64,000 nt of DNA from Asanoa ishikariensis (GTDB taxonomy: Bacteria; Actinomycetota; Actinomycetes; Mycobacteriales; Micromonosporaceae), in NCBI RefSeq assembly GCF_900107455.1, contig NZ_FNQB01000003.1, positions 1,798,001 through 1,862,000 of the forward strand, in the 5' to 3' direction. The notes under the pieces are model-generated. The model was given only the letters and a program-made list of their open reading frames with translations, ran no database searches and was not told where the DNA came from. Both the position numbers and the translations under genes were made by a program. Numbering within the stretch: the first letter of the stretch is position 1; every line of letters starts with the position of its first letter. Shown one piece after another: positions 1 through 64,000 of this stretch.

Positions 1-116
1 GGAGGGCGTACGGGCAGTCCGGCGGCACTCCCCGGGTGCCCATCCCGGCGCCGAGCGAGATGGAGGTCGGCGACGCGGTGGCGAACCTGCGCGCGGCCGG
101 GCTCGACCCGCTCTGA
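1..116 (+). CDS. C-terminal end of an unidentified protein (partial)
   Basis: The window opens inside a reading frame (codons starting at position 3) that ends at TGA 114-116. The visible tail is about 37 residues, rich in Gly, Pro and Ala, and ends VANLRAAGLDPL. G/C-ending codons fit a real gene. There is too little sequence to name a family. The stop codon opens a short direct-repeat tract, described separately. Confidence 0.5.
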   Translation, partial: RAYGQSGGTPRVPIPAPSEMEVGDAVANLRAAGLDPL

Positions 117-162
117 AACCCCCGCAAACGTGAAACCCCACCCACCTGAAACCCCGCAAACG
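114..162 (+). repeat. Short imperfect direct repeats between genes
   Basis: TGAAACCCC occurs three times (114-122, 131-139, 147-155). The first and third copies are followed by CGCAAACG (123-130 and 155-162). The tract lies between the stop of the first partial gene and the start of the next. Its role is unknown and it may simply be slippage. Confidence 0.5.
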
Positions 163-189
163 GGCCGCGGCCGGAGTAAGACTGGATGG

Positions 190-507
190 ATGGCTAGGGA
201 AGAGGACTTCACCACCGAGGCTGCCGAGGGCCAGCGGGACCGGCGGTTCCACGGTGGCGCGCCGCAGCGGCTCGACGACGACGAGCTGGCGCGCCGCACG
301 CGGGAGGAGCGGGTCGACGCCGGTACGTCCGACTACGACCCCGACGACGTGCCACCGGCCACCGACGAGCCCGTGCCCACCGACCTCAGCGACTCGGCGC
401 TGGTCGAGGACATCGAGGGCGTCGCCGCGCGCCAGGAGGACGAGGACGAGACCCGGCCGTTGAGCCCGGACAACCCGTTCCCGCCCACCCGGTACGACGA
501 GAGCTAG
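190..507 (+). CDS. Small acidic hypothetical protein
   Basis: A 105-residue soluble protein rich in Asp, Glu, Arg and Pro, with no membrane segment or signal peptide. It begins MAREED. An upstream in-frame ATG at 130 would add a 20-residue Pro/Gly-rich stretch overlapping the repeat tract, so ATG 190 is preferred. The composition (D/E about one quarter) suggests a disordered cytoplasmic protein of the kind often found as a conserved hypothetical in Micromonosporaceae. I do not recognise a domain. It converges on the ABC exporter gene: the two stop codons share the palindrome CTAG at 504-507, leaving no room for a terminator. Confidence 0.6.
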   Translation: MAREEDFTTEAAEGQRDRRFHGGAPQRLDDDELARRTREERVDAGTSDYDPDDVPPATDEPVPTDLSDSALVEDIEGVAARQEDEDETRPLSPDNPFPPTRYDES

Positions 508-2276
508 GCGGCCAGCGCCGCGTATCGGCCGGCGGAGTCGACCAGCGTCTCGTGCGTGCCCGACTCCAGCACCCGGCCGTGGTCGACGACCACGATCTGG
601 TCGGCATGGCGGATCGTCGAGAGGCGGTGCGCGATCATCACCGTGGTGCGCCCGCGGGCCAGCCGGTCGAACGCGCGCTGCACGGCCCGTTCCGTCTCGG
701 TGTCCAGCGCGCTGGTCGCCTCGTCCAGGACCAGGATCTTCGGATCGCGCAGCAGCGTACGGGCGATCGCGATGCGTTGCTTCTCACCACCGGAGAACCG
801 GTGTCCACGCGACCCGACCATGGTGTCGTAGCCGTCCGGCAGCGCGGCGATCACGTCGTGGATCTGGGCCGCCCGGGCCGCCTCTTCCAGCTCGAGATCG
901 GTCGCCGACGGCTTCGCGTACCGCAGGTTCTCCCGGATCGTGGTGTGCAGCAGGTAGGTCTCCTGGCTGACCACGCCGACGATCCCGGCCAGGTCGGCCA
1001 GCCGCAGGTCACGCACGTCGACCCCGTCGATCGTCACGCGGCCGGCGGTCGGGTCGTACAACCGCGCGACCAACCCGGCGAGGGTGCTCTTCCCGGACCC
1101 GGTCTCGCCGACGAGCGCCAGCGACGTACCGGCCGGCACGTCGATCGTCACGCCGGAAACGGCGGGAACCTGGCTGCCCGGGTACGTGAAGCTGACGTCC
1201 GACAGACGCAGGTGCCCCTCGACCCGGTCCAGCGTCACGGGCGTCGCGGGGTCGTCGACCTCGACCGGCAGGTCCAGGTACTCGAAGATCCGCGCGAACA
1301 GCGCCAGCGAGCTGGTCAGCGTGACACCAACGTTGAGCAGGCCCATCAGCGGCCGGAACAGGCCGGCCTGCAACGCGGTGAAAGCGACCAGCGTGCCGAT
1401 GCTCAGGGCGCCGGCGGTGAACGGCAGTCCCGCGCTCAGGTAGATCAGCGCCGGGATCGCGGCGAAGATGATGCTCATCGAGGCCATCCGCCAGCGGCCG
1501 GCGAGCTCGGAGCGCAGCTCCAGGTCGATCAGCCGGCGGGACGACGCGGTGAACCGGTCGATCATGGCGGCACCGGTGGACAGCGTCTTGGAGAGCTGCG
1601 CGCCGCTGACCGAGAGGCCCTCCTCGATGGTGACGTTGAGGTCGGCGAGCTCGCGCTGGCGCTGCTCGGTGATCGCCCGGCGCATCCGGGCCACCCGGCG
1701 GGTCAGGAAGATCGCCGGGGGCAGCACGACGAGCGAGACCAGGGAGAGCTGCCAGGAGAGCGCGACCATCGCGGCCATGGTGGCGATGGTGGTGGTGAGG
1801 TTCGAGGCGATCGACGTGGCGGTCGTGGTGACCACGGCCTCCATGCCGCCGATGTCGTTGGTGATCCTGGACTGCACCTCTCCGGTGCGCGTCCGCGTGA
1901 AGAAGCCGACCGACTGCCGGTGCAGGTGGCCGAAGACGCTGGTGCGCAGCGCGTGCATCACCTTCTGCCCGACGGAGGTCGAGATCCAGGTCTGGACGAC
2001 CCCGAGGGCAGCGGTGGCGGCGGCCACGCCGATCATGCCGATCACCAGCCACATCAGCAGCCGAAGGTTCTGCTGCGGCAACGCGTCGTCAATCACGGCG
2101 CGCAACAGGAACGGCGACGCCATCGCGACGATCGACGAGACGATGATGATCAAAGTGACAATGCCCAGGGGCCATCGGTACGGCGTGAAGAGCCGCCCGA
2201 TCCGGCGCAGCGACACCTCGCGCGCCTGGGTCTTCTCGGCCTCGCTCGCGCGTCGGCCACGTTCGTACGAAGGCAA
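504..2276 (-). CDS. ABC exporter, fused membrane and ATPase domains (ABCB/MsbA type)
   Basis: A 590-residue half-transporter that probably works as a dimer in the cytoplasmic membrane to export drugs, lipids or peptides. The first ~330 residues hold about six hydrophobic segments (TMD type 1). The nucleotide-binding domain follows, with Walker A GETGSGKST near residue 391, signature FSGGEKQR near 494, Walker B ILVLDEATS directly after it, and an H-loop in MIAHRLST. Length and domain order are normal for the family. The gene is divergent from a MarR gene with about 80 bp between the starts and operator-like repeats in that gap, so MarR control of export is likely. The substrate cannot be told from sequence. 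Confidence 0.93.
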   Translation of the reverse strand: MPSYERGRRASEAEKTQAREVSLRRIGRLFTPYRWPLGIVTLIIIVSSIVAMASPFLLRAVIDDALPQQNLRLLMWLVIGMIGVAAATAALGVVQTWISTSVGQKVMHALRTSVFGHLHRQSVGFFTRTRTGEVQSRITNDIGGMEAVVTTTATSIASNLTTTIATMAAMVALSWQLSLVSLVVLPPAIFLTRRVARMRRAITEQRQRELADLNVTIEEGLSVSGAQLSKTLSTGAAMIDRFTASSRRLIDLELRSELAGRWRMASMSIIFAAIPALIYLSAGLPFTAGALSIGTLVAFTALQAGLFRPLMGLLNVGVTLTSSLALFARIFEYLDLPVEVDDPATPVTLDRVEGHLRLSDVSFTYPGSQVPAVSGVTIDVPAGTSLALVGETGSGKSTLAGLVARLYDPTAGRVTIDGVDVRDLRLADLAGIVGVVSQETYLLHTTIRENLRYAKPSATDLELEEAARAAQIHDVIAALPDGYDTMVGSRGHRFSGGEKQRIAIARTLLRDPKILVLDEATSALDTETERAVQRAFDRLARGRTTVMIAHRLSTIRHADQIVVVDHGRVLESGTHETLVDSAGRYAALAA

Positions 2277-2306
2277 GGTCCGGTTGTCCTCCCGCGTGCG
2301 TATTGC

Positions 2307-2345
2307 TGAGGTTCCCTCAACATGAGGTTACAACTAGATCAGTTG
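2307..2345. promoter_or_regulatory. Divergent promoter/operator between ABC exporter and MarR genes
   Basis: Two direct TGAGGTT copies (2307-2313, 2323-2329) are followed by an inverted repeat CAACTAGATCAGTTG at 2331-2345 (5-bp arms around AGATC). A TACGGT -10 element (2347-2352) lies 7 nt before the GTG start of the marR-like gene, so that mRNA is probably leaderless. The inverted repeat sits just upstream of this -10, where a MarR dimer would block transcription. The MarR assignment is inferred from position. Confidence 0.5.
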
Positions 2346-2359
2346 GTACGGTATTCCCC

Positions 2360-2773
2360 GTGGACCAGGGGGAGAGCCTCTCGGAGGCGTTCTGGGGCGT
2401 GGCCAGGCGGCTGCGGCACCTCAACCGGGAGACGATGGCGCCCTGGGAGGTGACGCCGGCCCAGTGGCGGGCGATCAACGTCCTGGTCGAGCACGGCCCA
2501 CTGCGCCTCGGCGACCTGGCCGAGAAGCTGCACATCGCGCCCCGCTCGACCACCGAGGTGGTCGACGACCTCGAGCGGCGCGCCCTGGTCGAGCGCCACC
2601 CCGACCCGGCCGACCGCCGGGCCACCCTGGTCGCCCTGACCACCGACGGCACGGCCGCCGCGACCGCGATCCGCACCGCGCGCACGGCCGAGTCCGAGCG
2701 TTTCTTCGGCTCGCTCTCCACCGCGGACCGCGACCACCTGAGCCGCATCCTGCACGACCTCGCCCACGAATAA
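2360..2773 (+). CDS. MarR-family transcriptional regulator
   Basis: A 137-residue winged-helix regulator. The central part LRLGDLAEKLHIAPRSTTEVVDDLE is the recognition helix region, followed by the wing (HPDPADRRATLVALTTDG). The GTG at 2360 is chosen because a TACGGT -10 sits 7 nt upstream. An upstream start at 2303 would run through the operator. It is divergent from the ABC exporter and probably represses it and itself, releasing DNA on binding a small ligand. The ligand is unknown. Confidence 0.88.
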   Translation: MDQGESLSEAFWGVARRLRHLNRETMAPWEVTPAQWRAINVLVEHGPLRLGDLAEKLHIAPRSTTEVVDDLERRALVERHPDPADRRATLVALTTDGTAAATAIRTARTAESERFFGSLSTADRDHLSRILHDLAHE

Positions 2774-2848
2774 CGGCTACACCGCTGACCAGGTTCTGAC
2801 AGAAGATCGGACAGCGGGCGGGTGTCCGTCCACGATAGAGTCACGCGC

Positions 2849-3634
2849 ATGGAAGCGCTCCCACGCCGCATCGCGGCCCTGCTGTGCTGCGCTGTTCTGA
2901 CGGTCGCGTTCGCCGGTGCCTGCGGCGACGACGACGTTCCACCGGCCCCGCCGTCCACGGCCGACGAAGCTCCACCACCCGCGGAGCGCTGCGGCCGCTC
3001 CGGCGACGTCGCGAAGGTGGTGCTGACCACCAGCGACGGCCTCGAGCTCGCCGCCGCCCGGTTCGGCACCGGCCCGCGCGGGCTGGTCCTGGTGCACCAG
3101 CTCGGCAGCGACCTGTGCGGCTGGTTCCCGCAGGCCCTGCGCTGGGCGGGCGAGGGCTACCAGGTGCTCGCCTTCGACCAGCGCTGCGACGGGCTCAGCG
3201 AGTGCGGCGGCCCCGAGCCGGCGACCGACCTGCCGGCCGCGGTGGCCGAGCTACGCCGCTCCGGCGCCACCACGGTCCAGCTCATCGGCGCGTCCCGGGG
3301 TGCCTCGATCGCACTGGTCGCCGCCGCGCACCCGGAGACCGACGTGGACGCGGTGGTCTCGCTGTCCGCGCACGACACCTCGTTCGCGGCCGCCGCCACC
3401 GCACCGACCACGCCGGGCGACGCCGCCGCGGCGATCAAGGTGCCGTTGCTGTTCGCCTGCGCCGACGACGACCCGTCGGCCTTCTGCGGCGACAGCGACC
3501 AGGGCTTCTTCAAGGCGGTCGCGGCCACCGACAAGAAACTGATCGAACTGAAGGACAGCCCCCTGCACGGCTGGGACATGCTCGGCGCGATCGAGTCCGA
3601 TGTGGACACCTTCCTGGCCGGGCATGCGGGCTGA
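2849..3634 (+). CDS. Lipoprotein alpha/beta hydrolase
   Basis: A 261-residue secreted lipoprotein. The N-terminus has two Arg, a hydrophobic stretch and a lipobox ending AGAC, with the modified Cys at residue 25. The mature part carries an alpha/beta-hydrolase core: an oxyanion strand (GLVLVHQLGSD), a nucleophile elbow GASRGAS, a late acidic loop (CADDDPSAFC) and the catalytic His in SPLHGW. It resembles dienelactone-hydrolase/esterase enzymes, but the substrate is not evident. Start 2849 is preferred over a GTG at 2822 because it gives a clean signal peptide and has a -10 box 7 nt upstream. A CebR-like box overlaps the start, so a role in plant-polymer breakdown is possible but unproven. Confidence 0.82.
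   Translation: MEALPRRIAALLCCAVLTVAFAGACGDDDVPPAPPSTADEAPPPAERCGRSGDVAKVVLTTSDGLELAAARFGTGPRGLVLVHQLGSDLCGWFPQALRWAGEGYQVLAFDQRCDGLSECGGPEPATDLPAAVAELRRSGATTVQLIGASRGASIALVAAAHPETDVDAVVSLSAHDTSFAAAATAPTTPGDAAAAIKVPLLFACADDDPSAFCGDSDQGFFKAVAATDKKLIELKDSPLHGWDMLGAIESDVDTFLAGHAG
2850..2863 (+). promoter_or_regulatory. CebR-like (LacI family) box overlapping a start codon
   Basis: TGGAAGCGCTCCCA matches the CebR palindrome TGGGAGCGCTCCCA at 13 of 14 positions. It begins inside the ATG (2849) of the lipoprotein hydrolase gene. A TAGAGT -10 (2836-2841) lies 7 nt before that ATG, so the box would cover the transcription start of a leaderless mRNA. It could be chance, since the bases also encode M-E-A-L-P, but three other boxes in this window precede cellulose genes. 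Confidence 0.45.
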
Positions 3635-3641
3635 GACCCGG

Positions 3642-4091
3642 TCAGGGCTTCCAGTAGAGCAGCGTGCGGTCGTGCGCGAAGCCGACCCGCTGGTAGAACG
3701 GCACCGCACGGTCGCTCGAGTGCACGGTCACGTGCTCCAGGTCGAGCGTGCGAGCCTCGGCCAACACCGCCGCCAGCAGCACCGCGCCGACACCGCCGTC
3801 GCGCAGCTCGGGCACCACGTACACCGATTGGACGTCCCCGCTCCGCCGGCTTCGGCTGCGCGGAGTGGGGACCCGCTCGGCCACCATCAGCCAGGCCATC
3901 CCGACGGCCCGCTCGCCGTCCTCGGCCAGGAACGGCAGGTGCGATGCCTGGTGCTCGGCGAGCCAGTCGGCGAAGGACTCCAGAAAGTCGGCGCGGTCGG
4001 TGCCGGTGTAGTCGCCCTCCTCGGTCACCCGCCGCCAGCGCAGGCCGGCCAGCGCCGCCGCGTCGGCGACCGTCGCTCGTCTCACTCGCAC
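3642..4091 (-). CDS. GNAT-family N-acetyltransferase
   Basis: A 149-residue single-domain acetyltransferase that would move an acetyl group from acetyl-CoA to an unknown amine. It has the GNAT pattern: an N-terminal MRVRRATVADAAALAGL strand/helix, the central strand DVQSVYVVPELRDGGVGAVLL carrying the pyrophosphate-binding loop (R-D-G-G-V-G), and the C-terminal YQRVGF motif typical of the RimI-like group. The start is GTG. It ends 8 nt from the stop of the convergent lipoprotein gene and runs in the same direction as the marR gene just upstream (10-nt gap), so the two may share a transcript. Confidence 0.87.
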   Translation of the reverse strand: MRVRRATVADAAALAGLRWRRVTEEGDYTGTDRADFLESFADWLAEHQASHLPFLAEDGERAVGMAWLMVAERVPTPRSRSRRSGDVQSVYVVPELRDGGVGAVLLAAVLAEARTLDLEHVTVHSSDRAVPFYQRVGFAHDRTLLYWKP

Positions 4092-4101
4092 CGGCCAAAA
4101 C

Positions 4102-4524
4102 CTAGTCGGTGGCCGCCAACACCCGGTGCAGGAGCGTATTGAGCTGGGTCGCCTCGGCGGCGGTGAGGCCCAGCGCGGCCGGGCGGTTCATCCGGGCGAT
4201 CACCGGCCAGGCGCGGCCGAGCAGTTCGTGGCCGTCCGGTGTGAGGCTGACCGACAGCGGCTGACCGCGCCGGGGTTCGGGGTGCTCGACGAGGCCGTCG
4301 GCGACCAGGCCGCGCAACAGCGAGCCCATGCTCTGCGGCGTGACCCGCACCTGGCGGGCGAGCTCGGCCGACGACATCCCGGGGTTGCGGCTCAGCGTCG
4401 CCAGGATGCCGAACAGGTGCGGTTTGAGGCCCACCTCGGCCAGTTGGGCCGTGAAGACCCGGCTGAGCGCGTGGCTGGCCCGCACCACCGTCCACGGGAC
4501 GACGGCGTCGTCGTCGAACTCCAT
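4102..4524 (-). CDS. MarR-family regulator of the adjacent MMPL pump
   Basis: A 140-residue MarR protein. The helix-turn-helix is MSSAELARQVRVTPQSMGSLLRGL, with the wing at HPEPRRGQPLSVSLTPDG. It is divergent from an MMPL transporter gene, and a perfect 16-bp inverted repeat lies between the two starts. That arrangement points to local repression of the pump and of itself. The GNAT gene follows 10 nt downstream. Confidence 0.88.
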   Translation of the reverse strand: MEFDDDAVVPWTVVRASHALSRVFTAQLAEVGLKPHLFGILATLSRNPGMSSAELARQVRVTPQSMGSLLRGLVADGLVEHPEPRRGQPLSVSLTPDGHELLGRAWPVIARMNRPAALGLTAAEATQLNTLLHRVLAATD

Positions 4525-4551
4525 GTTTAGTAGCGTATGGTCTCGGCTACC

Positions 4552-4567
4552 TATAAGGCTCCTTATA
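4552..4567. promoter_or_regulatory. Perfect inverted repeat TATAAGG-CT-CCTTATA (MarR operator candidate)
   Basis: TATAAGGCTCCTTATA has 7-bp perfect arms around CT. It lies in the 68-bp gap between the divergent MarR and MMPL genes. Its AT-rich arms stand out in a 70 % GC background. MarR dimers usually bind palindromes of this length, so this is the probable operator for both genes. Confidence 0.65.
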
Positions 4568-4592
4568 CCCCTGACCCCGGGAGCGACTTTCG

Positions 4593-6647
4593 ATGTGGAC
4601 CGAGCGGATCCTGCGGCACCGGCGGCTCGTCATGCTCGGCTGGCTGGTGCTCGCGATCGTCGGTGGTGCGCTCGCGCCCAAGGCGATCGACCGGCTCAGC
4701 TACGAGTTCAGCTTCCCGGGCCAGCCAGCGTACGAGGCCAACCTGAAGATCCAGGACACCTTCGGTGGCGGCGGCGGCAACGTGGACCCGGTGGTCGTCA
4801 CCGTCACCCTTCCCGAGGGCCGGAGCTTCACCGACCCGGGGGTACGCGACGAGCTGGCGGCCGCGTTCGGTCGACTGCAGCGCCCCGGCTGGCGGGTCGC
4901 CTCACCGCTGGACGTGGCCGACCCGGCGCCGTTCATCCGTGACCGCACCGCCTTCGCCCTGGTCTACCCGCCGTTCACACCCGGACCCGGCCCGTACGCC
5001 GCCGCCCTCCCCCAGCTCGAAGGCGCGCTCGCCGGCGTCACCGTGGCGGGCGCGCAGCCGCTGGTGACCGGCGTCGACCCGCTCAACGAGAGCGGCGGCG
5101 GCTCCGACCGGCCGATCATCGTCGAGATCGCGCTCGGTGCGGGCGGCGCCCTGGTCGTGCTGGCGCTGGCCTTCGGGTCGGTGCTCGCGCTCGTACCCCT
5201 GCTGATGGCCGCCGTCGCCATCACCACCACGTTCCTGCTCGTGCTGGCGCTGACCGCGGGCGTCGACGTGTCGTTCATCGTGCAGTACCTGGTCGGCCTG
5301 ATCGGCCTGGGCGTCGCCATCGACTACGCACTGCTGCTCATCATGCGCTGGCGCGAGGAACGTGCGAACGGGGCCGACAACGAGCAGGCGGTACGCACGG
5401 CGATGGCCACCGCCGGCCGCGCGGTCGTCTTCAGCGGTGTGACGGTGGCGATCTCGCTCCTCGCGCTGGTCGTGCTGCCGCTGCCGTTCCTGCGCAGCGT
5501 CGGTCTGGGCGGCCTGCTGATCCCGCTGGTCAGCGTGCTGGTCGCGATGACCCTGCTGCCGGCACTGTTGGCCTCGGTCGGCCCCCGGCTGGAGTGGCCG
5601 CGCCGGCGGCCGCCGAAGACGGAGAGCCGGGCCTGGCTGTCGGTCGGCCGGTTCGTCGTCCGGCACCGCTGGGTCTCGGCCGTGCTGGCCACCGCCGCGC
5701 TCGTCGTGCTCGCGCTGCCGGTCTTCGGCCTGCGGCTCGGTTCACCGGAGCTGGCCGCGATCGCGGGCGGGGACAGCCCGGCGGCGGTCGGCTACCGCAA
5801 CCTGGTCGACGCCGGCGCCGTGGGCGCCCTGCGACCGGTCGAGCTGGTGACCACCGACCCGGCCGCGGCCGCCTCGCTGGACCAGGTCGAGGGCGTGTGG
5901 ACGGTGGTCACCCCGAACGGCCCTGGCTGGGTTGAGGGCGACCAGCGACTGCTGCCGGTGCTGCTGACCGACGACCCGGCGACGCCCGCGGGCGCGGAGA
6001 CCGTGGAGCGGGTGCGGGCGGCGGCGACAGGCGAAGTCGGGGGCACCGCCGCGCAGGACGCCGACGCGGTCGAGGCGATCTACGGTGACAGTTGGTGGGT
6101 GCTCGCCCTGGTCGTGGTGATCACCTTCGCGCTGCTGGCCCGGGCGCTGCGGTCGATCTGGCTGCCGATCAAGGCACTCCTGCTCAACGTGGTCTCGATC
6201 GCCGCCGCGTACGGCCTGACGGTGTGGATCTGGCAGGACGGCCACGGGAGCGAGGCCCTGTTCGGCACGGAGTCCAGCGGGTCGATCACGGTGTGGGTGC
6301 CGATCGCGGCGTTCTCGTTCCTCTTTGGACTGTCGATGGACTACGAGGTCTTCATCCTGTCCCGGATCCGCGAGGGCCACGACGCGGGCCTGTCCACGGA
6401 CGAGGCGACCATCCACGGCATCGGCTACACGGGCCGCCTGGTCACCTCGGCCGCCCTGATCCTGGTGCTGGCCTTCATCGCCCTGTCGACGGTCCCGGTG
6501 GTCGACGTGAAGATCTTCGCGACCACGCTGGCCCTGGGCATCGCCCTGGACGCCACCATCGTCCGCGGCGTCCTGACCCCGGCCCTGGTAGCCGCCTTCG
6601 GCCGCGTCAACTGGTGGTGGCCAGGCAAGCGACAAACACACTCGTGA
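4593..6647 (+). CDS. MMPL/RND-family membrane transporter
   Basis: A 684-residue pump with two similar halves. Each half has a periplasmic-type loop (about residues 35-175 and 385-500) and about six membrane helices. Visible family marks are the GVAIDYALLLIMRWREE and GLSMDYEVFILSRIREG segments, which carry the TM4 Asp-Tyr pairs typical of MMPL proton-driven exporters. The length is at the short end of the family. In actinobacteria such pumps export lipids, siderophores or drugs. The divergent MarR gene and palindrome argue for inducible drug or lipid efflux. Start ATG 4593 follows a weak GGGAG. Confidence 0.92.
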   Translation: MWTERILRHRRLVMLGWLVLAIVGGALAPKAIDRLSYEFSFPGQPAYEANLKIQDTFGGGGGNVDPVVVTVTLPEGRSFTDPGVRDELAAAFGRLQRPGWRVASPLDVADPAPFIRDRTAFALVYPPFTPGPGPYAAALPQLEGALAGVTVAGAQPLVTGVDPLNESGGGSDRPIIVEIALGAGGALVVLALAFGSVLALVPLLMAAVAITTTFLLVLALTAGVDVSFIVQYLVGLIGLGVAIDYALLLIMRWREERANGADNEQAVRTAMATAGRAVVFSGVTVAISLLALVVLPLPFLRSVGLGGLLIPLVSVLVAMTLLPALLASVGPRLEWPRRRPPKTESRAWLSVGRFVVRHRWVSAVLATAALVVLALPVFGLRLGSPELAAIAGGDSPAAVGYRNLVDAGAVGALRPVELVTTDPAAAASLDQVEGVWTVVTPNGPGWVEGDQRLLPVLLTDDPATPAGAETVERVRAAATGEVGGTAAQDADAVEAIYGDSWWVLALVVVITFALLARALRSIWLPIKALLLNVVSIAAAYGLTVWIWQDGHGSEALFGTESSGSITVWVPIAAFSFLFGLSMDYEVFILSRIREGHDAGLSTDEATIHGIGYTGRLVTSAALILVLAFIALSTVPVVDVKIFATTLALGIALDATIVRGVLTPALVAAFGRVNWWWPGKRQTHS

Positions 6648-6664
6648 CTCGGGTCCGCAGTGGA

Positions 6665-7495
6665 TTACGGCTCGTCGGGGGCGGTGACCAGTGAGGAGAG
6701 CAGGCGCAGGCGTTCGGCCGACGGCGATCCCGGCGCGGCTCCGTTGAAGATGATGCGTTGGCCCGGGTCGTCCGGCAGGCGCAGGCTCTCCTCGTTGAGG
6801 GTGAGCCGGCCGACCAGCGGGTGGTCCCACTCGCGCAACGAGTGCAGGCACTCGGCGACCGGGTGGGTCGCCCAGATCCGGGCGAACTCGGCGCTGCGGA
6901 TGCTCAGGTCGCCGACAAGCTCGGCCAGCAGCGGGTCGTCGTGGGCGTCGCTGGAGGCGTTGCGCAGGTAGGCGACCGTGTTGTGGGCCTCGCGCTCCCA
7001 CTCCACCACCAGGTCGCGCATCGTCGGTGACAGGAACATCTGGCGCGCCATGTTCGGACGCTCGGATGGGTGCAAACCGAGCAGCGCGAAGCCCAGCCGG
7101 TTCGCGCCGAGCAGGTCGGTGCGCCGGCCGACGACGATGACGGCCTGGTCGGTGGCGCTGTCGGCGAGGGCGAGCACCGAGTCGCGGACCTTCTCGGGGC
7201 CGGCGGGGCGGCGCGGCACGGCGGCCGGGCGGGCCAGGCGCACCAGGTGCAGTCGTTCGGCCTCGTCCAGGCGCAGCGCGCCCGCCAACGAGTCCAGCAC
7301 CGAGTCGGACATCTGGTGGCTTTCGCCCTGCTCGATCCGGGTGTAGTAGTTCACACTCACGCCGGCGAGCTGGGCCACCTCCTCGCGGCGCAGGCCCGGC
7401 ACCCGCCGCGCCGTGCCATATGTCCGGATCCCGGTGGAAGCTGGTGTCAGGGCCGCCCGGCGCGAGCGCAGGAAGTCGCCGAGTTCGCTGCTCAT
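6665..7495 (-). CDS. XRE-type regulator with MltR/MmyB-like ligand-binding domain
   Basis: A 276-residue regulator. An N-terminal XRE helix-turn-helix (RREEVAQLAGVSVNYYTRIEQG, about residues 34-60) is followed by the Tyr/Arg-rich PAS-like domain seen in the large actinobacterial MmyB-like family (VVGRRTDLLGANRLGFALLG onward). In-frame sequence upstream to 7588 has no Shine-Dalgarno, so ATG at 7495 (MSSELGDF) is chosen. The family usually represses a neighbouring divergent oxidoreductase gene. Here the divergent gene at 7598 encodes a flavin-dependent oxidoreductase and a GCAAC-CTT-GTTGC repeat sits at its start. Confidence 0.85.
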   Translation of the reverse strand: MSSELGDFLRSRRAALTPASTGIRTYGTARRVPGLRREEVAQLAGVSVNYYTRIEQGESHQMSDSVLDSLAGALRLDEAERLHLVRLARPAAVPRRPAGPEKVRDSVLALADSATDQAVIVVGRRTDLLGANRLGFALLGLHPSERPNMARQMFLSPTMRDLVVEWEREAHNTVAYLRNASSDAHDDPLLAELVGDLSIRSAEFARIWATHPVAECLHSLREWDHPLVGRLTLNEESLRLPDDPGQRIIFNGAAPGSPSAERLRLLSSLVTAPDEP

Positions 7496-7584
7496 GGTCC
7501 TGATCATCCCCTCCGCGACGACACCGGTGCCGTCCCCTGCCGTGGGTACCCAGCGCAGGGCGTGGTCGCCGTCGCTACCCAGGT

Positions 7585-7597
7585 GCAACCTTGTTGC
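7585..7597. promoter_or_regulatory. Inverted repeat GCAAC-CTT-GTTGC at the start of the oxidoreductase gene
   Basis: A perfect 5-bp-arm inverted repeat ends one base before the GTG start at 7598. With the divergent XRE-family gene next door it is a reasonable operator candidate. The arms are short, so chance cannot be excluded. Confidence 0.35.
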
Positions 7598-8638
7598 GTG
7601 AGCAAATATTCATTGGGTCTCGACACGTTCGGCGACGTCCTCTCCGACAACGACGGCAAACCGGTCAGCCACGCCGAAACCATCCGTGGCCTGGTCGAGC
7701 ACGCCGTGCTCGCCGACCGCGTCGGCCTCGACTTCTTCGGCATCGGCGAGCACCACACCTTCGACATGCCGCTGTCCGCGCCCGACCTGGTGATGGCGGC
7801 GATCGCGGCCCAGACCGAGCGGATCAGGATGGGCTCCGCCGTGACGGTGCTGAGCTCCGACGACCCGGTGCGCGTCTACCAGCGGTACGCGACCCTGCAC
7901 GCCCTCTCCAACGGGCGGGCCGAGGTGATCCTCGGTCGCGGATCGAGCATCGACTCGTTCCCGCTCTTCGGCTACGACCTCGCCGACTACGAGGAGCTGT
8001 TCGAGGAGAAGGTCGACCTGTTCGCCCGGCTGCTCGAGGAGAAGCCGGTGACCTGGTCTGGCCGGCTGCGCGCGCCGCTGGTCGACGCCGACGTCGTGCC
8101 GCACACCGAGGGTGGACCGATCCGGACCTGGATCGGCGTCGGCGGCAGCCCGAAGTCCGTGATCCGGACGGCGACGTACGGGATGTCGCTGATGTTGGCC
8201 ATCATCGGCGGCCCGGTCGAGCGCTTCAAGCCGTTCGCGGACCTGTTCCGGGAGGCGGAGCGCCGGCTGGAGAAGCCGGCCATGCCGATCGGCATCCACT
8301 CGCCGGGGCACATCGCGGACACCGACGAGGAGGCGTACGAGCAGCTCCTCCCGCACTACCTCGAGGTGCTCACCCGGATCGGCAAGCAGCGCGGCTGGCG
8401 GGCACCGACGGCCGACCAGCTCCGGCACGAGATCGAGAACGGCGCCTGGCACGTCGGCTCGCCGGAGACGGTGGCGCGCAAGATCGCCGACTCGCTGCGG
8501 ACGCTGGGCGCGGTGCGCTTCGACCTCAAGTATGGCCTGGCCGGCGTGCCGCACGACGCGGTGATGCGCAACATCGAGCTGTACGGGACGAAGGTCGCCC
8601 CAATGGTCCGCGAGCTGTTGGGCGAATCCGAGAATTAA
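7598..8638 (+). CDS. LLM-class flavin-dependent oxidoreductase
   Basis: A 346-residue TIM-barrel enzyme of the bacterial luciferase-like family, using FMN or F420. Visible family features are the N-terminal strand LGLDTFGDV, the GIGEHHTFDMPLSAPDLVMAAIAAQT segment, the VILGRGSSIDSFPLFG phosphate-binding region and the C-terminal VGSPETVARKIADSL motif. It resembles the unassigned subgroup known from an Agrobacterium structural-genomics protein, so no substrate can be given. GTG 7598 is chosen because the preceding sequence is antisense to the XRE gene and belongs to the divergent promoter. Confidence 0.88.
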   Translation: MSKYSLGLDTFGDVLSDNDGKPVSHAETIRGLVEHAVLADRVGLDFFGIGEHHTFDMPLSAPDLVMAAIAAQTERIRMGSAVTVLSSDDPVRVYQRYATLHALSNGRAEVILGRGSSIDSFPLFGYDLADYEELFEEKVDLFARLLEEKPVTWSGRLRAPLVDADVVPHTEGGPIRTWIGVGGSPKSVIRTATYGMSLMLAIIGGPVERFKPFADLFREAERRLEKPAMPIGIHSPGHIADTDEEAYEQLLPHYLEVLTRIGKQRGWRAPTADQLRHEIENGAWHVGSPETVARKIADSLRTLGAVRFDLKYGLAGVPHDAVMRNIELYGTKVAPMVRELLGESEN

Positions 8639-8685
8639 TCCGGTCCGGGACAACCGGGGATCGACCACGCCGCGTTTGAAGGCGC

Positions 8686-10140
8686 GTGAAGCCCTCGATC
8701 CCCCGCGCTGCGGTAGCACTGGCCGCCGTGGCCGCCCTGATAGCCGGCTGCACTGACGAGCCGGCGCCGTCGAAAGCACCGGAACCGACCCCCGCCCAGA
8801 CCGCCGACGCGTACGCGGCCTGGGCGGCGGGTCGGTCGACCCCGGTGCTCGACCCGATCTACCCCGAGCGGGGCACCGACGCCCTCGACGTGCTGCACTA
8901 CGGGCTGGAGCTGGACTGGTCGCCGACCAAGCGCGTGCTGACCGGCACGGCGACGCTGCGGATCCGGCCGACCCGGGACGCGCCGTCGCTCGCGCTGGAC
9001 TTCAAGCCGTACACCCTCGACTCGGTGACCCTCGACGGCAAGGCCGTGACCGGCGCGGTGACCAAGGCGGAGAAGTTGGTCGTCGAGAGCGCGGTGCGCG
9101 CCGACGCGCCGGTCACGCTGGTGGTCGGCTACCACGGCAAGCCGACGCAGACGCCCATGCCGTCGAAGCGCGGCGACACCCACCCGCTCGGGCTGACCGT
9201 CGACCGCGAGGGCGGCGTGTGGACGATGCAGGAGCCGTTCGGCGCGTTCACCTGGTACCCGGCCAACGACCACCCGTCCGACGAGGCCTTGTACGACATC
9301 GCGGTCACCGCGCCGAAGGGCTGGTCGGGGGTCGCCAGCGGCACACCCGTCGGCCAGGACGGCAACACGCTGCGGTACCGCAGCACTGTGCCGTTCGCGT
9401 CGTACGCCACCACGCTCGCGGTCGGGAAGTTCAAGAAGTTCACCGACCAGGGGCCGCGGGGCATCCCGCTCACCTACTGGTACCACGATGCCTCGGCGCT
9501 GCCCCCGCTGAAGCGGTCCACCACCTTCCTCGCCTGGCTGGAGAAGAAGTTCGGGCCGTACCCGTTCGACTCGGCCGGTGTGGTCGTCGTCGAGTCGGGC
9601 TCGGCGATGGAGACCCAGCAGATGGTCACGCTCGGCGAGGTGTTCACGGAGATCGACGACAAGTACAACGACCTGATCACGCTGCACGAGTACGCCCACC
9701 AGTGGTTCGGCGACGCGGTGACCCTGACCGACTGGCGCGACATGTGGCTCAACGAGGGCTGGGCGCTCTACGCCCAGAAGCTCTACGAGGTGGAGAACTA
9801 CGGGCTGAGCCGCAAGGACCTGGTCACACAGAGCCGGAAACGGGACGGCGAGCTGCGCAAGGAGTACGGGCCGCCCGGCGCGCCGAAACGCGACGAGTTC
9901 GGTGCGCCCAACGTCTACACGTGCGCTGCGGGCATGCTCCGCCAGCTCCATCAGGCGCTCGGTGACGAGCGGTTCTTCGCGCTGGCGCAGGGTTGGGTGC
10001 GGGACAACCTGAACAACCAGCAGACCCGGGCATCGTTCATCGCGTACGTCAACAAGACCACCGGCCACGACTTCACCGCGTTGATCGATACGTGGCTGGA
10101 CTCGCCGACCACACCGCCGGAGACGGGACCGCTGGCCTGA
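8686..10140 (+). CDS. M1-family metallopeptidase lipoprotein
   Basis: A 484-residue secreted zinc aminopeptidase-like lipoprotein. The signal peptide has a lipobox LIAGC with the lipidated Cys at 22. The catalytic site is HEYAH (H334, E335, H338) with the third zinc ligand E357 in LNEGWALY, the normal 18-residue spacing. The N-terminal beta domain (about 55-290) is present. The GxMEN substrate-amine motif appears as SGSAMETQQM. At under 500 residues it lacks the long C-terminal helical domain of PepN, like other secreted actinobacterial M1 enzymes. It probably trims peptides outside the membrane. The gene is followed by a leaderless-looking start at 10188. Confidence 0.9.
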   Translation: MKPSIPRAAVALAAVAALIAGCTDEPAPSKAPEPTPAQTADAYAAWAAGRSTPVLDPIYPERGTDALDVLHYGLELDWSPTKRVLTGTATLRIRPTRDAPSLALDFKPYTLDSVTLDGKAVTGAVTKAEKLVVESAVRADAPVTLVVGYHGKPTQTPMPSKRGDTHPLGLTVDREGGVWTMQEPFGAFTWYPANDHPSDEALYDIAVTAPKGWSGVASGTPVGQDGNTLRYRSTVPFASYATTLAVGKFKKFTDQGPRGIPLTYWYHDASALPPLKRSTTFLAWLEKKFGPYPFDSAGVVVVESGSAMETQQMVTLGEVFTEIDDKYNDLITLHEYAHQWFGDAVTLTDWRDMWLNEGWALYAQKLYEVENYGLSRKDLVTQSRKRDGELRKEYGPPGAPKRDEFGAPNVYTCAAGMLRQLHQALGDERFFALAQGWVRDNLNNQQTRASFIAYVNKTTGHDFTALIDTWLDSPTTPPETGPLA

Positions 10141-10187
10141 TCGGACGGGGCGGCGGGAGCACCGGGCTGTCGGGCACAATCGGCGGC

Positions 10188-10901
10188 GTGACCGCCAACG
10201 AGTCGTCTTTCGACGAGACCGTCGTCGACGACCCGGCGGCCCGGGTCCTCTACTGGGTGCTGTTCCCGCTGCTCGGCGCCGGCCTCGGCTGGGTGGTCCA
10301 GTGGGCCGCGGGCTTGGTCGCGGGGTTGCCGGTCGCCCCGCTGCGCGGCGTCTTCCGGTGGATCGACGAGGCGCCCGACCCGCAGGCGACGTTGGCGGCG
10401 GTCGGCGTCGGTGCGGTGGTCGGCTTGATCGTCACGTTCCTCGCGGTCGCCGACATGCTGGTGGTGCGGGTCGGGCCTGGCGAGGTCACGTTGACCCGCG
10501 GCGGCAACCAGGCCAAGGCGCGCCGGGCGGCCCGGGGCGAGGTCACCGCGGCGTTCTTCGACCGCAACGAGCTTGTACTGCTCGGCCGCGAGGCCCGCGA
10601 GCTGGCCCGGGAGAAGACCGACCTGTCGAAGAAGGACGTGGCGGCGGCCTTCACCGGCAAGGGCTATCCGTGGCTCGCCGACGGCGACCCGCACCGGGCC
10701 GAGTTCCGGATCTACACCCGGCTCGACGACGACCTGCCGGGCGTCGCGCACGGCCTGCTCATGGACCGGGCCACCGCTTTGGAGAAGGGCAAGACCGACG
10801 AGGCGACCATGCTCCGCGATCAGTTGCTCGCGTTGGGCATCGTGGTGCGTGACGAGAAGAAGAAGCAGCACTGGCGACGGGACCGGCGGGAGTTGGCATG
10901 A
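10188..10901 (+). CDS. YqeB-like membrane protein
   Basis: A 237-residue protein with two hydrophobic segments (about 20-50 and 68-95) followed by a charged cytoplasmic domain containing GKGYPWLADGDPH and a basic C-terminus. This layout matches the YqeB family of unknown function as I remember it. GTG 10188 is preceded by CACAAT (10175-10180) 7 nt upstream, consistent with a leaderless start. The stop overlaps the ATG of the next gene (ATGA at 10898), so the two are translationally coupled. Confidence 0.62.
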   Translation: MTANESSFDETVVDDPAARVLYWVLFPLLGAGLGWVVQWAAGLVAGLPVAPLRGVFRWIDEAPDPQATLAAVGVGAVVGLIVTFLAVADMLVVRVGPGEVTLTRGGNQAKARRAARGEVTAAFFDRNELVLLGREARELAREKTDLSKKDVAAAFTGKGYPWLADGDPHRAEFRIYTRLDDDLPGVAHGLLMDRATALEKGKTDEATMLRDQLLALGIVVRDEKKKQHWRRDRRELA

Positions 10902-11602
10902 CGCTGCGGATAGCGATGTGGTCGGGGCCCCGCAACGTCTCGACCGCCCTGATGCGCAGCTTCGGCGCGCGACCCGACTGCGTGGTCGTCGACGAGCCGC
11001 TCTACGCGTTCTACCTGGCGTCCACCGGCCTCGACCACCCGGGCCGGGCCGAGATCCTGGCCAGCCAGCCGACCCACTGGTCCGAGGCGGTCGACGAGCT
11101 GCGCCGGCCGCTGCCCCCGGGTCGGTCGGTCCAGTTCGAGAAGCACATGGCGCACCACCTGCTGCGCGAGGTCGGCCGGCTGTGGCTGGGCCAGGTGACC
11201 AACGCGTTCCTGATCCGCGACCCGGCGCACGTCGTCGCCTCGTACGCCAAGGTGCGTGGCACGCCGACCCTCGACGACCTGGGCTACCCGCAGCAGGTGG
11301 AGATCTTCCGCGCCCACGGCGGCCCGGTGCTCGACTCCGCCGCGCTGCTCCGCGACCCGGCCGGCCAGCTCCGCAAGCTCTGTGCGGAGCTGGGCATCGA
11401 GTTCGACGAGGCGATGCTGAGCTGGCCCGCGGGGCGGCGCGAGGGCGACGGTGTCTGGGCGCCGCACTGGTACGCGGCGGTCGAGCGGTCGACGGGCTTC
11501 GCGCCCTATCGCGACGAGCCGGCCGACGTGCCCACGCATCTGGCCCATCTGGTGGAGGCGGCGCAGCCGTTCTACGACGAGCTGGCCGCTCACCGGCTCT
11601 AG
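10898..11602 (+). CDS. Sulfotransferase-like P-loop protein
   Basis: A 234-residue P-loop protein. The N-terminal MWSGPRNVSTALMRSF (residues 7-22) has the form of the 5'-phosphosulfate-binding loop of PAPS sulfotransferases, and FLIRDPAHVVASYAKV resembles the 3'-phosphate-binding motif (R-D-P...S). It is shorter than typical aryl sulfotransferases. It is coupled to the YqeB-like gene and converges with a class IV aminotransferase gene, the stop codons sharing CTAG at 11599-11602. I recall proteins in plants and bacteria where these two domains are fused, which suggests a joint function; this is inference. Acceptor unknown. Confidence 0.75.
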   Translation: MTLRIAMWSGPRNVSTALMRSFGARPDCVVVDEPLYAFYLASTGLDHPGRAEILASQPTHWSEAVDELRRPLPPGRSVQFEKHMAHHLLREVGRLWLGQVTNAFLIRDPAHVVASYAKVRGTPTLDDLGYPQQVEIFRAHGGPVLDSAALLRDPAGQLRKLCAELGIEFDEAMLSWPAGRREGDGVWAPHWYAAVERSTGFAPYRDEPADVPTHLAHLVEAAQPFYDELAAHRL

Positions 11603-12498
11603 ATCACCGCTGTGCCGTGCTCCCGGGCGTGTGCCTGGTAGATCGCTGACAACTTGCTCGTCACCGGGCCGACCTCGCCCTCGCCGATCGTCCGGCCGTC
11701 GATGGTGGTGACCGCGGCGAGCTCGCCCATCGTGCCGGTGCAGAACACCTCGTCCGCGGTGTACATCTCGACCAGCGAGATGTCGCGCACGATGACCGGG
11801 ATGCCGGCCTTCGGTGCCAGGTCGAGCACCGTGTCACGGGTGATGCCCTCTGGGCAGGCGACCGTACGCGGGGTGACCAGCGCACCGTCGACCACGGCGA
11901 ACAGGTGGGTGGCGTTGGTCTCCGCCACGAAGCCGCGGGAGTCGAGCATCAGGGCGTCGTCCGCGCCGGCCACGTTGGCCTCGACCTTGGCCAGAATCGA
12001 GTTGAGCAGGTTCGCGTGGTGGATCTTCGGGTCCAGCACGTCGGCGCCGGGCCTCCGGACACTGGCGGTCGCCAAGGTCAGGCCGGCTGTGTCGTACACC
12101 GGCGGCTTGTGCTCCGCGAGGACGATCAGGGTGCTGCCGACCGTGTTCAGCCGGGGGTCCATGCCGCTGGTCAGCTTGACGCCACGGGTCAGGGTCAGCC
12201 GCACGTGTACGCCGTCACGCATGTCGTTGGCCTTGAGCGTCTCCGCCACCGCGCGGATAATGTCCGAATCGGACGGAATGTCGGCGAAGTTCAAGGCTTT
12301 CGCTGACCGTCGCAGTCGGGCCAGGTGCGCGTCGAGCGCGAAGATCTTGCCGTCGTACAGCCGCAGCCCTTCCCAGACCGCGTCGCCACCCTGGACAACC
12401 GAGTCGAACGGCGACAATCCGGGCTCGTCCCGGTGGCGAAGCACACCATTGACCCAATAGCGAAGGTCGGCGTTCCTCTGGTCGTACCGCTGCAGCAT
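11599..12498 (-). CDS. Class IV aminotransferase (branched-chain/D-amino-acid type)
   Basis: A 299-residue fold-type IV PLP enzyme. The PLP lysine lies in VLDPKIHHANLLNS (about residue 158), the Glu that contacts the pyridine nitrogen in FVAETNATHLF, and the phosphate-cup Thr in FCTGTMGEL. The length matches IlvE/Dat enzymes. It could transaminate branched-chain amino acids, but it lacks surrounding ilv/leu genes, and its convergent partner is a sulfotransferase-like protein, so a specialised substrate is possible. The start MLQRYDQRNADLRYWVNG is 59 bp from the divergent TPR gene. Confidence 0.88.
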   Translation of the reverse strand: MLQRYDQRNADLRYWVNGVLRHRDEPGLSPFDSVVQGGDAVWEGLRLYDGKIFALDAHLARLRRSAKALNFADIPSDSDIIRAVAETLKANDMRDGVHVRLTLTRGVKLTSGMDPRLNTVGSTLIVLAEHKPPVYDTAGLTLATASVRRPGADVLDPKIHHANLLNSILAKVEANVAGADDALMLDSRGFVAETNATHLFAVVDGALVTPRTVACPEGITRDTVLDLAPKAGIPVIVRDISLVEMYTADEVFCTGTMGELAAVTTIDGRTIGEGEVGPVTSKLSAIYQAHAREHGTAVI

Positions 12499-12557
12499 TC
12501 ACCCAGCAGATCACGGCCATCCACCCGACTAGCGCGCAGGGCGGTCCCGAGGGCAGA

Positions 12558-14618
12558 GTGTCTGGCGTGTCGTCGCCCTCCCCCCTCGCCGCCGCGCTCC
12601 GCCAGGCACAGGCGTTGCGCGACGCCGGCGACCTGAACACCTCCCGCGCGATCCTCGAGGACGCGATCGACGCGTCCCGCCCACTTCTCGGCGAAGACCA
12701 CCCGGAGTTGCTCGGCGGCCAACATGCGCTGGCCACGCTGCACCGCGAGGCCGACGACCCGGCCGCCGCCCGCCGGGTTCTGGAAGAGGCGATCGCGGCC
12801 GGCGAGCTGCATCTGGGCGAGGCCAACCCGCTGATGCTGGCGCTCTCGTTCGACCTGGGCACGGTCGCGGAGGAGTTGGGCAACCGCCACGAGGCCCGCC
12901 GCAACTTCACCCGCGTCGCGACCCACGGCCGGGCCGCGTTCGGTGAAGACCATCACATGGTGCGCACGGCGGTGGACTATCTCGCGTCGAGCGGCGGCGA
13001 GATGCCTCCGCTGCCGCCTCTCCAGCCCGAGGTCGCGCCGCCTCCGCCAGGTTTACGCCCACCGGGTGCGTCGTTTCCGCCGCCAGGCGGTGGGTGGCCG
13101 GCCGGTCCGCCCGTCCCGTCGCCCGCCGCCGGCTGGCCCGCGGGCCCACCGTCCACCGCCGGACCCTCCGGTCCGCCTCGACCAACCCGCCCAGCGGTTC
13201 CGTCGCCTGGCGGCAACTGGCCCGCAGGTCCGCACGACACCGCCGTTCCGTCGCCCGCAGGCGGTCAGCCCGCAGCTCAGCCGGAGTCCGCTGGCGGGAC
13301 GCCGCCGGACTCGCCGTGGGCTGCCGAGGCGGCGGCACGGTCGGGGCACGAGGTCGCGCCTGGGGTGTTCGGCCCGCCGCGGGACGGTGCCGCCGCCGAG
13401 GCGACCCGGGCCGCGATCGACGCACCAACCCAGGCTTTGCCTACGCAGGGTGCTCGGCGACCGGACGAAGTGGACCGCCGCGGGTCGGAGCCTGGACATG
13501 AGCCAGCGCCGAAGGCGGGCGGTGCGGCACCGTGGGGAGCAGCCCCTCACGACCCTGCGGGGCCGGGCCCGAACAGCGGCGATGGCGGACCGACGCCACC
13601 GGGCGGTGCGGTCGGCTGGGGTTCGCCGGCGCCGAGCTCACCCCCTCCGGCCAGCGCCGGCGCGGACGGCGGTCAGGCCGCAGGCACGCCGGACAACGGT
13701 GGCGGATGGTCGGGCTTCGCCACCAACCCACCGGCGCAACCGGGCAACGCCACGCCCGCACCGACGTCACCGGGCAACGCCGGCGGGTGGCCAACCCCGC
13801 AACCCGGCAACGCCGCACCCACACAACCAGGCAACACCGGCGGATGGCCTACCCCGCAAGCCGGCAACGCCGCGCCCACGCAACCGGGCAACGTTGCCGG
13901 ATGGCCTGCCCCGCAACCGGGCAACGTCGTGCCCGCGCAACCAGGCAACGCGCCTGGGTGGCCCGGGTCTCCCGGCGGCCCGACGGCGCACGGACAGTCG
14001 GCCCCGGCTGGGGTGTGGGGGCAGGAGTTGGAGCCCGCGCGGGAGAGGATGCCGCAGGCGTTCGGGCCGCGGCCCAGGCCTGCTGCCACTCCATCCGCGG
14101 CGGTCGAGGTGGCGCCCGTATCCCTGCATGGTCCGATGGCGGCTGCCGCGGCTCGGGACCGGGCGCGGGGTCGCAGTGCGACGGTGGCCGCGTTCGTCGC
14201 CGCCGCGGCGGCGGTCGTGGCCGCGCTGCTCGTGTTGACCGTGGTGCTGCGCAAGGAGACCGACCCGCCGCGGAACGCCGCGGTGCCCGAGATCAGCGCC
14301 GGCGCGGTGATCCCGAACGGGCCCGCGTTGGGTGGCGATCCACCCACAGACCTGGCGGTACGGGAAGACGGCGACGCCCTGCTGCTCACCTGGACCGACC
14401 CCACGGCCGGCACGGTGCCGTTCATCGTCGCGGCTGGACGGTCCGGCACGCAGCTTCGCGCGATGGCGACGATCGAGCCCGGTGCGACCCGGTATCTGGC
14501 GAATGGTCTGAGCAACGAAATCAACTACTGCTTCACCGTGGTGGCTGTCTATTCGACCGACAAGTACGCCGCGTCCGGTCAGGTCTGCACCACCCGTACG
14601 GCCGAGACTCCGCGGTAA
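12558..14618 (+). CDS. TPR protein with Pro-rich repeats, one membrane helix and an outer FN3-like domain
   Basis: A 686-residue membrane protein. Residues 5-135 form tetratricopeptide-like helices (ALRDAGDLNTSRAILEDAI and following). Residues ~140-510 are Pro/Gly/Ala-rich and disordered, with an exact 57-bp repeat. One membrane helix lies near 535-560 (AAAAVVAALLVLTVVL), and a ~115-residue outer domain ends in a FN3-like beta pattern with two Cys. Cytoplasmic TPRs and an outer domain suggest a scaffold linking the cell interior to the envelope. It precedes the FN3/MoxR/DUF58/transglutaminase genes by 214 bp and is probably part of that locus. The start could also be GTG 12567. Confidence 0.78.
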   Translation: MSGVSSPSPLAAALRQAQALRDAGDLNTSRAILEDAIDASRPLLGEDHPELLGGQHALATLHREADDPAAARRVLEEAIAAGELHLGEANPLMLALSFDLGTVAEELGNRHEARRNFTRVATHGRAAFGEDHHMVRTAVDYLASSGGEMPPLPPLQPEVAPPPPGLRPPGASFPPPGGGWPAGPPVPSPAAGWPAGPPSTAGPSGPPRPTRPAVPSPGGNWPAGPHDTAVPSPAGGQPAAQPESAGGTPPDSPWAAEAAARSGHEVAPGVFGPPRDGAAAEATRAAIDAPTQALPTQGARRPDEVDRRGSEPGHEPAPKAGGAAPWGAAPHDPAGPGPNSGDGGPTPPGGAVGWGSPAPSSPPPASAGADGGQAAGTPDNGGGWSGFATNPPAQPGNATPAPTSPGNAGGWPTPQPGNAAPTQPGNTGGWPTPQAGNAAPTQPGNVAGWPAPQPGNVVPAQPGNAPGWPGSPGGPTAHGQSAPAGVWGQELEPARERMPQAFGPRPRPAATPSAAVEVAPVSLHGPMAAAAARDRARGRSATVAAFVAAAAAVVAALLVLTVVLRKETDPPRNAAVPEISAGAVIPNGPALGGDPPTDLAVREDGDALLLTWTDPTAGTVPFIVAAGRSGTQLRAMATIEPGATRYLANGLSNEINYCFTVVAVYSTDKYAASGQVCTTRTAETPR
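13770..13975 (+). repeat. 57-bp tandem repeat coding for a 19-residue Pro-Gly-Asn/Trp unit
   Basis: Unit starts fall at 13770, 13827, 13884 and 13941, exactly 57 bp apart. Each encodes a 19-residue unit of the form P-G-N-x-x-G-W-P-x-P-Q-x-G-N-x-x-P-x-Q. The last copy is partial. The repeat keeps frame and preserves the PGN and GWP positions, so it is protein-level repetition in the disordered linker of the TPR protein, not a CRISPR or a mobile repeat. Confidence 0.9.
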
Positions 14619-14713
14619 TCCACAACACACCGACGGTAGGCGCGACTGGAGCGACCTGCGGTGACACGAGGATCGCTCAGCGTTGTCCACAGGGCACGAG
14701 CACACTGTCCACA
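14616..14713 (+). promoter_or_regulatory. Cluster of DnaA-box-like sites in the gap before the FN3 gene
   Basis: TTGTCCACA (14683-14691) is the preferred actinobacterial DnaA box. CTGTCCACA (14705-14713) follows 22 bp later on the same face, and a weaker TAATCCACA lies at 14616-14624. The 214-bp gap holds no dnaA, dnaN or other origin genes nearby, so this is more likely a DnaA-responsive promoter or a titration site, or chance, than an origin. No convincing -35/-10 pair was found: TTGACA at 14743 and TATGAT are only about 6 nt apart. Confidence 0.35.
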
Positions 14714-14832
14714 GCCGACCACAACGGGTGCGCGCCGCCATTGACAGCCCCATATGATGGCCCCTGGCTTCGGGGAGGAACGCCAGGGCGGCCCAGCGTC
14801 GCCTACACACGGGTGGGGAGGGGCAGCCGGCT

Positions 14833-17541
14833 GTGGCCACCACAGACAACGGCACCATGACGGGCGCCGACGGCGCAGCGGAAGATCTCGACAAGGCGCT
14901 CGACGCCGCGCTCGGCAAGCCGAAGCGGCGCATCCCGCGCGGCGGCCTCGTCACCGGCGGCGTGGTGATAGCGCTGGTAGCGGCCATGGGCTTCACCGTC
15001 CTGGGGCTCGGTGTGGCCGACAACGCGGTGGCCAACTACGACGCCAGCTCCTGGCTGTGGAGCCGGGCCAAGAGCGAGGTGGCCCGGGTCAACGGGCTCA
15101 CGGGCCGGGTCGACACCCGGGTCCCGGTCGCGCAGTCCCGCAACCACGCGATGCAGGTGACCCAGACCGACCGTTTCCTGATCCTCCGTGACCTCGCCAC
15201 CGGCCAGGTCAGCTCGCTCGACCTCGCGACGCTCCAGGTGATGGCCACCACCCGCACGACCTCGGGGCTCGGCGTCAGCGTCGCGATGCGCGACGACGCG
15301 GCGTTCGTGATCGACGCGCCGCAGGGCGTGGTCCGCCAGCTAGACCCGCGCTCGCTGGTGCCGATCGGCGAGCCGGTCCGCTACCCGCCGGGCATCTCCG
15401 GCGGCACGTTCGACGGCACCGGGCGGCTCTGGGTCGCCGTGCCCAGCGAGGGCACGGTCTCCGCGATCACCCCGGCGCCGCTGCCGAGCGCGCCGGCCGA
15501 TCCGCTCCCGACCGGCGCCGCACTGGTCGGCGTGTCCAACCCCGGCTCCGGCGGTTCCGGCGGCGGGGTCAGCCCGGCGCTGGTCAAGACCGTGACCGTG
15601 GCCGACCCGAGCCACGACCTGGCGGTCAGCACATTGGACGACGGCGTGGCCGTGCTCGACCGCACCACCGGCGCGCTGACCACCGTGCGGGGCGACCGCG
15701 AGCACCAGGTGGCGCTCCAACTGCCCGGCATCGGCGCGGTGCCACCACGCACCAACGGATCGCGGGTTCCGGTGACGGTCGCCGAGGGCCGGCAGGTCCT
15801 GGTGGTCGGCGAGGGCGGCCCGGTCAGCCAGTTCAAGGTGCCGGGTGACGGCGCCGACCTGCGGCCGGCGGTGGCCTGGGCCGGCCGGTTCTACTGCGCC
15901 GACGAGCGCACGGGCAGCGTCTACGTCTTCGACGAGCGCGGGCAGCTCGTCGACACCATCGAGATCAAGGGCGCCAACGGGCCGCTCGAGCTCGAGGTCC
16001 GCGAGAACTACCTGTTCATCAACGCGCCCAACTCGTCGACGGCCCGCGTCGTCGACGACAAGCACCACGTGCGGGTGGTCGACAAGTACGCCGACGACGT
16101 GCTGGGCGGCGACCCGCCCAAGGACCCGCCGAAGCCGCCGCCGGTCAAGGAAGACGTGGTCACGAAGCCGAGCGCGCCGCGGTCGGTGACCGCGACGGCC
16201 GGCGACAAGCTGGCCCGGGTGAGCTGGCGGGCAGCGTCCGACTACGGCTCGTCGATCACGAAGTACGTGGTCGAGGGCGGGCCGCAGCCCGTCGAGGTCG
16301 GCGCGCGGCAGCGGTCCATCGAGATCAAGGGACTGACCAACGGCGAGACCTACCGGTTCTCCGTGCACGCGGTCAACGGCAAGGGTGCCGGGCCCGCCAA
16401 GCGCGGCAACCCGGTGGTGCCGACCGCCGACGTGCCCGACGCGCCGGCCAGCGTCACCGCCGAGGCCCGGCCCGACGGCACCGTGCGGGTCAGCTGGCCC
16501 GCGGCCAACGGCCAGGGCAACCGCATCGCGAAATACTCGGTGACCGCGACGACCGCCGGTGCCACCGCTCCGGCCGGCGAGAGCACGAAGACCGAGCTGA
16601 TCGTGGCGGCGGGCGAGCTCGACTACGGCACGCAGTACGCGTTCACCGTGGTCGCCGTCAGCGACAAGGGCGCCGCGTCCACGCCGTCGCCTGCCAGTGA
16701 CACCGTCGTGCCGTTCACGGTGCCCGACAAGCCGCTCAACGTCGACGCCGTGGCGCCCAACGAGCCCGGCACGATCACGGTGAGCTGGGGCGCGCCGCCG
16801 GACAACGGCCGGCCGATCACCGAATACGTGGTCACGATCAACGGGCAGACGCTGCGCACGACGGCGACCACGCAGAAGGTCACCGGTCTGCCGGAGGGCG
16901 AGGCGGCCACCGCCACGGTGCGGGCGGTCAACGAGGCGGGCGAAGGTCCGACGGATGCCGCGACCGCGACCACCATCGCGAAGCCCACGGTGACGCTCGG
17001 CACGGCCCGCGTCTCGTCGACGACGGTCACCGTGCCCGTGACGGTCAACGACAACGGCAGTGCGGCGCAGTGCCAGGTCACCATCTCGTACGACGGTCGT
17101 TCGGAGGCCAGCGGCTGGCGGGCCTGCGGCGAGATCGCGGTCAACGCGTGGCGGGCGGGCACCACCTTCTCGTTCGTCGCCTCCGCCCGCAACAACGCCG
17201 GTCAGGTCGACCAACCCGCCCGCAACGCGACCACCACCGCGGTCAACGGCCTCGTCTACTGCGTCGACCCCGCCGGCGAATACTGCGGCGGCGGCATCGG
17301 CATCTACACCGGCACCCGGCAGGTCGCCAGCGAGGCGGTCGGCGACACGCCCAACGGCGCCCGATACACGGCGTGGTGCAAGAAGGCGGGCACCAACATC
17401 AAGGCCGTGCAGTACAACGGCAACAAGGCGAGCACCTGGTGGGTGCAGATCACCTTCAGGGGCAACGCCCGCTACATCCCGTTCGCCTGGCTCAACCTCG
17501 ACAACGGCGACAACATCAACGGCCTGCCGACGTGCGTGTGA
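14833..17541 (+). CDS. Large membrane-anchored FN3/beta-propeller surface protein
   Basis: A 902-residue protein. Residues 1-36 are cytoplasmic and one membrane helix lies at ~37-62 (VIALVAAMGFTVLGLGV). A repeated beta-strand region (~70-420) has the look of a beta-propeller (repeated SLDLATLQV/VLDRTTGAL-type blades). A Pro/Lys hinge (~424-445) is followed by three fibronectin type III domains starting near 444, 534 and 629, and a Cys-containing C-terminal domain (~715-902). It is the first gene of an operon with MoxR, DUF58 and transglutaminase-fold genes (8-nt gap to the next), a set usually linked to assembly or stabilisation of envelope proteins. GTG start; ligand unknown. Confidence 0.85.
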   Translation: MATTDNGTMTGADGAAEDLDKALDAALGKPKRRIPRGGLVTGGVVIALVAAMGFTVLGLGVADNAVANYDASSWLWSRAKSEVARVNGLTGRVDTRVPVAQSRNHAMQVTQTDRFLILRDLATGQVSSLDLATLQVMATTRTTSGLGVSVAMRDDAAFVIDAPQGVVRQLDPRSLVPIGEPVRYPPGISGGTFDGTGRLWVAVPSEGTVSAITPAPLPSAPADPLPTGAALVGVSNPGSGGSGGGVSPALVKTVTVADPSHDLAVSTLDDGVAVLDRTTGALTTVRGDREHQVALQLPGIGAVPPRTNGSRVPVTVAEGRQVLVVGEGGPVSQFKVPGDGADLRPAVAWAGRFYCADERTGSVYVFDERGQLVDTIEIKGANGPLELEVRENYLFINAPNSSTARVVDDKHHVRVVDKYADDVLGGDPPKDPPKPPPVKEDVVTKPSAPRSVTATAGDKLARVSWRAASDYGSSITKYVVEGGPQPVEVGARQRSIEIKGLTNGETYRFSVHAVNGKGAGPAKRGNPVVPTADVPDAPASVTAEARPDGTVRVSWPAANGQGNRIAKYSVTATTAGATAPAGESTKTELIVAAGELDYGTQYAFTVVAVSDKGAASTPSPASDTVVPFTVPDKPLNVDAVAPNEPGTITVSWGAPPDNGRPITEYVVTINGQTLRTTATTQKVTGLPEGEAATATVRAVNEAGEGPTDAATATTIAKPTVTLGTARVSSTTVTVPVTVNDNGSAAQCQVTISYDGRSEASGWRACGEIAVNAWRAGTTFSFVASARNNAGQVDQPARNATTTAVNGLVYCVDPAGEYCGGGIGIYTGTRQVASEAVGDTPNGARYTAWCKKAGTNIKAVQYNGNKASTWWVQITFRGNARYIPFAWLNLDNGDNINGLPTCV

Positions 17542-17548
17542 GGACCCG

Positions 17549-18844
17549 GTGACCCAACCACAGCAGGAGCCGTTGCCGGCCGGGCACATCTCGGGGTTCG
17601 CGGCCCTGGCCGGCCGGCTCGCCGACGCGGTCGGTGCGGTCGTGCTCGGCAAGGACGAGGTCGTGCGGCTCACGCTGACCGCGCTGTTCGCGCAGGGCCA
17701 TGTGCTGCTCGAAGACGTGCCCGGTGTCGGCAAGACCACGTTGGCCCGGGCGTTGGCCTCGACCGTGCACGGCCAGTGGCGGCGCATCCAGTTCACGCCC
17801 GACCTGCTGCCCTCCGACGTCTCCGGCGTCACGATCTTCAACCAGGCGACCCGCGGCTTCGAGTTCCACCCCGGCCCGGTCTTCGCCAACATCGTCATCG
17901 CCGACGAGATCAACCGGGCGTCGCCGAAGACCCAGTCCGCGCTGCTCGAGGTGATGGAGGAGCGCACGGTCACGGTCGACGGCGTGCGGCACACCGTGCC
18001 CCGCCCGTTCCTGGTCGTCGCCACGCAGAACCCGGTCGAGATGGACGGCACCTACCGGTTGCCCGAGGCACAGCTCGACCGCTTCCTGATGAAACTGTCG
18101 GTCGGTTACCCGGACGAGGCCGTCGAGATCGAGGTCCTGCGCGGCGCCAACCTGCGCTCCCCCGACAACCTCGAGCCGGTCACCGACACCGCGACCGTCG
18201 GCGAGATGGTGCGGATGGCCCAGCAGGTGCACGTAGCCGACCCGCTCTACGCCTACGCGGTCCGGCTCGCCGCCGCGACCCGCACGCACCCCCAGGTCCG
18301 CGTCGGCGTCAGCCCGCGCGGCGTGATCGCGCTGACCCGGGCCGCGTGCGCTTACGCCCTGATCAACGGCAGGGGCTACGTCCTGCCGGAAGACCTCAAG
18401 GCGTTGCTCGGCCCGGTCTTCGCGCACCGCATCCTGCTCACGCCGGACGCCCAGCTCCGCGGCACCACGTCCGACGAGGTCCTGGCCGACGCCATGCGCA
18501 CCGTCCCGGTCCCGCTACCGGGCGGCGGTGGCGGCACGACTCCGCCGCCGCCGGCCAACGGCCGGGCCTCCGCGCGCGTCGCACCGGCACCGCCGGCCAC
18601 CACCGGCTACGCCGCACCGGCCCAGTCCAACGGGACGACGCACACCTCACGCCAGGCACAGCACACCCCAGCCCAGCACCACGGAGACGCGCACACTCCG
18701 GCTCAACCGCGCGGAGCGGCGCACACCGCGGCCCGGCTTCACGAGGGCGGGCCAGCCACGGCGCAGAGCGTTTCCAACGTGCGGGCCGCGGCTCGCGGCA
18801 GGTTGTTCGGGTTCGGCGGGCTGCGGCCGCTGCCCGGAAGCTGA
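17549..18844 (+). CDS. MoxR-type AAA+ ATPase
   Basis: A 431-residue AAA+ chaperone-like ATPase. Walker A is EDVPGVGKTT, Walker B IVIADEINRASPKTQ, sensor 1 VVATQNPVEMDGTYRLPEAQLDRF, and the C-terminal lid ends near residue 325. An unusual ~100-residue Pro/Ala/His-rich tail follows (about 330-431; repeated HT and AQ pairs). MoxR proteins act with neighbouring von Willebrand-like (DUF58) proteins to mature other proteins. The GTG at 17549 lies 8 nt after the FN3 gene and the stop is 3 nt before the DUF58 gene, so this is one operon. Confidence 0.93.
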   Translation: MTQPQQEPLPAGHISGFAALAGRLADAVGAVVLGKDEVVRLTLTALFAQGHVLLEDVPGVGKTTLARALASTVHGQWRRIQFTPDLLPSDVSGVTIFNQATRGFEFHPGPVFANIVIADEINRASPKTQSALLEVMEERTVTVDGVRHTVPRPFLVVATQNPVEMDGTYRLPEAQLDRFLMKLSVGYPDEAVEIEVLRGANLRSPDNLEPVTDTATVGEMVRMAQQVHVADPLYAYAVRLAAATRTHPQVRVGVSPRGVIALTRAACAYALINGRGYVLPEDLKALLGPVFAHRILLTPDAQLRGTTSDEVLADAMRTVPVPLPGGGGGTTPPPPANGRASARVAPAPPATTGYAAPAQSNGTTHTSRQAQHTPAQHHGDAHTPAQPRGAAHTAARLHEGGPATAQSVSNVRAAARGRLFGFGGLRPLPGS

Positions 18845-18847
18845 GCC

Positions 18848-19981
18848 GTGCGGCCGACCGCCCGGGGTGTCGGGCTGGCCGTCGCCGGCGTCGCACTGGT
18901 CGGCGTCGGGTGGCGCTTCGGATACGCCGAGCTCGCCGCGCTCGGTGGTGCCGCGTTGGTCGCGATCGCGTTCGCCGTGGTGCACGCCGCGTGGCGGCCG
19001 CGACTCTCGGTTTCCCGGCAGGTCGAGCCCGACCGGGTCGGGCGCGGTGAGCCGGCCGGCGTGACCCTCACCGTCCGCAACAGCGCCCGCCTGCGTGCCG
19101 CGAACCTGCTCGCGCACGACCGGTGCGGCCCAGCCACCGTGCCCGTGCCGGTGCTGCGGCTGCGGCCCGGCCGGGACACCACAGTGGACTATCCGGTGCC
19201 GACCACCCGGCGCGGCGTGGTCACGGTGGGGCCACTGCGGGTCTCCCGCCGCGACCCGCTTGGGCTGGTCACCGCGGCCCGCTCGCACGGCGGCACCGGC
19301 ACCGTCTGGGTGCATCCCCGGATCCACCCGCTGACCGCCGTGCCGGCCGGTGCGATGCGCAGCCTCGACGGCCGGGTCGACAGCGTCCCGCACGGCACGA
19401 TCACGTTCGACTCGCTGCGGGAGTACGTCGTCGGCGACGAGCTACGCCGCGTCCACTGGCGCACGAGCGCGCGGATCGGCGAGCTGATGGTCCGCGAGCA
19501 GCTCGACACCAGCCTCCCCCAGCTCGTCGTCCTGCTGGACAACCGGGCCGCCGCGCACCCTGACCGCACCGGTGGGGAGGCGCCGACCTTCGAGGCGGCC
19601 TGCGAGGCGGCCGCCTCCGTGGTCACCGCCGCCGTGCGTGCGGACGTCGACGTCACCCTGCTGCTCGTCGCCGGGGACACCACGCCGGCCACCCGTCCGC
19701 TCGACCGGCTCGCCGAGGCCGCGCTGACCACGGGCGACCTCCAGGCAGCCACCGACCGGCTCCGTCAGCAGCGGGCCGGCGACACCGTGATCTTCCTGAC
19801 CGGCACCGGGGCGCGCGGTGACCTCGGGCTGGTCGGCGCGCTGCGCGGCCCGTACGCGGCCATCGTCGCCGCCGTCTTCGGCGCGGGCACCACGCCGGCC
19901 GCCGTCGAGGGCATGGTCGTGCTCGACGCCGCCGACGGTGAGGCGTTCGCCGCCGCGTGGGACGGGGTGCGCGGATGGTGA
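18848..19981 (+). CDS. DUF58-domain protein
   Basis: A 377-residue protein. Two membrane helices lie near the N-terminus (about 8-25 and 30-50), then a beta-rich segment, then the DUF58 core DSLREYVVGDELRRVHWRTSAR followed by a von Willebrand-like alpha/beta fold (QLVVLLDNRAA). DUF58 proteins are the regular partner of MoxR ATPases. It begins 3 nt after moxR and its stop overlaps the next start by 7 nt (19975-19981). Function by analogy: adaptor or co-chaperone in envelope protein maturation. Confidence 0.9.
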   Translation: MRPTARGVGLAVAGVALVGVGWRFGYAELAALGGAALVAIAFAVVHAAWRPRLSVSRQVEPDRVGRGEPAGVTLTVRNSARLRAANLLAHDRCGPATVPVPVLRLRPGRDTTVDYPVPTTRRGVVTVGPLRVSRRDPLGLVTAARSHGGTGTVWVHPRIHPLTAVPAGAMRSLDGRVDSVPHGTITFDSLREYVVGDELRRVHWRTSARIGELMVREQLDTSLPQLVVLLDNRAAAHPDRTGGEAPTFEAACEAAASVVTAAVRADVDVTLLLVAGDTTPATRPLDRLAEAALTTGDLQAATDRLRQQRAGDTVIFLTGTGARGDLGLVGALRGPYAAIVAAVFGAGTTPAAVEGMVVLDAADGEAFAAAWDGVRGW

Positions 19982-22545
19982 GGTTCGCGCGGGCCGCCGT
20001 ACCCCCGCTGGCCCTGATCGTCATGATCGCCGCCGCCGCGTTCGCGCTCGGCCGGATCTATGCGGGCACCGTCCTGATGCCGTTGGTCGCCGCCGCCGGG
20101 GCGGGTGCGGTGCTGATCTCCGTCGCGGCCCGCCGGGCGCCGTCGTGGCTGGTCGCGCCGATCTCCGTGGTCGGCATGGTGGGCTACACGCTGGGCGCGC
20201 TCTGGTGGTCCGCCGACCGCGCCGGACTGCCCGGCCCGCTGCGTGACCTCGCGGTCGAGGCCGCCCGCAACGGCATACCGAGGCTGCTCACCGCGATGAT
20301 CCCGGTGGAGCCGACGCCCGACACCGTGATCGTGCCGGTGGTCGCCGCGTGGCTGGCCGGGCTCGCCGGCGCGGAGCTCGGCCTGCGCTGGGGACGGCTG
20401 CTCATCGGGTACGGCCCACCGGTGCTGCTGTTCGCCGGCGCCCTCTACGTCGTGGGGCCCAACGCCGCACCCGCCGTCGTACCCGTGCTGATGGTCGTCG
20501 TCGCCGGCGCGCTCGGGCTCGCGGTCACCGGCCGCCCGTCCGCACCGGACGCGGCGGCCCTGCCACGCCGGACCCAGGTGGCGCTGCGGGTGCGGGCCGC
20601 CGTGGCCGCCCTGGCCGCGATCGGCCTCGTCGCGGCCACCGCCCCGCTGGTGACCCGCCGGGTCGAGGCCACACCGGTCGACCCCCGGCAGTACGTGCAG
20701 CCGCCGCAGGTCGACAGCCTCGACGAGAACCCGCTGATCCGCATCTCGGGCTGGGCGCTCAACCCCGAGCAGAAGCTGTTCGACCTGAGCAGCGACCGCG
20801 CCGAACCGACCCGGATCCGGCTGGCGGTGCTCTCCGACTACGACGGGATCACCTGGCGGGTCGGCGCCGTCTACCGGGGCGCGGGCCGGGTGCTCCCCGC
20901 TCCGGCGACGCTCCCGGGCAACGCGGTGGCGCCCGTGACGCAGCGGATCGAGATCGGCGACCTGTCCGGCCGGCTGCTGCCCGCGGTGCCGACACCGTCC
21001 CGAGTGGACGGTGTGCGGGTCGCGTACGACCCGTCGACCGGCACCATGATCGAGCCGGACGGGCTGCGGCCCGGGGTGGCGTACACCGTCTCGTCGTTGG
21101 CCGAACAGCCCGACCTCAACCTGCTGACCGCGGCCGAGGTGCCGTTCGGCGACGGGGTCGCGCGGATGCTGGCCCTCGGCGCGGGCGCGCCCGAGCCCAT
21201 GCGCGAGCTGTCCGAGCGGATCGCGTCGGACGCCGGCGGCAGCGCCTACCAGCGTGCGCTGGGCATCGAGGACTACCTCGCGACCCACTACAAGGTGATC
21301 GCCGACGCGCCCAGCGGCCACGCCTACCCCAACCTGGGGTTCTTCCTGTTCGGCCCGGCCAACGGCGGCGGGCAGCAGGGCACCTCGGAGCAGTTCGCGG
21401 CGTCGTACGCGGTGCTGGCCCGGATGATGGGCCTGCCCACCCGGGTCGTCGTCGGCTTCCGCAGCGCCACCGGCAGCGGCCCGGTACGCGGCGCGGACGC
21501 CCAGGCGTGGCCCGAGGTCTACTTCACCGACGTCGGCTGGGTGGCGTTCGACCCGATGCCCAAGCCCGACACCGTGCCGGAGCCGCCGGAGCGGGAGCCG
21601 CCCAAGCCCGAGCCGCCGACACCGCCACCGTCCGAGGCGCCGCTGCCCACCCTGGACCCGACGGTCTCGCCGACCGCCGCCCCGATCGTGGCGGCCGCGC
21701 CCGATGGTTCCGGCGTGGCACCCGTGTACGCGATCGGCGGCGGCAGCCTGCTGCTGCTCGTGGTCGCGGCGTGGTGCGCGCTGGTCGTGATGCGCCGCGG
21801 ACTCAGCCTGCGACGGCTGGCGACCGGCACCCCGGCCGACCGGGTGGCCGGCGCCTGGCTGGAGGTCCGCGACGCCCTGCGGCTGGCCGGCACACCGGCC
21901 GCGACGCACCTTTCGGCCACGGAGCTGGCCGCCCACGCGGCGGCCGCCGTTTCCGTGCGCCAGGCGGCGCCGGAAGCACCATCCGCGCCACAGGCATCGC
22001 CGGCGACGACCGGCACAGGGACCGGGGCCGGAAAGCGGCCCGCGACGGACGCGCCATCCTCGACCGGAGGGCGGGCGACCGACGCACGGACCGAGACCGG
22101 GGGGCGGGCCGCGACGGGCGCGCCGTCCTCGACCGAAGGGCGGACCGGGACCGACGCACGGACCGGGACAGTTGGGCGGACCGGGACCGACGCACGGACC
22201 GGGGCCGGAGGGCCGGCCGCGACGGATGCGCGGTCCTCGACCGGTGGGTGGGCGGCGAGCGACGCGCTGGCCACGGCCGACACCCCTGCCACGACCGGTG
22301 GAACCGCCCCCGCATCCGGGGCGATCGCCCCGCTTCCCGAGCTCACGACGCTGGTCGGCCTGGTCAACCGGGACGCCTTCGCGCCTGGGCGCACGGGCGA
22401 CGCGGAGGCCGCGGAAGCGGGTGAGGCCGCCCGCGCCTACACAGCCCGGCTCCGGGCGGCCCAGTCCCGCTGGCGGCGGCTGGTCTGGCCCGCCCATCCC
22501 GGTCCCCTGCGCTGGCGGCGAAAGCACCACACGGACCCGCGCTGA
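19975..22545 (+). CDS. Transglutaminase-fold membrane protein (TgpA type) lacking catalytic Cys and His
   Basis: An 856-residue protein. About six membrane helices cover residues 8-225, a periplasmic domain follows with the transglutaminase core at ~440-530, then a Pro-rich hinge, one membrane helix (~588-607) and a DUF4129-like cytoplasmic tail. In active family members the core reads G-x-C-E-x-F-A and H-A-W. Here the Cys position is Ser471 (GTSEQFAASYAVLARMMG) and the His position is Gln510 (ADAQAWPEV). Only Asp526 (FDPMP) of the Cys-His-Asp triad remains. It is therefore probably a binding protein or pseudoenzyme. The tail holds 36-bp repeats. Last gene of the FN3-MoxR-DUF58 operon. Confidence 0.88.
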   Translation: MVRFARAAVPPLALIVMIAAAAFALGRIYAGTVLMPLVAAAGAGAVLISVAARRAPSWLVAPISVVGMVGYTLGALWWSADRAGLPGPLRDLAVEAARNGIPRLLTAMIPVEPTPDTVIVPVVAAWLAGLAGAELGLRWGRLLIGYGPPVLLFAGALYVVGPNAAPAVVPVLMVVVAGALGLAVTGRPSAPDAAALPRRTQVALRVRAAVAALAAIGLVAATAPLVTRRVEATPVDPRQYVQPPQVDSLDENPLIRISGWALNPEQKLFDLSSDRAEPTRIRLAVLSDYDGITWRVGAVYRGAGRVLPAPATLPGNAVAPVTQRIEIGDLSGRLLPAVPTPSRVDGVRVAYDPSTGTMIEPDGLRPGVAYTVSSLAEQPDLNLLTAAEVPFGDGVARMLALGAGAPEPMRELSERIASDAGGSAYQRALGIEDYLATHYKVIADAPSGHAYPNLGFFLFGPANGGGQQGTSEQFAASYAVLARMMGLPTRVVVGFRSATGSGPVRGADAQAWPEVYFTDVGWVAFDPMPKPDTVPEPPEREPPKPEPPTPPPSEAPLPTLDPTVSPTAAPIVAAAPDGSGVAPVYAIGGGSLLLLVVAAWCALVVMRRGLSLRRLATGTPADRVAGAWLEVRDALRLAGTPAATHLSATELAAHAAAAVSVRQAAPEAPSAPQASPATTGTGTGAGKRPATDAPSSTGGRATDARTETGGRAATGAPSSTEGRTGTDARTGTVGRTGTDARTGAGGPAATDARSSTGGWAASDALATADTPATTGGTAPASGAIAPLPELTTLVGLVNRDAFAPGRTGDAEAAEAGEAARAYTARLRAAQSRWRRLVWPAHPGPLRWRRKHHTDPR
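22042..22257 (+). repeat. 36-bp modular repeats in the transglutaminase-fold gene
   Basis: Modules of about 36 bp encoding Gly/Arg/Thr/Asp/Ala-rich 12-mers (such as GRTGTDARTGTV) recur. The best pair starts at 22138 and 22174. Related GCGACGG-led modules start at 22042, 22111 and 22219. The repeats stay in frame and expand a disordered cytoplasmic segment within the DUF4129-like region, so copy number may vary between strains. Confidence 0.75.
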
Positions 22546-22674
22546 CCCGTCGGCCGCAACCGTCCGCTTCGGCGCTGCTCACGCACCGCATCGGGGGCGG
22601 GGTTGGGCGGGCGGGCCGCCCGCGCTGCGGGTAGCTTGGCCAACGAGGACCGCACGACCCGCAAGGAGAACACC

Positions 22675-23268
22675 ATGCCCGCGCCGTCGAACGGTTTCGA
22701 TCCCAAACGCACCGCGCTGCTCGTGATGGACTTCCAGAGCGGCATCGTCGGGCGGCTCGACGAACCCGACGAGCTGATCGGGCGGGTCCGCGACGCGATC
22801 GCCGACGTGCGCGCGCACGAGGGCGTCATCGGGTACGTGCGGGTCGCGTTCACCGACGACGACTACGCCACCGTGCCGGCCACCAACGTCACCTTCTCCG
22901 CCGCGGCGGAGAGCCGCGCCATGGGCGACGACGACCCCAGCACCGCGATCGTCGACGCGCTCGCGCCGCAGCAGGGCGACATCGTCGTCCGCAAGGTGCG
23001 CATCGGCGCGATGTCGACCACCGACCTCGACCAGCGGCTGCGGGCCCGTGGCGTCAACACCGTGGTGCTCGCCGGCGTCAGCACCAGCGGCGTGGTGCTC
23101 TCCACGGTCATCGACGCGGCCGACCGCGACTACCGCGTCTACGTCCTCTCCGACGGCGTCGCCGACTTCGACACCGACGTGCACGACCTGCTGCTCAACA
23201 AGGTCTTCGGCCGGCGCGCGACCGTCATCGACAGCGCCGAGCTGCACAACATGCTGGCGAAGGCGTAG
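22675..23268 (+). CDS. Isochorismatase-fold hydrolase without the catalytic Cys
   Basis: A 197-residue protein of the isochorismatase/cysteine hydrolase fold. The catalytic Asp19 (LLVMDFQSG) and Lys107 (VVRKVRIG) are present. The Cys normally found in G-V-x-T-x-x-C-V is Val140 (GVSTSGVVLST). True isochorismatases also lack Cys, so an ether-bond or non-nucleophilic hydrolysis is possible, or the protein is inactive. ATG 22675 has a strong AAGGAG at 22663-22668 and a TAGCTT -10 at 22632-22637. It runs convergent to the DUF3159 gene with 2 nt between stops. Confidence 0.85.
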   Translation: MPAPSNGFDPKRTALLVMDFQSGIVGRLDEPDELIGRVRDAIADVRAHEGVIGYVRVAFTDDDYATVPATNVTFSAAAESRAMGDDDPSTAIVDALAPQQGDIVVRKVRIGAMSTTDLDQRLRARGVNTVVLAGVSTSGVVLSTVIDAADRDYRVYVLSDGVADFDTDVHDLLLNKVFGRRATVIDSAELHNMLAKA

Positions 23269-23270
23269 GC

Positions 23271-23897
23271 CTAGGCCGCCACGGGGTTTCGAAGGCCCGG
23301 ATGATCCGGCGGTAGCGCGCGGCGGACCACCCACCAGCTCACCGCTACGCAGGCCGCGACCAGGGGCCAGGTCAGGGCGACCCGGACCGCGGTCAGTGCC
23401 AGCACCCGGTCGGCCGCCCACAGCGGCAGGAACACCGCCACCCGCACCACGTACTGCATGACCCAGACGACGCTGCCCCAGCCGTACGCGCGGACCAGCG
23501 CCGGGTCGCGGCGCCAGCGGGTCTTCTGGCCGAGGGCCACGCCGACCACCACACCCAGCAGCGGCCAGCGGATGGCGATGCTGACCAGCCAGGCCAGTGC
23601 GCTCGCCGCGTTGGTCAGCAACTGGAGCAGGAAGAAGTCGGCGGCCCGGCCCGTACGCAGGACGATCAAGGCGGCCAGGCACACGCCGAACAGGCTGATC
23701 ACGATGGCCATCGGGCGGTCGCCCCGGGAGAGGCGCCACACCGCGACCACGGTGCCGACGACGAGTGCCGCGACCACTCCGCCCAAGATTGAGCCGGCCG
23801 TCGCAGCCCAGCCGACGCCGAACGCGAGCGGCGGCAGCGACGCCTCGATCGCGCCGCGGCGGCCCCCGAGCAGGTCGTGCAGCGACTCCTCGGCCAT
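23271..23897 (-). CDS. DUF3159 family membrane protein
   Basis: A 208-residue integral membrane protein with about five or six hydrophobic helices (LGGVVAALVVGTVVAVW, PMAIVISLFGVCLAALIVL, PLLGVVVGVALGQ and later). It starts with the charged MAEESLHDLLGGRRGAIEAS leader typical of DUF3159. Function unknown. An iron-box-like sequence lies 20-40 bp upstream of its start, so it may be repressed by an IdeR/DmdR-type regulator when iron is available; this is inference. Confidence 0.85.
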   Translation of the reverse strand: MAEESLHDLLGGRRGAIEASLPPLAFGVGWAATAGSILGGVVAALVVGTVVAVWRLSRGDRPMAIVISLFGVCLAALIVLRTGRAADFFLLQLLTNAASALAWLVSIAIRWPLLGVVVGVALGQKTRWRRDPALVRAYGWGSVVWVMQYVVRVAVFLPLWAADRVLALTAVRVALTWPLVAACVAVSWWVVRRALPPDHPGLRNPVAA

Positions 23898-23917
23898 CGA
23901 ACCTCCCGAACTCGCGG

Positions 23918-23936
23918 TTAGGTTACCCTAAGCGCC
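23918..23936. promoter_or_regulatory. Possible iron box (IdeR/DmdR type)
   Basis: TTAGGTTACCCTAAGCGCC shares 14 of 19 positions with the actinobacterial iron-box consensus (TTAGGTTAGCCTAACCTAA, from memory) and contains the inverted pair TTAGG-TTAC-CCTAA. It lies 21 bp upstream of the DUF3159 start and about 60 bp upstream of the divergent oxidoreductase start. Confidence 0.4.
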
Positions 23937-23996
23937 GGCTTCGATGAGAAATTCCACAGGCGACCTGGGCGCCCGCAACCGGTAGGTTCTTCAGAC

Positions 23997-24998
23997 GTGA
24001 GCCACCGTTGGGGAATGACGGTCCCGTTCGCCGGAGTGCCGTTGGCCGACCACGGTCGGCTCTACGCCTTGTTGCACGATGCCGGCTTCACCGACCTGTG
24101 GACGTCCGAGGTCGCCGGCACCGACGCCTTCACACCGTTGACGATCGGCGCGATCACCACGCCGAAGATGCGGCTCGGCACCGCGGTCGCGCCGGTCTTC
24201 ACCCGCGGGCCCGGCCTGCTGGCGATGACCGCCGCGTCGCTGGCCGAGACCGCGCCGGGCCGGTTCGTGCTCGGCATCGGCGCCTCCTCGCCCGTCGTCG
24301 TCGGCGACTGGAACGCGGTGCCGTTCACCGAGCCGTTCAAGCGCAGCCGCGACATGCTCCGCTTCCTGCGCCCCGCGCTGGCCGGCGAGACGGTCGACCA
24401 GGAGTTCGACACGTTCGCCGTGCGGCGGTTCCGCCTCGAACGCCCGCCGGCCACGCCACCGCCGATCCTGCTCGCGGCCCTGCGCCCGGCGATGCTGCGG
24501 CTGGCCGCGGCCGAGGCCGACGGCACGATCCTCAACTGGCTCGCCGCCACCGACGTGCCGAAGGTGGTCAAGACCCTCGGTGACACGCCCGCCGGGTTCG
24601 AGATCGCCGCCCGCATCTTCATGTGCCCGACCGACGATGCCGACCACGCCCGCGCCGTCGGCCGACGGATGATCACGAGCTACCTGACCGTTCCCGCGTA
24701 CGCGGAGTTCCATCGCTGGCTCGGCAACAGCGACCTGCTCGACCCGGTCTGGTCGGCGTGGCAGGCCGGCGACCGCCGCGGCGCGCTGGCCGCCGTGCCC
24801 GACGAGCTCGTCGACGCACTGGTCATCCACGGCACACCGCACCAGTGCAAAGAGCAGATCATGCGGTACGTCGAAGCCGGCGTCACCACCCCCGTCATGG
24901 CACCGCTGCCCACGCCCGAGCTCACCGCGGGCGGCGTCGAGGCGTTGTACACGTTGATCGGCGAGTTGTCCGCACCGTCCAGTGTGGAGAAAGGCTGA
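23997..24998 (+). CDS. LLM-class (F420-dependent) oxidoreductase
   Basis: A 333-residue TIM-barrel oxidoreductase of the methylene-tetrahydromethanopterin reductase-like group. Visible are the N-terminal strand and GFTDLWTSEV, the cofactor-contacting MRLGTAVAPVFTRGPGLLAMTAASLAE segments, and FVLGIGASSPVVV. It most resembles the mycobacterial Rv3093c-type F420 family; substrate unknown. The GTG start has TAGGTT (23983-23988) 8 nt upstream, suggesting a leaderless mRNA. It is followed 5 nt later by an SDR gene, so the two probably act in one redox pathway. Confidence 0.86.
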   Translation: MSHRWGMTVPFAGVPLADHGRLYALLHDAGFTDLWTSEVAGTDAFTPLTIGAITTPKMRLGTAVAPVFTRGPGLLAMTAASLAETAPGRFVLGIGASSPVVVGDWNAVPFTEPFKRSRDMLRFLRPALAGETVDQEFDTFAVRRFRLERPPATPPPILLAALRPAMLRLAAAEADGTILNWLAATDVPKVVKTLGDTPAGFEIAARIFMCPTDDADHARAVGRRMITSYLTVPAYAEFHRWLGNSDLLDPVWSAWQAGDRRGALAAVPDELVDALVIHGTPHQCKEQIMRYVEAGVTTPVMAPLPTPELTAGGVEALYTLIGELSAPSSVEKG

Positions 24999-25003
24999 CC
25001 CTG

Positions 25004-25804
25004 ATGGAGCTAGCTGGCAAGGTCGTCGTGATCACGGGCGCGGCCGGCGGCATCGGCTCCGCGCTGGCCCGCCGGTTCGCCGACGAGGGCGTCGCCGGGA
25101 TGGTGCTGGCCGACCTCGACGCCGACGCCGCCGAGGCACTGGCCACCTCCATCAACCGCGGCCTCACCCGCGCGGTCGGTTGCGACGTGACCGACCCCGC
25201 GCAGGTCGCCGCCCTGGTCGAGGTCGCGCAGGAGTCGTTCGGCCCGGTCGACCTGTTCTGCTCCAACGCCGGCATCACCACGGGTACGGGCCTGGACACC
25301 ACCGACGAGTCCTGGGACCGCGCGTGGTCGGTCAACGTGCACGCGCACGTGGTCGCGGCCCGCGCGGTGCTGCCGTCCATGCTGGACCGCGGCGCCGGCT
25401 ACCTGCTCCAGACCTGCTCCGCGGCGGGCCTGCTGACCGCGGTGGGCGACGCACCGTACGCGGTGACCAAGCACGCCGCGGTCGCCTTCGCCGAGTGGCT
25501 GTCGATGACCTACGGCGACCGCGGCATCGGGGTGAGCGCGCTGTGCCCGCAGGGCGTCCGCACCCCGATGCTCGAGGCGGGCCTGGCCCGCGGCCACGCC
25601 GGCGCGCACGTGACTGCGCTGTCGGGCGAGGTGCTGACGCCGGAACAGGTCGCCGACGCCGTGGTCGAGGGCCTCGCGGCCGAGCGTTTCCTGATCCTGC
25701 CGCACCCGGAGGTGGCGACCTACCAGCAGCGCAAGGCCGAGAACCCGGACCGCTGGCTCGCCTCGATGCGCAAGCTCATCAGCCGCGTCGGCTCCACCGC
25801 CTGA
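25004..25804 (+). CDS. Short-chain dehydrogenase/reductase
   Basis: A 266-residue classical SDR. The nucleotide-binding motif TGAAGGIG is at residues 12-19, with NAG in the fourth strand and the catalytic Tyr152-x3-Lys156 (PYAVTKHA). Asp after the second strand (LADLDADAA) points to NAD(H). It directly follows the LLM oxidoreductase gene. The last 26 nt overlap the 3' end of the convergent MFS gene. Substrate unknown, probably a secondary alcohol or ketone. Confidence 0.9.
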   Translation: MELAGKVVVITGAAGGIGSALARRFADEGVAGMVLADLDADAAEALATSINRGLTRAVGCDVTDPAQVAALVEVAQESFGPVDLFCSNAGITTGTGLDTTDESWDRAWSVNVHAHVVAARAVLPSMLDRGAGYLLQTCSAAGLLTAVGDAPYAVTKHAAVAFAEWLSMTYGDRGIGVSALCPQGVRTPMLEAGLARGHAGAHVTALSGEVLTPEQVADAVVEGLAAERFLILPHPEVATYQQRKAENPDRWLASMRKLISRVGSTA

Positions 25805-27770
25805 CCGGCCGCCCACGCACCCGCCCCACCTCGGGGCGCTCGTCCGCAGGCGAGCCCTGGCCGTTCGGCTGCTCATCCGCGCCCACCGTGGTCCTTGTCG
25901 AGGACCCGCCCGCAGCAATCGTCCCGGGCTCGGCAGGGGCAGTGGCCGCCTGGCCGTCCGCGGCATTCGCCGCAGGCCCGGTGGCGGCATCTGCCCCGGG
26001 CTCGCCAGGGGCAATCGCCGCCGGCCGGCCGTTGCTGTTCGCGCCTTCTTCGATCGCGACCGGGCCTGCCGCGGTGGTGGGCGTCGGGTCGTCGTGGATG
26101 TAGACGCCGCCGCGGAACAGTGACACCACCGCTCCGGCCGCGGCCAATGCCGCCGCCAGCAGGAACACCACGATCAGGCCGTCGTGGAACGGGCCGCTGA
26201 GCAGGCCCGGCAGGAACGTGCGGCCGGTCAGGTGGTCGAGCGTCGCGGGTGGCACCTGGCCCGTGACGCCGGCCTGGTCGAGCAGCGTGCCGATCGGGTT
26301 CGTGCCCAGGAACGCGGCGAACATCAGCGAGACCGGCGGCACCGCTACCACCGACGAGACCGCGTCCGGCGGCAGGCCCTGCGCGGCCAGGCCGTCGTGC
26401 AGCGCGCTCGGCAGTGACGACGACAGCCCGGCGATCAGCAGTGAGAAGAACACCCCGATGGAGAGCACCATGCCGGCGTTCTGGAACGTCGCCCGAATGC
26501 CGGAGGCCACACCCCGCTCCCCCGCCGGCACCGCGTTCATCACGGCGGTCGTGTTGGGCGCCGAGAACAGGCCCGAGCCGACGCCGTTGAGGAACAGGAG
26601 CACGGCGAAGCTGAGATAGCTGAAGTTCACCGGGATCAGCAGCAGGCCGACGAAGGTCGCCGCCATCACCACGAGCCCGCCGGTGGCGAGCAGCTTGGCG
26701 CCGTACCGGTCCGACAGGTAGCCGCTTACCGGTCCGGCCACGATGAAGCCGACGGTCAGCGGCACCAGATAGATGCCGGCCCACAGCGGGGTGTCCTCGA
26801 ACGCGTACCCGTGCAGCGGCAGCCAGATCCCCTGCAACCAGATGATCAGCATGAACTGGAGCCCGCCGCGGGCGACCGCGTTGAGCAGGGCGGCCGCGTT
26901 GCCGGCCCAGAACGCCTGGATCTTGAACAGGCGCAGGTGGAACATGGGTTGGGCGACCCGGGTCTCGATGACGCAGAACGCGACCAGCAGCGCCGCGCCG
27001 ACGATCAGGCCGCCGAAGACCATCGGGTTGGCCCAGCCCTCGACATGGTCCCGGTACGGCTGGATGCCGTACGTCAGCGCCGCCAGCAGCACCGTCAGCC
27101 CAACTGCGAGGGTCGCGTTGCCCCACCAGTCGATCCGTACGCCCGCCCGGCGGGTCACCGTCTCCCGCAGGTTCCGGTAGGCCCACACCGCACCGATGAC
27201 CCCGACCAGCGCGCTGACCGCGAAGATCGACCGCCAGTGCCAGGCGGACAGCAGCCCGCCGAGGACCAGCCCGACGAAGCTGCCGGCCAGGCCGGCGACC
27301 TGGTTGACGCCGAGCGCGGTGCCGCGCTGCCGGGCCGGGAACGTGTCCGTGATGATCGCCGCCGAGTTCGCCATCAGCATCGCGCCGCCGACGCCCTGCA
27401 CGATCCGCCACCCGATGAGCCAGAGGGCCGCGGTGCGCCCTGAACCCGGGGTGAGCAGGCAGGCCACCGACGCGAAAGCGAACACCGCGAACCCGGCGTT
27501 GTAGATCCGGACACGGCCGAAGATGTCGCCCAGCCGCCCCAGCGACACCACCAGCACGGCGGTCACCAGCAGGTAGCCCATCAGCATCCAGAGCAGGTAG
27601 CTGACGTTGCCGGGAGCGAGCGGGTCGAGGTGGATGCCCCGGAAGATGGCCGGCAGGGAGATGATCAGGATCGACGCGTTGACCGTGGCCATCAGCATGC
27701 CGAGCGTCGTGTTCGACAGCACCGACCACTTGTGCGGGATCCGGCCACCGGACCGGGCCTGGATTGCCAT
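25779..27770 (-). CDS. DHA2-family MFS drug exporter with long disordered tail
   Basis: A 663-residue proton-driven exporter with 14 predicted helices (EmrB/QacA type). Visible are the motif-A loop LGRLGDIFGRVRIYN after TM2 and the motif-C-like LGVNQVAGLAGSFVGLVLGG in TM5. The last ~100 residues form an Ala/Gly/Pro-rich cytoplasmic extension that is not part of the family and ends antisense to the last codons of the SDR gene. Tail sequence shifts to repeated Ala-Gly-Pro codons (GEPG and AEPG pairs), as expected for a late extension. A short inverted repeat (27786-27798) precedes the start. Confidence 0.9.
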   Translation of the reverse strand: MAIQARSGGRIPHKWSVLSNTTLGMLMATVNASILIISLPAIFRGIHLDPLAPGNVSYLLWMLMGYLLVTAVLVVSLGRLGDIFGRVRIYNAGFAVFAFASVACLLTPGSGRTAALWLIGWRIVQGVGGAMLMANSAAIITDTFPARQRGTALGVNQVAGLAGSFVGLVLGGLLSAWHWRSIFAVSALVGVIGAVWAYRNLRETVTRRAGVRIDWWGNATLAVGLTVLLAALTYGIQPYRDHVEGWANPMVFGGLIVGAALLVAFCVIETRVAQPMFHLRLFKIQAFWAGNAAALLNAVARGGLQFMLIIWLQGIWLPLHGYAFEDTPLWAGIYLVPLTVGFIVAGPVSGYLSDRYGAKLLATGGLVVMAATFVGLLLIPVNFSYLSFAVLLFLNGVGSGLFSAPNTTAVMNAVPAGERGVASGIRATFQNAGMVLSIGVFFSLLIAGLSSSLPSALHDGLAAQGLPPDAVSSVVAVPPVSLMFAAFLGTNPIGTLLDQAGVTGQVPPATLDHLTGRTFLPGLLSGPFHDGLIVVFLLAAALAAAGAVVSLFRGGVYIHDDPTPTTAAGPVAIEEGANSNGRPAAIAPGEPGADAATGPAANAADGQAATAPAEPGTIAAGGSSTRTTVGADEQPNGQGSPADERPEVGRVRGRPVRRWSRRG

Positions 27771-27785
27771 GGCCGCCTCATTTCA

Positions 27786-27798
27786 TTAGCTGTACTAA
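27786..27798. promoter_or_regulatory. Inverted repeat TTAG-CTGTA-CTAA upstream of the MFS exporter
   Basis: Four-bp arms around a 5-nt spacer, in an AT-rich stretch 16-28 bp upstream of the exporter start. Similar TTAG...CTAA elements are common targets of TetR/MarR regulators of EmrB-type pumps. No such regulator gene is adjacent. Confidence 0.35.
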
Positions 27799-27843
27799 GC
27801 ATATTCCTGAGACCGGCCGGCCGCCGCGTGAACTGGGTCGCAA

Positions 27844-28305
27844 ATGGGGTACCTCACCCTCATGGGAGCACTCTCAGCCGTCAGCCGGGGCGCCGCGCGG
27901 GGCGTGGTCGCCGCGATGGCCATGTCCGGCCTGCGCCGGATGACCACCGCACTGAGCCTGGTCGAGGACACCCCACCCGAGGCGGTGCTGCGCAGCACGG
28001 TGCCCGGCGCCTTCGCCCGCGTGCCGGACCAGCACCGGCCCGTCGCGGTCGAGGCCATGCACTGGACCTACGGCGCGCTCGGCGGTGCCGCGTTCGGACT
28101 GCTCCCCCGCCGGGTCCGCCGACACCCACTGGCGGGCCCGATCTACGGCATCCTGGCCTGGACGGCCTTCGAGATCGGCATCGCGCCGGCGCTGGGGCTG
28201 CCCCAGGCCGACGGGCACAAGCCCGCGGAACAGGCCGCTCTGCTCGCCGACCATCTGCTCTACGGCGCCGTGGTAGCCGCTTCGCCCTGGCCACATCGGG
28301 ACTAA
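27844..28305 (+). CDS. Small membrane protein of unknown function
   Basis: A 153-residue protein, or 147 if it starts at ATG 27862. Hydrophobic segments lie near residues 14-30, 78-92, 103-122 and 135-148, with conserved-looking polar residues (E..HWTYG, H.LADH) between them. It resembles DUF1440/YagU-like small membrane proteins in layout, but I cannot assign it firmly. It is divergent from the MFS gene with a 73-bp gap. Confidence 0.6.
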   Translation: MGYLTLMGALSAVSRGAARGVVAAMAMSGLRRMTTALSLVEDTPPEAVLRSTVPGAFARVPDQHRPVAVEAMHWTYGALGGAAFGLLPRRVRRHPLAGPIYGILAWTAFEIGIAPALGLPQADGHKPAEQAALLADHLLYGAVVAASPWPHRD

Positions 28306-28429
28306 CTCGGACGAGAACGACTCGCCAGGTGGCCCCCCGCCAGCAAGCCAATGGCAACCTGGCCTTATCACAGCCACACGCATGTTGCAATCGGCAGTTG
28401 TCGCTATCTGTGCCATATTCACGTAAGTC

Positions 28430-28458
28430 TTGTCACGGGCAGTGTCGATCCCTACGCT
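28430..28458 (+). promoter_or_regulatory. Promoter of the globin gene
   Basis: TTGTCA (28430-28435), a 17-bp spacer and TACGCT (28453-28458) fit the housekeeping sigma consensus well for this GC content. The start site would be near 28465, giving a ~60-nt leader that contains CCTCCGGAGG and a GGGGAGG ribosome-binding site before ATG 28527. The remaining 120 bp back to the previous gene show nothing clear. Confidence 0.6.
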
Positions 28459-28526
28459 CTGTGTGACGAAGCGCCCCTCGGAACCCCTCCGGAGGCGCCC
28501 ACGGTCACCACCGCTGGGGAGGACCA

Positions 28527-28979
28527 ATGACCGAGGAGACGAGCTCCAGCCACCAGGCCGACGCGAAGCTCCTGAACGCCAGCCTGGAAGTCGTCGCCGA
28601 CCGGGCCGACGCGCTCATCGCGTCGTTCTACGACCGGCTCTTCACCGAGTACCCCGCCGTCCGGCCGATGTTCCCCGCGAGCATGGACGCGCAGCACGAC
28701 AAGCTCCTGGGCGCGATCATCGCCCTCGTAACCAACTACGAGAACCCGGAAGCACTCCGCCCGACGCTGCTGGCACTCGGCGCCAAGCACGACGGCTGGG
28801 GAGTACAACCCGCGCACTACACGGCCGTAGCCGGCTGCCTGCTCGCAACCCTGCGCGAGTACGCCGGCGACGCCTTCACACCGGAAGTAGAAGGCGCCTG
28901 GGTACGTGCCTACACCTTCGCGGCCGGCACCATGATGCAGGGAGCCGCGGTAACCGCTGCCGAGACCCAAGCGGCCTGA
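28527..28979 (+). CDS. Single-domain globin (flavohaemoglobin-type)
   Basis: A 150-residue haem globin without a reductase domain. The CD-corner Phe lies in RPMFPASMD and the proximal His in LGAKHDGWGVQPAHYTAV. The C-terminal AWVRAYTFAAGTMM helix matches flavohaemoglobin globin domains. The length is that of a bacterial single-domain globin, with a polar N-terminal extension. Likely role: O2 binding or NO detoxification with an external reductase. The start is supported by GGGGAGG 8 nt upstream. A strong 13-bp-arm terminator follows 16 nt after the stop. Confidence 0.9.
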   Translation: MTEETSSSHQADAKLLNASLEVVADRADALIASFYDRLFTEYPAVRPMFPASMDAQHDKLLGAIIALVTNYENPEALRPTLLALGAKHDGWGVQPAHYTAVAGCLLATLREYAGDAFTPEVEGAWVRAYTFAAGTMMQGAAVTAAETQAA

Positions 28980-28994
28980 CCGCAAAGCACACAA

Positions 28995-29023
28995 CGAAAG
29001 CCCGGGCCCAGCCCGGGCTTTCG
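28995..29023 (+). terminator. Hairpin terminator of the globin gene
   Basis: Perfect 13-bp arms (28995-29007 and 29011-29023) around CCA, with CGAAAG at the base, 16 nt after the globin stop. The stem ends in CTTTCG. There is no long T run, as is usual in actinobacteria. Confidence 0.8.
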
Positions 29024-29075
29024 TGCGCCCAAACACAGAACAAACCCCGAAGCCGCAACAACCGCCGCGGGGGTT

Positions 29076-29096
29076 CCCGGGGGCTCGGCCCCCGGG
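29076..29096. terminator. Second hairpin in the globin/GH48 convergent gap
   Basis: CCCGGGGGC (29076-29084), loop TCG, GCCCCCGGG (29088-29096): a perfect 9-bp GC stem. It lies between two other hairpins and works in either direction. Confidence 0.55.
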
Positions 29097-29107
29097 GCCA
29101 GCATGCG

Positions 29108-29148
29108 AAGCGCCCCTGTCCGCGTACTCCGCGGACAGGGGCGCTTCA
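29108..29148. terminator. Long 18-bp-arm hairpin before the GH48 gene end
   Basis: Arms 29108-29125 and 29131-29148 are perfect reverse complements (starting GAAGCGCCCCTGTCC) around TACTC. This is the strongest hairpin of the three and lies 86 nt past the GH48 stop, so it probably terminates the cellulase transcript on the minus strand. The remaining bases to 29233 show no gene. Confidence 0.75.
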
Positions 29149-29233
29149 AAGCTAAGGAGAGGCCGCCACGGGGGAAGCGGCCCCTCCGGCCAGAACGATA
29201 CTCCGTCGTTCGCGCTATTGGTAGCTGGCTCGA

Positions 29234-32140
29234 TCAACCATTCGGGAATAGATGACCGTAGTCCGCGTACGCCATCGCGACGTCCGCCTGTGCCCAGAAC
29301 CTGTGGTAGGTGAACGTCGGCGCCGCACCACCGTCCAGGTAGGACTGCACCTTGGCCCAGTCCGGGTCCTGCTTGTAGAACGACCGGATATCGAGGAAGC
29401 TCTTGCCCGGCGCGATCGCGTCACCGTTGGGCATGTCACCGGTCCAACCCGGAGGCACGTACAGGCCCTGGCCCGTGCTGGAGCTGTAGACGTCGTCGAA
29501 CCGCCGGTAGTCCTCGCGGGTCTCGGGCGTCCCGACACCGCGCGCGTCGCTGTTGGCGTACAACGCGTCGACCAGACCCTTGGCCCCGGTCTTCGCGGCG
29601 GCGTTCCCGGACTTCGCGGCGTAGTACATCAGCGTCCGCGCGTACGCGGCGGCGACGCCCACGTCGCGACCCTTCTTCGTCACCGTGACGTGCAGGCCGG
29701 TGTTGGTCGCGGGCGACGACGGGTTCCAGGTCGTCGGCGCGCCGCTCCAGGTCATGTCGGACGGGATCTCGAAGGACCCGCCGGTGCCGAGCGTGGTGTT
29801 CGCCAGGGCCCACGGCACCCACTTGTCGAGCAGCGCCTTGGCCTTCGCGTTGCCGGTCGCGTAGTACAGCTCGGCGATCCGGTGCATCGACCAGACCTGC
29901 ATGCCGAACCACTGGTTCGACGGCGGGTCGTGGTAGACGGGGTCGACGTCGTAGAACATGCCGTAGAACGTCGGCGTGCCCGAGGGCGGCGTCCCGTACG
30001 AGCCGTCCCAACTGTTCGTCGCGCCGCCCGCGATGCCGCCCTCGGCCGACTGGAGCCACTGGTAGAACTCGAGCTGGCGGTCGAAGCTCTTCTGCCAGTC
30101 CGAGACCGCCGACGGTGAGCGCGGCTTGAGCTCGTTGACGTTGGTCAGCGCCCACGCCGCCATCGGGTTCTGGTAGCCGAAGTGGTTGTGGCTGGAACCG
30201 ATCCGCCACGACCAGCCGGCGTTCGCGTCGGTCGCGCCGCCCCAGGCGTAGTACCAGGACATCAGGTAGTGCGCCGAGTCCTTTCCGGAGCCGGCCGCAC
30301 ACGTCGAGGCGCCGACGCAGTTGCCGATCTTCTTGAAGTACTTGTCGAACATCGCGTACCGCAGGTAGTCGCCCATCTTGGCCGCCTTGGCCACGGTGGC
30401 CGAGACGTCGGCCGCCCGACCCTGCGCGGTCGCCCAGGTCAGCGCCCAGTAGGCGGCCTCGATCGCCCGCGCGTCGGCGTCCGGCGCGTTGGTGTATTTC
30501 CACTGCTTCGCCGGCGCGTTGCTCTCCTTGATCGAGAGGTCCAGGAAGCCGGACGGCCCGCCGAAGTTGAACGTGTCGCAGGAGGGCTGCGGCACGGTCT
30601 CCCACACGGACTCCTGCGGACCCCGCTGGAACGTGTTGATGTACGCGGGCCGCGTGGTCCCGTCGCCGCACCGACCGAAGCCGTACGTGTTGTCGACGTC
30701 GAGCAGCCAGTGCATGCCGTAGATGTCACCGGTGCCGTAGGTCGACTGGAGCTCGGACCGCAGCGGGTCCTGCCCGACGGAGACGTTCGGCTGCAACGTC
30801 GACGGGTACTGGCTCGGCAGGTTGTATTCCGCGGCGTACTGCGGTGTGCCGTTGACGCCCGCCGTGATCTGGTCGTTGTGCGACGGGATGATGTAGCGCT
30901 CCATCACCGTCCAGGCGTTGTTGAACGGCGCCCAGTTCTGGGTCGCCCGCCCGTACTGCGCTTCGAGCCAGATCCAGAAGCTGAACGCCTCCGAGGTGGT
31001 CTCGTGGCCGTGGTCCGGCGCCTCGACGATCAAGGTCTCGATCGAGTGGTACGGGACGCCCTCCTGGCTGAAGTACCCGGAGTTCTTGATCTTCCCGTAC
31101 TGCTCCAGGAACCGCTGGACGTAGGTGTTGCCCCCACCGCCGCCGTCGTTGTCGATCTCGGTGACGGCGATCGCGATCGGCGCGTACCCGCTGGCGGACG
31201 CGGTGATCGTGGCCGAGCCGCCGACGGTGTCGGAGTCCTCGGCCGCCGCGATGGTCACCGGCACGCCCGTGCTCCAGTTGGAGCTGGTCAGGGTGACGCT
31301 GGTCGGCGAGACCGAGACGTCCGTGTCACCGCTGCGGGCCAGCGCCACCGTGACCGACGAGGACGGCGCGGCGCTGAGCGTCAGCCGGGTCGACGAGGTG
31401 CCGCCCTCGGCGACGGAGACCGACGTCGGGTTGGCCCGCAGCACCGGCCCGGTCGCCGCGGTGACCGTGAAGCTCGCCTCGTCGGTCGCGGTCAGGTTCG
31501 CGTTGTCGTACGCCCGGGCCTGCACGGTGTACGAGCCGGCGGGCAGGTCCTCCAGCGTGTACCCGTACGGCGCGGTGGTGTCGGTGTTGACCAGCAGGCC
31601 GTTGCGGTAGAACTCGACCTTGCTGACGGTCCCGTCCGGGTCGCTCGCGGTCGCGGAGAGCGCGACGTCGGCGGGCGCCTCGAAGGGGCCGGAGGGCACG
31701 GTGAGGTCGACCGTCGGCGGCTGTTGCACGGGCGCGCCGCCGCAGGTCGTGCCGTTGACGGTGAAGGCGGTCGGTTTCGGGTTGCTGCCGCTCCAACTGC
31801 CGTTGAAGCCGATGCCGGTCGATCCACCGGTCGGCAGGTTGCCGTTCCACGGCATGCTGGTCGCGGTGACCTGATTGCCGCTCTGGCTCCAGGTGGCCGA
31901 CCAGCCCTGGGTCACCCGTTGGCTGCCGGGGAAGGCGAAACCGAGGGTCCAGTTGGTGATCGGGTCACCGAGGTTGCGGATGGTGATGTTGGCGGTGAAG
32001 CCGCCGGGCCAGTCGTTGGTCGCGTAGACCACGTCGCAGGCGACGGCGGCCTGGGCCGGACCGGCCGGCACGGTGACCGCGGCGGCGACCAGGGTGCCCG
32101 CGGCGACCAGGGCCACGGCGCGTCTGAGCCTGAGTCTCAT
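29234..32140 (-). CDS. Secreted GH48 cellobiohydrolase with CBM2
   Basis: A 968-residue processive cellulase releasing cellobiose from cellulose chain ends. The signal peptide is at 1-32 (ending AGPAQA). A CBM2 cellulose-binding domain (~33-135) has flanking Cys (VACDVV and TTCGG) and surface Trp. A Big_7-like Ig domain (~142-230, PDGTVSKVEFYRNG) and a Calx-beta-like domain (~235-335) follow. The GH48 catalytic domain (~338-968) starts TYVQRFLEQYGKIKNSGYFS and carries the acid Glu in HETTSEAFSFW. The spacer domains replace the FN3 often seen. ATG 32140 has GAGGAGA upstream. A CebR box lies between its -35 and -10. Confidence 0.95.
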   Translation of the reverse strand: MRLRLRRAVALVAAGTLVAAAVTVPAGPAQAAVACDVVYATNDWPGGFTANITIRNLGDPITNWTLGFAFPGSQRVTQGWSATWSQSGNQVTATSMPWNGNLPTGGSTGIGFNGSWSGSNPKPTAFTVNGTTCGGAPVQQPPTVDLTVPSGPFEAPADVALSATASDPDGTVSKVEFYRNGLLVNTDTTAPYGYTLEDLPAGSYTVQARAYDNANLTATDEASFTVTAATGPVLRANPTSVSVAEGGTSSTRLTLSAAPSSSVTVALARSGDTDVSVSPTSVTLTSSNWSTGVPVTIAAAEDSDTVGGSATITASASGYAPIAIAVTEIDNDGGGGGNTYVQRFLEQYGKIKNSGYFSQEGVPYHSIETLIVEAPDHGHETTSEAFSFWIWLEAQYGRATQNWAPFNNAWTVMERYIIPSHNDQITAGVNGTPQYAAEYNLPSQYPSTLQPNVSVGQDPLRSELQSTYGTGDIYGMHWLLDVDNTYGFGRCGDGTTRPAYINTFQRGPQESVWETVPQPSCDTFNFGGPSGFLDLSIKESNAPAKQWKYTNAPDADARAIEAAYWALTWATAQGRAADVSATVAKAAKMGDYLRYAMFDKYFKKIGNCVGASTCAAGSGKDSAHYLMSWYYAWGGATDANAGWSWRIGSSHNHFGYQNPMAAWALTNVNELKPRSPSAVSDWQKSFDRQLEFYQWLQSAEGGIAGGATNSWDGSYGTPPSGTPTFYGMFYDVDPVYHDPPSNQWFGMQVWSMHRIAELYYATGNAKAKALLDKWVPWALANTTLGTGGSFEIPSDMTWSGAPTTWNPSSPATNTGLHVTVTKKGRDVGVAAAYARTLMYYAAKSGNAAAKTGAKGLVDALYANSDARGVGTPETREDYRRFDDVYSSSTGQGLYVPPGWTGDMPNGDAIAPGKSFLDIRSFYKQDPDWAKVQSYLDGGAAPTFTYHRFWAQADVAMAYADYGHLFPNG

Positions 32141-32236
32141 GGAAGCGTTGTCTCCTCGCGGAAGCAGGGATGAGCGGCGCGTCCTGCCCGGGACGCGTGC
32201 GCGAAGGTCGGCTCCCAACCCGCGATTAGATCGACA

Positions 32237-32265
32237 GTCTTACATGGGAGCGCTCCCGCAGGCAA
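32237..32265 (-). promoter_or_regulatory. GH48 promoter with embedded CebR box
   Basis: Read on the minus strand: -35 TTGCCT (32265-32260), a 17-bp spacer, -10 TAAGAC (32242-32237). The spacer contains TGGGAGCGCTCCCG (32245-32258 on the plus strand), 13 of 14 identical to the CebR operator. Repressor bound here would block polymerase until cellobiose or a cello-oligosaccharide releases it. No cebR gene is in the window. Confidence 0.8.
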
Positions 32266-32271
32266 GCGTGG

Positions 32272-32289
32272 CGAACCGCGTACGGTTCG
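32272..32289. promoter_or_regulatory. Inverted repeat CGAACCG-CGTA-CGGTTCG
   Basis: A perfect 7-bp-arm palindrome 7 bp beyond the GH48 -35 and 25 bp before the diguanylate cyclase start. It could be a second operator of the divergent promoter region or part of the GGDEF gene promoter. No regulator is assigned. Confidence 0.45.
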
Positions 32290-32313
32290 TGGCGCACGTG
32301 GTGTGATGGTTCG

Positions 32314-33798
32314 ATGGACCGCGTCCTGGGCGGGGTGCTCGGCACCTTCGCCGTCGCGGCGATCCTGATCTGGCTGGGCCCGGCCCCGGCCGTCACGTCG
32401 TGGTCGGCGCAGGCGGCGCTCGAGGGCACCTTCGCGGTGCTGTCGTGGTGGCTGTGGCGCCGTCGGGGGCAGGACGCCCTATGCCGGCGATTCTGGGGAG
32501 CCGCCGCGATAGCCGGCCTGCTGAAGTTCGCCGGCGGGACGGTCCGCGCGGTCGACTTCGCGATCGAGCCGGCCAACGCCGGCAGCCACCGCACCGTGCC
32601 CACGCTGCTCATCGCGGCGGGTTCCCTGGTGCTGCTGGGCTTCCTGCTGACCCGACCACCCGACCTGGTCGGCAGGGAGCGGGTGCGGCTCTGGCTGGAC
32701 GCCATGACCGTGCTGGTGGCAACCTCGATCTTCGTCTGGAGCATCGCCCTGACGGGCAGCGAGGGCGCCAGCGGGTCGAGCGAGGTCGCCTGGACCGTCG
32801 TCGGCTCGGTGATCATGATCGTGTCGGCGTTCGCGATCGTCCGGCTGCTGATGACCCGGGAGGCGCCGTTCACCCGCGCGACCGGGATCGTGCTCAGCAT
32901 CTCGATCGCGCTTTTCGGCGTGGAACACGCACTCAATCCCCAGCTCGCGACCGCTGACTCCCCCGGCAGCTATGTGTTGCGGCTGGTGCCGGCGTTGATC
33001 CTCGCGGTCGCACCCTGCATCGAGCGCATGTGGGGGACCCTGACCCGCCAGGTCGGTCCGCCGAAGCGGGTACGGGTGACCCTGCGGCTGCCCTTCATCG
33101 CCGTGGCCGCCACCCAGATCATGCTGCTCGTCCAACTGTCGATCAACGGGCTCACGATCAAGAGCTGGGGCACCATCGTCGGCTCGGTGGTGCTCACGGC
33201 GGTGGTGGCAGCGCGGCAAACCGTGGTGCTGATGGAGAACGAGCGGCTGGTGCGGCGACTCGACGAGAGCATCGAAGCCCTGGGCCGGCAGGAGCAGAAG
33301 TTCCGCCACGCGGCCAACCACGACCACCTGACCGGCCTGGCCAATCGCGCGTTCTTCGACCACCACGCCCAGCGCCTGGGCAACTCCGACGCCGGCCGGG
33401 GGCGGGCCGTACTGCTGCTCGACCTCAACGACTTCAAGATGGTCAACGACACCTTCGGCCACCACGCCGGCGACGACCTGCTCAAACTCACCGCGACCCG
33501 GCTCAAACGCAGCGTACGGCCGGGCGACACGGTGGCCCGGTTGGGCGGTGACGAGTTCAGCGTGCTGCTCGCCGACGCCTCGGCCGAAGACGCCGTGGCC
33601 GCCGCCCACCGCATCCTCGGGGCCCTGGCCAAGCCGACGCACGTCCACGGTCACACGTTGCGGCCGGCCGCGAGCGTCGGCATCGCGGCGAGCGGCACCA
33701 AGCCGTTCGAGTCGCTGCTGCGCGACGCGGACGAGGCGATGTACGAGGCGAAACGGCGCAACTCGGGCTTCTACCTGCACCCGGACTCCACGGCGTAG
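32314..33798 (+). CDS. Membrane diguanylate cyclase (GGDEF)
   Basis: A 494-residue enzyme making cyclic di-GMP. About nine hydrophobic helices span residues 5-315, a short coil follows, then the GGDEF domain (~335-490). The active-site motif GGDEF is at 411-415. An intact inhibitory site RPGD (402-405) lies exactly five residues before it, so feedback inhibition by c-di-GMP is expected. The Asp of the metal site (LLLDLNDFKMVND) is present. There is no EAL domain. It is divergent from the GH48 cellulase gene and followed by a decayed copy of itself. Confidence 0.92.
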   Translation: MDRVLGGVLGTFAVAAILIWLGPAPAVTSWSAQAALEGTFAVLSWWLWRRRGQDALCRRFWGAAAIAGLLKFAGGTVRAVDFAIEPANAGSHRTVPTLLIAAGSLVLLGFLLTRPPDLVGRERVRLWLDAMTVLVATSIFVWSIALTGSEGASGSSEVAWTVVGSVIMIVSAFAIVRLLMTREAPFTRATGIVLSISIALFGVEHALNPQLATADSPGSYVLRLVPALILAVAPCIERMWGTLTRQVGPPKRVRVTLRLPFIAVAATQIMLLVQLSINGLTIKSWGTIVGSVVLTAVVAARQTVVLMENERLVRRLDESIEALGRQEQKFRHAANHDHLTGLANRAFFDHHAQRLGNSDAGRGRAVLLLDLNDFKMVNDTFGHHAGDDLLKLTATRLKRSVRPGDTVARLGGDEFSVLLADASAEDAVAAAHRILGALAKPTHVHGHTLRPAASVGIAASGTKPFESLLRDADEAMYEAKRRNSGFYLHPDSTA

Positions 33799-33802
33799 CC
33801 CC

Positions 33803-34936
33803 GTGGACCGGATCCTGGCTGGTGCTCTCGCCTTCTTCGCGGTCGCCGCGATCCTGATCGGCTGGGGGCCGGCGCCGGGCGTCACCGCATGGGCGGCCCA
33901 GGCCGTGCTCGTGGCGGCGTTCACGACCCTGTCCTGGCGCCTGGCCCAGCGCCGGGGTCAGGGTGCCCGAAGACGCAGGTTCTGGGAGGCCGCGGCCGTG
34001 GCCGGCCTGATCCTGACGGCGGGTGCGGTGCTGCGCGCGGTCGAGTCGGTGACCGACCCGGCGTCCGCGACCGCCATCCGGACCGCACCGGGAATCCTCC
34101 TGACGGTCGGCGGCCGCGCCGGACCTGCGGGCCATCCTGGTCGCCCGGATGGTGCCGGCGTTACTGCTCCTGGCCGGTGCCCGGTTCGAACAGCTTCGCC
34201 GGCCATCCGCCGCCGCGGGCCCGGCGCTCCGGCGCACGGCTGCCGATCCTCGCGGTGACCGCGACCCAGATCCTGCTCATCGTCGAGCTCGCGACCCGCG
34301 GCCTGACCATCCGCACCTGGGGAGCGCTCGCCGGGTCGATCGTCGTGACGACGTTGGTCCTGATCCGCCAGTACCTGGTCGTTGCCGACAACGAACGCCT
34401 GGTCCGGCGGCTCGACGAGACCGTCGCGGCGCTGAGCCGACAGGAGGAAGAGCTGCGCTACTCGGCGGCCCACGACCACCTCACCGGGCTGCCCAACCGG
34501 GCGTACTTCGACGACCGGGCCAAGGATCTCGGGGGGCACGTCGACCAGGGCAGGGCGGTACTGCTGCTCGACCTCGACGACTTCAAGTCGGTCAACGACA
34601 CGATGGGTCACCAGGCGGGCGACGACCTGCTCCGGGTCACGGCCGACCGGCTCGACGGCTGCGTCCGGCCCGGCGACACGGTGGCCCGGATGGGTGGCGA
34701 CGAGTTCAGCGTGCTGCTGACCGACGCGACGACCGAGGACGAGGTCGCCGCCGCCCATCGCGTCCTGGTCACCCTGGCCGAGCCGATGCGCATCGACGGA
34801 CGTCTGTTGCGGCCATCGGCCAGCGTCGGCATCGCGGCGAGCGGCACCAAGTCGTTCGAAGCGCTGCTGCGCGGCGATGTACGAGGCGAAGCGCCAAAAT
34901 TCCGGGTTCCTTCTGCACCCGGACGCGACGCCATAA
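33803..34936 (+). pseudogene. Decayed tandem copy of the GGDEF gene
   Basis: Starting with GTG 33803 (MDRILAGALAFFAVAAILIG) the sequence follows the upstream diguanylate cyclase closely but is broken. After about 34100 a block of ~110 codons is missing and the frame shifts twice before LPILAVTATQILLIVELATRG (from ~34240). The cyclase domain is then readable with its own intact RPGD and GGDEF. Near 34871 an 11-nt deletion relative to the upstream gene (LLRD...MYEAK) shifts the frame again, and the matching end MYEAKRQNSGFLLHPDATP stops at 34936 in the first frame. Tandem duplication followed by decay is the simplest reading; sequencing error could explain single shifts but not the large deletion. 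Confidence 0.85.
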
Positions 34937-35007
34937 ATCGAAACTTCCGATCATGTCCAGGGGGTTTCCCGCGCGCTGCGGGGCAGCTACAGTCTGACCA
35001 ACGTCGA

Positions 35008-35021
35008 TGGGAGCGCTTCCA
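35008..35021 (+). promoter_or_regulatory. CebR box of a small transcription unit
   Basis: TGGGAGCGCTTCCA matches the CebR operator at 13 of 14 positions. A TACAGT -10 (34988-34993) would start transcription near 35000, placing the box just downstream of the start. It ends 3 nt before ATG 35025. Confidence 0.7.
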
Positions 35022-35024
35022 TTG

Positions 35025-35180
35025 ATGAACGTCAGAGTAGGCCGGCGACGGGCCAGCCCGGACTCCGTCGCCGGTCTCCGCTCCCTCTTCGAGAGGAGGT
35101 GGAACCACCGCCACTCGCGTGGCCCGGCTCCCGCGCGACACGCACGATTGGTGCCAACCGCCGTGCGTGTATGTAACTGA
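35025..35180 (+). CDS. 51-codon small ORF between a CebR box and a terminator
   Basis: ATG 35025 to TGA 35178-35180 encodes a basic, Arg-rich 51-residue peptide (begins MNVRVGRRRASPDSVAGLRS). No signal peptide, membrane helix or known motif was seen. GGGAG inside the CebR box (35009-35013) is the only ribosome-site candidate, 11 nt upstream. Only about three quarters of third positions are G/C, below the neighbours, so it may not be translated; the unit could instead be a small RNA. A 13-bp-arm hairpin starts 1 nt after the stop. Box, ORF and terminator together form a self-contained cellobiose-responsive unit of ~200 nt. Confidence 0.4.
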   Translation: MNVRVGRRRASPDSVAGLRSLFERRWNHRHSRGPAPARHARLVPTAVRVCN

Positions 35181-35181
35181 G

Positions 35182-35214
35182 GTTGGGGGTGGGGTTGCCC
35201 TCCCCGCCCCCAAC
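35182..35214 (+). terminator. Hairpin terminator of the small unit
   Basis: Arms 35182-35194 (GTTGGGGGTGGGG) and 35202-35214 (CCCCGCCCCCAAC) pair over 13 bp with one G-T, around a 7-nt loop. It starts right after the stop of the 51-codon ORF and isolates it from the GH1 promoter. The 120 bp from 35215 to the GH1 promoter contain nothing I can identify. Confidence 0.7.
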
Positions 35215-35337
35215 GCTAGCCCTCGATTGTTACGGGCATGAATCGGTCGACAGGACAGGCGGCGACGCCCAACCGGTCGACCGTCTGCTTTGTCCGGCTT
35301 CACAGCGTCCGGGGTTCCGGGACCGGGCTTTTCGTTG

Positions 35338-35359
35338 TACGATCTTGGGAGCGCTCCCA
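35338..35359 (+). promoter_or_regulatory. GH1 promoter -10 with perfect CebR box
   Basis: TACGAT (35338-35343) is followed 2 nt later by TGGGAGCGCTCCCA (35346-35359), identical to the 14-bp CebR operator. The box would cover the transcription start. The beta-glucosidase ATG lies 26 nt downstream after GAGGAG. Confidence 0.85.
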
Positions 35360-35385
35360 GATCCCACCCCGAGGAGACCTGCGAC

Positions 35386-36879
35386 ATGACCGTGCTGACC
35401 CGACGGCGCCTGCTGCGCCGCGCCGCTCTCTCGGCCACCGCGGCCACCGCCGCCCGCGTGTCCGCGCGTCCGGCCAGCGGAGTCGCCATCTCCGCGGCGT
35501 CGCTGCTCGCCGCCGCCTGCGACCCCGACTCACCGGATGCCGACCCGAACCCCGAACGCCGGCTGGGAATGCGCTTCCCGGACGACTTCCGCTGGGGTGC
35601 CGCGACCTCCGCGTACCAGATCGAAGGCGCTGCCAAGGAAGACGGCCGCGGCGCGTCCATCTGGGACACGTTCAGCCACACGCCCGGCCGGACCCGCAAC
35701 GGCGACACCGGCGACGTCGCGGCCGACCACTACCACCGCTGGGCGAACGACCTCGACCTGATGAAGGACCTGGGGCTACGCAGCTACCGGTTCAGCATCT
35801 CGTGGCCGCGGGTGCAGGCCGATGGCACCGGCAAGGCCAATCAGCGAGGGCTCGACTTCTACCGCCGGCTGGTCGACGGCCTGCACGAGCGCGGCATCGA
35901 GCCGATGGCGACGCTGTTCCACTGGGACCTGCCGCAGGCGTTGCAGGACGTCGGCGGTTGGGAGAACCGGGACGTCGCGTACCGGTTCGCCGACTATGCC
36001 GCCGCCGTGTTCGAGGCGCTCGGCACCGCCGTCCCGGACTGGCTGACGATCAACGAGCCGAAGACCGTCGTGCAGAACGGCTACCTCGGCGGTCACCACG
36101 CGCCCGGGCTGCGCGACCCGGACGCGGCCTACCTGGTCGCGCACCATCTCCAGCTCGCACACGGGCTCGCGGTGCGGGCGCTGCGCGCCGAGTCCGACGC
36201 GCGGATCGGGCCGGCGCTCAACCTGCACCCGTGCTACCCGGCCGACGACCGCCCCGAGACGGCGACGGCCACCCGGCTGTACGACGGGTACGAGAACCGG
36301 CTCTACCTCGACTCGATCCTGCGCGGCGCGTACCCGCAGGACGTGCTCGACGACCTCGGTCCGCGGAGCCGGATGGTGCGCGGGATCCGCGACGGTGACC
36401 TCGCGGTCATCTCGTCGCCGGTCGACCTGCTGGCCGTGCAGTACTACACGCCCTACTACGTCACCACCGGCGGCGACACCGAGAAGCGCTGGCCGACGTC
36501 CGAGGCCTTCTGGCAGCAGATCTTCCCCGAGGGGATGTTCGACCTGCTGACCCGGATCACCCGCGACTACGGTCCGATCCCGCTGACCATCACCGAGAAC
36601 GGCCTGCCGTGCCCGGACGAGCTCGGCGCCGACGGTGCCGTCAGTGACCCGGGCCGGATCGAGTTCCTGCGCGACCACTTCGCCGCGGCACACCGCGCGA
36701 TCGAGGCTGGTGTGCCGCTGGAGAGCTACCACGTGTGGTCGCTGATGGACAACTTCGAATGGGCCGAGGGGTACGACCAGCGCTGGGGACTGGTCTACGT
36801 GGACTACCCGACGCAGCGCCGCATCCTGAAGCGCAGCGCCCACTGGTACCGGGGTGTCATCAAGGACAACACGGTCTAG
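35386..36879 (+). CDS. GH1 beta-glucosidase, predicted Tat-exported lipoprotein
   Basis: A 497-residue GH1 enzyme that splits cellobiose and short cello-oligosaccharides to glucose. The catalytic domain (~60-495) has acid/base Glu224 in TINEP and nucleophile Glu404 in ITENG. Unlike the usual cytoplasmic enzymes it has a 45-residue N-terminal leader with a twin-arginine motif (TRRRLLRR, 5-12) and a lipobox LLAAAC (lipidated Cys45), so it should be folded in the cell, exported by Tat and anchored outside. ATG 35386 has GAGGAG upstream. The perfect CebR box places it in the cellulose regulon with GH48. The stop is directly adjacent to the convergent roadblock gene. Confidence 0.93.
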   Translation: MTVLTRRRLLRRAALSATAATAARVSARPASGVAISAASLLAAACDPDSPDADPNPERRLGMRFPDDFRWGAATSAYQIEGAAKEDGRGASIWDTFSHTPGRTRNGDTGDVAADHYHRWANDLDLMKDLGLRSYRFSISWPRVQADGTGKANQRGLDFYRRLVDGLHERGIEPMATLFHWDLPQALQDVGGWENRDVAYRFADYAAAVFEALGTAVPDWLTINEPKTVVQNGYLGGHHAPGLRDPDAAYLVAHHLQLAHGLAVRALRAESDARIGPALNLHPCYPADDRPETATATRLYDGYENRLYLDSILRGAYPQDVLDDLGPRSRMVRGIRDGDLAVISSPVDLLAVQYYTPYYVTTGGDTEKRWPTSEAFWQQIFPEGMFDLLTRITRDYGPIPLTITENGLPCPDELGADGAVSDPGRIEFLRDHFAAAHRAIEAGVPLESYHVWSLMDNFEWAEGYDQRWGLVYVDYPTQRRILKRSAHWYRGVIKDNTV

Positions 36880-37302
36880 CTACCTGGGGAGGGCTTGCTG
36901 GAGCTCCTCGCGCAAGGCCGGCGTCAGCATCTCGCCGGCCTGCTTGGCCAGCCGGGCCATCTCGTAGCCGACCACGCCGATGTCGGCGTCCGCGCCGGCC
37001 AGCGTCGCCAGGATCGAGCCGTCGCGGATGTGCATCACCAGGAAGTAGCCGCGGCCCATCTCGACGACCGTCTGCTTGACGTAGTCGTTGTCGAACATCT
37101 GGGCCGCGCCGCTGGTGATGCTCATGACGCCAGAGGTGACGGCGGCCAGCTTGTCGGCGTGGTCGCGCGGCAGGTGGTCGGAGACGGCGATCAGCAGGCC
37201 GTCCGAGGACACCACGATGGCGTGCGAGACGCCCGGGACCCGCTGGGCGAAACCGCTGACCAGCCAGCTCAGGTCGCGTGCCTCGCGGCTGAGCGTCGTC
37301 AT
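36880..37302 (-). CDS. Roadblock/LC7 protein (conservon CvnB type)
   Basis: A 140-residue roadblock-domain protein (LSWLVSGFAQRVPGVSHAIVVSSDGLLIAVS at the N-terminus). In conservons this MglB-like protein works with a sensor protein (CvnA), a DUF742 protein (CvnC) and a Ras-like GTPase (CvnD), probably as the GTPase regulator. Its ATG overlaps the stop of the sensor gene by 4 nt, so it is coupled. No DUF742 or GTPase gene follows: the GH1 gene lies directly downstream on the other strand. Confidence 0.88.
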   Translation of the reverse strand: MTTLSREARDLSWLVSGFAQRVPGVSHAIVVSSDGLLIAVSDHLPRDHADKLAAVTSGVMSITSGAAQMFDNDYVKQTVVEMGRGYFLVMHIRDGSILATLAGADADIGVVGYEMARLAKQAGEMLTPALREELQQALPR

Positions 37303-39989
37303 CGTTGCTCCTGTTCTCCGCGCCAGGCCGGCGCGCTCGTCAGATCGTTCGGGTCCTCGGACTCGGCGCGTCGCACACCGCCGTAGAACTGGTTCAGCAC
37401 GTTGCCCACCGCGTCGGGGTCGGCTTCGCTGCGGGGCGCCGGGACCGGTGCGGCACCGTTGCCGCCCGGAAGTTGGGCCATCGGCACCCGCAGGGGCAGG
37501 CCGGTCCGGCCCACTCCCGCGGTCATCGGCACCGCGGGCGGGGCCGGGGCCGGTGCGACGGTCTCGGCGCGGGGGGTGGCCGCCGAACCGGCGCGGGAGA
37601 ACCAAGAGACGCCCGCGTTGGGGCCGCTGGGGCGAGCGGACCCGCGGGTCGCCTGCGCCGGCACCGGTGCGGGCGCGGGCGCGGGGACGGCTTCGGGCAC
37701 CACCGGCGCGGCCGGCGCCGGCACCTCGGGCGCCGGAACGGCAGGTGCCGGGACCGCCGGCACGGCCGGGTGGCCGTTGCGGGCGGGAGTGGTCTCGATG
37801 GGGAGCGGGATCGGTCCCCCCGCCACCGCCGGCACCCCGCGTCCCGGCGTCGACAGGGTGAGCGCCGGAGCCGGGCCGCCTGCCGCCGGGCCGCCGGCGG
37901 ACGGTGCCGGCTGGAGGGACGGCGCCGCGCCGGAGACCGCGGCCACCGCGGCCAGCATCGGACGTGCCGGCCGATAGGGCAGCTCGGCCTGGTCGTGCAC
38001 GAGGATGTCGGCCGGCAGCCGCACGACGGCGATCACGCCGCCGCGCCGGCCGGCGCGAAGCTCGACCCGAACGCCGTGCCGGGCCGCCAGGTGGCTGACC
38101 ACGAACAGGCCCATCCGCTCGGACGCCGCCACGTCGGCGGTCGGCGGCGCGGCCAGCGTGTCGTTGGCCTCCTGCAACGCGTTCGGTGACATGCCCAGGC
38201 CGTCGTCGACGATCTCGACGACCGTGCCGACCCGGGAGCCGCCGTGCGCGTACACGTGCACCGTCGTCGTCGGTGGGGAGAACACGGTGGCGTTCTCCAG
38301 CAGCTCGGCGAGCAGGTGCACGAGGTCGCCGACGGCGTGCCCGACCACGTGCACGGGGTCGATCCCCTCGTGCCGCACCCGGGGGTAGGACTCGATCCCG
38401 GCGACTGCCGCCAGCACGACCGCCGGGAGCGCGACCGGGTCGCTCCACCGGCGCGTCGACTCGATGCCGGCCAGCACGAGCAGGCTGTCGTCGTTGCGGC
38501 GCATGCGGGCGGCCAGGTGGTCCAGCTTGAACAGGTTCTCGAGCTGCTCCGGGTCGCTCTCCTCGCGCTCCAGCTCGTCGAGCAGCTCCAACTGGCGCTC
38601 GACCAGCACCTGGCTGCGCCGGGCCAGGTTGACGAACATCGCGTTGACGGTGCGTCGCATCGTGGCCTGCTCGACGCCGACCGCGATCGCGCTGTGGTGC
38701 ACGGCCATGAACGCCTCGGCCATCTCACCGATCTCGTCCCGCGATTGGATCGGGTTGGGCCAGACCTCGATCCGCGGCACCGAGCCACTCATCGTGCGCA
38801 GGCGGTCCAGGGCGTCGGGGAGCTGCACCTGGGCGATCTGCAGGGCGTGGGTCCGCAGGGTACGCAGCGAGCGGCCGATCGAGCGGCCGACCACGATCGA
38901 GGTGAGCACCGCGATCACCAGGACGAGCAGGATGCCGCCGGCGACCAGGAGGCTGTTGCGGAGCTGCGCGCTGCTGCTCGCGTCGGCCGCGTCGGCGGCG
39001 TCGGCGTTGACCCGCTCCTCCACGGTGCGCAGCAGCTCGGCCCGGTTCTGGCTGGCCGCCCACCACGCCTCGGCGGGAAGCACGCGCGGCGCCCGGGCGG
39101 TGCCGATGGTCTGCTCCTCCAGCCGGGTCGCCTCGACGAACTCCTGCAGCGCCGAGGTGTCGTCGTACAGGGTGACCTGGCCCGGCGCGGCGGTGAGCCG
39201 GAAGTCGGCCAGCGCGGCGAGCTGCTGAGTGCGCAGGTCGGAGAGGGTGACCAGGTCGTCGGGGCCGTAGCCGCCCGCCATCGACACGGCGAAGATCCGG
39301 GCACGGGCCCGCGAGCCCAGCTCCTTGACCCGGGCGATCTGCACCGAGCGGAGCACGGCCTGGGACAGCTCCGGATGCTGTGCGCCCGGCGAGGGCTCGG
39401 CCAGCAGCGCCACCAGCGCGTCGAGCAGCCGGGTGTACGTGTCGAACACGGTCTGCGGCGTCGCGGTGCCGCCCGCCGCGGTGCGCAGCGTCGGGAGCTG
39501 GTCGATCAGCTCGATCGTGCGACCGTAGGCGACCTGCCAGGAGACGTCGCCGCCGAGGGCCGGGTCCGCCGCCGCGCGGAACTTCGTCGCGGCCGCGTCG
39601 ACCGCGGTCTCGTACGGACGCAGCACGTTGCTCAGCCGACCGGGGTCCGGCCGCCCGCCCGCGTCGAGGGGCGCGGCCAGCTCACCGGCGGTGCGGTCCC
39701 GCTCCTGCTGGAGGGCGTCCATCAGCGTGGCGATCTCGTCGGCGACGCCCGCCTCGGAGGAGAACTGGCCGAGCGTGTTGGCCTGGGTGAACAGGGTGCG
39801 CGCCTGGAAGCCGGCGAGCAGCAGGAAGGCCACCGACGGGACGATCAGGACGGCCGTCAGCTTGCTGCGGATGCGCCAGTCGCGCAGCCGATAACGGGAG
39901 TACGGACGATGAGAGGCGAGCCTCGTATCGACGCTCTGCCGGCGATGGTGCGGCACGGCGCCTGTTGGCTGCCCGGTCGCTCCTGCCAC
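37299..39989 (-). CDS. Nitrate-sensing-type membrane sensor kinase (conservon CvnA type)
   Basis: An 896-residue membrane protein. A first membrane helix lies at ~40-60 (KLTAVLIVPSVAFLLLAGF), then an extracellular NIT-like helical sensor (~65-330), a second helix (~345-370), a HAMP-like linker, a coupling region (LVERQLELLDELEREESDPEQ), a HATPase domain with N-box ELLENATVFS (~565-690) and a long Pro/Ala-rich tail (~700-896). No clear phospho-acceptor His box is visible, as in other CvnA proteins. GTG 39989 is chosen because AGGAGG sits 6 nt upstream; longer starts to 40067 lack a ribosome site. Coupled to the roadblock gene. Confidence 0.87.
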   Translation of the reverse strand: MAGATGQPTGAVPHHRRQSVDTRLASHRPYSRYRLRDWRIRSKLTAVLIVPSVAFLLLAGFQARTLFTQANTLGQFSSEAGVADEIATLMDALQQERDRTAGELAAPLDAGGRPDPGRLSNVLRPYETAVDAAATKFRAAADPALGGDVSWQVAYGRTIELIDQLPTLRTAAGGTATPQTVFDTYTRLLDALVALLAEPSPGAQHPELSQAVLRSVQIARVKELGSRARARIFAVSMAGGYGPDDLVTLSDLRTQQLAALADFRLTAAPGQVTLYDDTSALQEFVEATRLEEQTIGTARAPRVLPAEAWWAASQNRAELLRTVEERVNADAADAADASSSAQLRNSLLVAGGILLVLVIAVLTSIVVGRSIGRSLRTLRTHALQIAQVQLPDALDRLRTMSGSVPRIEVWPNPIQSRDEIGEMAEAFMAVHHSAIAVGVEQATMRRTVNAMFVNLARRSQVLVERQLELLDELEREESDPEQLENLFKLDHLAARMRRNDDSLLVLAGIESTRRWSDPVALPAVVLAAVAGIESYPRVRHEGIDPVHVVGHAVGDLVHLLAELLENATVFSPPTTTVHVYAHGGSRVGTVVEIVDDGLGMSPNALQEANDTLAAPPTADVAASERMGLFVVSHLAARHGVRVELRAGRRGGVIAVVRLPADILVHDQAELPYRPARPMLAAVAAVSGAAPSLQPAPSAGGPAAGGPAPALTLSTPGRGVPAVAGGPIPLPIETTPARNGHPAVPAVPAPAVPAPEVPAPAAPVVPEAVPAPAPAPVPAQATRGSARPSGPNAGVSWFSRAGSAATPRAETVAPAPAPPAVPMTAGVGRTGLPLRVPMAQLPGGNGAAPVPAPRSEADPDAVGNVLNQFYGGVRRAESEDPNDLTSAPAWRGEQEQR

Positions 39990-40115
39990 CAGTTTCCTCC
40001 TCGTCGCCCCGGCGCCGGCCACACCGGGAAACCCGTTCATCCAACCAGGCGGCGCGGCGCCGCGCACGGGGGCAAACGCCCAGTGTGGTCACCATGAACG
40101 CGTGGTGGAGGGGCC

Positions 40116-40134
40116 AGCCGCCCGTCCGGCGGCT
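40116..40134. terminator. Small GC hairpin downstream of the FGGY kinase gene
   Basis: AGCCGCC (40116-40122), loop CGTCC, GGCGGCT (40128-40134). It lies 56 nt past the FGGY stop and upstream of the conservon sensor gene, both on the minus strand. It may be a weak terminator between them. Otherwise the gap 39990-40189 shows no gene. Confidence 0.35.
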
Positions 40135-40189
40135 CAAACTCGTCCGTCCGGTTGGATCATCCTCGCAGAGAGATCACCAACGGGTCGAG

Positions 40190-41530
40190 TCACCCGGTGG
40201 GTTGGTCCGCCCGTCCGAGTGCGACCAGGGCCGCTCCGGTGCATCCCACCTCGGGATCGTCGACGTGCGCCACCTCGCGCGGGGCCAGGGACAGCTCGAA
40301 CGCGCGGCGCCACCACGGTGAGGCGGCGATCGCGCCTCCCCCGAGGGTGACCGCGACCCGATGGTCGACGGTGGACTCCAGGACCTCCAGGTCGCTGAGC
40401 ACCATCGTGCAGACGCCGACCATCAGCCCGGCGAACATCTCGGTGGCGGTCGTGCCGAAGCCAATGTGCCGCAGCTCGCCGGAGCCGGCCGGCGCGGTGC
40501 CCGGTGGCCGGTCACCGCCGAGCCGCGGGTCCGCCACGGCACCCGAGAAGGGCGCGATGCCGGCCAGCGTCTCCTCCAGCGCGGCGCCCTCCGGGAGGCG
40601 CAGCTCACGCCTGGCCCAGGCGAACAGGTTGCCGCCCGCCGAGTAGGCGGCGCCGGTCACCACCCGGTGGTCGTCGACCCGGTAGCGCCAGAGCCGGTGT
40701 GGCAGTGGCGGCAGGGTCGCGCCACGCGGCGCCTGCTGGACCAGCCGCACGGCCGCCGAGGTGCCCACGGTGACGGCGGCCCGGGTCTCGTCGACGCAGC
40801 CCGAGCCGATGTTGGACGCCGCGCCGTCCCCGACGGCCGGCGACCAGCGCGCCCCGGCGAGCTGTGGCCAGCGGCGGGCGTATTCCGGCCGCAGCCGGCC
40901 GTGCCACCCGAGCGGCGCGAGCGTCGGGACCTGCCCGGTGCCGACGCCGGCGATCTCCAGCGCCTCCGGATCCCAGTCCATGGCCGCCAGGTCGAGCATC
41001 CCCGTGCCGGACGCCTGCGACACCGACATCGGCGCCTCCCCGAGCAACTCGGTGAGGATGTATTCCACGAGCCCCGTGTAGCGGGCCGGTGCCAGCCCCA
41101 GGTCGCGCAGCCAGGGCAGCTTGACGGTCCAGTAGAACCGGTGCCACCACGCGCCGGTGCGCTGGTGGAAGGCCTCCGGGTCGAGCGGGCCGGTGGCACC
41201 CTCGGGCGGGGCGGGGCGGGTGTCGAGCCAGGTGACCACGGGGCCGAGCGGGCGGCCGCCACCGTCGAGCGGGAGCACCGAGTGCCACTGCGCGGACGCC
41301 GCGACCAGCCCGATGTCGTCGAGGTGCCCGGCCTCGGCCAGTTCGTCGAGGCAGGCGCAGAGAGCCGCCAGGTACTGGTCGGCGTCCAGCGTCGCGGTGC
41401 CGCTGTCGTCGGCGGCGATCGACAGGTCGAACCCGCGCCGGGCCAACGCGCCGCGGCGGGCGCGCACCTTGTCGTCGAAGACCATCGCGCGCACCGACGA
41501 GGTGCCCAGGTCGAGGGCGAGAACGTTCAT
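40190..41530 (-). CDS. FGGY-family carbohydrate kinase
   Basis: A 446-residue sugar kinase using ATP. The N-terminal phosphate-1 motif is LALDLGTSSVRAMVFD, the sugar-side Trp/Gln contact is in AASAQWHSVLPLD, the second-domain phosphate loop is VTVGTSAAVRLV, and TLGGGAIAASPWWRR is the FGGY signature region. It is shorter than xylulokinase (~500) and nearest to gluconokinase-like members, but the substrate is not certain. ATG 41530 opens with the phosphate motif. It is divergent from the trp-leader/synthase gene with a 64-bp gap to the leader. Confidence 0.88.
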   Translation of the reverse strand: MNVLALDLGTSSVRAMVFDDKVRARRGALARRGFDLSIAADDSGTATLDADQYLAALCACLDELAEAGHLDDIGLVAASAQWHSVLPLDGGGRPLGPVVTWLDTRPAPPEGATGPLDPEAFHQRTGAWWHRFYWTVKLPWLRDLGLAPARYTGLVEYILTELLGEAPMSVSQASGTGMLDLAAMDWDPEALEIAGVGTGQVPTLAPLGWHGRLRPEYARRWPQLAGARWSPAVGDGAASNIGSGCVDETRAAVTVGTSAAVRLVQQAPRGATLPPLPHRLWRYRVDDHRVVTGAAYSAGGNLFAWARRELRLPEGAALEETLAGIAPFSGAVADPRLGGDRPPGTAPAGSGELRHIGFGTTATEMFAGLMVGVCTMVLSDLEVLESTVDHRVAVTLGGGAIAASPWWRRAFELSLAPREVAHVDDPEVGCTGAALVALGRADQPTG

Positions 41531-41558
41531 CGCCCGCCACGGTACCCCGCGAGTTCCC

Positions 41559-41587
41559 TTCCGAATCCGGCACGCAGCCGGTACCTT
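41559..41587 (+). promoter_or_regulatory. Promoter of the trp leader and synthase gene
   Basis: TTCCGA (41559-41564), a 17-bp spacer and TACCTT (41582-41587). The -10 lies 7 nt before the GTG of the leader peptide, which fits a leaderless leader mRNA beginning at 41595. Confidence 0.5.
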
Positions 41588-41594
41588 GGCGACC

Positions 41595-41654
41595 GTGCAC
41601 GCGCGATTGAGCATGTGGTGGCCCGCCGACCCGGCGGCCCACTTCCGCGCGTAA
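41595..41654 (+). CDS. Tryptophan leader peptide (trpL-type)
   Basis: A 19-residue ORF, GTG 41595 to TAA 41652-41654, encoding VHARLSMWWPADPAAHFRA. The two adjacent Trp codons (41616-41621) followed by a P-A-A-H ending closely resemble the actinobacterial trp leader peptides I recall (WWW followed by AHPAAH), reported upstream of a fused trpEG gene in Streptomyces venezuelae. A -10 element 7 nt upstream supports the GTG start; ATG 41613 would give 13 residues. It is placed to stall ribosomes when charged tRNA-Trp is scarce and so control the downstream chorismate-using synthase. Confidence 0.8.
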   Translation: MHARLSMWWPADPAAHFRA

Positions 41655-41684
41655 CCATCCGACGCGGCCGCCCTCGAGGCGGCC
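41623..41684 (+). promoter_or_regulatory. Trp attenuator: three mutually exclusive hairpins
   Basis: Segment 1 CCGCCG (41623-41628) pairs with CGGCGG (41632-41637) inside the leader ORF. Segment 2 GGCGGCC (41633-41639) can instead pair with segment 3 GGCCGCC (41666-41672). Segment 3 can also pair with segment 4 GGCGGCC (41678-41684), which is identical to segment 2, forming a 7-bp stem around CTCGA. A ribosome stalled at the Trp codons (41616-41621) would cover segment 1, favour 2:3 and prevent the 3:4 stop structure. The following sequence is only mildly T-rich. Confidence 0.72.
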
Positions 41685-41737
41685 CGCTTGCCGGTTTCCC
41701 GCTCGACGGCACCCGCCCGAGCCTCGAGGAAGCCGCC

Positions 41738-43561
41738 ATGCAGATCGATCAGCAGCGCCCGTTCGCCCTGGTCCGCCGGGAGGGCGCGGACCACGTCGAC
41801 GTGTACTCCGGACCGGTCCGGACGCTCACCACGCTCGCCGAGCTACCGATCCCCTCGCTCGCCGTCGTCCCCTACCGCCAGATCGCCGAGCGCGGCTTCG
41901 ACGCGGTCGACGACGGCGTACCGCTGGAATGCCTGTCGATCGAGACCCACGACCGGGTGCCGCTCGCGGAAGCCCTCGCGGCGCTGCCCGACGCAGCGGT
42001 CCGGACGGTCGGACCGACCGGCTTCGACGTCACCGACGAGGACTACGCGGCGACGGTGTCGCAGGTGCTGGCTGACGAGATCGGCCGGGGTGAGGGCGCG
42101 AACTTCGTCATCCACCGCGCCTTCACCGCCCGGGTCGAGGGCTCGCCGGTGGCGGCGGCGCTGGCCGCGTACCGCCGGCTGCTGCTCGACGAACGGGGCG
42201 CGTACTGGACGTTCCTCGTGCACACCGGCACCCGGGTTATCGTCGGCGCCTCGCCGGAGCGACACGTCTCGGTCGAGGACGGGCTGGTCATGATGAACCC
42301 GATCTCCGGCACCCACCGGCACGGCTCCGGGGTCGACCTGCTGGAGTTCCTCGCCGACCCCAAGGAGATCGACGAGCTCTACATGGTGCTCGACGAGGAG
42401 CTGAAGATGATGGCCACGGTCGCCGAGACCGGCGGCCAGGTCGTCGGGCCCTCGCTCAAGGAGATGGCGCACCTCACCCACACGGAATATCTGCTGGCCG
42501 GGCGCTGCACCCGGGACGTGCGGGACGTGCTGCGCGAGACGATGTTCGCGCCGACGGTGACCGGCAGCCCGATCGAGAACGCCTGCCGGGTGATCGCGCG
42601 GCACGAGCGGCGCGGGCGCCGCTACTACGCCGGGGTGCTGGCCCTGCTCGGGCACGACGCGCACGGGCGGCAGACGCTGGACGCGCCGATCCTGATCCGC
42701 TCGGCGGAGCTCACCGCCGACGGCGCGCTGCGGGTGCCGGTGGGCGCCACGCTGGTGCGGCACTCGACCACCGCGGGCGAGGTGGCCGAGACCCACGCCA
42801 AGGCGGCCGGGATCCTCGCGGCGCTGGGCCTCGTCCCGGCGCGACCCGGAAAAGGCGTGCCGGTTTCACGGACCGCCGACGCCGAGGTGCAGGCGCTGCT
42901 GGCGGCCCGCAACACGCACCTCGCGCGGTTCTGGCTCGACGAGCGGCCGGACCCGGGTGCGCTGGTGGTGCCGGCGCTGGCGGGGCGGCGGGTGGTCGTG
43001 GTCGACGCCGAGGACACCTTCACCGGCATGCTCGCGCACCAGCTCCGCGCCCTCGGCATGCGCGTCTCCGTGGTGCCGTGGACCGCCCCCGCCTGGGGCG
43101 ACGCGGACCTGGTGATCGCCGGACCCGGCCCGGGCGACCCCACCGACCCGGCGTCGCCGAAGATGGCGGCGATGCGGGCCGTGGTGACCGCGCGCCTCGT
43201 CGACGCCCGCCCGCTGCTCGGCGTCTGCCTCGGCCACCAGATCCTGTCGTCCCTGCTCGGGCTGGGCATGCACCGGCGCCAGGCGCCGTACCAGGGGGTC
43301 CAGCAGGTGGTCGACCTGTTCGGCACACCCCGCCGGGTCGGCTTCTACTCGACCTTCACGCCGACCGCGCCGACCGACTCCCTGTCGTCGCCCTACGGCC
43401 CCGTGGAACTGGCCCGTGCCGCCGACGGCACCGTGCCCGCGCTGCGGGGGCCGACGTTCGCCGGCGTGCAGTTCCACCCGGAGTCGGTGCTCAGCGAGGA
43501 CGGGCTGACGGCGCTGACCGACCTGCTGCTGCACGTGCTCGCCCCGGTCCCATCGGCATAG
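41738..43561 (+). CDS. Fused anthranilate/ADIC synthase with glutaminase domain (TrpEG/PhzE type)
   Basis: A 607-residue fusion. Residues ~1-395 are the chorismate-binding domain (motif MNPISGTHRHG; RRGRRYYAGVLALLGHDA near its end) and ~415-605 the class I glutamine amidotransferase with Cys497 (LLGVCLGHQ), His580 and Glu582 (QFHPES). It forms anthranilate, or 2-amino-2-deoxyisochorismate, from chorismate and glutamine. The order and PISGTHR form are like PhzE, but no phenazine genes are near, and the Trp-codon leader with attenuator points to tryptophan-responsive anthranilate supply. ATG 41738 follows the leader by 83 nt with GAGGAAG upstream. A strong terminator follows. Confidence 0.9.
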   Translation: MQIDQQRPFALVRREGADHVDVYSGPVRTLTTLAELPIPSLAVVPYRQIAERGFDAVDDGVPLECLSIETHDRVPLAEALAALPDAAVRTVGPTGFDVTDEDYAATVSQVLADEIGRGEGANFVIHRAFTARVEGSPVAAALAAYRRLLLDERGAYWTFLVHTGTRVIVGASPERHVSVEDGLVMMNPISGTHRHGSGVDLLEFLADPKEIDELYMVLDEELKMMATVAETGGQVVGPSLKEMAHLTHTEYLLAGRCTRDVRDVLRETMFAPTVTGSPIENACRVIARHERRGRRYYAGVLALLGHDAHGRQTLDAPILIRSAELTADGALRVPVGATLVRHSTTAGEVAETHAKAAGILAALGLVPARPGKGVPVSRTADAEVQALLAARNTHLARFWLDERPDPGALVVPALAGRRVVVVDAEDTFTGMLAHQLRALGMRVSVVPWTAPAWGDADLVIAGPGPGDPTDPASPKMAAMRAVVTARLVDARPLLGVCLGHQILSSLLGLGMHRRQAPYQGVQQVVDLFGTPRRVGFYSTFTPTAPTDSLSSPYGPVELARAADGTVPALRGPTFAGVQFHPESVLSEDGLTALTDLLLHVLAPVPSA

Positions 43562-43595
43562 TCCCGGCATTCGGGGGTACGCCCTTTTCCAAGCT

Positions 43596-43635
43596 GGTGG
43601 GCCGGGCAGGTCCGAGAGCCCCTGCCCGGCCCACC
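43596..43635 (+). terminator. Terminator after the synthase gene
   Basis: Perfect 15-bp arms (43596-43610 and 43621-43635, beginning GGTGGGCCGGGC) around a 10-nt loop, 35 nt after the synthase stop. It separates the synthase from the ABC exporter operon, whose TTGACG -35 candidate lies at 43646-43651. Confidence 0.85.
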
Positions 43636-43718
43636 GGCGTGTCCACCGGTTGACGGACACCATGGTTCCGTCCCTCGGTCGTCCCGCGCGGGTCGTTCGG
43701 CGGCGAACCATCAAAGGC

Positions 43719-44537
43719 ATGACAGACGACGCGGTACGCGTGCGAGGGCTGCGGAAGTCCTATCGCGACACGGTGGCGGTGGACGGGCTCGACCTGACCA
43801 TCGCGCACGGCGAGGTGCGGGCGTTGCTCGGGCCCAACGGCGCCGGCAAGACCAGCACGGTGGAGATCCTGGAGGGGCACCGGCCGCGCGACGGCGGTGA
43901 CGTCTCCGTGCTCGGCGTGGACCCGGCGCACGCCGGAGTCGCCTGGCGGCGCGAGATCGGGATCGTGCTCCAGTCGACGGCCGACGGTGCCGAGCTCACC
44001 GTCGCCGAGCTCATCGCGCACGTGGCCCGCTACTTTCCCCGACCGCGCGGCCTGGCCGAGACGCTCGAGCTGGTCGGGCTCACGGACAAGCGGGACAGCC
44101 GGATCCGCAAGCTCTCCGGTGGGCAGCGGCGGCGGCTCGACGTCGGTCTCGGCATCGTCGGGCGGCCGCGGCTGCTCTTCCTCGACGAGCCCACCACCGG
44201 GTTCGACCCGGTCGCCCGGCGCCAGTTCTGGTCGACGGTACGCGGCCTCGACACGACCGTGCTGCTCACCACCCACTACCTCGAAGAGGCGGAGGCGCTG
44301 GCAGACCGGGTCACGGTGATCGCCGACGGGCGCGTGGTCGCCGAGGGCACGCCGGACACGCTCGGCGCGCGCGACGTCGCCACGGTCGTGTGGCGCGACG
44401 GCCGCGAGCAGACCGCCGACCCCGCGGCCGTGGTGGCCCGGCTCAGCGCGGCGTACGGCGGCCAGGTGCCGGGCCTGTCGGTCGTCCGGCCGTCGCTGGA
44501 GGACGTCTACCTCGACCTGATCGGAGGCTCCCGATGA
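43719..44537 (+). CDS. ABC-2 exporter ATPase (DrrA type)
   Basis: A 272-residue ABC ATPase. Walker A is GPNGAGKTS, Q-loop VLQSTAD, signature KLSGGQRRRLDVG, Walker B LLFLDEPTTGFD, and H-loop LLTTHYLEEAE. The C-terminal ~55 residues are the DrrA-like extension. It is the first gene of a four-gene unit: its stop overlaps the permease start by 4 nt, and a histidine kinase and response regulator follow. Start ATG 43719 is chosen over 43650 because it leads straight into the ABC fold. Confidence 0.92.
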   Translation: MTDDAVRVRGLRKSYRDTVAVDGLDLTIAHGEVRALLGPNGAGKTSTVEILEGHRPRDGGDVSVLGVDPAHAGVAWRREIGIVLQSTADGAELTVAELIAHVARYFPRPRGLAETLELVGLTDKRDSRIRKLSGGQRRRLDVGLGIVGRPRLLFLDEPTTGFDPVARRQFWSTVRGLDTTVLLTTHYLEEAEALADRVTVIADGRVVAEGTPDTLGARDVATVVWRDGREQTADPAAVVARLSAAYGGQVPGLSVVRPSLEDVYLDLIGGSR

Positions 44538-45331
44538 CCACACTCTCTCTTGGCTCCGCGCGGGCGGGTGTCGAGCTCCGGCAGTTCTGGCGCGAACGCG
44601 ACGCCGTCGTGTTCACCTTCGCGCTGCCGGTCGTGCTGCTCACCCTGCTCGGCTCGCTGTTCAGCGGGGTGTATCCGGGGAGCCCGGTCACCTCCGCGCA
44701 GTACCTGGTGCCGTCGATGATCGCGGCCGGCGTCGCCTCGACCACCTTCGTCAACCTCGGCATCGGGATCGCGACCGACCGCGACGACGGGACCCTCAAG
44801 CGGCTGCGCGGGTTGCCGACGCCGCCGCTGGCGTACCTGATCGGCAAGATCCTGCTGGTCGCCGTCGTGACGGCCGCCGAGGTGCTGATGCTGCTGCTGA
44901 TCGGCGTGCTGCTGTTCGACCTGCCGTTGCCGTCGAGCCTGTCCCGCTGGTTGACGTTCGGCTGGGTCTTCGTGCTCGGCGTGGTGGCGTGCAGCCTGCT
45001 CGGGGTCGCGTGCAGCGCGCTGGCCCGGTCCGCGCGCAGTGCGGCGGCCGTGATGAACCTGCCGTACGTCGTGCTCTCGTTCCTGTCAGGCATCTACTAC
45101 ACGCCGGTCGGCGCGCTGCCGGACTGGGTGATCCGGATCGGCTCGGTGTTCCCGCTCAAGTGGATGGCGCAGGGCTTCCGGTCGGCGTTCCTGCCGGACA
45201 GCATCCTGCCGCAGGAGGTCGTGCGGTCATGGGAGCATGGGCGCACCGCTCTCGTGCTCGCCGCCTGGTGCATCGGAGGACTGGTGCTATGTCTGACCAT
45301 GTTTCGCTGGCGCGGCCGGCAGACGAACTGA
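44534..45331 (+). CDS. ABC-2 type permease
   Basis: A 265-residue membrane protein with six helices (VVFTFALPVVLLTLLGSLF, YLIGKILLVAVVTAAEVLMLLLIGVLL and others) and the ABC-2 hallmark YVVLSFLSGIYYTPVGALPDW before the last helices. It pairs with the ATPase encoded just upstream (ATGA overlap). Its 3' end overlaps the kinase gene by 43 nt. Exported substrate unknown; drugs, lipids or peptides are usual. Confidence 0.92.
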   Translation: MTTLSLGSARAGVELRQFWRERDAVVFTFALPVVLLTLLGSLFSGVYPGSPVTSAQYLVPSMIAAGVASTTFVNLGIGIATDRDDGTLKRLRGLPTPPLAYLIGKILLVAVVTAAEVLMLLLIGVLLFDLPLPSSLSRWLTFGWVFVLGVVACSLLGVACSALARSARSAAAVMNLPYVVLSFLSGIYYTPVGALPDWVIRIGSVFPLKWMAQGFRSAFLPDSILPQEVVRSWEHGRTALVLAAWCIGGLVLCLTMFRWRGRQTN

Positions 45332-46440
45332 CCTCGGCGTGGACGACCCGGTTCCACTGGTTCGACGCGTACTTCGCGGTGGTCGGGGTCGGTGTCTCGG
45401 TGTTCGTGCTGCAGACCGCCGACACGGCCGCCCGCGGCTGGGGGGCCGTGGGCCTGCTGGGCGGGATCGCGGTCCTCTACACGCTGGTCGGCCGTCGCAT
45501 CATGCGCGACGAGGCGATCGGTTGGACCGGGGTGGTCTACCTCGGCGGCACCTTCGTGCTCTACGCGACGGCCGTCGCCCTGGTCAACTCCAGCTCGTTC
45601 GCGCTGTTCGCGATCTGTCCACAGTGCTTCATGACGCTGCCGGCGAAACCAGGCGTGGTCGCCGTGACCGCGTTCACCGGCGTACACGTGGTGGTGCTCT
45701 GGTTCTCCGACCGGGACTGGGGCCTGATCGCCGAGGTCCTGCCGTCCGCGGTGATGATCGTCGTGCTGACCTCCATCTTCGGCATCTGGTCACAGCGGAT
45801 CCTCGTGCAGAGCGACGAACGGGCGGCGCTGGTCCGCGAGCTCGCCGCGTCGCGGGCGGAGGTGAGCCGGTTGGGGATGCTGGCCGAGCGGCAGCGGATC
45901 GCCGGCGACATCCACGACACGATCGCGCAGGGGCTGTCCAGCGTGGTGATGCTGATCCAGGCGGCGCGCGCCGAACCGGACCCGGCCCGGGCCGACGCGC
46001 ACCTGGCCCTCGCGCTGGACACCGCCCGCGACAACCTCGGCGAGGCCCGGGCGCTGGTGGGCGCGCTGACGCCGGCCCTGCTCGACGGCCGCTCGCTCGT
46101 GGACGCGATCCGCCGGCTCGCACCGTCGACCGCGGTCCGGGGCAGCGTCCGTCCATTGTCGACGGGGGTGGACGTGGTGCTGCTGCGGGCCGCACAGGAG
46201 GCGCTGACCAACGTGGGCAAGCACGCTCTTGGCCCGGCCTCGGTGTCGTTGGAGTACGGTCCGGCCGCGGTGACGTTGACGGTGTGCGACCCGGGACCGG
46301 GCTTCGACCCCGCCGCCGTGTCGCCGGCCGGGTACGGGCTGTCCGGCATGCTGGCCCGGGTCTCCCAGGTGGGTGGCTCGTTGACGGTGGACTCCGCGCC
46401 GGGCGGCGCGACCACGGTGCGCGTGGAGGTGCCGGCGTGA
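45289..46440 (+). CDS. NarL-type sensor histidine kinase
   Basis: A 383-residue kinase. Five or six short membrane helices cover residues ~20-165. The HisKA_3 box RQRIAGDIHDTIAQGLSSVV holds the phospho-acceptor His209, and the HATPase domain (~285-383) has the N-box AAQEALTNVGKHA and G-box YGLSGMLARV. It is of the DesK/LiaS type that senses membrane or envelope stress. The overlapping ABC-2 exporter genes are the likely targets or even sensing partners. Start and stop both overlap neighbours. Confidence 0.92.
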   Translation: MSDHVSLARPADELTSAWTTRFHWFDAYFAVVGVGVSVFVLQTADTAARGWGAVGLLGGIAVLYTLVGRRIMRDEAIGWTGVVYLGGTFVLYATAVALVNSSSFALFAICPQCFMTLPAKPGVVAVTAFTGVHVVVLWFSDRDWGLIAEVLPSAVMIVVLTSIFGIWSQRILVQSDERAALVRELAASRAEVSRLGMLAERQRIAGDIHDTIAQGLSSVVMLIQAARAEPDPARADAHLALALDTARDNLGEARALVGALTPALLDGRSLVDAIRRLAPSTAVRGSVRPLSTGVDVVLLRAAQEALTNVGKHALGPASVSLEYGPAAVTLTVCDPGPGFDPAAVSPAGYGLSGMLARVSQVGGSLTVDSAPGGATTVRVEVPA

Positions 46441-47054
46441 TCACGGTGTTGCTGGTCGACGACCATCCGGTGGTGCGGGCCGGCGTGCGCGGCCTGCTCT
46501 CCGGCGAGCCGGACATCACGGTGGTCGGCGAGGCCGCGTCCGGCACGGAGGCGCTGACGGCCGCCCGGGCACTGCGTCCGTCCGTGGTGCTGATGGACCT
46601 GCGCCTGCCCGGCCTCGACGGGGTCGGCGCCACGGCCCAGGTGCTCGCCGCGTTGCCCGCGACGCGGGTGGTCGTGCTCACCACGTACGAGACGGACTCC
46701 GACATCCTGCGCGCCGTCGAGGCGGGTGCGGCCGGCTATCTGTTGAAGGACACCTCCCGCACCGACCTGGTGACGGCGGTGCGGTCGGCGGCCCGCGGCG
46801 AGACGGTGCTGAGCCCGTCGGTGGCGACCCGCCTGCTGCACCACGTGCGCCATCCGCGGGCCGAGAGCCTGTCGGCCCGGGAGGCCGAGGTCCTGCGGCT
46901 GGTCGCCCGCGGCCTGTCCAACGGCGAGATCGCCCGCTCGCTGCATATCAGCGAGGCGACGGTGAAGACCCATCTGCTGCGGGCGTTCGCCAAGCTGGGC
47001 GTCAACGACCGCACGGCCGCCGTCACCACCGCGATGGCCGCCGGGTTGCTCTGA
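46437..47054 (+). CDS. NarL/LuxR-family response regulator
   Basis: A 205-residue response regulator. The receiver has acidic pocket DDHP, phospho-acceptor Asp54 (LMDLRLPG), Thr (VVLTTYE) and Lys (YLLKDTS). The LuxR helix-turn-helix LSAREAEVLRLVARGLSNGEIARSLHISEATVK is at ~143-180. GTG 46437 overlaps the kinase stop (GTGA). It is expected to control the ABC-2 operon it belongs to. A 10-bp palindrome GAACCGGTTC lies just after its stop (47057-47066). Confidence 0.94.
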   Translation: MITVLLVDDHPVVRAGVRGLLSGEPDITVVGEAASGTEALTAARALRPSVVLMDLRLPGLDGVGATAQVLAALPATRVVVLTTYETDSDILRAVEAGAAGYLLKDTSRTDLVTAVRSAARGETVLSPSVATRLLHHVRHPRAESLSAREAEVLRLVARGLSNGEIARSLHISEATVKTHLLRAFAKLGVNDRTAAVTTAMAAGLL

Positions 47055-47090
47055 CGGAACCGGTTCGGCCGCGGACACGTCGCAGTAGGT

Positions 47091-47927
47091 GTGAAGCCAC
47101 GTCTGCTCGCGCTGCTCCTCCTCACCGGCCTGTTCATCACTCCCCTGGCCGGCTGTGCCGAACCCGCCTTCGACCCTGTCGAGCCGGAGCCGGACGACGG
47201 GTCGGCCTATCCGGGCCGCTACCGCGTGAGCGGCGCGGTGCTGGAGAACGCCGAGCACGGCCCGCAGTTGTGCCGCAGTGTCGGGGACTCGCTGCCACCG
47301 CAGTGCACCGGGCTCGACATCGTGGGCTGGTCGTGGGACGGCCTCGATCACGAGGAGAGCGGCGGGGTCCGTTGGGGCCACTTCGAGATCGTGGCCACCT
47401 TCGACGGCGTGCGCCTCACGCTCGCCGAGCCGCCGCAGCCGCCGACCGTCCAGCGGCCGGATCCGGAGCCCAACCTCACCACCCCCTGTCCCCCGCCGCC
47501 CGGCGGCTGGCGGGTCGTCGACGAGGCGAAGGCCACCACAGCCGCGTACAAGGAGGCGTTCGAGTTGGCCTACGCGGCGCCCGACGCGGCCGGAGCCTGG
47601 ATCGACCAGAACGGCGGCATGAACGACCCACGCAAGCTGGTGGTCAACGCCCGCTTCACCGGCGACCTGGCCGCGCACGAGGCACGTCTGCGGGCGGTCT
47701 GGGGTGGAGCGCTGTGCGTGTCACGGGCGGCCCGGTCGACCGCGGAGCTCAACCGCGTCGCTGCCGAACTTTCAGGCGAGCCGGGCGTCCTGAGCGCCGG
47801 CGCGGACATCCGGACGAACCAGGTCGTCGCCGAGGTCTACGTCGCCGACGACGCCCGCCAGCGGGATCTGGACGCCCGCTACGGGGTCGGCGTGGTCCGG
47901 CTGACCGGTTACCTGGAGCCGGCCTAG
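47091..47927 (+). CDS. Lipoprotein of unknown function
   Basis: A 278-residue secreted lipoprotein: signal peptide with LAGC lipobox (Cys22), then an acidic Pro-rich mature part with Cys residues around 60, 67 and 135. I recognise no domain. It is 36 nt downstream of the response regulator. Its last 156 nt overlap, antisense, the 3' part of the TetR fusion gene. Codon usage stays normal through the overlap on this strand, so the lipoprotein is the older reading there. Confidence 0.72.
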   Translation: MKPRLLALLLLTGLFITPLAGCAEPAFDPVEPEPDDGSAYPGRYRVSGAVLENAEHGPQLCRSVGDSLPPQCTGLDIVGWSWDGLDHEESGGVRWGHFEIVATFDGVRLTLAEPPQPPTVQRPDPEPNLTTPCPPPPGGWRVVDEAKATTAAYKEAFELAYAAPDAAGAWIDQNGGMNDPRKLVVNARFTGDLAAHEARLRAVWGGALCVSRAARSTAELNRVAAELSGEPGVLSAGADIRTNQVVAEVYVADDARQRDLDARYGVGVVRLTGYLEPA

Positions 47928-48764
47928 GACCCGGTCCCAGGTGCCGTCCTCCGACCAGCGGCGGTGCCGTTTCCAGGCGGTCTGCCACGCGCCGAACCGG
48001 GGCGGCAGCTCGCGCCACGCGATGCCGGCGCGGTCGCGATAGAGGATCGCCTCCACGACCTGCCGCTGCGGTGCCGGCGGGCGACCGACCGTTGACCGGG
48101 CCGGCGGCAGCAGCGGACGGATCCGGGCCCACTGGTCGTCGGTGAGCAGCAGGCCCGCCGTGGGCGGCGGGGCCGGCGCCGGTGCGCGGCCGGCTCCCGC
48201 GCCGAGCAGCGCCACGGCGGCGGCGATACCGGTCTCCGCCACGTCGCGGACGTCGCCGCCCTCCTCCAGGACGGTCGCGGTCAGCTCGCGCAGGCCGCCG
48301 AGGATGACCAGGGCGAGCTCGCGCGACACCGGCGCGATGCCCGCCCGGCGGAACGGTTCGTGGGCGGTGAGCCGCTGCACCAGGTCGGCGAGAGCATTCA
48401 TCGAGTCACGCCGGACCCGGCCGGCCACCGGGCCGAGCGACGGGAACTCGCGGATCCAGCACAGCGAGAGCTCCGGGCTCGCCGTGACGTGCGCGATGTA
48501 GGCCAGCACGGCCTGCCGGGTCTGCGCCGGCCACGGCGCCGCCGGGTCGACGGCGGTGACGATGCGGCGCATCAGCGCGGCGTTGGCCGCCTCCATCAGG
48601 GCCAGCAGGCTTTCGTCCTTCGTCGCGTACACCTGGTAGAACGTGCTCCGCGAGGCGCGCGCGTGCCGCACGATGTCGGCGATCGTCGTCTCCCGGTAGC
48701 CGCGCTCCTCGATCGCCCGGTGCAGCCCCTTGAGCAACCGCTCCCGGACCGGGTCGGCCGTCAC
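47772..48764 (-). CDS. TetR regulator fused to an IS5-type transposase N-terminal domain
   Basis: A 330-residue protein. Residues 1-195 are a TetR regulator: helix-turn-helix GYRETTIADIVRHARASRSTFYQVY and an all-helical ligand domain. After a Pro/Ala linker, residues ~205-282 match the DUF4096 domain found at the start of IS5/IS1182-like transposases (LTDDQWARIRPLLPP; AILYRDRAGIAWRELPPRFGAWQTAWKRHRRWSEDGTWDRVL). The DDE catalytic part is missing. The final ~48 residues are antisense to the lipoprotein gene and look non-functional. GTG 48764 overlaps the SDR stop (4 nt), so it is the last gene of the P450 operon. Either a captured IS fragment or a functional two-domain DNA-binding protein. Confidence 0.8.
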   Translation of the reverse strand: MTADPVRERLLKGLHRAIEERGYRETTIADIVRHARASRSTFYQVYATKDESLLALMEAANAALMRRIVTAVDPAAPWPAQTRQAVLAYIAHVTASPELSLCWIREFPSLGPVAGRVRRDSMNALADLVQRLTAHEPFRRAGIAPVSRELALVILGGLRELTATVLEEGGDVRDVAETGIAAAVALLGAGAGRAPAPAPPPTAGLLLTDDQWARIRPLLPPARSTVGRPPAPQRQVVEAILYRDRAGIAWRELPPRFGAWQTAWKRHRRWSEDGTWDRVLGRLQVTGQPDHADPVAGVQIPLAGVVGDVDLGDDLVRPDVRAGAQDARLA

Positions 48765-49588
48765 CGCCGTGACCGGCGCAGGCTGGCCACGATGTCGTAG
48801 TAGCGGGTCGGTGCCAGCCGGGCCAACGCGTCGACCAGATAGGCGTCCGGGCCGACCAGGATCCGCGCCTTGCCCCGGTCGACTCCCTTGTGGATGATCG
48901 CGGCGGCTCGCTCGGGCGTGGTCCGGGCGATCGCGTCGAACTCGGCCGCGATCTGCTCGTGCGTGCGCCCGCGGCCCTCGGGGTCCGCCCGGAACCGGGC
49001 GTTGCGCGCGATGTTGGTCTTCACCCCACCCGGGTGTACGGTCGCCGCCCGCACCCCGGTGCCGCGCAGCTCCTGCCGGAGCGCCTCGGTGAAGCCGCGC
49101 ACGGCGAACTTCGCGGCGCAGTAGGCGCTCTGGTACGGGACGCCGATCAGCCCGTACACGCTGGAGGTGTTGACGATCGTCCCGGAGTCCTGCGCGACGA
49201 GCGCCGGCAGGAAGGCTCGGACGCCGTTGACCACCCCGCGGAAATTGATCTCGTGCAGCCAGTCGTCGTCCGCCGGGAGGGCGCCGAGCACCGACGAGCC
49301 GATCGCCACGCCCGCGTTGTTGAACACCGCGCCGAGCGGGGCCGGCGCCCACTCGCTGACCGTTTGGGCGAAGGCCGTCACCGCCGCCGCGTCGCGCACG
49401 TCGAGCACCTGGCGCAGCACCGGCCCGGTCAGGTCGGCCGAGGCTTCCTTGAGCCCGGGCTCGTCGACGTCGGCGATGGCCACCGGGCAGCCGGCCGCGG
49501 ACAGCCGCCGGGCCAGCGCCCGGCCGATCCCGGACGCGGCACCGGTGACGACGGCCGTGCGACCCACGAGGGCCTCAGGCCGGGACAT
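48761..49588 (-). CDS. Short-chain dehydrogenase/reductase
   Basis: A 275-residue classical SDR with motif TGAASGIG, NNAG (VFNNAGVAIG) and catalytic Tyr-x3-Lys in SAYCAAKFA. Asp in IADVDEPG suggests NAD(H). The sequence style is that of the SadH/mycobacterial lipid-modifying SDRs. It overlaps the hydrolase gene upstream by 14 nt and the TetR fusion downstream by 4 nt, so it acts in the same pathway as the P450 and hydrolase, probably oxidising or reducing the hydroxylated product. Confidence 0.9.
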   Translation of the reverse strand: MSRPEALVGRTAVVTGAASGIGRALARRLSAAGCPVAIADVDEPGLKEASADLTGPVLRQVLDVRDAAAVTAFAQTVSEWAPAPLGAVFNNAGVAIGSSVLGALPADDDWLHEINFRGVVNGVRAFLPALVAQDSGTIVNTSSVYGLIGVPYQSAYCAAKFAVRGFTEALRQELRGTGVRAATVHPGGVKTNIARNARFRADPEGRGRTHEQIAAEFDAIARTTPERAAAIIHKGVDRGKARILVGPDAYLVDALARLAPTRYYDIVASLRRSRR

Positions 49589-50471
49589 CGGCGGGCCTGT
49601 CCTGCGCGTGCCCGGCGATCAACTGGGCGAGCCGGGGCCAGGCGCCCACCGGTAGGTCGTGGCCGAGACCTGGGATGACGACGAGCCGCGAGCCGGGGAT
49701 CGTCTCGTGGGTCACCCGCCCGCCGCTCGGGTGGACCATCCGGTCGCGGTCTCCGTGCACGACCAGCGTCGGCACCCGGACCTCGCGCAACTCACGCGTG
49801 CGGTCACCGGAGGCGTAGATGGCCGCGAGTTGCCGGCCCGTGCCGGCCGACGACCGGTCCCGGTCCCAGGCCTCGCCCGCCCGCGCGCCCACGGCGTCCC
49901 CGTCGAAGGGAAAGCCGTGCGAGCCGATGTGCCGGAAGATCCGCACTGCCCGGGCGGCCGCCTCCGCACGGGTGCGCGGTGGCCGGCCCGCGAGCAGGGC
50001 CCAGGTGGACAGTGCGGGGCGGCCCACCTTGCGGGCGCCGGTGGTCGACATGATCGAGGTCAGCGTGCGTACCCGGGACGGGAACTGCACGGCGACGGTC
50101 TGCGCGATCATGCCGCCCATCGACGCGCCGACCAGGTGGGCGCTGGGCAGCTCGAGGGCGTCGAGCAGCCCGGCGGTGTCGCGGGCCAGGTCACCGAGGT
50201 GGTACGCGTCTGGCGGGATGCGGCCGCGCAGGATCGCCGTGAGCGGCGGCGGCCTGTAGTCGGCGTGCGTCGACCGGCCCACGTCGCGGTTGTCGAAGGC
50301 GATCACCCGGTAGCCGCGCTCGGCCAGCAGGTCGCGGAAGCCCGTCGGCCATGAGAGCAGCTGCATGCCCAGACCGGCCACCAGCACCAGCGGCGGACCG
50401 CCGGGATCGCCGGTCTCCGTGTAGCACAGCGTGATCCCGCGCCCGACGTCCGCGAAACGTTCCTCGGTCAC
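49575..50471 (-). CDS. Alpha/beta hydrolase
   Basis: A 298-residue alpha/beta hydrolase. The oxyanion segment is LVLVAGLGMQ, nucleophile elbow VGASMGGM, acid VVHGDRDRMVHPSGG and His in IPGLGHDLP. It could be an esterase, lactonase or C-C hydrolase; the family is broad. The GTG start overlaps the P450 stop by 4 nt. It carries no signal peptide, so it is cytoplasmic. Confidence 0.9.
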   Translation of the reverse strand: MTEERFADVGRGITLCYTETGDPGGPPLVLVAGLGMQLLSWPTGFRDLLAERGYRVIAFDNRDVGRSTHADYRPPPLTAILRGRIPPDAYHLGDLARDTAGLLDALELPSAHLVGASMGGMIAQTVAVQFPSRVRTLTSIMSTTGARKVGRPALSTWALLAGRPPRTRAEAAARAVRIFRHIGSHGFPFDGDAVGARAGEAWDRDRSSAGTGRQLAAIYASGDRTRELREVRVPTLVVHGDRDRMVHPSGGRVTHETIPGSRLVVIPGLGHDLPVGAWPRLAQLIAGHAQDRPADVPA

Positions 50472-51787
50472 GCGCCGACCTCCATCCGGGCTCCTTCGGT
50501 GTGTGTCTGTCGCCGGCGGCGCCTGTTGACGACCACCCGGCCGCCCTGGTGCGGCGCGTAGGCGACGCCGCGCGAATGCCACCGCTCGTCCGGCGCGGAC
50601 GTCGTGCGCAGCTCGAAGTCGCGCAGCAGCGTGCGCAGGACCACGGTCAGCTCCAGGTTGGCGAAGGCGGCGCCGACGCAGCGCCGGGTGCCGCCGCCGA
50701 ACGGGATCCAGGCGTACGTCGCCGGTTTGACCCCGACGAACCGGCCGGGGTCGAACCGCTCCGGGTCCGGGAACGCCTCCGGGTCGTTCTGCACGAGGTC
50801 GATCCCGGCGAGCACGGTCCACCCCTTCGGCACCTCGAACCCCTCGATGACCAGGCCGTCCGCGCGGACCTTGCGGGCGGTGTTGAGCACCACCGGCCGG
50901 GTCCGCTGCAGCTCCAGGATCGTGGCGGCGAGCAGGTCCGTCCCGCCCTGGTCGAGGTCGTCGACGAGCGCGTGCAGCGCGGCCGGATGACGGGTGAGCC
51001 GTTCCATCGCCCAGGCCAGCGTGGTCGCGGTCGTCTCGTGCCCGGCGGCGAGCAGGGTCAGCAGCTCGTCGCGGACATGCGCGTCGGACATCGGCGCGCC
51101 GTCCTCGTAGCGGCTCTGCAGCATCATCGAGAGGATGTCGTCGCCGGGCTCCTCCCGGGCGCGCTCGATGAGCCGCTGAACGATCCCGTCGTACGCGGCG
51201 CGGTGTTCCCTGAGCTTCCGCCATGGGTTCCAGGGGCCGATCGAGCGCTCCTTGAACGGCACGACGGCCATCCGCGACCCGTACGTGACGAAGATCGGAA
51301 GCTTCTCGCGGAGCTCCTCGAGCTCCGCGCCGCCGGCGCCGAAGACCGCGCGGAGGATCACGTTGAGGGTGATCCGCATGAACGGGGTCAGCGTGGCGAA
51401 CTCCTGACCCACTGGCCAGGTCTCGGCCTCCTTGCGGAACTCCTCCTCGATCAGGCCGGCGTACGCCTGCATGCGCTTGCCGTGGAACGGCGGCACGAGC
51501 AGCTTGCGCCGGAGCCGGTGCGGCTCACCGTCGAGCCCGAAGATGGAGCCGCCGCCGAGCATCCGGCTGAGGTTGGGCTGCGGGGTGCCGGCCAGCTCGG
51601 GGCTCGCGGTGAAGAGCTGCTTGAGCCTGGTCGGGTCGCTGACCACCAGGGTCCTGCCGAACGGCGGCACGTCGAGGACGAAGGTGGGGCCGTGGCGGTC
51701 TCGCAACGACATCAGAAAGCGGCGACGGAACACCACCATCCCGAGCGCCTGCCCCACCTTGGGAACCCGAACCACGGGTGGGTCCAT
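50468..51787 (-). CDS. Cytochrome P450 monooxygenase
   Basis: A 439-residue haem monooxygenase. The I-helix is AGHETTATT, the K-helix Glu-x-x-Arg is ELQR, and the haem loop FGGGTRRCVGAAFA holds the Cys ligand (about residue 369). It is of the fatty-acid/steroid-like actinobacterial class (ExxR followed by PVVLNTARKV). It needs an external ferredoxin and reductase, which are not encoded here. ATG 51787 has a strong GAGGAGGA just upstream. First gene of the operon P450, hydrolase, SDR, TetR fusion, all with 4-14 nt overlaps. Confidence 0.94.
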   Translation of the reverse strand: MDPPVVRVPKVGQALGMVVFRRRFLMSLRDRHGPTFVLDVPPFGRTLVVSDPTRLKQLFTASPELAGTPQPNLSRMLGGGSIFGLDGEPHRLRRKLLVPPFHGKRMQAYAGLIEEEFRKEAETWPVGQEFATLTPFMRITLNVILRAVFGAGGAELEELREKLPIFVTYGSRMAVVPFKERSIGPWNPWRKLREHRAAYDGIVQRLIERAREEPGDDILSMMLQSRYEDGAPMSDAHVRDELLTLLAAGHETTATTLAWAMERLTRHPAALHALVDDLDQGGTDLLAATILELQRTRPVVLNTARKVRADGLVIEGFEVPKGWTVLAGIDLVQNDPEAFPDPERFDPGRFVGVKPATYAWIPFGGGTRRCVGAAFANLELTVVLRTLLRDFELRTTSAPDERWHSRGVAYAPHQGGRVVVNRRRRRQTHTEGARMEVGA

Positions 51788-51802
51788 ACGTCCTCCTCTG
51801 TG

Positions 51803-51820
51803 GAGTACCGCCGCGTACCC
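51803..51820. promoter_or_regulatory. Imperfect inverted repeat upstream of the P450 operon
   Basis: GAGTAC-CGCCGC-GTACCC pairs at 5 of 6 arm positions and ends 16 bp before the P450 start. It is a plausible site for the TetR-type regulator encoded at the end of the operon. No other evidence. Confidence 0.3.
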
Positions 51821-51867
51821 GACACGAGCACGGTAGCTCCGGCGCGCGGCAGGACACAAGGGTTGGT

Positions 51868-52572
51868 CTATGTCTCCAATGGGCTCGGGTTTGGAGACAG
51901 CTTCCGGTAGAACGAATGCACCGCGGGCTGGCCCGTGTAGTTGGGCCCGGCCCGATCGTCGGCGCCCCGGTAGTCGTACGGGAAGGTCGGCTCGCGACGG
52001 CCGACGAGGCTGATCCGATGGCGCCGGCCGTCGTAGGTGAACCCGTTGCGGCGGAGCTCTTTGCCCAGCGCGAGGGGCGCGCCGTCTTCGCCTCGGATGC
52101 TCGCCAGGTCGAGGTCCGCGACGAGCTGGCCGGTGTCGGTCAACCAACTCGCGGCGCGGGCCAGCACGCCCAGTTTGTCGCCGACGTAGTGCAGGCCGTG
52201 CACCACGGTGATCAGGTCGAAGCGGCGGTCCGGCTGCCAGCTGGTCGCCGGTGCGCAGACGAGGGTGACCGCCGGGTCGCCAGGGTCGAAGTAGTCGACC
52301 AGGTCGACGCCGACCAGCTCGACCCGGCCGGCGAGGCCGCGCGCGGTGACCTCGGCGCCGGCCTGGAGCAGGGCGCGGCCCTGGCCGCAGCACAGGTCGA
52401 GCCAGGCGACGGTCGCTCTGTCTTCCAACCTGGCCAGGAGCCGGTCGAGCGGGTTGAAGCCGAGGTCGCGGGTGTAGCTGTTCGGACCGGCGAGCTGGCG
52501 CTCCCGGTTCATCGCGATGTTGGCCACGACGGCCGATGCGGACAGCGTCTCGTCGTCCAGGAGGCCAGCCAT
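51868..52572 (-). CDS. Class I SAM-dependent methyltransferase
   Basis: A 234-residue methyltransferase with the SAM-binding motif WLDLCCGQGRALLQA and the post-II acid LVGVDLVDYF, then FDLITVVHGLHYV. Substrate unknown. It lies upstream of, and on the same strand as, the P450 operon, but a 9-bp-arm hairpin overlaps its stop codon and an 80-bp gap follows, so it is probably transcribed separately. Confidence 0.85.
   Translation of the reverse strand: MAGLLDDETLSASAVVANIAMNRERQLAGPNSYTRDLGFNPLDRLLARLEDRATVAWLDLCCGQGRALLQAGAEVTARGLAGRVELVGVDLVDYFDPGDPAVTLVCAPATSWQPDRRFDLITVVHGLHYVGDKLGVLARAASWLTDTGQLVADLDLASIRGEDGAPLALGKELRRNGFTYDGRRHRISLVGRREPTFPYDYRGADDRAGPNYTGQPAVHSFYRKLSPNPSPLET
51871..51899 (-). 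terminator. Hairpin overlapping the methyltransferase stop
   Basis: TGTCTCCAA (51871-51879) and TTGGAGACA (51891-51899) are perfect 9-bp arms around an 11-nt loop. The stem includes the last codons of the methyltransferase and reaches 3 nt from its stop. It probably ends or protects that transcript before the P450 promoter. Confidence 0.5.
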
Positions 52573-52672
52573 CCGACGAGCTTAGGGGGCTCCGTGTCAG
52601 GGCGGTGGCGGGCTCGTGTCAGCGCGGCTGGCGATCGTGGGTGCCACACCACTTCTTCGTAGGGAGATTGAG

Positions 52673-53881
52673 ATGAGCTTTTCCGAGGCGGGGCTTCGCC
52701 GGGTTCGCGACGTCCTGGGCCGGCACGTCGAGTCCGGGCGGATTCCCGGGCTGGTCGCGCTGATCAGCCGGGGCGACGAGACGCACGTCGAGGCGGTCGG
52801 GACAATGCGCCATGACGGCGGCCCACCGATGCGCCGGGACACGATCTTCCGGATGGCGTCGACGTCAAAGCCGGTCTCGGTCGCGGCGACGATGGTCCTG
52901 CTCGACGAGTGCCGGCTGCGGCTGGACGACCTGGTCGAGCCGTGGCTGCCGGAGCTCGCCGACCGGCAGGTCCTGAGGCGGATCGACAGCCCGCTGGACG
53001 ACACCGTGCCGGCGCATCGGCCGATCACCGTGCGGGACCTGCTGACCTCGACGTTCGGGCTCGGCATGGACCTGACGGCGCTGGGCGCCCCGATCATGGG
53101 CGCGATCTTCGAGCAGGGACTCACGCCCGACCTGCCGACGCCGATGCCCGAGCCGGACGAGTGGATGCGCCGGCTGGGCACGCTTCCGCTGATGTACCAG
53201 CCCGGGGAGCGCTGGCAGTACCACATCAGCAACGACGTCCTCGGCGTACTCGTCGCCCGGGTCACGGGTCAATCCTTCGAGTCGTTCCTGCGCGAGCGGA
53301 TCTTCGAGCCCTTGGGCATGAAGGACACCGGCTTCCACGTACCCGAAGAGAAGATCGACCGGCTCCCGACGTTGTACGCCCCGGACCCGGCCAGCGGAGA
53401 GTTCCACGTCTGGGACGAGCCCGTGGGCGGACGGTGGAGCGCACCGCCGGCGTTCCCGGGTGGTGGCGGCGGGCTGGTCTCCACCGTCGACGACTACAAC
53501 GCCTACTTCCGGATGCTGCTCAACCGCGGCATGCACGGCACCGAACGGATCCTGTCCCGGCCCGCCGTCGAACTGATGACCACGAACCGGCTCACCGCCG
53601 AGCAGCAGGCCGCCCGACACGCGATGGCCGTCAACAACGTGCACCTGTCGTTCGGCCAGGGTCAGCACGGCGGCTGGGGCTTCGGGACGGCGGTGCGCAC
53701 GTACCGGGGTGACTACGCACCCGTGGGCCAGTTCGGCTGGGACGGCGGCAGCGGCACCTCGACGTACGCCGACCCGGAGAACCAGCTCACCGGAATGGTG
53801 CTCACGCAGGTCGGGATGTCGGTCCCGGACTCGGCGCGGGTCATCCACGACTTCTGGACCACCGTGTACCAGGCAATCTGA
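52673..53881 (+). CDS. Serine hydrolase of the beta-lactamase/EstB type
   Basis: A 402-residue class C beta-lactamase-fold protein. The S-x-x-K motif is S63-T-S-K66 (MASTSKPVS) and the Tyr motif is YHISNDVLG, the form seen in esterases and D-aminopeptidases rather than true lactamases. GQFGWDGGSGTS fills the KTG position. No signal peptide is evident, so it is probably a cytoplasmic esterase. ATG 52673 has GGGAGA 6 nt upstream. It is divergent from the methyltransferase gene and convergent to the anti-sigma-like gene across a strong terminator. Confidence 0.9.
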   Translation: MSFSEAGLRRVRDVLGRHVESGRIPGLVALISRGDETHVEAVGTMRHDGGPPMRRDTIFRMASTSKPVSVAATMVLLDECRLRLDDLVEPWLPELADRQVLRRIDSPLDDTVPAHRPITVRDLLTSTFGLGMDLTALGAPIMGAIFEQGLTPDLPTPMPEPDEWMRRLGTLPLMYQPGERWQYHISNDVLGVLVARVTGQSFESFLRERIFEPLGMKDTGFHVPEEKIDRLPTLYAPDPASGEFHVWDEPVGGRWSAPPAFPGGGGGLVSTVDDYNAYFRMLLNRGMHGTERILSRPAVELMTTNRLTAEQQAARHAMAVNNVHLSFGQGQHGGWGFGTAVRTYRGDYAPVGQFGWDGGSGTSTYADPENQLTGMVLTQVGMSVPDSARVIHDFWTTVYQAI

Positions 53882-53885
53882 GCTG

Positions 53886-53922
53886 ACGGTCACGGGGGTT
53901 CAGGCCGAACCCCCGTGACCGT
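53886..53922. terminator. Bidirectional terminator between convergent genes
   Basis: Perfect 16-bp arms (53886-53901 and 53907-53922, beginning ACGGTCACGGGGG) around AGGCC, starting 5 nt after the esterase stop and ending 2 nt before the stop of the opposite gene. TTT follows on the plus strand. Confidence 0.9.
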
Positions 53923-53923
53923 T

Positions 53924-55009
53924 TCACACCTGACCACGTACGACGATGTCGCGGATGTCGCCGGTGACCGTCGTGACCGTGGAGACGCGGTCGCTGGCGA
54001 AGTCGAGTAGCTCCACGGCCGTGACCCGCAGATCCTGGCCCGATCGACGCGTGACGAGGGCTCCACCGTCCACACTGGTCTCGACCTGGCGCAGCGCGCG
54101 CTCCTCGTTCTTGGGAACCGGCAGGGTGTGGCGGCGGGGCCGCACGCCCGGCTGGTTCAGGTCGAACGTCCGCGGGTCGTCCGTCGCGCCCGCGGGGTTC
54201 TCGGTCCACAACGCCAGCGTGTGGCCGTCGGGCAACAGCGCACCACCGGCGAACTGGCTGTCTTCCAGGCCACGGTTCATCGTCACGACGTCGCGGCCGA
54301 GTTCACTCCCGTCGAGCGGGTTCACCGTCGACACGGACACCTCGTCGCTGTAGGCGACCGCGTAGCACAGCAGGAGGTACGCGCTGTCCCGGAGGCCGCA
54401 GACGGTCGTCGTGCCGTACGCGCCGGCCGCCACCTCGGCGACCTCGGTCCCGGTTGCCAGCTCGACCACCTTGACGGACTGCGGCGCACCGGGGTTGGTG
54501 ACGCCGGTCCGCACCGCCATCCACCGGCTGTCCCTCGACCAGGCCACGATGTTCGTGTCGTCGTCGGTGCCGAGGTCGACGACCCGGTCGCCGCCCAGGT
54601 CGCGCACCACCCGCCGGCCGTCCCGCAGCATGGCGACCCACCGGCCGTCGGGCGAGATGGCCCGCACGGCCTCGCCCCCGTCGTAGTGCCGACCGTCCGC
54701 GGTCACCAGCGTCGTCGAGCCGTCGCCGCGGGTGTAGGCCAGCACGGCAGGGCTGACCCGGGTGTCGGGCAGCGCGACCACGGACCGCTCGGGCGCCAGC
54801 CGCTCCGGAAGCCAGCCCACTTCGGCCGACTTGTCCGGGCGCAGAGGCAGGACGGCGACCGCTCCGGCGGCCACGAGCACCACGGCAGCGACCGGTGCGG
54901 CCCAGGCGACCCGCCGCTGCCGCCGGGCGATCCGCAGCGCCCGGTCCGTCACGTCGTACGACCGGGCCTCCGCCGCGACGTCGGCCAGCAGTTCCCTCAT
55001 GCCGGTCAC
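53924..55009 (-). CDS. Membrane-anchored beta-propeller-like partner of a sigma factor
   Basis: A 361-residue protein. A short cytoplasmic N-terminus (MTGMRELLADVAAEARSYDVTDRALRIARRQRR) is followed by one membrane helix (~35-55) and an extracellular part with repeated beta blades (ISPDGRWVAML, WSRDSRWMAV). Its start overlaps the stop of a SigE-family sigma gene by 4 nt. This position and one-helix layout suit an anti-sigma factor or sensor, but no ZAS zinc motif is visible, so the role is inferred. Confidence 0.75.
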   Translation of the reverse strand: MTGMRELLADVAAEARSYDVTDRALRIARRQRRVAWAAPVAAVVLVAAGAVAVLPLRPDKSAEVGWLPERLAPERSVVALPDTRVSPAVLAYTRGDGSTTLVTADGRHYDGGEAVRAISPDGRWVAMLRDGRRVVRDLGGDRVVDLGTDDDTNIVAWSRDSRWMAVRTGVTNPGAPQSVKVVELATGTEVAEVAAGAYGTTTVCGLRDSAYLLLCYAVAYSDEVSVSTVNPLDGSELGRDVVTMNRGLEDSQFAGGALLPDGHTLALWTENPAGATDDPRTFDLNQPGVRPRRHTLPVPKNEERALRQVETSVDGGALVTRRSGQDLRVTAVELLDFASDRVSTVTTVTGDIRDIVVRGQV

Positions 55010-55527
55010 CGGCGCACCTCCTGCTGTTCCTGGACGAGATCGGCCAGTTCGGGGGCGAGCTCACGCAGCCGGCGCAGCGCATGGTGGGTCTGGCTCTTGA
55101 CGGTGCCGACGGAACAGCCGAGCGTCTCGGCGATGCCGGCTTCGGACAGGTCGTCGTAGAACCGCAGAACGATCACGGCCCGCTGTTTCGCGGTGAGCTT
55201 GGCCAGCGCCTGCCGCATCAGCAGCCGCCGCACCGCGTCGTCGGCCTCGTCCCGCAGCGCCGGACGGTCTCGATGTTCGGCGGTCGGCAGCTCCCGGCGC
55301 CGGGACAACCGGCGCGAGGAGATGAACTCGTGGTAGAGCGCCTTGCGGACGTACGCCTCGGGTTCGCCGACCCCCGACACCCGATCCCAATGCCGGGCGA
55401 TCTTGACCAGGGTGGACTGCACCAGGTCCTGCGCCGCGTGATGGTCGCCAACCAGGAGGTACGCGACCCCTGACAGCTTGGCCAGCCGGGCTGTCACGAA
55501 GTCCCGGAAGCCAGCCTCGTCCCGCAT
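55006..55527 (-). CDS. SigE-family (ECF) RNA polymerase sigma factor
   Basis: A 173-residue sigma factor. Region 2 (VAYLLVGDHHAAQDLVQSTLVKIARHW) and region 4 (LTAKQRAVIVLRFYDDLSEAGIAETLGCSVGTVKSQTHHALRRLR) are joined by a short linker, with no C-terminal extra domain. This matches the actinobacterial SigE-family ECF group with FVTARLAKLSGVAYLL near the N-terminus. ATG 55527 has GGGGA upstream; a TTG at 55548 is the alternative. It is co-transcribed with the membrane protein downstream, which may hold it inactive. Confidence 0.92.
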   Translation of the reverse strand: MRDEAGFRDFVTARLAKLSGVAYLLVGDHHAAQDLVQSTLVKIARHWDRVSGVGEPEAYVRKALYHEFISSRRLSRRRELPTAEHRDRPALRDEADDAVRRLLMRQALAKLTAKQRAVIVLRFYDDLSEAGIAETLGCSVGTVKSQTHHALRRLRELAPELADLVQEQQEVRR

Positions 55528-55606
55528 CCCATCCCCGCTCGCCGGCAATGCACGTCACGACCTACACGAGGCCTGGCCGGCGAAAGGTTGGCACCCGTCC
55601 GGACCT

Positions 55607-55948
55607 TTATCGACGTGGTTGCCGCGCCGGCCTTCTCGCGCCGCGAGGCTGTGGCGGCAGGGTGGATGGCAGGCGTTCCTGGTGGCGGCGCAGCAGGCTG
55701 TTCAGGTAGAGCAGCGCCAGGCCCAGGACGCCCATGTCGTCCAGGTAGATCGGGTCCGGCAGCAGGTCGACCGGGAAGAACGTGAAGATGACGGCGCCGT
55801 AGAAGGCAAACTTGCCGCCGAAGCCCAGCTCGCCGAGTTGGTTGCGGACCCGGAAGACCCGCACGAGCAGGATGACCGTGCCGATCACCGCGCCGACCAG
55901 CACGATGGCGCCGGCCACGATGACGGCTATCCATGCCTCTCGGGACAT
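55607..55948 (-). CDS. YkvA/DUF1232 family membrane protein
   Basis: A 113-residue protein. One long N-terminal membrane helix (IAVIVAGAIVLVGAVIGTVILLV) is followed by the DUF1232 core FFPVDLLPDPIYLDDMGVLGLALLYLNSL and a basic tail. The family is small and its function unknown. It is 79 nt upstream of the sigma gene on the same strand. Confidence 0.85.
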   Translation of the reverse strand: MSREAWIAVIVAGAIVLVGAVIGTVILLVRVFRVRNQLGELGFGGKFAFYGAVIFTFFPVDLLPDPIYLDDMGVLGLALLYLNSLLRRHQERLPSTLPPQPRGARRPARQPRR

Positions 55949-56095
55949 ACGGACACCGTACCAACGCGTCGGTTCTCAGGCTCAGATCAACGTCGTCGAC
56001 TCGGCGCGGTCGTTGCGCAGCGACAGGAATCCCGGATCACGCCCTTGACGGAAAGCGGCGCCATGTCGGCAGCGATAACCGCCTACAGTGGGCCG

Positions 56096-56377
56096 ATGGC
56101 CTTGATCGATCTGGACCGGGAGGCACCCACCGGCCGGCGCACGGCGAGGCATCCAGCGAGGGCGGTCGCGGCGTTGGGCGTCCTGGTGGCGCTGGTGGTG
56201 TTGCCGGGCGAGCACCCCGCCGCCCCCACACCGAAGCCGGTCTCGGAATGCACCCTGTTTCTCGGCAACGGGTCAGGCCCACGCATCGGGGTGGTCGATC
56301 CCGAAACCGGCGCCGTGACCTTCCGGATGCCGCCGGACGAGGTCACTGCCGTGATCATGGAGATCTGTCCGGACTGA
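56096..56377 (+). CDS. Small membrane-anchored protein, possibly a truncated beta-propeller
   Basis: A 93-residue protein: basic N-terminus, one membrane helix (~24-42, AVAALGVLVALVVLPG), then a single blade-like segment LFLGNGSGPRIGVVDPETGAVTFRM of the PQQ/WD-like repeat kind, ending soon after. It reads like the first part of a longer membrane-anchored propeller protein, but there is no matching sequence after the stop. TACAGT (56084-56089) 6 nt before ATG 56096 suits a leaderless start; ATG 56063 is an alternative. Confidence 0.5.
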   Translation: MALIDLDREAPTGRRTARHPARAVAALGVLVALVVLPGEHPAAPTPKPVSECTLFLGNGSGPRIGVVDPETGAVTFRMPPDEVTAVIMEICPD

Positions 56378-56471
56378 CGCGCCTATCCCCCTTCTGGGCC
56401 ACGGACTCCGTGGATCTCTCACGTTACGCTGAGCGTCACTTCGAGCACGCGGTGCTTCGGAAGGGACGGCG

Positions 56472-59400
56472 ATGGCGGGACGGACCCGGCTGCGATCCGT
56501 GGCGGTCCTGTTCGTCGGCATGGCGTGCGCCGCGGTTGCCGCCTCGATCCTCGCCGTCGCCACCAACGCCGCCACCGAGGTCACCGGGTCCTGGCCACTC
56601 GGTCTCGACGCGCTGCGGCGCCACCCGTTTCGTTGGATGGTCGCCGGCGTCGTGCTCGCTGCCGTCGCCTCCTTCGCTCTCTGGTGGCTCCAGCACCGCA
56701 CCGAGCAGCCGGATCCCCTGATACCGCCCGGGGAACGGCTCGACCCGTGGGTCGTCGACCGGCCGCGGGAGCTCGGCGCGATCAAGAAGGCTTTGCTGGC
56801 TGGGCGCTCCGCGGTCGGCATCACGACCGCGCTCAGCGGTGCGGGCGGCTTCGGGAAGACCACCCTGGCCCGGATGGTGCGCGCGGACCCGCAGGTCATC
56901 CGGCATTTCAAGGGCCGCATTCTGTGGCTCACCTTCGGCCGTGACACCGTCACGAAGTCCGCCGTCGCCGAGAAGGTCAACGACCTCATCGCCCGCGTCG
57001 ATCCCCGGCACGCCCGGGCGTTCACGGACCCGGGCCAGGCCGGTGAGCACCTCGCCGCCCTGCTCAACCGCGGCGATCGGGTCCTGCTGGTCCTCGACGA
57101 CGTCTGGTACCCGCAGCAGCTCGCTCCCTTCCGGTTCCGGGTTCCCGGCTGCGCCCAGCTCGTGACGACCCGCAACCCCGCGTTGCTGCACGGCAGCCAG
57201 GTCATCCCGGTGAAGCTCGACGCGATGTCCGACGAGCAGGCGGTCCGGCTGCTCACCTGGAATCTGGATGGCGCCGCAATCCCCGCTGCGACGGTCACCG
57301 CCGTCCTTGCCGAGACGGGCCGGTGGCCGCTGCTCCTCCGCCTCATCAACAAGATCCTGCTCGACGAGGCCCGCACCGGCGGCGACGTGTCCGCGGCGGT
57401 TGCCGACATCCGCGAGCGGCTCCGCCGCCGTGGCGCCCTCGCTGTCGACGACCTCACGGGTGCCCAGGCGACGACGCTCGACATCGACGACCCCGACCGG
57501 CGTCAGTTGGCGGTGCGGGCCACCATCGAGGCCAGCACCGGGCTGCTCGCCGTGGCCGACCGGGAACGGCTCGCCGAGCTGGGCGTTTTCGCCGAGGACG
57601 AGACCGTGCCCCTCACCCTCGTCCGTCGGTTGTGGAAGCTCGACCCGCTCGCCGCGCGGCAGCTCTGCGTACGCCTGGACGAGCTCGCTCTCGTGTCCCT
57701 GTCCGGCGACACAGTGACCCTGCACGACGTCGTTCGCGACTACCTGCGCGCGGCGCTGCGTGATCGGCTCGATGCCGTGAACGCCGGCCTGCTCGCGACG
57801 TTCACCTCGACGCTGCCGGCCGCCGAGCCGCTGGAGCCGGGCGGACCCAGCATCGCGTGGTGGGACCTTTCGCCGCGGGAGCGGTACCTGTGGGACCACC
57901 TCGTCGAGCACGCGGGACCGACGGAGGGGGAGGCGATCGCGGCCGACCTCCGCTGGGTCGAGGCGCGGCTTCGGCATTTCGGGGTCGCCGCGCCCTATGC
58001 CGACCTGCGACGCGTCGGTACCCAGGCGGCCGATGAGCTCGCTCTGGTGTTGTTGCGCGCGGCCCATCTGCTGCGGCCGACGAAACCACCGCAGGCCCTG
58101 ACCGACGTGCTGCACGCCCGGGTGGCCGAGCATCCTCGATGGGCGACGCAAGCCGCCACACTGCGCGAGCGGCTGCCCGGCCCCCGGCTGGTGAGCCGGT
58201 GGCCACAGCCGGACCTGCCTGACCCGGCGGTACGCCGAACGCTGAGCGGCCGCTCCGAGGACGTCAACGCGATCGCGGTTTCCGCGGACGGACGCTGGCT
58301 GGCGTCCGCCGACGACGATGGCTGCGCCACGGTCTGGGATGTCAGGACCGGTGAACCTCGAGCCACCTACCGGGGGACGAACTATGAAGGCAGCGGGGAT
58401 GGTGTCGGGTTCGCACCTGACGGAAGCTGGCTTGCCGTCGCGCTGTCCTCCGGCCTGATACGGCTCTGGGACCTCGGCACGGGGTCGGTGATCGCCGAGT
58501 TCGGCGACCTCGTCGGGCGGACGATGTCAATGGCCGTTTCCCGGGACGGCGCCGCGCTCGTCATCGGCGAGCGGAACGGCCGGGTCACGGTGTGGGACAT
58601 CGCTCGCCGAAAGCTGCGTGCCGAGTTGACGGGGCACAAGGGCGAGGTCCTGGCCGTCGCGGTGGCGCCGGACGGAAGCTGGCTGGTGACCGGTGGCATG
58701 GACGGCACCGCGCGGCTCTGGAACCCGGCGAAGCGCACGGGCACGGTCGTCGCCGACGATCTTGGGCCGGTCGACTCGGTGACTGTGGCGCCCGACGGCA
58801 CGTGGTTCGCCGCGGCAGCGGTGGTCAACGTCCTGCGCTGGGAGCGAGCAACCGGAGAGGTGACCAAGCTCAAGGTGCCGGACTCGGGCTTCAGAGCCCT
58901 CGCCATCTCACCGGACGGCACCCGCCTGGCCGTCGCGGCATACAGCAAGTTGGTCATCGTCGACGCCGCCACCGGCAAGGTGCACAGCACCGTCGCTCGA
59001 TTCGCCGACGACGTGGTCATGACCGCGTACGCCCCTGACGGGACGTGGCTCGCCGCGGTCACCGGACGCGACACCCGCATCCTCGACCTCCGCCCGCCAG
59101 CGCTCGGGGAAAGCAAGCCCGATCGGCGGCACCGACTCGACGTCTGGTCGATCGCGGCCGGCCGGGACACGTTCGTCACCGGCGGCAACAACGTGCGCCC
59201 GCGCGTCTGGGACGCCAGATCCGGCGAGCTGCTCAGGCGATTGCCGAAGGTGAACGGCATTGTCAACTCGATCGCGGTCCCGGCATCCGGCTCGTGGGTC
59301 GCGGCCGCGTGGGACCACGAGGTTCTGATCGCGAACCGGCGAACAGGCAAGGAACTGCACCGGATCCGCACCGCCAAACGCGACGTCGAGTGGGTGTCGG

Positions 59401-59972
59401 CCGCCCCAGACGGAAGCTGGCTGGCGGGCGGCGACAAAAAAGGCAACGTGGTGGTGTGGGATGCCACGACCGGTGTTGTCCGGCAAACGTTCGAGAGTCC
59501 TAAAGACAGCCTGGAAGCGGTCGTCGTCTCACCCGACGGATCGTGGATCGCGGCCGGCGGCTACGAAGAGAAGCTGGTCGTCTGGGACGTCGCCCACGGC
59601 TCGCAACGCCACGTCCTGCGTCAGCACTCCGACACCATTCGCACGCTGGCGGTCGCGCCCGACGGCACCTGGCTGGCCTGCGGTGACGACGACGGGCGCG
59701 TCCTGATCTGGGAACCGTCGTCGGGGCAGCGCCTGGCGAAACTGCGGCGGCACCGCGGTGAGGTCGTCGCCGTCGCGGTGACCGACGACGGGCGATGGCT
59801 CGCGACCGTCGGCGACGACCGGGACGTGCGCCTCTGGGACTGCCACACCTGGGAGCTCGCCACGATGACCCGGCTGGACAGCACGCCACGCGGCTGTGCC
59901 TGGACAAGCGACCCGCGGGTGCTGCTGGTCGGGACGGAAGCGGGCATCTGCGCGTTCGACCTCGTGCGCTGA
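56472..59972 (+). CDS. Membrane-anchored STAND NTPase (NB-ARC plus WD40)
   Basis: A 1166-residue Apaf-1-like protein. Two membrane helices (~8-32 and 51-74) replace the usual N-terminal effector domain. The NB-ARC NTPase follows: Walker A GAGGFGKT (123-130, Lys129), Walker B VLLVLDDVW (Asp209-Asp210), LVTTRN, the GRWPLLLRL Pro motif, and an MHD-like LHD (417-419). After a helical arm (~420-580) come about thirteen WD40 blades (~585-1166; VSADGRWLASADDDGCATVWD and similar). Such proteins oligomerise when the WD40 part senses a signal; here the output would be at the membrane. No nuclease, TIR or protease partner is adjacent. A role in defence or signalling is inference. Confidence 0.9.
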   Translation: MAGRTRLRSVAVLFVGMACAAVAASILAVATNAATEVTGSWPLGLDALRRHPFRWMVAGVVLAAVASFALWWLQHRTEQPDPLIPPGERLDPWVVDRPRELGAIKKALLAGRSAVGITTALSGAGGFGKTTLARMVRADPQVIRHFKGRILWLTFGRDTVTKSAVAEKVNDLIARVDPRHARAFTDPGQAGEHLAALLNRGDRVLLVLDDVWYPQQLAPFRFRVPGCAQLVTTRNPALLHGSQVIPVKLDAMSDEQAVRLLTWNLDGAAIPAATVTAVLAETGRWPLLLRLINKILLDEARTGGDVSAAVADIRERLRRRGALAVDDLTGAQATTLDIDDPDRRQLAVRATIEASTGLLAVADRERLAELGVFAEDETVPLTLVRRLWKLDPLAARQLCVRLDELALVSLSGDTVTLHDVVRDYLRAALRDRLDAVNAGLLATFTSTLPAAEPLEPGGPSIAWWDLSPRERYLWDHLVEHAGPTEGEAIAADLRWVEARLRHFGVAAPYADLRRVGTQAADELALVLLRAAHLLRPTKPPQALTDVLHARVAEHPRWATQAATLRERLPGPRLVSRWPQPDLPDPAVRRTLSGRSEDVNAIAVSADGRWLASADDDGCATVWDVRTGEPRATYRGTNYEGSGDGVGFAPDGSWLAVALSSGLIRLWDLGTGSVIAEFGDLVGRTMSMAVSRDGAALVIGERNGRVTVWDIARRKLRAELTGHKGEVLAVAVAPDGSWLVTGGMDGTARLWNPAKRTGTVVADDLGPVDSVTVAPDGTWFAAAAVVNVLRWERATGEVTKLKVPDSGFRALAISPDGTRLAVAAYSKLVIVDAATGKVHSTVARFADDVVMTAYAPDGTWLAAVTGRDTRILDLRPPALGESKPDRRHRLDVWSIAAGRDTFVTGGNNVRPRVWDARSGELLRRLPKVNGIVNSIAVPASGSWVAAAWDHEVLIANRRTGKELHRIRTAKRDVEWVSAAPDGSWLAGGDKKGNVVVWDATTGVVRQTFESPKDSLEAVVVSPDGSWIAAGGYEEKLVVWDVAHGSQRHVLRQHSDTIRTLAVAPDGTWLACGDDDGRVLIWEPSSGQRLAKLRRHRGEVVAVAVTDDGRWLATVGDDRDVRLWDCHTWELATMTRLDSTPRGCAWTSDPRVLLVGTEAGICAFDLVR

Positions 59973-60068
59973 AACGCGCAGAGGCCCGCGCCGCGTCGGT
60001 TTTGTCGCTCTCTCAGCTGGGCATGGGACTCTGTTCATCTACGACATCGATCTTCGGAGGGGAAGCCC

Positions 60069-61361
60069 GTGGGGGGCTATGGGGTGCAGATCGCGCTCGT
60101 ACTCGTGCTGGTGTTGGTGAACGCGGTGTTCGCCGGCAGCGAGATGGCGCTCGTGTCGTTGCGGGAGAGCCAGATCCGGCGGCTCGAACGCAGCTCGCGA
60201 GGCGGGCGGGTGCTGGCCCGGTTGGCCGACGACCCCAACCGGTTCCTCGCGACCATCCAGATCGGGATCACGCTGGCCGGGTTCCTGGCCTCGGCGGCCG
60301 CGGCCGTCTCGCTGGCGCAGCCGCTGATCGAGCCGCTCGGGTTCCTCGGTGAGTCGGCCGCCGAGCCGGTCGCGATCGTGCTCGTGACCATGGTGCTGAC
60401 GTTCTTCACGCTCGTGTTCGGCGAGTTGGCGCCGAAGCGGATCGCGATGCAGCGGGCCGAGGGGTGGGCGCTGATGGTGGCCCGGCCGCTCGACCTGCTG
60501 TCCACGTTCTCCCGGCCGCTGGTGTGGCTGCTCGGCAAGACCAGCGACCTGGTGGTCCGGCTGTCCGGCGGCGACCCGGCCGCCGGGCGCGAGGAGGTCA
60601 GCACCGAGGAGCTGCGCGACATGGTCGCCGCGCAGCAGACCATCCCGGCCGACCAGCGGATGATCATCAGTGGTGCGTTCGAGGTCGCGGACCGGGTGCT
60701 GCGCGAGGTGCTGACCCCGCGCGGGCAGGTGTTCACGCTGCCCGCGGCCACGCCGGCGAGCCACGCGCTGCGGGACATCGTCAAGGCCGGGCAGTCGCGG
60801 GCGCCGGTGGTCGGGCCGAACGGGCTCGACGACGTGCTCGGCGTGGTGCACATCCGCGACCTGGTCGACAGCGTGGGCGCCGTCGCCGGCAGCGCGCACC
60901 CGGCCGTGTTCCTGCCCGAGACGCTCAAGGTGACCGACGCGATCCGCCAGCTCCGGCAGCAGCGCCAGCAGTTCGCCATCGTGGTCGACGAGCGGGGCGC
61001 GGTCGACGGGATCGTCACCATGGAAGACCTGCTGGAGGAGATCGTCGGCGAGATCTACGACGAGACCGACCGCGACGTGCAGGCCGTCGTCCGCACACCC
61101 GACGGCGACCTGATGCTCGTCGGCACGTACCCGATCCATGACCTGCCCGACATCGGCGTCGACCTGGGCGACGACGAGCAGCGCGACTACACCACGATCG
61201 CCGGGCTGCTGCTCTCCCGCCTCGGGCACATTCCGACCGCGCCGGGCGAGACCGTCGAGTTGCCCGGGCACACCGCGGAGGTCGTCGAGGTGACCGGGAG
61301 GGCGATCACTCGGGTCCGCCTCCGCGCGCGAGTGGACACGGTAGGGCAAGCTCAACGCTGA
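60069..61361 (+). CDS. CNNM/CorC-type membrane protein with CBS pair
   Basis: A 430-residue protein. The DUF21 (CNNM) membrane domain covers residues 1-180 with about four helices, the CBS pair ~205-330 (QSRAPVVGPNGLDDVLGVVHIRDLV; QFAIVVDERGAVDGIVTMEDLLEEIVGEI), and the C-terminal CorC_HlyC domain ~345-425. The family is linked to Mg2+/Co2+ efflux and was earlier annotated as haemolysin. GTG 60069 has GAGGGGAAG upstream. TerC follows 24 nt later, so the two may form a metal-handling operon. Confidence 0.92.
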   Translation: MGGYGVQIALVLVLVLVNAVFAGSEMALVSLRESQIRRLERSSRGGRVLARLADDPNRFLATIQIGITLAGFLASAAAAVSLAQPLIEPLGFLGESAAEPVAIVLVTMVLTFFTLVFGELAPKRIAMQRAEGWALMVARPLDLLSTFSRPLVWLLGKTSDLVVRLSGGDPAAGREEVSTEELRDMVAAQQTIPADQRMIISGAFEVADRVLREVLTPRGQVFTLPAATPASHALRDIVKAGQSRAPVVGPNGLDDVLGVVHIRDLVDSVGAVAGSAHPAVFLPETLKVTDAIRQLRQQRQQFAIVVDERGAVDGIVTMEDLLEEIVGEIYDETDRDVQAVVRTPDGDLMLVGTYPIHDLPDIGVDLGDDEQRDYTTIAGLLLSRLGHIPTAPGETVELPGHTAEVVEVTGRAITRVRLRARVDTVGQAQR

Positions 61362-61385
61362 TCACGGCGACGGAAGGGACGGTCA

Positions 61386-62399
61386 ATGCTGCACGTCAGC
61401 GCCCTCGGGTGGACGCTCACGATCCTGGTCATCCTCGGGCTGCTCGCGCTCGACCTGATCATCGGAACACTCAAGCCGCATGCCGTGCACTTCAAGGAAG
61501 CCGTCGCCTGGTCGGTCTTCTACATCGCGATCGCGGTCGTGTTCGGCGTGGTCTTCGCGTCGATCTCGGGATGGGAGTTCGGCACCCAGTACTTCGCCGG
61601 CTACCTGGTCGAGAAGAGCCTCTCGGTCGACAACCTGTTCGTCTTCGTGATCATCATGTCCACGTTCGCGGTGCCGGAGGCGCACCAGCAACGCGTGCTC
61701 ACCTTCGGCATCGTGCTGGCCCTCGCCTTCCGCGTGGTCTTCATCATCCTCGGCGCGACCCTGCTGAACCTGTTCTCGTTCATGTTCCTGGTGTTCGGGC
61801 TGTTGCTGATCTACACGGCGGTCCAGCTCTATCGCCACCGCGACGAGGACCCTGACGTCGGCGACAACGCGCTGGTACGGGCGACCCGCCGACTGGTCCC
61901 GGTGACCGACGAGTACCGCGACGGCAAGCTGTTCAGCAGGGACGACGGCCGGCGGGTGGCCACACCGCTGTTCGTCGTGCTGATCGCGATCGGCAGCACC
62001 GACCTGCTGTTCGCCCTCGACTCGATCCCGGCGGTGTTCGGCGTGACCGAGGAGACGTACATCGTCTTCACCGCCAACGCTTTCGCCCTGCTCGGTTTGC
62101 GCGCCCTGTTCTTCCTCGTGAAGGGCCTGCTGGATCGGCTGGTCTACCTGTCGACCGGGCTCGCGATCATCCTCGCCTTCATCGGCGTGAAGCTGGCCCT
62201 GCACTGGGCGCACGTCGACATCTCCGAGAGCGTCTGGGAGATCTCGACCAACCTCTCGCTGGTCGTCATCGCGGTGGTCCTGACGGTCACCACGGTGGCC
62301 AGCCTGGTGGCCGTGCGCCGCGACCCGAGCAAGAAGGCCCACGCGGGCTCGATCCGGGCCCGCCGCGAGGGGCCGGAGCGGCCGGACGACGCTAGCTGA
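61386..62399 (+). CDS. TerC family membrane protein
   Basis: A 337-residue membrane protein with about nine helices and the TerC signatures EKSLSVDNLFVF and STDLLFALDSIPAVFG, whose Asp residues lie in membrane helices. Such proteins are tied to manganese export, metalation of secreted proteins or tellurite resistance. Adjacency to a CNNM-CBS gene supports a metal role. No yybP-ykoY-type riboswitch is present in the 24-nt gap. The stop overlaps the convergent SnoaL-like gene by 8 nt. Confidence 0.93.
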   Translation: MLHVSALGWTLTILVILGLLALDLIIGTLKPHAVHFKEAVAWSVFYIAIAVVFGVVFASISGWEFGTQYFAGYLVEKSLSVDNLFVFVIIMSTFAVPEAHQQRVLTFGIVLALAFRVVFIILGATLLNLFSFMFLVFGLLLIYTAVQLYRHRDEDPDVGDNALVRATRRLVPVTDEYRDGKLFSRDDGRRVATPLFVVLIAIGSTDLLFALDSIPAVFGVTEETYIVFTANAFALLGLRALFFLVKGLLDRLVYLSTGLAIILAFIGVKLALHWAHVDISESVWEISTNLSLVVIAVVLTVTTVASLVAVRRDPSKKAHAGSIRARREGPERPDDAS

Positions 62400-62751
62400 G
62401 CTTCGACACCTGGTAGTGGCCGATCCGCCAGCCGTCGCCGACCCGGCGCACGATGACGCAGAGCGAGAGGTTCAGGGTCGGCCGGTCGACGAAGGAGAAG
62501 TCGACGCTCAGGTAGCCCAGCACCGCGTCGTCGGCGAGGCGGCGGGTCTCGCGGATCTCGTAGGCCGGGGACATCCCCAGGGGCTGAGCGTCGTAGTACG
62601 TCGCGACGCCGGCAGGCCCGACGCTGTACGGGTGCAGGCCCTGGAAGATCGCGTCGTCCGTGAACAAGGAGGCGACGCGCTGCGGCTCGTGCGCGTCCAC
62701 GGCCGACTTCCACCGGTCGAGCACGCCACGAAGGATCTCGGTCTCGGTCAT
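62392..62751 (-). CDS. SnoaL-like (NTF2-fold) protein
   Basis: A 119-residue NTF2-fold protein: RWKSAVDAHEPQRVASLFTDDAIFQGLHP is the conserved N-terminal helix-to-pocket region and WRIGHYQVSKLS the last strand. These act as small isomerases/hydrolases or ligand-binding domains; substrate unknown. A GAAGGAGA ribosome site precedes ATG 62751. It is divergent from a LysR regulator gene, its likely controller. The gap holds a GC-rich hairpin near 62785-62812. Confidence 0.87.
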   Translation of the reverse strand: MTETEILRGVLDRWKSAVDAHEPQRVASLFTDDAIFQGLHPYSVGPAGVATYYDAQPLGMSPAYEIRETRRLADDAVLGYLSVDFSFVDRPTLNLSLCVIVRRVGDGWRIGHYQVSKLS

Positions 62752-62902
62752 GCTGGTCTCCTTCGGGTTCGATGAGCGGCGGCGGGCGGCACGGGGGCCG
62801 CCGCCCGCCTGGTCAACATCCTGGCCCAGTCGGTCGCGCCTGGCACGACCGCCTCGCTCACTGCTGCAAGGCGCAGCCTCCCAGCGCGCTAGCCTGGTAA
62901 GG

Positions 62903-63817
62903 GTGGAGTTGCGCCAGTTGCGCTATTTCGTCGCGGTTGCGGAGGAACTGAACTTCGGCCGGGCCGCCGCCCGCCTCCGCATCGCCGGCCCGTCGCTCTC
63001 CCAGCAGATCAAGGCCCTCGAACGCGACCTGGGCGTACGCCTCTTCGACCGGGACCGCCGCTCCGTCGCCCTGACCGCCGCCGGCGAGTCGCTGCTCCCG
63101 CGCACCCGGGCGCTGCTCGACCAGGCGGACGAACTGCGCCGGTCCGCCGCGGGTGGGTCGGCGCCCGTGCGGCTCGGCTACGTCAACTGGCGGCCGCCCG
63201 ACCTGGCCGCGCGCGTCTCCGGAGTGGCGCAGGTGCACGTCGACGCCTGGGTGCTGCCGTCGCACGCCCAGGCGGGCCGGGTCGCCGACGGCAGCATCGA
63301 CCTCGCGATCTGCTGGGTACCGGCGGCCGACCTGGCCGCACACAACCTCGACGCGCGGCTGATCGGCGTGGACCGGCTGTACGCGGTCGCCACCGGAACC
63401 GATCCGGCGCCCGTCCGCGCCGGCGACACCACGGTCCTGGTCGACGCGGACACGGCCACCTGGTCGTCGTGGAACCGGTACGCGGAGGAGTTCGCACGGG
63501 CGACGGGAGCGCGGGCCGTCCGCATCGACGACGGCGGCGTCACCGGACCCGCCTTCTTCGACCAGGTGCGGCGGCTCGACCGCCCGGTCGTCAACTCTCC
63601 GAAGGGCCAGACGACCCCGCTGCCGCCCGACCTCGTCCGGCGGCCCGTGGTCCGGCCGACGCCCTGCTGGACGTGGGCGCTGGTCTCCCGCCGGGACGAC
63701 GACCGCGCCGCGGTGCGGGACGTCATCGCGGCACTGACCCACGACGTCGACCCCGTCGACCCGGACGCCGACACGACCTGGCTGCCGGCGGACGACCCGT
63801 TCAACCCGCGTCGTTAA
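62903..63817 (+). CDS. LysR-family transcriptional regulator
   Basis: A 304-residue LysR regulator. The helix-turn-helix is MELRQLRYFVAVAEELNFGRAAARLRIAGPSLSQQIKALE (residues 1-40) and a periplasmic-binding-like effector domain follows (~90-300). GTG 62903 is chosen because TAGCCT (62890-62895) lies 7 nt upstream and the HTH begins at once. It is divergent from the SnoaL-like gene, the classical arrangement for LysR control. Ligand unknown. Confidence 0.92.
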   Translation: MELRQLRYFVAVAEELNFGRAAARLRIAGPSLSQQIKALERDLGVRLFDRDRRSVALTAAGESLLPRTRALLDQADELRRSAAGGSAPVRLGYVNWRPPDLAARVSGVAQVHVDAWVLPSHAQAGRVADGSIDLAICWVPAADLAAHNLDARLIGVDRLYAVATGTDPAPVRAGDTTVLVDADTATWSSWNRYAEEFARATGARAVRIDDGGVTGPAFFDQVRRLDRPVVNSPKGQTTPLPPDLVRRPVVRPTPCWTWALVSRRDDDRAAVRDVIAALTHDVDPVDPDADTTWLPADDPFNPRR

Positions 63818-63861
63818 CAAGGGGCCCTTCCTATGCGAAAAGCGATAAGAAGGGCCCCTTG
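63818..63861. repeat. Long palindromic element between LysR and sugar ABC ATPase genes
   Basis: Perfect 13-bp arms CAAGGGGCCCTTC (63818-63830) and GAAGGGCCCCTTG (63849-63861) enclose an 18-nt AT-richer loop. It directly follows the LysR stop and ends 4 nt before the stop of the opposite gene, so it serves as a bidirectional terminator. From memory, near-identical AAGGGGCCC/GGGCCCCTT elements are scattered through Micromonosporaceae genomes, so it may belong to a repeat family; this is not verified here. Confidence 0.7.
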
Positions 63862-63864
63862 CAT

Positions 63865-64000
63865 TCAGGCGGTCCGGCCCTCGTGCAGGGTGATGTTGCG
63901 GCCGTCGGACGGGTCGAAGAGGTGGATCTTCTCCAGGTTGACCCAGACCTTGGCCGTGTCGCCCTCCTTGACCCGGGACTCGGCGGAGAAGCGGCACACC
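63865..64000 (-). CDS. C-terminal end of a multi-sugar ABC ATPase (MsiK/UgpC type, partial)
   Basis: The last 44 codons of a minus-strand gene that continues beyond the window. The readable end (VKEGDTAKVWVNLEKIHLFD, then PSDGRNITLHEGRTA) has the form of the regulatory beta domain of MalK/UgpC/MsiK ATPases, which ends in a hFD-x-x-(T/D)G motif. MsiK energises several carbohydrate importers, including cellobiose uptake in streptomycetes, which would suit the cellulase genes in this window. Confidence 0.75.
   Translation of the reverse strand, partial: VCRFSAESRVKEGDTAKVWVNLEKIHLFDPSDGRNITLHEGRTA

Follow-up and report, generated by a model that had tools for sequence, protein, structure and literature searches.

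A probable ribosome-mediated tryptophan attenuator upstream of a trpEG fusion gene in Asanoa ishikariensis

The leader region and the fused synthase

The stretch of DNA analysed here, 64,000 nucleotides of the Asanoa ishikariensis genome (hereafter the window), contains the gene of a two-domain synthase preceded by a short leader open-reading frame (ORF) with adjacent Trp codons, four short segments able to pair in alternative ways and a putative promoter, all of which can be read directly from the letters (Table 1). An earlier note on this DNA had described a 19-codon leader with two adjacent Trp codons, three competing stems and the reuse of one heptamer in segments 2 and 4. The leader is found where that note placed it, as are the 1:2, 2:3 and 3:4 pairings, and GGCGGCC is present in both segments. 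The note's PAAH motif is likewise there, although FRA comes after it, so that PAAH is not the very end of the peptide.

Table 1. Features of the leader region and the synthase gene (window coordinates)
Feature	Position	Strand	Basis and remarks
Putative promoter, TTCCGA (41559-41564), 17-nt spacer, TACCTT (41582-41587)	41559-41587	+	By eye
Leader ORF, VHARLSMWWPADPAAHFRA then stop	41595-41654	+	GTG start at 41595, TAA at 41652-41654, 19 codons; mRNA probably leaderless
Outer helix (P0), 5′ arm, ACGCGCG	41599-41605	+	Just past the start codon; minimum free energy (MFE) fold, swap tests
Adjacent Trp codons, TGGTGG (n = 2)	41616-41621	+	Read in sequence; adjacent Trp in 75/80 related loci
Segment 1, CCGCCG	41623-41628	+	Pairs with CGGCGG 41632-41637; 1:2 helix cells paired 90.0%
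Segment 2, CGGCGGCC	41632-41639	+	Heptamer GGCGGCC 41633-41639 pairs with segment 3
Outer helix (P0), 3′ arm, CGCGCGT	41646-41652	+	Between segments 2 and 3; MFE fold, swap tests
Segment 3, GGCCGCC	41666-41672	+	Pairs with segment 2 or segment 4; identical in 71/74
Segment 4, GGCGGCC	41678-41684	+	3:4 is the candidate terminator stem, with U-poor tail
Predicted hairpin holding the synthase Shine-Dalgarno (SD) region	41690-41737	+	Fold z -2.72, 1/200 shuffles equally low
Putative fused anthranilate synthase TrpEG, 607 aa	41738-43561	+	Pfam PF00425 (chorismate-binding) and PF00117 (class I glutamine amidotransferase)

Dinucleotide shuffles of 41550-41740 (n = 2000) yielded no leader ORF with adjacent Trp codons (WW), 17 heptamer triples and no case with both, and a search of both strands of the 64-kb window for WW mini-ORFs of 8-40 codons with TAnnnT 5-8 nt before the start returned this leader only. 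The MFE fold of 41590-41740 combines the outer stem with the 1:2 and 3:4 helices (z -2.06, 8 of 200 shuffles equally low), and the Rfam leader families gave no match at gathering score in the window.

The synthase has its best PDB match in 3r74 (E 6e-160), titled 'Anthranilate/para-aminobenzoate synthases component I', which we take to be PhzE, the ADIC synthase of the phenazine pathway, and with which it shares the order of its fused domains; no NCBIfam model scored above cut-off among the 25 listed of the 46 matched. The divergent gene before it encodes an FGGY carbohydrate kinase (Pfam), and the genes downstream look by eye like those of an ABC transporter (ATPase and permease) and of a two-component pair. 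Among the immediate neighbours of the synthase (ORFs by eye, two by Pfam), none was recognisable as a trp or phz gene. The genome also encodes a canonical TrpE (NF010086, 818 bits, cut-off 693), whose ATG overlaps the stop of an upstream ORF (hisI by eye), and no WW mini-ORF was found in the 1500 nt before this trpE or in the 600 nt before trpD. Given this second TrpE with no Trp leader, the main anthranilate synthase may be an enzyme other than the fusion.

Conservation of the leader and its stems

We compared the window with the best 80 of at least 583 confirmed related loci (81 sequences), using a script that required TGGTGG, an in-frame ATG or GTG and TAnnnT 5-8 nt before that start. The script accepted 74 of the 81 sequences, and 75 of these 80 relatives carry an upstream leader with adjacent Trp codons; the WWW leaders of L051 and L053, with TACAGT 6 and 7 nt before ATG, were missed through the length limit of the script. 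In L023 (Pseudofrankia, 2791-2853) the leader VIARMSSWRPATVAAHFFRA keeps the stems with a single Trp codon (TGGCGG), and four of the 80 (L055, L067, L078 and L079) have no leader upstream of the synthase. Five same-genus sequences retain the leader and its stems and begin the leader at the same place, with either ATG or GTG as start codon. The earlier note had named a lack of conserved Trp codons or stems in relatives as evidence against its reading; what we find is conservation of both, segment 2 being GGCGGCC and segment 3 GGCCGCC in 71 of the 74 aligned leaders each, as located by patterns tolerating one or two variant bases. Of the 74 leaders, 60 have their stop codon past segment 2 and 14 ahead of it, so that leaders of the form WWPA-stop and WWPADPAAH...RA-stop both fit the same scheme.

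Across the 74 leaders, paired cells amount to 99.6% for 2:3, 100% for 3:4 and 90.0% for 1:2, and the mutually exclusive stems are thus conserved in the relatives, as far as their sequences tell. The earlier note had also proposed looking for covariation in the three stems, and here the outcome is mixed: conservation is clear, but covariation is small and weak. The covariation score of 1:2 plus 3:4 exceeds all 500 shuffles and that of 2:3 is reached by 23 of 500, but a slide of +3 (for 2:3 also +2) outscores the real register in both cases. Since 2:3 and 3:4 hardly vary, covariation adds little and the helices rest on conservation.

With the RNA cut off before segment 4 and the part hidden by a stalled ribosome omitted, the 2:3 helix (at least 5 bp) appears in the MFE of 74/74 leaders; once segment 4 is added, 3:4 appears in 58/74 and 2:3 in 1/74. 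A ribosome at the leader stop, with an assumed footprint, hides 4 nt or more of segment 2 in 74/74 and touches segment 3 in 24/74, the window among them; in this state, a 3:4 helix of at least 5 bp was found in no more than 49/74.

Placement of TACCTT 7 nt before the GTG, as the earlier note had it, is correct. A stricter sigma-70 scan of 41500-41800 returned no promoter, and the putative promoter is kept in the five same-genus sequences. In all 76 double-Trp leaders, window included (74 by script, 2 by eye), TAnnnT lies 6-7 nt upstream of the chosen start, a count to be read with the fact that TAnnnT at 5-8 nt belonged to the acceptance rule for the 74 and that, among several possible starts, the one with the hexamer was chosen. 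The spacing is 7 nt in 51 and 6 nt in 23 of the 74 script-accepted leaders; as background, 124 of the 17362 ATG/GTG codons of the same sequences, leaders counted in, have TAnnnT at 5-8 nt. Given this spacing, the leader mRNA is probably leaderless, with transcription starting at or next to the GTG at 41595. The passage on Streptomyces lividans trpL1 in PMC8079986 reports that leader, too, as transcribed leaderless.

A probable outer helix and the cassette at other trp genes

The outer helix was assessed mainly by swapping 3′ arms between leaders and comparing pairing energies. Cognate arms beat 5000/5000 permutations in 35 nonredundant trpEG leaders and again in 56 nonredundant leaders of all kinds, and 4999/5000 in 27 leaders of other (non-trpEG) loci, several of which are near copies; this last set derives from 34 inspected loci, 28 of them with a leader, after dropping L177, where segment 3 is absent. 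Among the control segments, the promoter gave 1245/5000 and the downstream segment 4788/5000 permutations equally strong or stronger, and the segment from nt 11 to the Trp codons was weakly positive (136/5000), overlapping the end of the arm.

Other measures are less distinct, and the energy swap test is the only one separating cognate from non-cognate arms. In 45 of the 74 leaders, 75.2% of P0 cells are paired, with slides of -2 and +2 coming near (63.5 and 70.5%), and slides of -3 and +2 outscore the real register in covariation. In the same 45 sequences, none of 500 shuffles matches the covariation score or the number of cells changed on both sides, though pairs changed on both sides are no more frequent than in shuffles (230/500 as high). 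Cognate helices average 6.08 bp and non-cognate ones 5.82 bp, base-shuffled arms often reaching 5-6 bp. Clear single cases are L064 (GUGAUCGCGA/UCGCGAUCAC), L175 and the trpS leader of the window's own genome. The motif GCGCGUA lies past the leader stop in Streptomyces and codes for RA-stop here, and so seems kept as RNA. The swap tests support an outer helix in which the start region of the leader pairs with the RNA separating segment 2 from segment 3, a helix that might serve to limit re-initiation and make termination the default.

A covariance model built from the 74 leaders (R1) gave two matches with E < 0.001 in the window's genome, one in the window (2e-17) and one upstream of trpS (1.6e-6). 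The trpS cassette has the leader MRTLSFLGWWSP (L104, 3510-3472 minus, inside the R1 match G000:C2:2058905-2059009), with TAGTCT before its start and the U-rich terminator tail GTTTCTTT. At 75 fetched R1 loci, which are mostly best matches rather than a random sample, the gene behind the match is trpEG in 43, trpS in 14, trpD in 5 and canonical trpE in 3. The trpD attenuators (L136 to L140) are of the same design, with leaders such as MISRRQGWWPAS, the identity of trpD having been checked by NCBIfam for L137 only. The remaining ten loci are L088, L089-L093 (weak own-genome matches), L103 (contig edge) and L166-L168. We set L088 aside as a trpD case, its match falling at the 3′ end of the genome's own trpD, and L167 and L168, which have no WW leader, look like chance matches.

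L166 has a WW leader (MLLITPAAQGWWPH) and a U-rich terminator with an R1 match near 1501-1602 minus. Two same-genus genomes (G050, with L170 and L171; G084, with L172 and L173) each hold two trpS-like genes with WW leaders of their own. Neither a gene match nor an accepted leader was found at L174 and L178; L176 has a trpS match without an accepted leader, and L177 has a WW leader, yet no segment 3 and no gene match. R1 matched in 136/150 genomes of a family sample (E <= 0.001), the fusion being found in 109/150 (E <= 1e-100), and in 41/396 genomes of a phylum sample, where the weakest matches are doubtful.

Attenuation, its alternatives and known systems

Very probably, then, a ribosome-mediated Trp attenuator controls the trpEG fusion, which would make this locus a Micromonosporaceae member of the actinobacterial trpE type; the earlier note's proposal of an intact attenuator before the synthase is supported by the leader, with adjacent Trp codons in 75 of the 80 relatives, and by the stems and their conservation. 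A ribosome would load on the leaderless 5′ end of a transcript begun at or next to the GTG. When charged tRNA-Trp is short, it would stall at TGGTGG, covering segment 1 and the 5′ arm of the outer helix, and the free segment 2 would capture segment 3 as an antiterminator before segment 4 is made, allowing RNA polymerase to read through. When Trp is plentiful, the ribosome would reach the stop and cover segment 2, so that 3:4 could form and transcription would stop; if the leader were untranslated, the outer helix and 1:2 would form, and again 3:4.

An alternative that we regard as improbable is that control is mainly translational, the SD being sequestered in the hairpin before the synthase and opened by leader translation, and that 3:4 is no real terminator. 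Such a hairpin is predicted, and in swap tests its cognate pairing was stronger than all 5000 permutations, both in the full set of 74 loci and in its 63 nonredundant members, with synthase starts picked by SD strength and a promoter control of 477/5000. The control from the middle of the region also gave 0/5000, however, so that the signal is that of an extended hairpin rather than of the SD alone, and predicted SD accessibility is independent of attenuator state (mean 0.328 vs 0.297; window 0.255 vs 0.258; at least 0.2 more open in 4/74). For this reason we rejected the hairpin as a switch; on these calculations it seems uncoupled from the attenuator. A pairing of the loop sequence CCTCGAGG (41672-41679) with the SD (41722-41729) was also dropped and is not counted as a part, since the second copy of CCTCGAGG differs in all five same-genus sequences. 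Translational control would further suit the U-poor tail behind the 3:4 stem, which has 4 T in 12 nt in the window, 3-5 in the five same-genus sequences and a mean of 2.8 in 26 Micromonospora/Salinispora loci; a scan of 41500-41800 found no U-tailed terminator, and the U-tract that usually, though not by definition, follows a terminator stem is lacking in the window, a point on which the earlier note is silent. Against this, tails are U-richer in the copies of Streptomyces and allies (mean 6.0, 20 loci), Catellatospora (6.8, 5 loci) and Kutzneria (7.0, 3 loci) and in this genome's trpS leader. Frankiaceae (4.0, 3 loci) and Actinoplanes/Paractinoplanes (5.0, 12 loci) average 4 to 5, and L034, L035, L047 and L049 of the 74 were left outside the tail groups. 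With tails this poor in U in the window and in Micromonospora/Salinispora, termination is something we infer, and it is the least certain step for the window copy.

Doubts of another kind concern what the leader senses and what the enzyme makes. One reading is that the stem structure serves RNA stability or processing, without Trp-specific control, and that the WW codons are incidental; L023, which retains the architecture with one Trp codon, speaks for it. Adjacent Trp in 75/80 loci (best 80 of at least 583) speaks against it, as does the recurrence of the cassette at trpS, trpD and trpE, where the peptides otherwise differ, and we regard it as barely credible. A second reading has the fusion make ADIC for a phenazine-type pathway instead of anthranilate for Trp; its match to 3r74 speaks for this, as does the absence of an NCBIfam model above cut-off among the 25 listed of 46 matched. 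As to homology, the earlier note was right to call the fusion PhzE-like, but the phz-cluster homologues fall into a group that does not include the window protein. In a tree of the 81 proteins built by a quick method, one branch (SH-aLRT 99) splits the four from loci without a leader (L055, L067, L078 and L079) from the 77 others, window and L023 included, and 0/500 label shuffles were as clustered. A PhzD gene (1nf9, 'phenazine biosynthesis protein phzD') lies directly upstream at L055, L067 and L079 (E 4e-132, 7e-91 and 1e-104), and L078 adjoins a gene matching class II DAHP synthase below cut-off. With the four that lack a leader forming one tree group, and phzD next to three of them, the leader thus goes with the TrpEG group and is not found in the phenazine-type group. 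Together with the neighbourhood of the window gene, in which no phz gene was recognised (ORFs by eye, two neighbours by Pfam), and the Trp leader itself, this makes an ADIC synthase very improbable. The tree and the occurrence of the same cassette before trpS, trpD and trpE support a role of the fusion in Trp synthesis, and its product would be anthranilate for that pathway.

A tryptophan attenuator before trpE is reportedly known from S. venezuelae (Lin, Paradkar and Vining, 1998), and the Streptomyces loci among the best 80 of at least 583 relatives show the same leader before the same fusion gene. The window differs from these in having WW instead of WWW, in continuing from PAAH to FRA-stop, which places GCGCGUA within the coding sequence rather than past the stop, and in its U-poor tail (4 T in 12 nt, against 6.0 on average). 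Its likeness to S. lividans TK24 trpL1 (MFAHSTRNWWWTAHPAAH) extends, in the passage of PMC8079986 concerned, to adjacent Trp codons with PAAH, a leaderless transcript, a monocistronic trpE and two hairpins, a uridine-enriched stretch being reported there. As with the trpS attenuators of Streptomyces (S. lividans trpL2, S. avermitilis trpS2), trpS in the window's genome has the cassette, whereas the target gene in the window is a different one; trpL2 has one Trp codon and, according to the same passage, is still filed as an attenuator without a uridine-enriched sequence downstream (PMC8079986). The Corynebacterium and Streptomyces trp attenuators treated in the relevant passage of Seliverstov et al. 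2005 (PMC1262725) share with the window a classical leader peptide, antiterminator and terminator and the gGCC-rGCy-GGCC triples; poly-U tracts follow all terminators there, in which the window differs, and the genome list in that passage contains no Micromonosporaceae.

By title and start of abstract of the papers listed, with subscription papers mostly outside this scope, we found no literature on Micromonospora trp attenuators, an actinobacterial trpD attenuator or the outer helix. The actinobacterial trpE attenuator as a kind is already known, and the locus looks like an ordinary and well-conserved example of it, to which the present analysis would add the outer helix, the copies at trpD, trpS and trpE and the U-poor tail. 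With slightly less than even confidence, we put forward the outer helix as an undescribed fourth element common to actinobacterial trp attenuators. Joining the region around the start codon to the RNA that separates segment 2 from segment 3, it would close off the leaderless 5′ end, and it would admit only the first co-transcriptional ribosome to the leader, with termination as the default outcome. A single cassette would, on this view, govern a dispersed regulon (trpEG, trpS, trpD and trpE), working with a U-poor terminator in Micromonospora and the window's genus.

As a probable trp attenuator, the locus would extend to Micromonosporaceae a textbook switch known among actinobacteria from Streptomyces and Corynebacterium, with one attenuator cassette found at several unlinked trp genes. 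The regulation would link a PhzE-like enzyme family to Trp synthesis, aiding annotation, and the outer helix suggests, in a form open to testing, how translation of a leaderless leader ORF might be held to a single round.
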